Assembly (NCBI GenBank): GCA_023419995.1
Contig: JAEZXF010000536.1
Location: forward strand, 1 to 18,945
Direction: 5' to 3'
Length of the DNA: 18,945 nt
DNA from: Pseudomonadota bacterium
GTDB taxonomy: Bacteria; Pseudomonadota; Alphaproteobacteria; Rhizobiales; Rhizobiaceae
Positions 1-18,945 of the stretch are shown in pieces. Positions within the stretch are counted from its first letter, which is position 1. The number at the start of each line of letters is the position of its first letter. Under the pieces are notes generated by a model. The model saw only the letters and a list, made by a program, of their open reading frames with translations. It did not search any database and was not told the DNA's origin. The position numbers and the translations under genes are program-made.

Positions 1-1718
1 AGACGGGCTCGATCAGCCTGCCGAAGAACACCCGCATCGGCCAGGTGGCGCAGGAGGCGCCGGGCACCGAGGAGCCGCTGATCGAGATCGTCCTCAAGGC
101 CGACACGGAGCGCCTGGCCCTGCTGTCGGAAGCCGAGACCGCGACCGACGCCCATCGCATCGCCGAGATCCAGATGCGGCTTGCCGACATCGACGCCCAT
201 TCGGCCGAGGCGCGGGCCGCGACCATCCTCGCCGGCCTCGGCTTCGACGCCGAGGCCCAGAAGCGGCCGGCCTCGCCCTTCTCCGGCGGCTGGCGCATGC
301 GCGTCGCGCTGGCCTCGGTGCTGTTCGCCCAGCCCGACCTGCTGCTGCTCGACGAGCCAACCAACTATCTCGACCTCGAGGGCACGATGTGGCTGGAAGG
401 CTACGTCGCGCGCTACCCGCATACCGTGCTGCTGATCAGCCACGACCGCGACCTGCTCAACCGGGCCGTCAGCTCCATCGTCCATCTCGACCAGATGAAG
501 CTGACCTTCTGGCGCGGCGGCTACGACCAGTTCGCGCGCCAGCGCGCCGATCAGCTCGAGCACCAGGAAAAGGCGCGCGTGAAGCAGGAAGCGCAGCGCA
601 AGCACATGGAGAGCTTCGTCGAGCGCTTCCGCGCCAAGGCCTCGAAGGCGCGGCAGGCGCAGTCGCGCCTGAAGGCGCTGGAGAAGCTGAAGCCGATCTC
701 GGCCGTCATCGAGGACCATGTGCGGCCGTTCTCCTTCCCCGAGCCGCAGAAGACCGTCGCGTCGCCGATCATCACCATGCAGGCGGGGGCGGTCGGCTAC
801 CAGCCCGGCAAGCCGGTGCTGAAGAACCTGACGCTCAGGATCGACGAGGACGACCGCATCGCCCTTCTCGGCGCCAACGGCAACGGCAAGTCGACCTTCG
901 CCAAGCTGATCGCCGGCCGGCTCAAGCTGGAGAGCGGCGGCATCACCACCGCGCCCGGGCTCAAGGTGTCGATGTTCGCGCAGCACCAGCTCGACGACCT
1001 GCGGCCGGAGGAATCGGCCATCGAGCACGTGCGCCGGCTGATGCCCGAGGCGCCCGAGGCCAGGGTGCGCGGCCGCGTCGCCCAGATGGGGCTGTCGACG
1101 GAGAAGATGCAGACCAAGGCGAAGGACCTTTCCGGCGGCGAGAAGGCACGGCTCCTGATGGGGCTCGCCACCTTCGACGGGCCGAACCTGTTCATCCTCG
1201 ACGAGCCGACCAACCACCTCGACATCGACAGCCGCGAGGCGCTGATGATGGCGCTGAACGATTTTCCCGGCGCGGTCATCCTCATCAGCCACGACCGCCA
1301 CCTGATCGAGGCGACGGCCGACCGGCTGTGGCTGGTCAAGGACGGGACCGTCGCCCCCTATGACGGCGACATGGCCGACTACCGCCAGCTCATCACCGGC
1401 GGCGCGTCCGACCGGCGCGAGAGGCGCGAGGCGGACAAGGCGTCGAAGGCCGACCGGCGGCGCGAGGCCGCGGCGCGCCGCGCCGCGCTCGAGCCGCTGG
1501 CGAAGGAGATCAAGGCAACCGAGGGTCTGATCGAGCGCACCCGCAAGCGCCTCGACGCCATCGAGGACCAGCTCGCCGACCCCGCCCTCTACGAAAGGGA
1601 GCCTGCGACCGCGACGCGGCTTGCCAAGGAGCGCTCGGACCTTTCCAATGCGCTTGCCCGCCACGAGGACAAGTGGCTGGAGCTTTCCGCCGGCTACGAG
1701 GAGGGGATGGCAGAATGA
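1..1718 (+). CDS. ABC-F family ATPase, YheS-like (5' end outside window)
   Basis: The frame is open from the window edge (first whole codon at base 3), so about 571 C-terminal residues are visible and the start and first Walker A are missing. The visible part begins near the Q-loop of the first nucleotide-binding domain (NTRIGQVAQE). It then shows the first signature SPFSGGWRMR with Walker B LLLLDEPTNYLD, and a charged linker with FRAKASKARQAQSRLK. The second domain has Walker A GANGNGKST, signature LSGGEKAR and Walker B LFILDEPTNHLD. The last 110 or so residues are a charged, coiled-coil-like tail. Twin ATPase domains without membrane segments, joined by this linker, define ABC-F proteins, which act on ribosomes. 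The FSGGWRMR and FRAKA(T/S)KA wording resembles E. coli YheS more than Uup or EttA. Its exact role is unknown; a resistance function is not indicated. Confidence 0.93.
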   Translation, partial: TGSISLPKNTRIGQVAQEAPGTEEPLIEIVLKADTERLALLSEAETATDAHRIAEIQMRLADIDAHSAEARAATILAGLGFDAEAQKRPASPFSGGWRMRVALASVLFAQPDLLLLDEPTNYLDLEGTMWLEGYVARYPHTVLLISHDRDLLNRAVSSIVHLDQMKLTFWRGGYDQFARQRADQLEHQEKARVKQEAQRKHMESFVERFRAKASKARQAQSRLKALEKLKPISAVIEDHVRPFSFPEPQKTVASPIITMQAGAVGYQPGKPVLKNLTLRIDEDDRIALLGANGNGKSTFAKLIAGRLKLESGGITTAPGLKVSMFAQHQLDDLRPEESAIEHVRRLMPEAPEARVRGRVAQMGLSTEKMQTKAKDLSGGEKARLLMGLATFDGPNLFILDEPTNHLDIDSREALMMALNDFPGAVILISHDRHLIEATADRLWLVKDGTVAPYDGDMADYRQLITGGASDRRERREADKASKADRRREAAARRAALEPLAKEIKATEGLIERTRKRLDAIEDQLADPALYEREPATATRLAKERSDLSNALARHEDKWLELSAGYEEGMAE

Positions 1719-2521
1719 CGATCCGGATCGACAGGGACGGCGAGACCACCATCGTCACCATAGACCGGCCCGAGGCGCGCAACGCCGTCGACCCGGCAAC
1801 GGCGGAAGCGCTGTTCCGCGCCTTCGTCGACTTCGACCGCGACGAGGGCGCCAAGGTCGCGGTGCTCACGGGCGCCGGCGGCTCGTTCTGCGCCGGCTTC
1901 GACCTGAAGCACGCGGCCAGCGCCATCGGTCCGGAATGGTTCGCCGAGCACGATCTCGACGCCTCGTTCGACGGCCACGACGACCGGCCGCGCAAGGGGC
2001 CGATGGGTCCGTCGCGGCTCACCCTTTCCAAGCCGGTCATCGCGGCGATCGGCGGCCCGGCCGTCGCCGGCGGCATGGAGCTCGCGCTGTGGTGCGACCT
2101 CAGGGTGATGGAGCGCACCGCCTATATGGGCGTCTACTGCCGCCGCTTCGGCGTGCCGCTGATCGACGGCGGCACCGTGCGCCTGCCGCGCATCGTCGGC
2201 CATGGCCGCGCCATGGACCTGATCCTGACCGGACGGCAGATCAAGGCCGAGGAATGCCACGAGTGGGGCCTCGCCACGCGCCTGTGCAACGAGGGCAAGG
2301 CGCTGGCGACGGCGCTGGAGCTGGCGCGCGAGATCGCGCGCTTCCCGCAGGGCTGCATGCGGGCCGACCGGATCTCGGCGATCCGCCAGTGGTCGCTCGG
2401 CCCCGAGGCCGCGCTCGCCAACGAATGGAAGAGCGCCGGGACGTTCCGCAAGGAAGGCATGGCCGGCGCCGGCCGCTTCGCCGCCGGCAAGGGGCGCGGC
2501 GGCGACTTCGGCGAGTTCTGA
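1715..2521 (+). CDS. Crotonase / enoyl-CoA hydratase family protein, second catalytic Glu replaced by Cys
   Basis: This 268-aa protein has the crotonase fold signatures: the oxyanion-hole region TGAGGSFCAGFDLKHA, GGPAVAGGMELALWCDLR, and IDGGTVRLPRIVG followed by LTGRQIKAEE. The ATG at 1715 overlaps the TGA of the preceding ABC-F gene (ATGA), which fixes the start and suggests translational coupling. Classical enoyl-CoA hydratases use two glutamates 20 residues apart. Glu122 (in GGMEL) matches the first, but the second position is Cys142 in VYCRRFGVPL. A subgroup of crotonase proteins with a CRR(W/F)GVPLIDGGT block is familiar, so this is likely an inherited subgroup feature. Simple hydration of enoyl-CoA should therefore not be assumed; the substrate is unknown. 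The gene has no visible beta-oxidation partners nearby. Confidence 0.9.
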   Translation: MTIRIDRDGETTIVTIDRPEARNAVDPATAEALFRAFVDFDRDEGAKVAVLTGAGGSFCAGFDLKHAASAIGPEWFAEHDLDASFDGHDDRPRKGPMGPSRLTLSKPVIAAIGGPAVAGGMELALWCDLRVMERTAYMGVYCRRFGVPLIDGGTVRLPRIVGHGRAMDLILTGRQIKAEECHEWGLATRLCNEGKALATALELAREIARFPQGCMRADRISAIRQWSLGPEAALANEWKSAGTFRKEGMAGAGRFAAGKGRGGDFGEF

Positions 2522-2627
2522 GCGCCTTCGCCACGCACCGTTCCGCTGTCCAAGCAGACAGCTCCGGGCATTCGCCGCTTCAGTCGGCAGATCGCCGTCG
2601 ATTGATCGGCCTATGGCCGGGCGCTCC

Positions 2628-3242
2628 TCACCCCCTGCCCCAGCGATGCTGGGGCGGCTGGGAATTCGGGTTCTCGCGGCGGCGGCGGAAGGTCATCAGC
2701 AGGCCGAAGAAGCCGATCGCCATCATGCCGTAGCCGATCGGCGGCACGGCCTCGTCGATGTCCCTCGTGCCGCCGATGAGGACGAGGTCGACCGTGGCCA
2801 TGTCGATGTCGACGTCGCCGGGACCGAAGGTGAAGACGTAGGGCGATTCACCCGGATAGTAGAGCGGCCCCACCTCCACCGGGTAGATGCGGCCGGGGAG
2901 CTGCGGGCTGACGATGCGCGGCTCGACGCCGTCGAGCGTGAAGTAGTGCACGATCTCGGTGCGGCCGTTGGACGAGACCGTCAGGGTCATGACGGTCGAT
3001 CGCTCGGCGCCCTCGACGGGCCGCGGCGTCGATATCTCGGTCCTGACCAGAACCTGCGCCTGGTCGGTCGGCAGCAGGATCTCGACGGGCTGGAAGCCGG
3101 AGGCGCGGTCGTAGGCGCGCCAGCGGCCGATCTCGAAGCCGGCACCGCCCTCCGCCCAGGGATAGATCAGGCCGAGCAGGACGCCGACCGCCAGCACGGC
3201 GAGAAAGACCAGCCGCAGGAGCCAGCGCAGCAGCGTTCTCAT
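2628..3242 (-). CDS. Unknown protein with N- and C-terminal membrane segments, coupled to holC
   Basis: I do not recognise this 204-aa protein. The chosen ATG at 3242 overlaps the holC stop (ATGA) and is preceded by AGAAGG; an in-frame ATG at 3257 is less likely. Residues 1-28 are a short basic start plus a hydrophobic segment (LVFLAVLAVGVLLGLIY), either an uncleaved anchor or a signal sequence. Residues 29-165 are polar and beta-rich, ending with VDIDMATVDLVLIGGTRDIDEA. Residues 168-184 form a second hydrophobic segment followed by FRRRRE, so the C-terminus should be cytoplasmic and the middle domain periplasmic. Position after pepA-holC suggests co-transcription, but nothing links its chemistry to DNA replication or peptide cleavage. 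Confidence 0.8.
   Translation of the reverse strand: MRTLLRWLLRLVFLAVLAVGVLLGLIYPWAEGGAGFEIGRWRAYDRASGFQPVEILLPTDQAQVLVRTEISTPRPVEGAERSTVMTLTVSSNGRTEIVHYFTLDGVEPRIVSPQLPGRIYPVEVGPLYYPGESPYVFTFGPGDVDIDMATVDLVLIGGTRDIDEAVPPIGYGMMAIGFFGLLMTFRRRRENPNSQPPQHRWGRG
2638..2654. repeat. Short perfect hairpin at the 3' end of the unknown membrane-protein gene
   Basis: CCCCAGC (2638-2644) and GCTGGGG (2648-2654) form a perfect 7-bp stem with a 3-base loop. It sits between the convergent crotonase and unknown-protein genes, inside the last codons of the latter. No T run follows on either strand, so it is not a standard intrinsic terminator. It may slow RNA decay or help end transcription, but that is a guess. 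Confidence 0.3.
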
Positions 3243-3688
3243 GCCTTCTTCTCCCATCGCCGCTCAGGCGTCTGCTGCCAGTAGGTCGCGCTGTGGCCGG
3301 CCGCCTTCACGGCCTTCCAGTGCTGCCGCGCCTGCGCCACCTGCGCCTCGTCGTGGCCGTCGAACATGAAGACGGCCCGCTCGTAGGCCGACAGGTCGGG
3401 CGGGCTGGCGCCGTCGACGAGAAAGCGGATGCGCGCGCCGTTGGGGTTGCCCTCGCCGCAGGTCAGCAGCACCGGCTGGTGCTGCGGGTGCTGGTCGTGC
3501 TCGGTGCCGTGGGCGAGGAAGGAATCCTCGCGCCAGGTCCACAGGTGCTGGTCGAGCACGTCGCGGCGCTCCTCGCCGCCGACCTGCACCACCGCGCGCC
3601 AGCCGCGCTCGACGCTCTTTTCCAGAAGCGGCGGCAGCGCCTCCTCCAGCGTCGATTCGGTCAGGTGATAGAACAGCGCCTCGGTCAT
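3239..3688 (-). CDS. holC: DNA polymerase III subunit chi
   Basis: This encodes a 149-aa protein, close to the 147 aa of E. coli chi. Chi links the clamp loader to single-stranded DNA-binding protein at the replication fork. The start MTEALFYHLTESTLEEALPPLL is the usual alphaproteobacterial form, and the chi-family blocks LW.W...SFLAHG and the later FLVDGA, AVFMFDG and HWK stretches are present. The start at 3688 fits the family's usual N-terminus but has only a weak GGGCGG upstream. An in-frame ATG at 3700 lies just 3 bases after GGGAGG, too close to be ideal; it would add four residues. The gene lies 24 bases after pepA and overlaps the next gene by ATGA. The pepA-holC pairing is also found in E. 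coli. Confidence 0.88.
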   Translation of the reverse strand: MTEALFYHLTESTLEEALPPLLEKSVERGWRAVVQVGGEERRDVLDQHLWTWREDSFLAHGTEHDQHPQHQPVLLTCGEGNPNGARIRFLVDGASPPDLSAYERAVFMFDGHDEAQVAQARQHWKAVKAAGHSATYWQQTPERRWEKKA

Positions 3689-3712
3689 GGCCGCCCGCAT
3701 GAGCCTCCCGGT

Positions 3713-4543
3713 TCAGCCCTCGTAGTGATCGCGCACCAGCCTGTCGAGCAGCCTCACCCCGAAGCCCGAGCCCCAGGACTGGTTGATCTCGGAGCTGGGC
3801 GAGCCCATCGCCGTGCCGGCGATGTCGAGATGCGCCCAGGGGGTGTCCTTGACGAAGCGCTGGAGGAACTGCGCCGCCGTGATCGAGCCGGCATAGCGGC
3901 CGCCGGTGTTCTTCATGTCGGCGTTCTTGGAATCGATCATCTTGTCGTATTCGGGGCCGAGCGGCAGCCGCCAGAGCTTCTCGCCCGTGTCGCGGCCGGC
4001 GGCGAGGAGCCGGTCGGCCAGCTCGTCGTTGTTGGAGAACAGGCCGGCATGCTCGTTGCCGAGCGCGACGATGATCGCCCCGGTCAGCGTGGCGAGGTTG
4101 ACCATGAAGCGCGGCGCGAAGCGCTCGTTGGCGTACCAGAGCGCGTCGCCGAGCACGAGGCGGCCCTCGGCGTCGGTGTTGATGACCTCGATGGTCTGGC
4201 CGGACATCGAGGTGACGATGTCGCCGGGCCGCGGGGCGTTGCCGTCGGGCATGTTCTCGACCAGACCGATGATGCCGATGACGTTCGCCTTGGCCTTGCG
4301 CGCGGCGAGAACGTGCATCAGGCCGGTGACGGCGGCCGCGCCGCCCATGTCGCCCTTCATGTCCTCCATGCCGCCGGCCGGCTTGATCGAGATGCCGCCG
4401 GTGTCGAACACAACGCCCTTGCCGACGAAGGCGACGGGCTGGTCCTTCGGCTTGCCGCCGTCCCAGCGCATGACGACGAGGCGCGGCGGACGGATCGAGC
4501 CCTGCGCCACGCCGAGCAGCGCGCCCATCTTCAGCTTGCGCAT
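3713..4543 (-). CDS. PepA catalytic fragment, possible restart product
   Basis: An ATG directly follows the TAG, so terminating ribosomes could restart here and make a 276-aa protein with the whole M17 catalytic domain, including [15 protein letters not shown] and [15 protein letters not shown] stretch four or so bases upstream is only a partial ribosome-binding site. Codon use and protein sequence show no decay. Whether it is made, folds or forms hexamers without its N-terminal domain cannot be told from sequence. Confidence 0.6.
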
Positions 4544-5197
4544 CTACTTCTCGGTCAGGATCTCGACCTTGACGCCGAGCGCCTCGAGCTCCCTGGCCCT
4601 TGCCGCGAACTCGAGCGTGCCGAGTACGTTGGCCGGCTCGTTGACGAGATCGCGCGCCAGGAGCACGCCGTCGGCCACGGCCTGCGCGGTGGCGAAGGCG
4701 CGCCTGGCGGCGGTCGGGTTGGCGCACAGGACCGTCACCCTCGTCGGGCCGCTCGCCTTGCCGTTGTCCTTCCGGGTCTTGTACCGGTCGAAGACGTAGG
4801 AGTTGAGCACAACGCCCAGCGCCAGCGCGGCGACGTCCTCGGGCGAAGGGGATGCGCCCGCCACGTCGACCAGGATCGAGACGTCCTGCGCCTTCTTCGA
4901 TGCGGCGAACGCCGCGCCGCCGAGCCGGCTCCATGCCCGCTCGTCGAGGGCGTCGGGCTTGCCGACGCCGAGCGCCACCACGCGCTCGCAGGCCGCGCCG
5001 TGCGGCGCGATGAGGTCGAGCGACGCGGCGAGCTTGCCGGTGAAATCGGCGACGGAGAACGCCCTGGCGAGCTGGCCCTGCGGGTCGACCGCGGCGGCCG
5101 ATCCGGCGAGCCCCCCGCCTTCCGCCACGAGCACGACGGCCGCCCCCTTCTTCGGCGCGGCGATCTTGGCGAATGCGATGGTGGGGCGGACGGACAT
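4544..5197 (-). CDS. PepA N-terminal fragment ending at the TAG
   Basis: This is the part of pepA translated if the TAG at 4544-4546 is obeyed: 217 residues covering the N-terminal macro-like domain and the linker, ending VEILTEK. In PepA this domain helps hexamer assembly and, in E. coli, DNA binding; it holds no active-site residues. Alone it cannot be a peptidase. Confidence 0.6.
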   Translation of the reverse strand: MSVRPTIAFAKIAAPKKGAAVVLVAEGGGLAGSAAAVDPQGQLARAFSVADFTGKLAASLDLIAPHGAACERVVALGVGKPDALDERAWSRLGGAAFAASKKAQDVSILVDVAGASPSPEDVAALALGVVLNSYVFDRYKTRKDNGKASGPTRVTVLCANPTAARRAFATAQAVADGVLLARDLVNEPANVLGTLEFAARARELEALGVKVEILTEK

Positions 5198-5409
5198 GGG
5201 CGCTTCCATGATTGGGGGCTGGGGAATGCGGCATCGGGTCGCTTTCCCGCCGGCTGCGCGCAGGGGTGCCGCTGGCGGCGGAGAAGTGCGTTATCCTTGG
5301 GGTTTCGCGCATTTTCGTCCGGGCCGCAAGCCCGCAGCAGGCTTCGCGCGGTATGCCTCGCCGATGGCCGCCTTCCCGGCGGCGGCAGATGAGAGACGCG
5401 GCGTTAACC

Positions 5410-5438
5410 TTGTTTGTTGGCGGTTTATTCGCCAAAAT
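5410..5438 (+). promoter_or_regulatory. Candidate promoter for the lptFG operon
   Basis: In the 374-base gap between divergent pepA and lptF, TTGTTT (5410-5415) is followed after 17 bases by CAAAAT (5433-5438). Spacing and hexamers suit a housekeeping sigma factor, and the CTTG core fits alphaproteobacterial -35 elements. It would give a leader of roughly 125 bases before lptF. This AT-richer island stands out in the gap; the rest of 5198-5571 shows no convincing gene. I could not pick a clear pepA promoter on the other strand. Confidence 0.35.
5417..5435. repeat. Palindrome in the pepA-lptF divergent region
   Basis: TTGGCG (5417-5422) and CGCCAA (5430-5435) form a perfect inverted repeat with a 7-base AT-rich centre. 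It covers most of the spacer and the edge of the -10 element of the candidate lptF promoter, where a dimeric regulator could act. The regulator, if any, is unknown. Confidence 0.4.
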
Positions 5439-5571
5439 CGCCGACACTCGAGCCTGAAGGAAAAGGGTGAGCGACCTGACACGCATGACATGCGCCCGAA
5501 CGGCCGGACGAGGCGGGGCCGAAACCCCGCGCGCCATGCTCCTGCCGCAAACGGACAGGCTCTAGCGACGC

Positions 5572-6774
5572 ATGAGAGTCATAGAACGCTACATTCTGCG
5601 CCGCACGGTGGCGATATTCATGGCGACGCTGCTGTGGGTTCTGGCGATCGTGTGGACGACGCAGGTGCTGGTGCGCATCGACGTCGTCACCTCGAACGGC
5701 CAGTCGGCAGCCACCTTCTTCGAGATCGCTTGGCTGATCCTGCCCTCGGTGATCCCGATCGTCATGCCGTTCGCGGTCGGCATCGCCGTCGCCCACACGC
5801 TGACGACGATGAACACCGATTCGGAGCTGATCGTCATGAGCGCGGCCGGCAGCCCGCGCATGGCGGTGATCCGGCCGATGATCATCCTGGCGGTCGTCGC
5901 CTCGATCCTCAGCCTCATCATCACCAATGTCGTCAACCCGCCCTCGCGCCAGCGCATGCGCGCGCTCCTCGCCGAGGCGCGCGCCGACCTCATCACCTCG
6001 GTGATCGAGGAAGGCGCGTTCCAGAAGATCGAGGACGGTCTCTACATCCAGATCGGGGAGCGCCTGCCGGACGGGCGCTTCGGCGGCATCTTCGTCGCGG
6101 ACACGCGCGAGGAAGGCATCGAGCTGATCTACTATGCGCGTGAGGGCACCACGGTCGAGGTGGACGGCAACCAGCTGCTCGTCATGCGCGACGGCACCGT
6201 GCACCGCAAGACCGGCGGTCACGTCTCGGTGGTGCGCTACACGTCCTACGCCTTCGACCTGTCGCAGTTCGTCGCCAGCGGCGCGCGGCCGCAGCTCAAG
6301 CCCAAGGACCAGTCGCTCGCCTTCCTGCTCGACCCCGACCCGAACGACTGGTACCAGAAGCACAACCCGCAGGTGTACCGGGCGGAGCTCCACACCCGCT
6401 TCAGCGACTGGCTCTATCCGCTCGTCTTCGCGCTGGTCGGCCTGGCGGTGGCGGGCGATTCGCGCTCCTTCCGCGAGGCGCGCATCCATCCGCTCCTGAC
6501 CACGATGTCGATCGCCATGCTGTTCCGCTGGGGCGGCTTCTACTTCTCCAACGAGATCGAGACCGTCGCCGCTCTGACGCCGATGGTCTACGCCATCCCG
6601 CTCGGGGCCTGCGCCATCGCCATCTTCTTCATCGCCACCAACCGGGTGATGGAGCTGCCGATGTGGCTGGTGGAGCGCGGGGCATCCCTCTTCGCGCGGC
6701 TCCATGCGCGCGTCCTCGCGCTGTGGCACCTCCTCAAGGGCTACAGGCCGTCGGCACCGGGGGGCTCGGCATGA
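5572..6774 (+). CDS. lptF: LPS export ABC transporter permease LptF
   Basis: This 400-aa inner-membrane protein starts MRVIERYILRRTVAIF, the usual LptF opening with a basic amphipathic stretch before the first membrane span. Three N-terminal hydrophobic spans (about 13-35, 55-80, 102-122) are followed by a roughly 160-residue periplasmic beta-jellyroll and three C-terminal spans, the YjgP/YjgQ layout. LptF pairs with LptG and the ATPase LptB to lift LPS from the inner membrane and pass it to LptC/LptA. An in-frame TAG at 5563-5565 makes the ATG at 5572 the first possible start; its ribosome-binding site is weak. The gene overlaps lptG by ATGA and diverges from pepA, as in E. coli. No lptB is in the window. 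Confidence 0.93.
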   Translation: MRVIERYILRRTVAIFMATLLWVLAIVWTTQVLVRIDVVTSNGQSAATFFEIAWLILPSVIPIVMPFAVGIAVAHTLTTMNTDSELIVMSAAGSPRMAVIRPMIILAVVASILSLIITNVVNPPSRQRMRALLAEARADLITSVIEEGAFQKIEDGLYIQIGERLPDGRFGGIFVADTREEGIELIYYAREGTTVEVDGNQLLVMRDGTVHRKTGGHVSVVRYTSYAFDLSQFVASGARPQLKPKDQSLAFLLDPDPNDWYQKHNPQVYRAELHTRFSDWLYPLVFALVGLAVAGDSRSFREARIHPLLTTMSIAMLFRWGGFYFSNEIETVAALTPMVYAIPLGACAIAIFFIATNRVMELPMWLVERGASLFARLHARVLALWHLLKGYRPSAPGGSA

Positions 6775-7859
6775 TCGGCTTCGTCCTCGGGCGCTACTTC
6801 TTCCTGCGCTACATCGCGCTGACCTTCTGGTTCTTCATCGGCGCCGCCGCCATCGTCTTCATCGTCAGCTTCACCGAGATCAGCGGCCAGATCGGCGCGG
6901 CGGTCGAGAACGCGGCGAGCGCGGCGCTGATGATCGCCGCCCTGCAGACGCCGATGATCATGCAGCAGGCCGTGCCGTTCATCGGCCTCGTTTCCGGCAT
7001 CGTCACGCTGGTGGCGCTCAACCGAAAGTACGAGCTGGTCGTGGCGCGCGCCGCCGGCATCTCGGCTTGGCAGTTCCTGACGCCGATCTGCCTCGCCGCC
7101 TTCACCTACGGGCTGGTGACGCTGTTCGTCCTCAACCCCATCGCCGCCGCGAGCTTCGAGCGGGCGCAGGCGCTGGAGGCGGACGCGCGCTCGGGAGGGG
7201 CCGCGCCCGGCGTGCAGCCCGGCACACCGTGGATCAAGCAGCGCACCGACGAGGGCGAGACCATCATCGGCGCGAAGACCGCGCTGAACCAGGGGCTCGA
7301 CCTCGCCGACGCGACCTTCCTGCGCATCGGCGACGACGGCTCCGTCACCGAGCGCATCGACGCGGAGCGCGCCTATCTGCGCGACGGCTACTGGGAGATC
7401 ACCGGAGCCCAGCGCATGATCGAGGGCGAGCCGCCCGTCCCGGTCGAATCGATCCGGATCGCCACCAACCTGGTGCCGGAATACGTGCTCGAACGGCTGG
7501 TGCGGCCGGAGATGATTCCGATCTACGAGCTGCCGCGAAAGATCGCCGCGGCCCGCTCCTTCGGGGTCCGCGCCGACGCCTTCGCCACCCATTTCCACTC
7601 CCTCGTGGCGCTGCCCGCGCTGCTCGTCGCCATGGCGCTGATCGCGGCGACGGTGTCGATGCGATTTGCGCGCATGGGGCAGTCGGCGACGATTATTCTG
7701 GGTGGCGTCCTCGCCGGCTTTCTGCTTTATGTCGTCTCGGTTCTGGTCAAGGCGTTCGGCAGCGCCGGATTCGTGCCGCCCGTGGTGGCGGCCTGGTTCC
7801 CGGTTCTGGTTGCCGGTTTCTTCGGGGTGACGTTCCTGTTGTACAAGGAGGACGGCTAG
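6771..7859 (+). CDS. lptG: LPS export ABC transporter permease LptG
   Basis: This is a 362-aa protein, close to the 360 aa of E. coli LptG. It begins MIGFVLGRYFFLRYIALTF at an ATG overlapping the lptF stop, so translation is probably coupled. It has three N-terminal spans, a periplasmic domain (about residues 125-255) and three C-terminal spans. The segment ELPRKIAAARSFGVRADAFA before the last spans matches the coupling region of the family, which contacts LptB. Together with LptF it forms the lateral gate for LPS. A longer frame reaching back to 6663 exists but would overlap lptF by more than 100 bases and adds nothing family-like. Confidence 0.93.
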   Translation: MIGFVLGRYFFLRYIALTFWFFIGAAAIVFIVSFTEISGQIGAAVENAASAALMIAALQTPMIMQQAVPFIGLVSGIVTLVALNRKYELVVARAAGISAWQFLTPICLAAFTYGLVTLFVLNPIAAASFERAQALEADARSGGAAPGVQPGTPWIKQRTDEGETIIGAKTALNQGLDLADATFLRIGDDGSVTERIDAERAYLRDGYWEITGAQRMIEGEPPVPVESIRIATNLVPEYVLERLVRPEMIPIYELPRKIAAARSFGVRADAFATHFHSLVALPALLVAMALIAATVSMRFARMGQSATIILGGVLAGFLLYVVSVLVKAFGSAGFVPPVVAAWFPVLVAGFFGVTFLLYKEDG

Positions 7860-7877
7860 GTGGAGGGCGAAGGTGCG

Positions 7878-10211
7878 ATGATTCGCAGACGCGCCCGCAT
7901 TGCACACCTGGCGGGGGCGACCGCGCTTGCCTGCCTGCTGGCGGGTGTCGCCCTGCCCGGCATCGCCGCCGCGCAGGACATCGACCTCGACCGCATGGCG
8001 ACCTCGCCCGACGCAGAGCTCCTGCTCGAAGCCGACACCATCATCTACGACAACGACCGCAACACCATCACCGCCGAGGGCGGGGTGCGGATCGACTATG
8101 ACGGCCACCGCCTGGTGGCGCAGCGCATCGTCTACCACCGCGCCACCGCGCGGCTCGTCGCCAGCGGCGACGTCGAGGTGGTCGACCGCCAGGGCACCCG
8201 CATCCACACCGACGAGATCGACGTCACCGACGATTTCCGCGACGCCTTCGTGCGCACCCTGCGCGTCGAGACCGTGGACAAGACCTATTTCGCCGCCGAC
8301 AGCGCCGAGCGCGAGGACGGCGAGGTGACGACGTTCAACTACGGCGTCTATACCGCCTGCGAGCCCTGCCGCGAGCGGCCGGACAAGGCCCCGCCATGGC
8401 GCGTCAAGGCGCAGAAGATCATCTGGAACGGCAAGGAGAAGACCGTCCGCTTCCAGAACGCCAGCTTCGAGCTGTTCGGCCTGCCGATCGCCTACCTGCC
8501 GTTCCTCGAGCTTCCCGACCCGACGGTGAAGCAGAAGTCCGGTTTCCTGATCCCCGGCTACCGCCGGTCGACCTCGCTCGGCCACGGCGTCACCGTTCCC
8601 TACTATTTCGCGCTGTCGCGGACGGCGGATCTGACGGTCAAGCCGACCTGGTATTCGCGCCAGGGCTTCCTCGGCGAGGCCGAGTGGCGCCAGCAGTTCG
8701 ACAATGGCGGCTATTCGGTGACGGTCGCCGGCATCCGCCAGCGCAGCCCGGAGGCCTTCGTCGCCGGCTCGAGCGACGACGAGCGCACGCGGGCCATGGT
8801 CGGCTCGAAGGGTGCGTTCCGCATCAATCCGCGCTGGACCTTCGGCTGGGACGTGATGGCCCAGACCGACAAGGTGTTCTCGCACCGCTACGGCATCGAC
8901 GGCTACGAGTCGGTGCGGCGGACGAACCAGATCTACCTCACCGGCCTGAACGAGCGGAACTATTTCGACCTGCGCTTCCAGAAGTTCAACGTGCAGGAGA
9001 CGGTGCCGGACACCCATCCCTCCGCGCGCGACCCCAAGCAGCCCTGGGTGTTGCCGGTCCTCGACTATTCCTACACGCCCGACATGCCGGTCGCCGGGGG
9101 CGAGCTGAACGTCGACGTCAACGTGACCAGCATCCGCCGCGACGTGCTGGACGTGGCGGCCGTCGGCAATCGCGTCACCGGCATCGAGGGCGGCGCGAAC
9201 CGGGTGACGGCCGAGGCCGAGTGGAAGCGGTCGTTCATCACCGCCGGCGGCCTGATGCTGACGCCGATCCTGCATGCGCGCGCCGACGGCATCGGCACCG
9301 ACTACGAGGGCGGCTCCGCCGCGGCGATCAACGCCGCCTTCCCGCTTTCGACCGACCTGCGCTCGTCCTATTACCGCGCCACCGCGACGGCGGGCATGGA
9401 AGCGCGCTGGCCGTTCCTGTTCACCACGGCGGCTTCCAGCCACGTCGTCGAGCCGATGGCACAGGTCTTCGCCCGGCCGGACGAGCCGCACGGCGACCGC
9501 GTCGGCATCCCGAACGAGGATGCCCAGAGCATGGTGTTCGACGCCACGACGCTGTTCGAGCGCGACAAGTTCTCCGGCTACGACCGCATCGAGGGCGGCG
9601 TGCGCGCCAATGTCGGCGTGCGCTACTCGGGCGCGTTCGCCAATGGCTGGTCGACCAATGCGCTGTTCGGCCAGTCCTTCCACCTTGCCGGGACCAACCC
9701 CTACGCCTCGCCGGACCTCGTCAATGTCGGCGCGTTCTCCGGCCTCGAAAGCAAGCGTTCGGACTATGTCGGATCGGTCGGGCTGCGCAGCCCGGACGGG
9801 CTGTCGCTCGCGGCCGGCGCGCGCCTCGACGAGGAGGATTTCGAGCTGCGCCGCACCGACGTCGCCGCCAGCTACGCGTCGCGGCCGGTCAGCGTCTCGG
9901 GCGTCTATTCGTTCATCGAGGCGCAGCCCGACTACGGCTATGCGACGGATCGCCACGAGGTCCGCGGCAACGCCAGCGTGCGCGTCCACGACAACTGGCG
10001 CATCTTCGGCGGCGGCACCTACGACCTGACCAGCGAGGTTCTGGTCAGCAAGTCGATCGGCTTCGCCTATGACGACGACTGCTTCGCCTATTCCCTGTCG
10101 ATGACAGAGTATGAGAGCCCGACGACGGGCGAGCGCAGCCGCAGCCTCGGGTTCAGCGTCTCGCTGCGCACCATCGGCGATTTCGGAAGCACCTCGGACG
10201 CGCTCGACTAG
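7878..10211 (+). CDS. lptD: LPS-assembly protein LptD, outer-membrane barrel
   Basis: LptD (777 aa) is the outer-membrane barrel that inserts LPS into the outer leaflet with the lipoprotein LptE. I chose the ATG at 7878, which has GAAGG four bases upstream, over a GTG at 7860 that abuts the lptG stop. Residues 1-32 are a signal peptide (RRRAR, hydrophobic core, GIAAA before Gln33). An OstA-like jellyroll follows (LLLEADTIIYDNDRNTITAEGGV), then a long beta-barrel domain with alternating aromatic strands. The mature protein has three cysteines: Cys161 and Cys164 in CEPC near the end of the jellyroll, and Cys735 in DDDCFAY near the C-terminus. E. coli has four in two disulfides. The gene precedes surA, whose product helps fold such barrels. 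Confidence 0.93.
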   Translation: MIRRRARIAHLAGATALACLLAGVALPGIAAAQDIDLDRMATSPDAELLLEADTIIYDNDRNTITAEGGVRIDYDGHRLVAQRIVYHRATARLVASGDVEVVDRQGTRIHTDEIDVTDDFRDAFVRTLRVETVDKTYFAADSAEREDGEVTTFNYGVYTACEPCRERPDKAPPWRVKAQKIIWNGKEKTVRFQNASFELFGLPIAYLPFLELPDPTVKQKSGFLIPGYRRSTSLGHGVTVPYYFALSRTADLTVKPTWYSRQGFLGEAEWRQQFDNGGYSVTVAGIRQRSPEAFVAGSSDDERTRAMVGSKGAFRINPRWTFGWDVMAQTDKVFSHRYGIDGYESVRRTNQIYLTGLNERNYFDLRFQKFNVQETVPDTHPSARDPKQPWVLPVLDYSYTPDMPVAGGELNVDVNVTSIRRDVLDVAAVGNRVTGIEGGANRVTAEAEWKRSFITAGGLMLTPILHARADGIGTDYEGGSAAAINAAFPLSTDLRSSYYRATATAGMEARWPFLFTTAASSHVVEPMAQVFARPDEPHGDRVGIPNEDAQSMVFDATTLFERDKFSGYDRIEGGVRANVGVRYSGAFANGWSTNALFGQSFHLAGTNPYASPDLVNVGAFSGLESKRSDYVGSVGLRSPDGLSLAAGARLDEEDFELRRTDVAASYASRPVSVSGVYSFIEAQPDYGYATDRHEVRGNASVRVHDNWRIFGGGTYDLTSEVLVSKSIGFAYDDDCFAYSLSMTEYESPTTGERSRSLGFSVSLRTIGDFGSTSDALD

Positions 10212-10306
10212 CGCCCGGCCTTTGCAGCGCTTCGATGCCGCGCCGTCACGCTTTCGCCCCATAGGCGGGTAAGGGATGGACAGAGGGATCGGAGCGATAG
10301 GGAACC

Positions 10307-10312
10307 AAGGAG
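10307..10312 (+). promoter_or_regulatory. Ribosome-binding site of surA
   Basis: AAGGAG lies ten bases before the ATG at 10323, slightly far but the best match around, and it supports that start. The rest of the 111-base gap after lptD shows no clear promoter or terminator. Confidence 0.6.
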
Positions 10313-10322
10313 ACGTAACAGG

Positions 10323-11255
10323 ATGAGAACGGTCGCAAGCGCCCTGCGCCGCACCGGATTCGCAGCCATGATGGCCTGCCTTCTGCCGCTGGCCGTGCCG
10401 CATGCGGCCGCCCAGGCGAGCGAGATCCGATACATCGTCAACAAGGAAGCGATCACCAGCTACGATATCCAGCGGCGCGCGGCGTTCCTGAGGTTGCAGA
10501 ACAAGCGCGGCAACCTGCAGCAGCTCGCCGCCGAGGAGATGATCGACCAGACGGTGCGCAACGCCGAGGCCAAGCGCCTCAACGTCCGCATCAGCGACGA
10601 CCAGGTTGCCTCCGCCTACGAGCGCTTTGCCCGCTCCAACAACATGTCGCCGGGCCAGATGGACCAGGTGCTGAACCAGGCCGGCATCACCAAGGCGCAT
10701 TTCCGCGAGTTCATCCGCGCCCAGATGAGCTGGGGCCAGGTCCTGTCGCGCAAGGGCCGCTCCGGCGGCAAGATGAGCGAGCAGGACGTGGTGCACCGCA
10801 TGCTCCAGCAGGGTGGCCAGAAGCCGCGCGCCACCGAGTACATGCTGCAGCAGGTCATCTTCGTCGTCCCGGCGGCGGAGCGGCGGGCGAAGCTCGGCGC
10901 GCGCAAGCGCGAGGCCGAGGCGCTGCGCCAGCGCTTCCGCGGCTGCGACACGACGCGCGAGTTCGCCAAGGGGCTGCTCGACGTCACCGTGCGCGAGCTC
11001 GGCCGCGTGATCGAGCAGGAGCTGCCCTCGGACTGGGAGAAGCAGGTCAAGGCGACGTCGGCTGGCCAGGCCACCGGCGTGCGCGAGACCGACCGCGGCG
11101 TCGAGTTCATCGGCGTGTGCAGCACGCGCGAGGTGTCCGACGACCGGGTGGCGCAGCTCGTCTTCGGCGCCGAGCAGAGAAGCGGCGAGGACGAGGATCT
11201 TTCCAAGAAGCTCACCGAGGAGCTTCGCTCCAAGGCGCAGATCGTCCGCCGCTGA
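10323..11255 (+). CDS. surA: SurA-type periplasmic chaperone
   Basis: This is a 310-aa secreted protein with a signal peptide (RR near the start, hydrophobic core, likely cleavage after AQA at residue 32). The mature part opens [20 protein letters not shown], the typical SurA N-domain entry, and continues with the helical chaperone domain ([21 protein letters not shown]). After a linker it has one degenerate parvulin-like stretch ending [20 protein letters not shown]. coli SurA has 428 aa with two parvulin domains, so this shorter form, usual for the group, may work mainly as a chaperone rather than an isomerase. Cys208 and Cys266 are placed so that they might form a disulfide; that is inference. 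It sits between lptD and pdxA, as in E. coli. Confidence 0.85.
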
Positions 11256-11286
11256 CCACCCTCGCACCGAACCGGGATCGGCCGTC

Positions 11287-12270
11287 TTGCGCATGCTGGC
11301 ACTGACATCGGGCGATCCCTCCGGCATCGGGCCGGAAATCGCGGCCGCCGCGTGGCGGCTGCGCACCAGGCACGGGACGCCCCCCTTCTATCTGCTGACG
11401 GATCCCGCGCTGATGGCGGCGCGCGCGCCGGACGTGCCGCTTGCCGTCCTCGAACCGCACGAGGCCGCCTCCGCCTTCGCCGACGCGCTGCCCGTCGTTC
11501 CCCTTTCCACAACCTTCACCGACGCGCCCGGCCGGCCGGACACGCGGAACGCGGCCGGGACGGTCGAGGCCATCGAGCGCGCGGTCGGGGACGTGCAGGC
11601 CGGTCGCGCAGACGCGCTCGTCACCTGCCCCATCGCCAAGAAGCCGCTCTACGACGCCGGCTTCGCCTATCCGGGACACACCGAGTTCCTCGGCCACCTC
11701 GCCGGCGGCATGCGCCCGGTGATGATGCTGGCCGGGCCGGACCTCAGGGCCGTGCCGGTCACCGTCCACATCGCGCTGTCGGAGGTTCCTCGCCGGCTGA
11801 CGACCGGGGAAATCGTCGAGACGGCGGCGATCACCGCGGCGGACCTCGCGGCGCGCTTCGGCATCGCCCGCCCCCGCCTCGCCATCGCCGGGCTCAACCC
11901 CCATGCCGGGGAGAACGGCGCCATGGGGCGGGAGGACGAGGAGATCGTCCGCCCCGCCGTCGAGGAGATGATCCGCCGCGGGATCGAGGCGCGCGGGCCG
12001 CTGCCGGCCGACACGATGTTCCATGCGCGGGCGCGCGCGAGTTATGACGCCGCGATCTGCATGTATCACGACCAGGCGCTGATCCCGGCGAAGGCGCTGG
12101 CCTTCGACGAGACGGTGAACGTCACGCTCGGCCTCCCCTTCATCCGCACCTCGCCCGACCACGGCACGGCCTTCGACATCGCCGGCAAGGACATCGCGCG
12201 GCCGGACAGCCTGATCGCGGCGCTGAAGATGGCGCGCGCCATGGCCGACAGCAGGACGGGGCCGGCATGA
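11287..12270 (+). CDS. pdxA: 4-hydroxythreonine-4-phosphate dehydrogenase
   Basis: PdxA oxidises 4-phosphohydroxy-L-threonine in the DXP-dependent pathway to pyridoxal 5'-phosphate, using NAD(P) and a metal ion. The 327 aa compare with 329 in E. coli. The start [14 protein letters not shown] is the nucleotide/substrate loop of the family. Metal-binding His161 (VHIAL), His206 (NPHAGENG) and His261 (YHDQ) keep exactly the spacing of E. coli His166, His211 and His266. The C-terminal block [20 protein letters not shown] is intact. The start is either TTG at 11287 or ATG at 11293, two codons on; neither has a strong ribosome-binding site. The stop overlaps the rsmA start by ATGA. Confidence 0.94.
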
Positions 12271-13094
12271 GCCTCGACGGCCTGCCCCCGCTGCGCGAGG
12301 TGATCGAGCGCCACGAGCTGCGGGCGAAGAAGTCGCTCGGCCAGAACTTCCTGCTCGACCTCAACATCACCGCCAAGGTGGCGCGCGCGGCCGGCGACCT
12401 TTCCGACGCCACCGTCATCGAGGTGGGCCCCGGCCCCGGCGGGCTGACGCGCGCGCTCCTCGCGCACGATGCCCGGCGCGTCATCGCGATCGAGCGCGAC
12501 GACCGCTGCCTCGCCGCGCTCGCCGAGGTCTCGGCGCACTATCCCGGCCAGCTGGAGGTGATCGCCGGCGACGCGATGCGGACCGATTTCGCGGCGCTGG
12601 CGGCGGGCGCCGGCCCGGTCAGGATCGTCGCCAACCTGCCCTACAACATCGGCACCGAGCTTCTCGTCCGCTGGCTGACGCCCGCGGCATGGCCGCCCTA
12701 CTGGTCCTCGCTGACGCTGATGTTCCAGAAGGAGGTGGCGCAGCGGATCGTGGCAGGCCCCGGCGACGACGCCTACGGGCGGCTCGGCGTGCTGGCGGGC
12801 TGGCGCACCCAGGCGAGGATCGTCTTCGACCTGCCGCCGCAGGCATTCACGCCGCCGCCCAAGGTCACCTCGGCGGTCGTCCACGTCACGCCGCGCGAGA
12901 ACCCGCTGCCCGCCGACCAGAAGAAGCTGGCGCGGGTGACGGAAGCCGCCTTCGGCCAGCGGCGCAAGATGCTCCGCCAGAGCCTCAAGGCGCTCGGCGG
13001 CGAGCGCCTTCTCGAGGCGGCCGGCATCGACCCCACCCGCCGCGCCGAGACGCTGTCCATCGAGGAATTCGTCCGCCTGGCCAACCTGCTCTGA
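12267..13094 (+). CDS. rsmA: 16S rRNA (adenine1518/1519-N6) dimethyltransferase
   Basis: RsmA (KsgA) dimethylates two adjacent adenines in the 3' hairpin of 16S rRNA, a late check in 30S assembly; loss gives kasugamycin resistance. The 275-aa protein has all the family motifs: [11 protein letters not shown] (residues 21-31), the SAM-binding loop [14 protein letters not shown] (52 onward), the acidic motif AIERD, and the catalytic NLPYNI at 123-128. The C-terminal domain includes [15 protein letters not shown]. It starts inside the pdxA stop codon (ATGA) and closes the plus-strand cluster begun by lptF, with no strong internal terminator seen. Confidence 0.95.
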
Positions 13095-13126
13095 GGCGCG
13101 GCGCGCAGGCGCGTTGCCGGTACGCT

Positions 13127-13171
13127 CGACGCCTGCTCAGCGTGTGGCGAAGGCAGATGAAGCAGGCGTCG
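13127..13171. terminator. Inverted repeat between convergent rsmA and the DUF465 gene
   Basis: An 11-bp perfect inverted repeat, CGACGCCTGCT (13127-13137) and AGCAGGCGTCG (13161-13171), has a 23-base loop and fills most of the 88-base gap between the two convergent genes. Position suggests a two-way 3' end signal. Neither arm is followed by a T run, so standard intrinsic termination is doubtful. Confidence 0.4.
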
Positions 13172-13182
13172 GAAGACCGTCA

Positions 13183-13419
13183 CTACGCGGAGAGCGCGGC
13201 GACGATGGCGTCCTTCAAGGCCAGACGACGCCGGCGGAACTCCGCTTCCGCATCCTCGCTGACGGGCTCGATGCGGGTCTCGGCCTTGTGGATCCGGTCG
13301 TTGACCTCGTCGTACTCCTCGAGGATCTTCGCGAAGCCCTCGTCCCTCGCCTTGAGCGCGTGAATGGCGTCGATCCGGTCCGGGAATTCCTCGCCGAGCG
13401 TATGGGGTGTGTTGGACAT
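13183..13419 (-). CDS. DUF465 / YdcH-like small protein
   Basis: This encodes a 78-aa, highly charged, mostly helical protein (EFPDRIDAIHALKARDEGFAK, then YDEVNDRIHKAETRIEPVSED and FRRRRLALKDAI). The pattern of a short helix, a DEVN(D/R)xI(H/R)xxE core and an (L/R)KDxI end matches the DUF465/YdcH family, whose biochemical function is not known. The ATG at 13419 has AGGAG five bases upstream, which decides the start although the frame stays open further back. It is a single gene with its own promoter region, including an FNR/FixK-type box, so its use probably rises at low oxygen. It converges on rsmA. Confidence 0.85.
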   Translation of the reverse strand: MSNTPHTLGEEFPDRIDAIHALKARDEGFAKILEEYDEVNDRIHKAETRIEPVSEDAEAEFRRRRLALKDAIVAALSA

Positions 13420-13446
13420 GGCGTCTCCTCGCGTCTTTCTCCTCCG

Positions 13447-13452
13447 ACCATA
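13447..13452 (-). promoter_or_regulatory. Candidate -10 element of the DUF465 gene
   Basis: TATGGT on the minus strand lies 21 bases past the FNR/FixK-type box, with no good -35 hexamer. This is as expected where an activator bound at -41.5 replaces the -35 contact. A start near 13439-13440 gives a leader of about 20 bases holding the AGGAG site. Confidence 0.45.
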
Positions 13453-13473
13453 GTCCGTCCATGCGACGCGGAC

Positions 13474-13487
13474 TTGACCCGGATCAA
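13474..13487 (-). promoter_or_regulatory. FNR/FixK-type box upstream of the DUF465 gene
   Basis: Read toward the gene the site is TTGATCCGGGTCAA, which matches TTGAT-N4-ATCAA in nine of ten fixed positions and matches the looser rhizobial TTGA-N6-TCAA fully. Its centre lies between 13480 and 13481, 61 bases before the ATG. With the -10 element at 13447-13452 and a start near 13439-13440, the centre falls at about -41, the class II activator position. The cognate regulator is not in the window. Confidence 0.7.
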
Positions 13488-13612
13488 GGAGCGGCGAGGC
13501 AGAGGCCGGCGCGGATTGGTCCAGCAGCCCGCGGGGAGGACGACGGACGAGGTCAGGCAGGCCCGGCCGGCCGGCGGGCCGTGATGCGGGCTTGGCCTTT
13601 GCGGAGGCTGCC

Positions 13613-13720
13613 TCAGAAGCCGTAGGGGCCGTATCCGCCCGAAAGCAGGCGGGCTGCCGCCTTCTTCCCGTCCTCGCCGCCGGCGTCGTCCTCGGGATCG
13701 CCGCCTCCCTGCAGAGGCAT
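13613..13720 (-). CDS. Doubtful 35-codon frame in the gap before the DUF465 gene
   Basis: In the 426-base stretch 13420-13845 the only notable minus-strand frame runs from ATG at 13720: MPLQGGGDPEDDAGGEDG, then KKAAARLLSGGYGPYGF. It is acidic and glycine-rich with a GGYGPYGF tail. It has no ribosome-binding site; the bases before the ATG read TCCTCC, the reverse of one. The frame also stays open without a start for about 20 codons upstream. It may be chance or the relic end of a lost gene. Confidence 0.15.
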   Translation of the reverse strand: MPLQGGGDPEDDAGGEDGKKAAARLLSGGYGPYGF

Positions 13721-13787
13721 GCCGGAGGACTGGCCCTCAGCCGGGCATGCGGCGCGTCCGGAAGCGGAATCTGCCTTTCAGCCCGAG

Positions 13788-13813
13788 GCCCGCGGTCCGC
13801 CCTGCGGACGGGC
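13788..13813 (-). terminator. GC-rich hairpin downstream of gmk
   Basis: About 33 bases past the gmk stop, GTCCGC (13795-13800) pairs with GCGGAC (13804-13809) around a 3-base loop. The outer GCCC/GGGC arms extend it past a 3-base bulge. It is a stable hairpin at the right place to end the fab-gmk cluster, but no T run follows on the minus strand. Confidence 0.35.
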
Positions 13814-13845
13814 GCCGCGAGCATGGTCGATCGGCGTTGGCAAGT

Positions 13846-14502
13846 TCAGTCCAGCTTCTCGCCGAGGAGGCCGTCGACGAAGGCGAACAGGCCGGGCCGG
13901 CGGTCGCGGCGCAGACGCTCGGCGGTGACGATCGCCTTCACCTGCGCGAAGGCGGCGTCGAGGTCGTCGTTGACCACGACATAGTCGTAGTCGCGCCAGC
14001 GCTCGATCTCGGCGCGGGCGTTCCTGAGCCGGGCGGCGATGACCTCCTCGGTGTCCTCGGCGCGGCGGCGCAGGCGCCCCTTCAGCTCGTGCATTGTCGG
14101 CGGCAGGTTGAAGATCGAGACGATGTCGGCCCGCATCTTCTCGCGAAGCTGCTCCGCGCCCTGCCAGTCGATGTCGAACAGCATGTCGCGGCCCTCGGCC
14201 AGCGCCTTCTCGGCCGGCGCGCGCGGCGTGGCGTAGAAATTGCCGTGCACCTCGGCCCATTCGAGCAGCTCGTCATTGTCGCGCATGCTCTCGAATTCGC
14301 GGCGCCCGCGGAAATGATAGTGGCGGCCGTCGATCTCGGAGCCGCGGCGGGCGCGCGTCGTCACGCTGATCGACAGCTCGAACGACGGGTCGCTTTCGAG
14401 GAGATTGCGCGAGATGGTGGACTTGCCCGCGCCGGACGGCGAGGAAAGCACGAGCATGATGCCGCGCCGGCTGATGACGCGGTCGATGGTGTCTGCGGAC
14501 AT
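13846..14502 (-). CDS. gmk: Guanylate kinase
   Basis: Gmk phosphorylates GMP to GDP with ATP, an essential step for GTP and dGTP supply. The 218-aa protein has the P-loop PSGAGKST at residues 22-29. The GMP-binding parts follow: [35 protein letters not shown] residues (here [16 protein letters not shown]), and [11 protein letters not shown]. The ATG at 14502 lies two bases after the yicC stop and follows a GGAG site overlapping the end of yicC. The yicC-gmk order is common in bacteria. It appears to be the last gene of the minus-strand cluster. Confidence 0.95.
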
Positions 14503-14504
14503 CG

Positions 14505-15392
14505 TCACTCCAGATTCTGAACCTGCTCGCGGAACTGGTCGACCACGGCCTTGAGGTCGAGGCCGATGGCCGTGACCGAGGCCGCATTCGATTTCGAGCA
14601 CAACGTATTCGATTCGCGGTTGAATTCCTGCGAAAGGAAATCGAGCTTGCGGCCGGCCGGCCCGCCCGCGGCAAGAAGCGCGCGGCCGGAGGCGACATGC
14701 GTCTTCAGCCGGTCGATCTCCTCGCGGATGTCGGCCCGCGTCGCCAGGAAGGCGGCTTCCATGTGCAGGCGCGCCTCGTCGAGCGGAGCCGCGGTATCGA
14801 GGAGGAGCCTGACCTGCTCGGCCAGGCGGGCGCGGATCGCCGCCGGCTCGCGCGAGGGATCGGCCTCGGCGCGCAGCGTCAGGGCTTCGACCGCGTCGAG
14901 ATGGCCGAGGAGGAGCCGGCCCAGCGCCACGCCCTCGTCGCGGCGCGCCGCCTCCAGCGCATCGAGCCCGGCGTCGAGCGCGGCAAGCACGGCGGCGTCG
15001 AACGCGGCGCGCGTCTCCTCGTCCTCGACCGTGTCGGGCGTGTCCAGCACGCCCCGCAGCGCGAGGAGGCCGTCGGCCGTGGCCGGCGCCGTGCCGAACT
15101 GCTCCTGCAGGCGCAGGGCGAGGCCGGCGAGATCCTTGAGGAACTCTTCGTTGACGACGGGCTGGGCGGCGGGCGCGGCCCTCGACACCGTCAGCCCGGC
15201 CTGGATGTTGCCGCGGGAGAAGCGCCGCTGGATCGCCTGCCGCACCGGCTGCTCCAGCCGCTCCAGCCCCGGAGGCAGCCGCAGCCGCGCCTCCAGCGCC
15301 TTGCCGTTGACCGACTTCAGCTCCCAGGCGATGGCAGCGCCCTCGTGCTCGGCCGTGGAGCGGCCGAAACCCGTCATGCTCTGAAGGCCCAT
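14505..15392 (-). CDS. yicC: YicC family endoribonuclease
   Basis: This 295-aa protein starts [12 protein letters not shown], where SMTGFGR is the family hallmark. It keeps the N-terminal YicC-like domain ([24 protein letters not shown]) and the C-terminal DUF1732 region ([11 protein letters not shown], then [21 protein letters not shown]). E. coli YicC has been shown to be an RNase; no substrate is implied here. The ATG at 15392 follows GGAGGG at a normal distance, which decides against the frame's longer upstream extension to 15458. An ATG at 15377 is an alternative. It is spaced two bases from gmk and separated from mltG by 123 bases. Confidence 0.93.
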
Positions 15393-15481
15393 GTGGCGAT
15401 CCCTCCCCGCAATCGATTGCCGGAAAGCCGCGCACCACCGGGGCGCACGGCAATCCATCCCTGTCTTCGCGCCCGGAGCTT

Positions 15482-15511
15482 CCCCGGCGCCGGCGTCCCC
15501 ACCGGCCGGGG
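15482..15511. repeat. Hairpin between mltG and yicC
   Basis: CCCCGGC (15482-15488) and GCCGGGG (15505-15511) form a 7-bp all-G/C stem with a 16-base loop just downstream of the mltG stop. It may separate mltG from yicC-gmk in RNA processing or termination. No T run is present. Confidence 0.3.
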
Positions 15512-15515
15512 GAGC

Positions 15516-16685
15516 CTACTCCTCGCTCGTGGTCGCCGCGCCGGCCGCGGCCGCACGCTCGCGCTCGACCCGCCGCCAGCGCGCCACGTTCTCGTTGTGC
15601 TCCTCGAGCGTCGAGGCGAAGACGTGCCCGCCGCTGCCGTCGGCGACGAAGTAGAGGTCCTCGGTCTTCGACGGGTTGGCGACCGCCTCGAGGGAGGCGC
15701 GGCCTGGAATGGCGATCGGGCCGGGCGGCAGGCCCGGAATGGTGTAGGTGTTGTACGGCGTCGGCGTGTCGATGTCGGAGCGGTAGATCGGCCGGTCGGA
15801 CGGCTTCCCCTCGCCGCCGAAGATGCCGTAGATGATCGTCGGGTCGGACTGGAGGCGCATGCCCTTGCGCAGCCGGTTGATGAACACCGAGGCGACGCGC
15901 GAGCGCTCGTCGGCGCGGCCCGTCTCCTTCTCGACGATCGACGCCAGGGTGACGAACTCGTCGATGTCGTCGACGGGAAGGTCGGGCGAGCGGCGCTCCC
16001 AGACGCTTTCCACCAGCTCCTTCTGCTGGGCCGTCAGGCGGCTGACCACCTCCTGGCGCTTCATGCCGCGGGTGAAGCGGATGGTGTCGGCGGCAAGGGC
16101 GCCCTCGGCGGGAAGCTCGGCCGGCATCTCGCCCTCCAGCTCCTCGGCGGCGGCGATGCGCTTGAAGGCCTGTGTGACGGTGAGTCCCTCGGGGATGGTC
16201 AGCGAATGGAGGATCGAGCGGCCGGAGACGAGGATGTCCATGATCTGGTGCATCGAGGCGCCGGCCTTGACCTCGTACTCGCCCGCCTGGACCTTGCCGT
16301 CATTGCCGTAGTAGCGCAGGCCGAGGCGGAAGATGCGCGCGTCGCTGATCATGCCGCGGCGCTCGAGCAGCGAGGCGATCTCCGCGACGCCGGAACTCGG
16401 CCGGATCAGCACCGTGTCGGAGGTCTCCAGCGGGCCGGGGCCCTCGAAGGTGGACTTTCCGAACCACGCCGCGGCAAACGCGCCGATGGCGAGAAGCACC
16501 ACTGTCGACATCAGGAAGTTGAGGAAGACGACGACCTGGCTGCGCGACCGGCGGGAGCGGGTCGGCGGCGGGGTGCCCGCCTGCGGGCGCAGCGCCTCGC
16601 TGGCGGTCTTCGGCACGATCGGACGGGCCGGCGCGGGTTGCTGTCGTTCAGGCAAACCGCCCTGGTCTGCGGGATCGTTGGTCAT
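15516..16685 (-). CDS. mltG: Endolytic transglycosylase MltG (YceG family)
   Basis: MltG is an inner-membrane lytic transglycosylase that cuts nascent peptidoglycan strands and so helps set glycan chain length. The 389-aa protein has a Pro-rich cytoplasmic tail (1-42), a basic patch SRRSRS, one membrane span (51-74) and a periplasmic part. A LysM-like region contains [18 protein letters not shown] and [11 protein letters not shown]. The catalytic domain has [15 protein letters not shown] (Glu252 and Glu254 in the active-site motif) and [17 protein letters not shown]. It is somewhat longer than E. coli MltG (340 aa) because of the N-terminal tail. It follows fabF after 95 bases; in E. coli mltG also lies in the fab cluster. 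Confidence 0.94.
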
Positions 16686-16713
16686 GGCGCGCTCGCACCC
16701 TTTCCTAAGCTCA

Positions 16714-16736
16714 TCGGTTCCGATTCACGAAACCGA
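16714..16736. repeat. Inverted repeat between fabF and mltG
   Basis: TCGGTT (16714-16719) and AACCGA (16731-16736) flank 11 bases in the 95-base gap between fabF and mltG. It could be a weak 3' hairpin of fabF or an operator for mltG; there is no T run and no clear promoter beside it. Confidence 0.25.
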
Positions 16737-16780
16737 AGCTAAGCCCGAATATGGCGAAATTCACGGCGCGACGCGGCGCT

Positions 16781-18040
16781 TCAGCCCTCGAAGCGGCGGA
16801 ACACCAGAGAAGCGTTCGTGCCGCCGAAACCGAACGAGTTGGACAGCGCGACGTCGATCTTGCGCTTGCGCGGCGCATTCGGGACAAGGGCGAGCGCCGT
16901 CTCGCGCTCGGGATTGTCGAGGTTGATCGTCGGCGGGGCGACGTTGTCGCGGATGGCGAGCATGGAGAAGATCGCCTCCGCCGCGCCGGCGGCCCCGAGA
17001 AGATGGCCGATGGACGACTTGGTGGACGACATCGACGCGGTCGACGCGGCATTGCCGAGCAGGCGCTCGACCGCGCCGAGCTCGATGGTGTCGGCCATGG
17101 TCGAGGTGCCGTGAGCGTTGATGTAGTCGACGTCGGCGGGCGTGAGGCCCGCGCGCTTGAGCGCCGCCGACATGCAGCGGAACGCGCCGTCGCCGTCCTC
17201 GGAAGGCGCGGTGATGTGATAGGCATCGCCGGAAAGGCCGTAGCCGACGACCTCGGCATAGATCTTCGCGCCGCGCGCCTTGGCGTGCTCCAGCTCCTCG
17301 AGCACGACGACGCCGGCGCCCTCGCCCATGACGAAACCGTCGCGGTCGCGGTCATAGGGACGGGATGCCTTCTCGGGCTCGTCGTTGCGCGCGGTGGAGA
17401 GCGCCTTGCAGGCGGCGAAGCCGGCGAGCGAAAGCCGGGTGATCGGCGATTCGGCACCGCCGGCAACCATCACGTCGGCGTCGCCGAACTGGATCAGCCG
17501 GGCGGCGTCGCCGATGGCGTGCGCGCCGGTCGAGCAGGCGGTGACGACCGCGTGGTTCGGCCCCTTGAGGCCGTGGCGGATCGAGACATGCCCGGAAACG
17601 AGATTGATGATGTTGCCGGGGATGAAGAACGGGCTGATCCGGCGCGGGCCCTTTTCCCTGAGGATCAGGGCGTTCTCGGCGATGCCGTCGATGCCGCCGA
17701 TGCCGGAGCCGATCAGCACGCCGGTGGCGCACTGCTCCTCGTGGGTGCCGGGCTTCCACCCGGAATCCGCGAGGGCGAGATCGGCCGCGGCCACACCGTA
17801 GATGATGTAGTCGCCGACCTTCCGCTGTTCCTTCGGCTCCATGAAACGGTCGGGGTCGAAGGCGGCCTCGCTGCCGTCGCGCGGAATGACGTTGGCGATC
17901 TTGCAGGGAAGATCGTCAACCTCGAAGCTGTCGACGCGCCGTGCCGCGCTCTTGCCGGCAAGAAGCTGCTTCCACGTATGCTCGGCACCCACGCCGAACG
18001 GCGAAAGCAGGCCGATACCGGTGACGACAACACGTCTCAT
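16781..18040 (-). CDS. fabF: Beta-ketoacyl-ACP synthase II
   Basis: FabF condenses malonyl-ACP with acyl-ACP in fatty-acid elongation. The 419-aa protein opens MRRVVVTGIGLLSPFG and has the thiolase-fold catalytic triad Cys169 (VTACSTG), His310 (NAHGTST) and His346 (SIGHLLGAAG), equivalent to E. coli Cys163, His303 and His340. The C-terminal SNSFGFGGTNASLVF is complete. The ATG at 18040 gives the family's normal start; a GTG three codons earlier is possible, and neither has a strong ribosome-binding site. It follows acpP after 49 bases in the standard order. Confidence 0.96.
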   Translation of the reverse strand: MRRVVVTGIGLLSPFGVGAEHTWKQLLAGKSAARRVDSFEVDDLPCKIANVIPRDGSEAAFDPDRFMEPKEQRKVGDYIIYGVAAADLALADSGWKPGTHEEQCATGVLIGSGIGGIDGIAENALILREKGPRRISPFFIPGNIINLVSGHVSIRHGLKGPNHAVVTACSTGAHAIGDAARLIQFGDADVMVAGGAESPITRLSLAGFAACKALSTARNDEPEKASRPYDRDRDGFVMGEGAGVVVLEELEHAKARGAKIYAEVVGYGLSGDAYHITAPSEDGDGAFRCMSAALKRAGLTPADVDYINAHGTSTMADTIELGAVERLLGNAASTASMSSTKSSIGHLLGAAGAAEAIFSMLAIRDNVAPPTINLDNPERETALALVPNAPRKRKIDVALSNSFGFGGTNASLVFRRFEG

Positions 18041-18089
18041 CGCTTGCACGCAGGGGTAGCGGTTTGCGGAAGGATCGTGCGGCGCGGCC

Positions 18090-18326
18090 TCAGGCCGACG
18101 CCTTCTCGATGTACTTGACGGCGTCGCCGACGGTCAGGATCGTCTCGGCCGCATCGTCCGGGATCTCGACGCCGAACTCTTCCTCGAAGGCCATGACCAG
18201 CTCGACCGTATCGAGGCTGTCCGCGCCCAGGTCGTCGATGAAGCTCGCGCCCTCGGTGACCTTGTCGGCATCGACGCCCAGATGCTCGACAACGATTTTC
18301 TTGACGCGTTCTGCGGTGTCGCTCAT
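18090..18326 (-). CDS. acpP: Acyl carrier protein
   Basis: AcpP carries growing acyl chains on a phosphopantetheine arm. The 78-aa, very acidic protein has the attachment site Ser37 in [18 protein letters not shown], and an N-terminus [17 protein letters not shown] like other members. The ATG at 18326 has GAGGG seven bases upstream, better than the in-frame TTG at 18332. It has a 145-base leader region after fabG with a predicted promoter of its own, in keeping with the high level of AcpP in cells. Confidence 0.97.
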
Positions 18327-18382
18327 TTGCAAACCCTCGACTTGGTGTTGGCCGGCAACCCGGCATTAGCGTTGGTCGGTCT

Positions 18383-18411
18383 TCGTTAGCGGCACGATTG
18401 CCGCTAATCAA
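18383..18411 (-). promoter_or_regulatory. Candidate acpP promoter
   Basis: On the minus strand TTGATT (18411-18406) is followed after exactly 17 bases by TAACGA (18388-18383). This gives a leader of about 50 bases before acpP. The -35 fits the alphaproteobacterial CTTGA pattern; the -10 is a weaker match. A perfect inverted repeat fills the spacer. Confidence 0.4.
18386..18407. repeat. Perfect inverted repeat inside the acpP promoter spacer
   Basis: TTAGCGGC (18386-18393) and GCCGCTAA (18400-18407) are an 8-bp perfect inverted repeat with a 6-base centre. It overlaps both promoter elements, a classic operator position. It could also be an RNA hairpin, but no T run follows. Confidence 0.55.
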
Positions 18412-18432
18412 GCTGAAAGATGGAACCCACAG

Positions 18433-18453
18433 GCGGCAGGCACAGGCTGCCGC
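18433..18453 (-). terminator. Hairpin just downstream of fabG
   Basis: GCGGCAG (18433-18439) and CTGCCGC (18447-18453) form a perfect 7-bp stem with a 7-base loop, starting about 19 bases after the fabG stop. The minus-strand bases after it are only mildly T-rich. It may partly end fabG transcripts before acpP or mark an RNA processing point. Confidence 0.35.
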
Positions 18454-18471
18454 TGCGGAATTGCAAGACCG

Positions 18472-18945
18472 TCAGATCATCGCCATGCCGCCGTTGACGT
18501 GCAGCGTCTGGCCGGTGACGTAGCCCGCCTCGCCGGAAGCGAGATAGAGCGCGGCGGCGGCGATGTCCTCCCCCATCCCCATCTTTTTCATCGGGATAGC
18601 CCCCATGATCGCTTCCTTCTGCTTGTCGTTCAGCTTGTCGGTCATGGCCGATTCGATGAAGCCCGGGGCGATGCAGTTGACGGTGACGCCGCGCGTCGCG
18701 ATCTCCTGCGCCAGCGACTTGGAGAGGCCGATCATGCCGGCCTTGGCCGCGCAATAGTTCGCCTGGCCGGGATTGCCGGTGACGGCGACGACCGAGGTGA
18801 TGTTGACGACGCGGCCGTATCGGCGGCGCATCATCGGGTGGGTCAGCTCGCGGGTCAGGCGGAACACCGAGCCGAGGTTGACCTCCAGCACCGCGTCCCA
18901 GTCCTGGTCGGACATGCGCACGAACAGGCCGTCGCGGGTGATGCC
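18472..18945 (-). CDS. fabG: 3-oxoacyl-ACP reductase FabG (5' end outside window)
   Basis: FabG reduces 3-oxoacyl-ACP with NADPH in each elongation round. The 157 visible residues run in frame from the window edge (GITRDGLFVRMSDQDWDAVL, the segment after the NAG motif) to the C-terminus LHVNGGMAMI. The short-chain dehydrogenase catalytic residues are there: Ser in NITSVVAV, then Tyr and Lys in QANYCAAKAG. The family block APGFIESAMTDKL follows. The Rossmann cofactor loop lies upstream, outside the window. It is the first visible gene of the fabG-acpP-fabF cluster. Confidence 0.95.
   Translation of the reverse strand, partial: GITRDGLFVRMSDQDWDAVLEVNLGSVFRLTRELTHPMMRRRYGRVVNITSVVAVTGNPGQANYCAAKAGMIGLSKSLAQEIATRGVTVNCIAPGFIESAMTDKLNDKQKEAIMGAIPMKKMGMGEDIAAAALYLASGEAGYVTGQTLHVNGGMAMI

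Follow-up and report, generated by a model that had tools for sequence, protein, structure and literature searches.

An in-frame amber codon interrupts an otherwise well-preserved pepA gene in a Rhizobiaceae contig

The interrupted gene and its closest described counterparts

PepA is a peptidase of the M17 family that carries the domains PF02789 and PF00883, in this order, and is described by the models NF002077 and PRK00913. The gene reported here lies in a window of 18,945 bases, which is the whole of its contig, and it has the same domains in the same order and at the same length as PepA, but TAG stands in place of one codon and no single full-length chain would be made from it under the standard code. 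Two other kinds of described system come close to this gene. One is the coupled gene pair. PMC10666635 reports that translational coupling depends on genes that overlap or lie a very short distance apart, and that overlaps of 4 or 1 nt are the commonest. As in such pairs, the stop and the start in pepA are adjacent and on the same strand, but the start here is a Met codon that the relatives have without the stop, and the signal upstream of it is only average. The other is the recent nonsense pseudogene, or strain-private null allele, with which the gene shares a single stop, no further decay and uninterrupted orthologues, but here the base call could be in error and the stop abuts an ATG that perhaps allows a restart. 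A search of the literature for leucyl aminopeptidase or PepA with a premature stop, a split or reinitiation gave no title on such a case, and one for restart in the lac repressor found nothing.

Across the junction, the pepA frame on the minus strand reads ACC GAG AAG TAG ATG CGC AAG, and the in-frame stop occupies positions 4544..4546, where the sequence-only reading had placed an amber codon. The N half (4547..5209, minus strand) runs from the M17 N-terminal domain (PF02789, E 3.1e-23) through the interdomain helix into the beginning of the catalytic domain, while the C half (3713..4543, minus strand), which has 276 amino acids and ends in TGA, is most of the catalytic domain (PF00883, E 6.1e-116, profile positions 43-309 of 310). 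That the halves join without a frameshift, as had been claimed, is borne out by the NCBIfam model NF002077, which is covered from position 1 to 223 of its 501 positions by the N half and from 225 to 500 by the C half, and the gap between them is the one codon that is held by TAG. Both M17 domains are present, with PF02789 in the N half and PF00883 in the C half, and the continuous polypeptide of about 495 amino acids that is seen in the uninterrupted relatives is not. The likely start of pepA is the ATG at 5197 (MSVRP), and counting from there to the final TGA gave the same single frame of 494 codons that had been reported; an alternative ATG upstream, at 5209, would add 4 codons. Solved M17 relatives, for example 3h8e and 1gyt, match both halves. 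An adjacency that the earlier reading did not mention is that the TAG is abutted by an ATG (4541..4543, minus strand) to give TAGATG; this ATG, a possible restart codon, is Met in most relatives.

Directly downstream of pepA is holC (3239..3700, minus strand), which codes for the chi subunit of DNA polymerase III (NF004347, with 228.5 bits where the cut-off is 132). Beside holC, the protein encoded at 2628-3257 on the minus strand has only a distant resemblance to NF047381 (type IV secretion effector BspB), with a match of 54.6 bits that is far below the cut-off of 350.

The junction codon in relatives

The best 80 of 524 relative loci were compared with the window. In all 80 of these loci pepA is uninterrupted and the junction codon is a sense codon, coding for Glu in 71, Asp in 8 and Ala in 1. 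In 79 of these 80 loci at least 470 codons, counted from where the match begins, can be read without a stop, and the locus L076 has an early stop upstream of its ATG, after which 497 codons follow. Three database searches gave at least 354 proteins, and both halves could be placed in 257 of the 354 listed; the residue at the site in these 257 is Glu in 180, Ala in 54, Asp in 15, Gln in 3, Thr in 2, and Val, Ser and Lys in 1 each. It had been proposed that one base change turned either CAG or GAG into the stop. The glutamate codon is favored by 71 of the 80 loci, whereas glutamine stands at the site in 3 of these 257 listed proteins.

The nearest genome found is that of the Hyphomicrobiales MAG PRO1 (locus L001, genome G001), which is collinear with the window along the compared stretch with a DNA identity of 83-90%. 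The pepA gene of this genome is 88% identical to that of the window at the DNA level, and at the protein level the identity is 80% in the N half and 94% in the C half. Among the matches listed, the closest intact protein is the 495 amino acid PepA of an Aquamicrobium sp. MAG (P0122), which is 89.9% identical to the N half and 97.5% identical to the C half and has Glu at the site. The source of the contig is an Aquamicrobium-like bacterium of the Rhizobiales.

P0121, the uninterrupted PepA encoded in the L001 genome, was also used to search 101 genomes of the family that were drawn from a larger group. A match with an E-value of 1e-100 or better was found in 97 of them, and none of these 97 strong matches has an internal stop; a few of them are partial, such as the one in G088 that starts 10 bases from the first base of its contig. 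The other four genomes have only more distant M17 proteins with 38-44% identity and partial coverage. The E-value filter could drop a gene that is broken into two weak pieces, and on inspection no pair of weak pepA pieces was seen below the filter in these four genomes. A close PepA orthologue is missing now and then in the family. With 80 of 80 loci and 97 of 97 genome matches uninterrupted, the window gene has one of the marks of a nonsense pseudogene or null allele, namely, a premature in-frame stop where the relatives compared have the gene whole.

The N half of the window is the sole member of its 90% cluster, which comes from one contig, and the next match is 58% identical; the C half is likewise alone in its cluster, in searches whose length ranges for the two halves lie outside that of full-length proteins. 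Apart from the window's own two halves, P0039 (41% identity, from a source with no contig data) is the only one of the 354 listed proteins whose end falls exactly one residue short of the junction; P0043, P0087 and P0092 end at most 2 residues from that point, and six more (P0252, P0276, P0283, P0285, P0294 and P0311) start at the Met after the junction. P0039 and the six C-only proteins may be fragments, gene calls at contig edges or independent breaks. The TAG itself was seen once, and it is a weak lead that breaks at this junction might recur elsewhere.

Preservation of the two halves

Of the columns that are otherwise invariant among 23 close full-length relatives, the window gene keeps all 68 in the N half and all but 1 of the 174 in the C half, in agreement with the earlier statement that neither half has decayed. 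The lone departure is a change of Q to P at position 104 of the C half, and 11 of the 23 intact relatives themselves depart at one or more invariant columns of the C half. Differences found only in the window number 2 in the N half and 1 in the C half, against 1 and 1 that are found only in P0122. The dN/dS ratio to L001 is about 0.27 for the N half and about 0.13 for the C half. Eight further genes of the window span 0.16-0.42; in this set, the stretch taken for lptG extended some 36 codons ahead of the likely start of that gene, and surA was truncated where L001 ends. Since the invariant columns are kept and dN/dS is low, pepA appears to be still under normal constraint or to have lost it only very recently. 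An older pseudogene was ruled out on the same two grounds.

Explanations for the stop

The explanation that we favor, with a probability of roughly 0.5, is that a single-base nonsense change, very recent and private to a strain or to the sample, took place in an ordinary M17 gene. The glutamate codon that is present in most relatives would have become TAG by one base change, and this change would be real and so recent that further decay has not accumulated. If so, the full-length enzyme would be lost and the N fragment would be without the M17 active-site motifs, which presumably lie in the C half, while ribosomes that restart at the abutting ATG might yield a small amount of the C fragment. 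A second M17 gene was found in all eight genomes of the nearest genus that were searched, and therefore a real loss of pepA might be tolerable. In one of these eight genomes, G393, the second gene is in two pieces (C1:1146727-1147628) that overlap and match profile positions 2-73 and 74-307, which looks like a frameshift in this paralogue. A point against a private nonsense allele is that all 97 strong matches are open and a broken copy is thus unusual in the family. In addition, the stop aside, there is only one departure at an invariant column, and so there is no independent sign that pepA is dead.

It is quite possible, if on balance doubtful, that the TAG is instead a consensus error or a minority variant in a metagenome-type assembly and that pepA is intact in the population, the TAG being a wrong or rare call. 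This would fit the sequence equally well, and it would fit a contig of only 18,945 bases, a stop that occurs once among the proteins searched, and the uninterrupted pepA of the relatives compared. The change from the commonest codon of the relatives to TAG is a single transversion, and PMC12390751 describes transversions of this class as a product of oxidative damage. The other odd change, Q to P at position 104 of the C half, is also a singleton and could be a second base error. On the other hand, the TAG is outside any homopolymer run, in eight further genes the alignment to the frames of L001 runs unbroken along their length, and the NCBIfam models of pdxA, rsmA, gmk, yicC, fabF and acpP are covered almost end to end. 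Since the neighboring genes are unbroken and nearly fill their models, the contig does not look error-rich. That we lean towards a real allele rather than a consensus error rests on this clean state of the other genes and on general expectation. Thus, recent loss of function and sequence error, two of the three readings that had been offered for the stop, both stand, but the third, a suppressed or recoded codon, does not fare well. In this third reading the TAG would be decoded as a residue, through either a suppressor tRNA or a signal for read-through, and the two intact halves and the frame that is open for 276 codons past the TAG are what could be expected of it. However, TAG is an ordinary terminator on this contig, where lptG, lptD and mltG all end in it, and lptD of L001 ends in TGA instead, as expected for an ordinary stop. 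Because TAG is a normal terminator here and the 80 relatives compared have sense codons at the pepA site, recoding was rejected as a likely explanation, and it is the one to which we give the least credence. No tRNA gene was found within the 18,945-base window. In the stretch 7857-10211 (plus strand), the frame of lptG, which ends in TAG, continues open for 783 codons through lptD, and therefore LptG and LptD would become one protein if the TAG were read through.

The ATG next to the TAG raises the question whether PepA is a functional split enzyme, with termination at the TAG, a restart at the ATG and assembly of the two chains into an active enzyme. We consider this improbable, and the stricter form of it, in which the TAG-ATG junction truly exists, has become fixed in the lineage and, by termination and reinitiation, makes PepA a two-chain enzyme split inside its catalytic domain, more improbable still. 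The start follows the stop immediately, as in a termination-reinitiation pair, both halves are conserved, and P0039 and the six proteins that begin at the Met have their ends where a split enzyme would have them, although these may be artefacts of fragmentation. A restart at the abutting ATG is physically plausible; PMC6728339 notes that a ribosome halted by an artificial stop inside a gene is able to start again at an internal Met close by. However, the abutting ATG codes for Met in 78 of the 80 loci (best 80 of 524), where there is no stop, and is Leu in 2, and since the Met was already common to the relatives the stop-start junction came free with the mutation. The anti-SD energy upstream of the ATG is -3.0, which is average because about half of the internal in-frame ATGs compared (46 of 91) equal or exceed it; these 91 came from 13 genes of the window with the pepA halves counted apart, and lptG, lptD, gmk, acpP and fabG were left out of the set. 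An evolved restart site was rejected on this count. Moreover, the stop is shared by none of the 80 loci, and thus neither a restart signal beyond chance nor a conserved arrangement was found.

The position of the break in the fold also argues against two working chains. In an AlphaFold model of an intact relative (mean pLDDT 77.3, pTM 0.85, with residues 211-220 averaging 93), the residue replaced by the stop is Glu 219, which would put the break in a short helix (217-222) that comes after a strand (211-215), past the long helix 162-187 and ahead of the helix 226-231. PF00883 begins 42 profile positions before the break, and this together with the model places the break inside the catalytic domain. 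The C piece would then be without the strand 211-215, and a working two-chain enzyme is unlikely if the model is correct. If the split proved real and functional after all, nature would have supplied an M17 enzyme in two chains, together with a clean example of restart at a stop codon that has only just arisen.

A recent private nonsense change thus remains our preferred reading and is the simplest one. As it stands it is of little consequence, since mutation and assembly routinely produce isolated nonsense changes of this sort, and no new mechanism is needed. The lesson is that when a gene looks intact but for one stop it should be compared with the reads before recoding is proposed.
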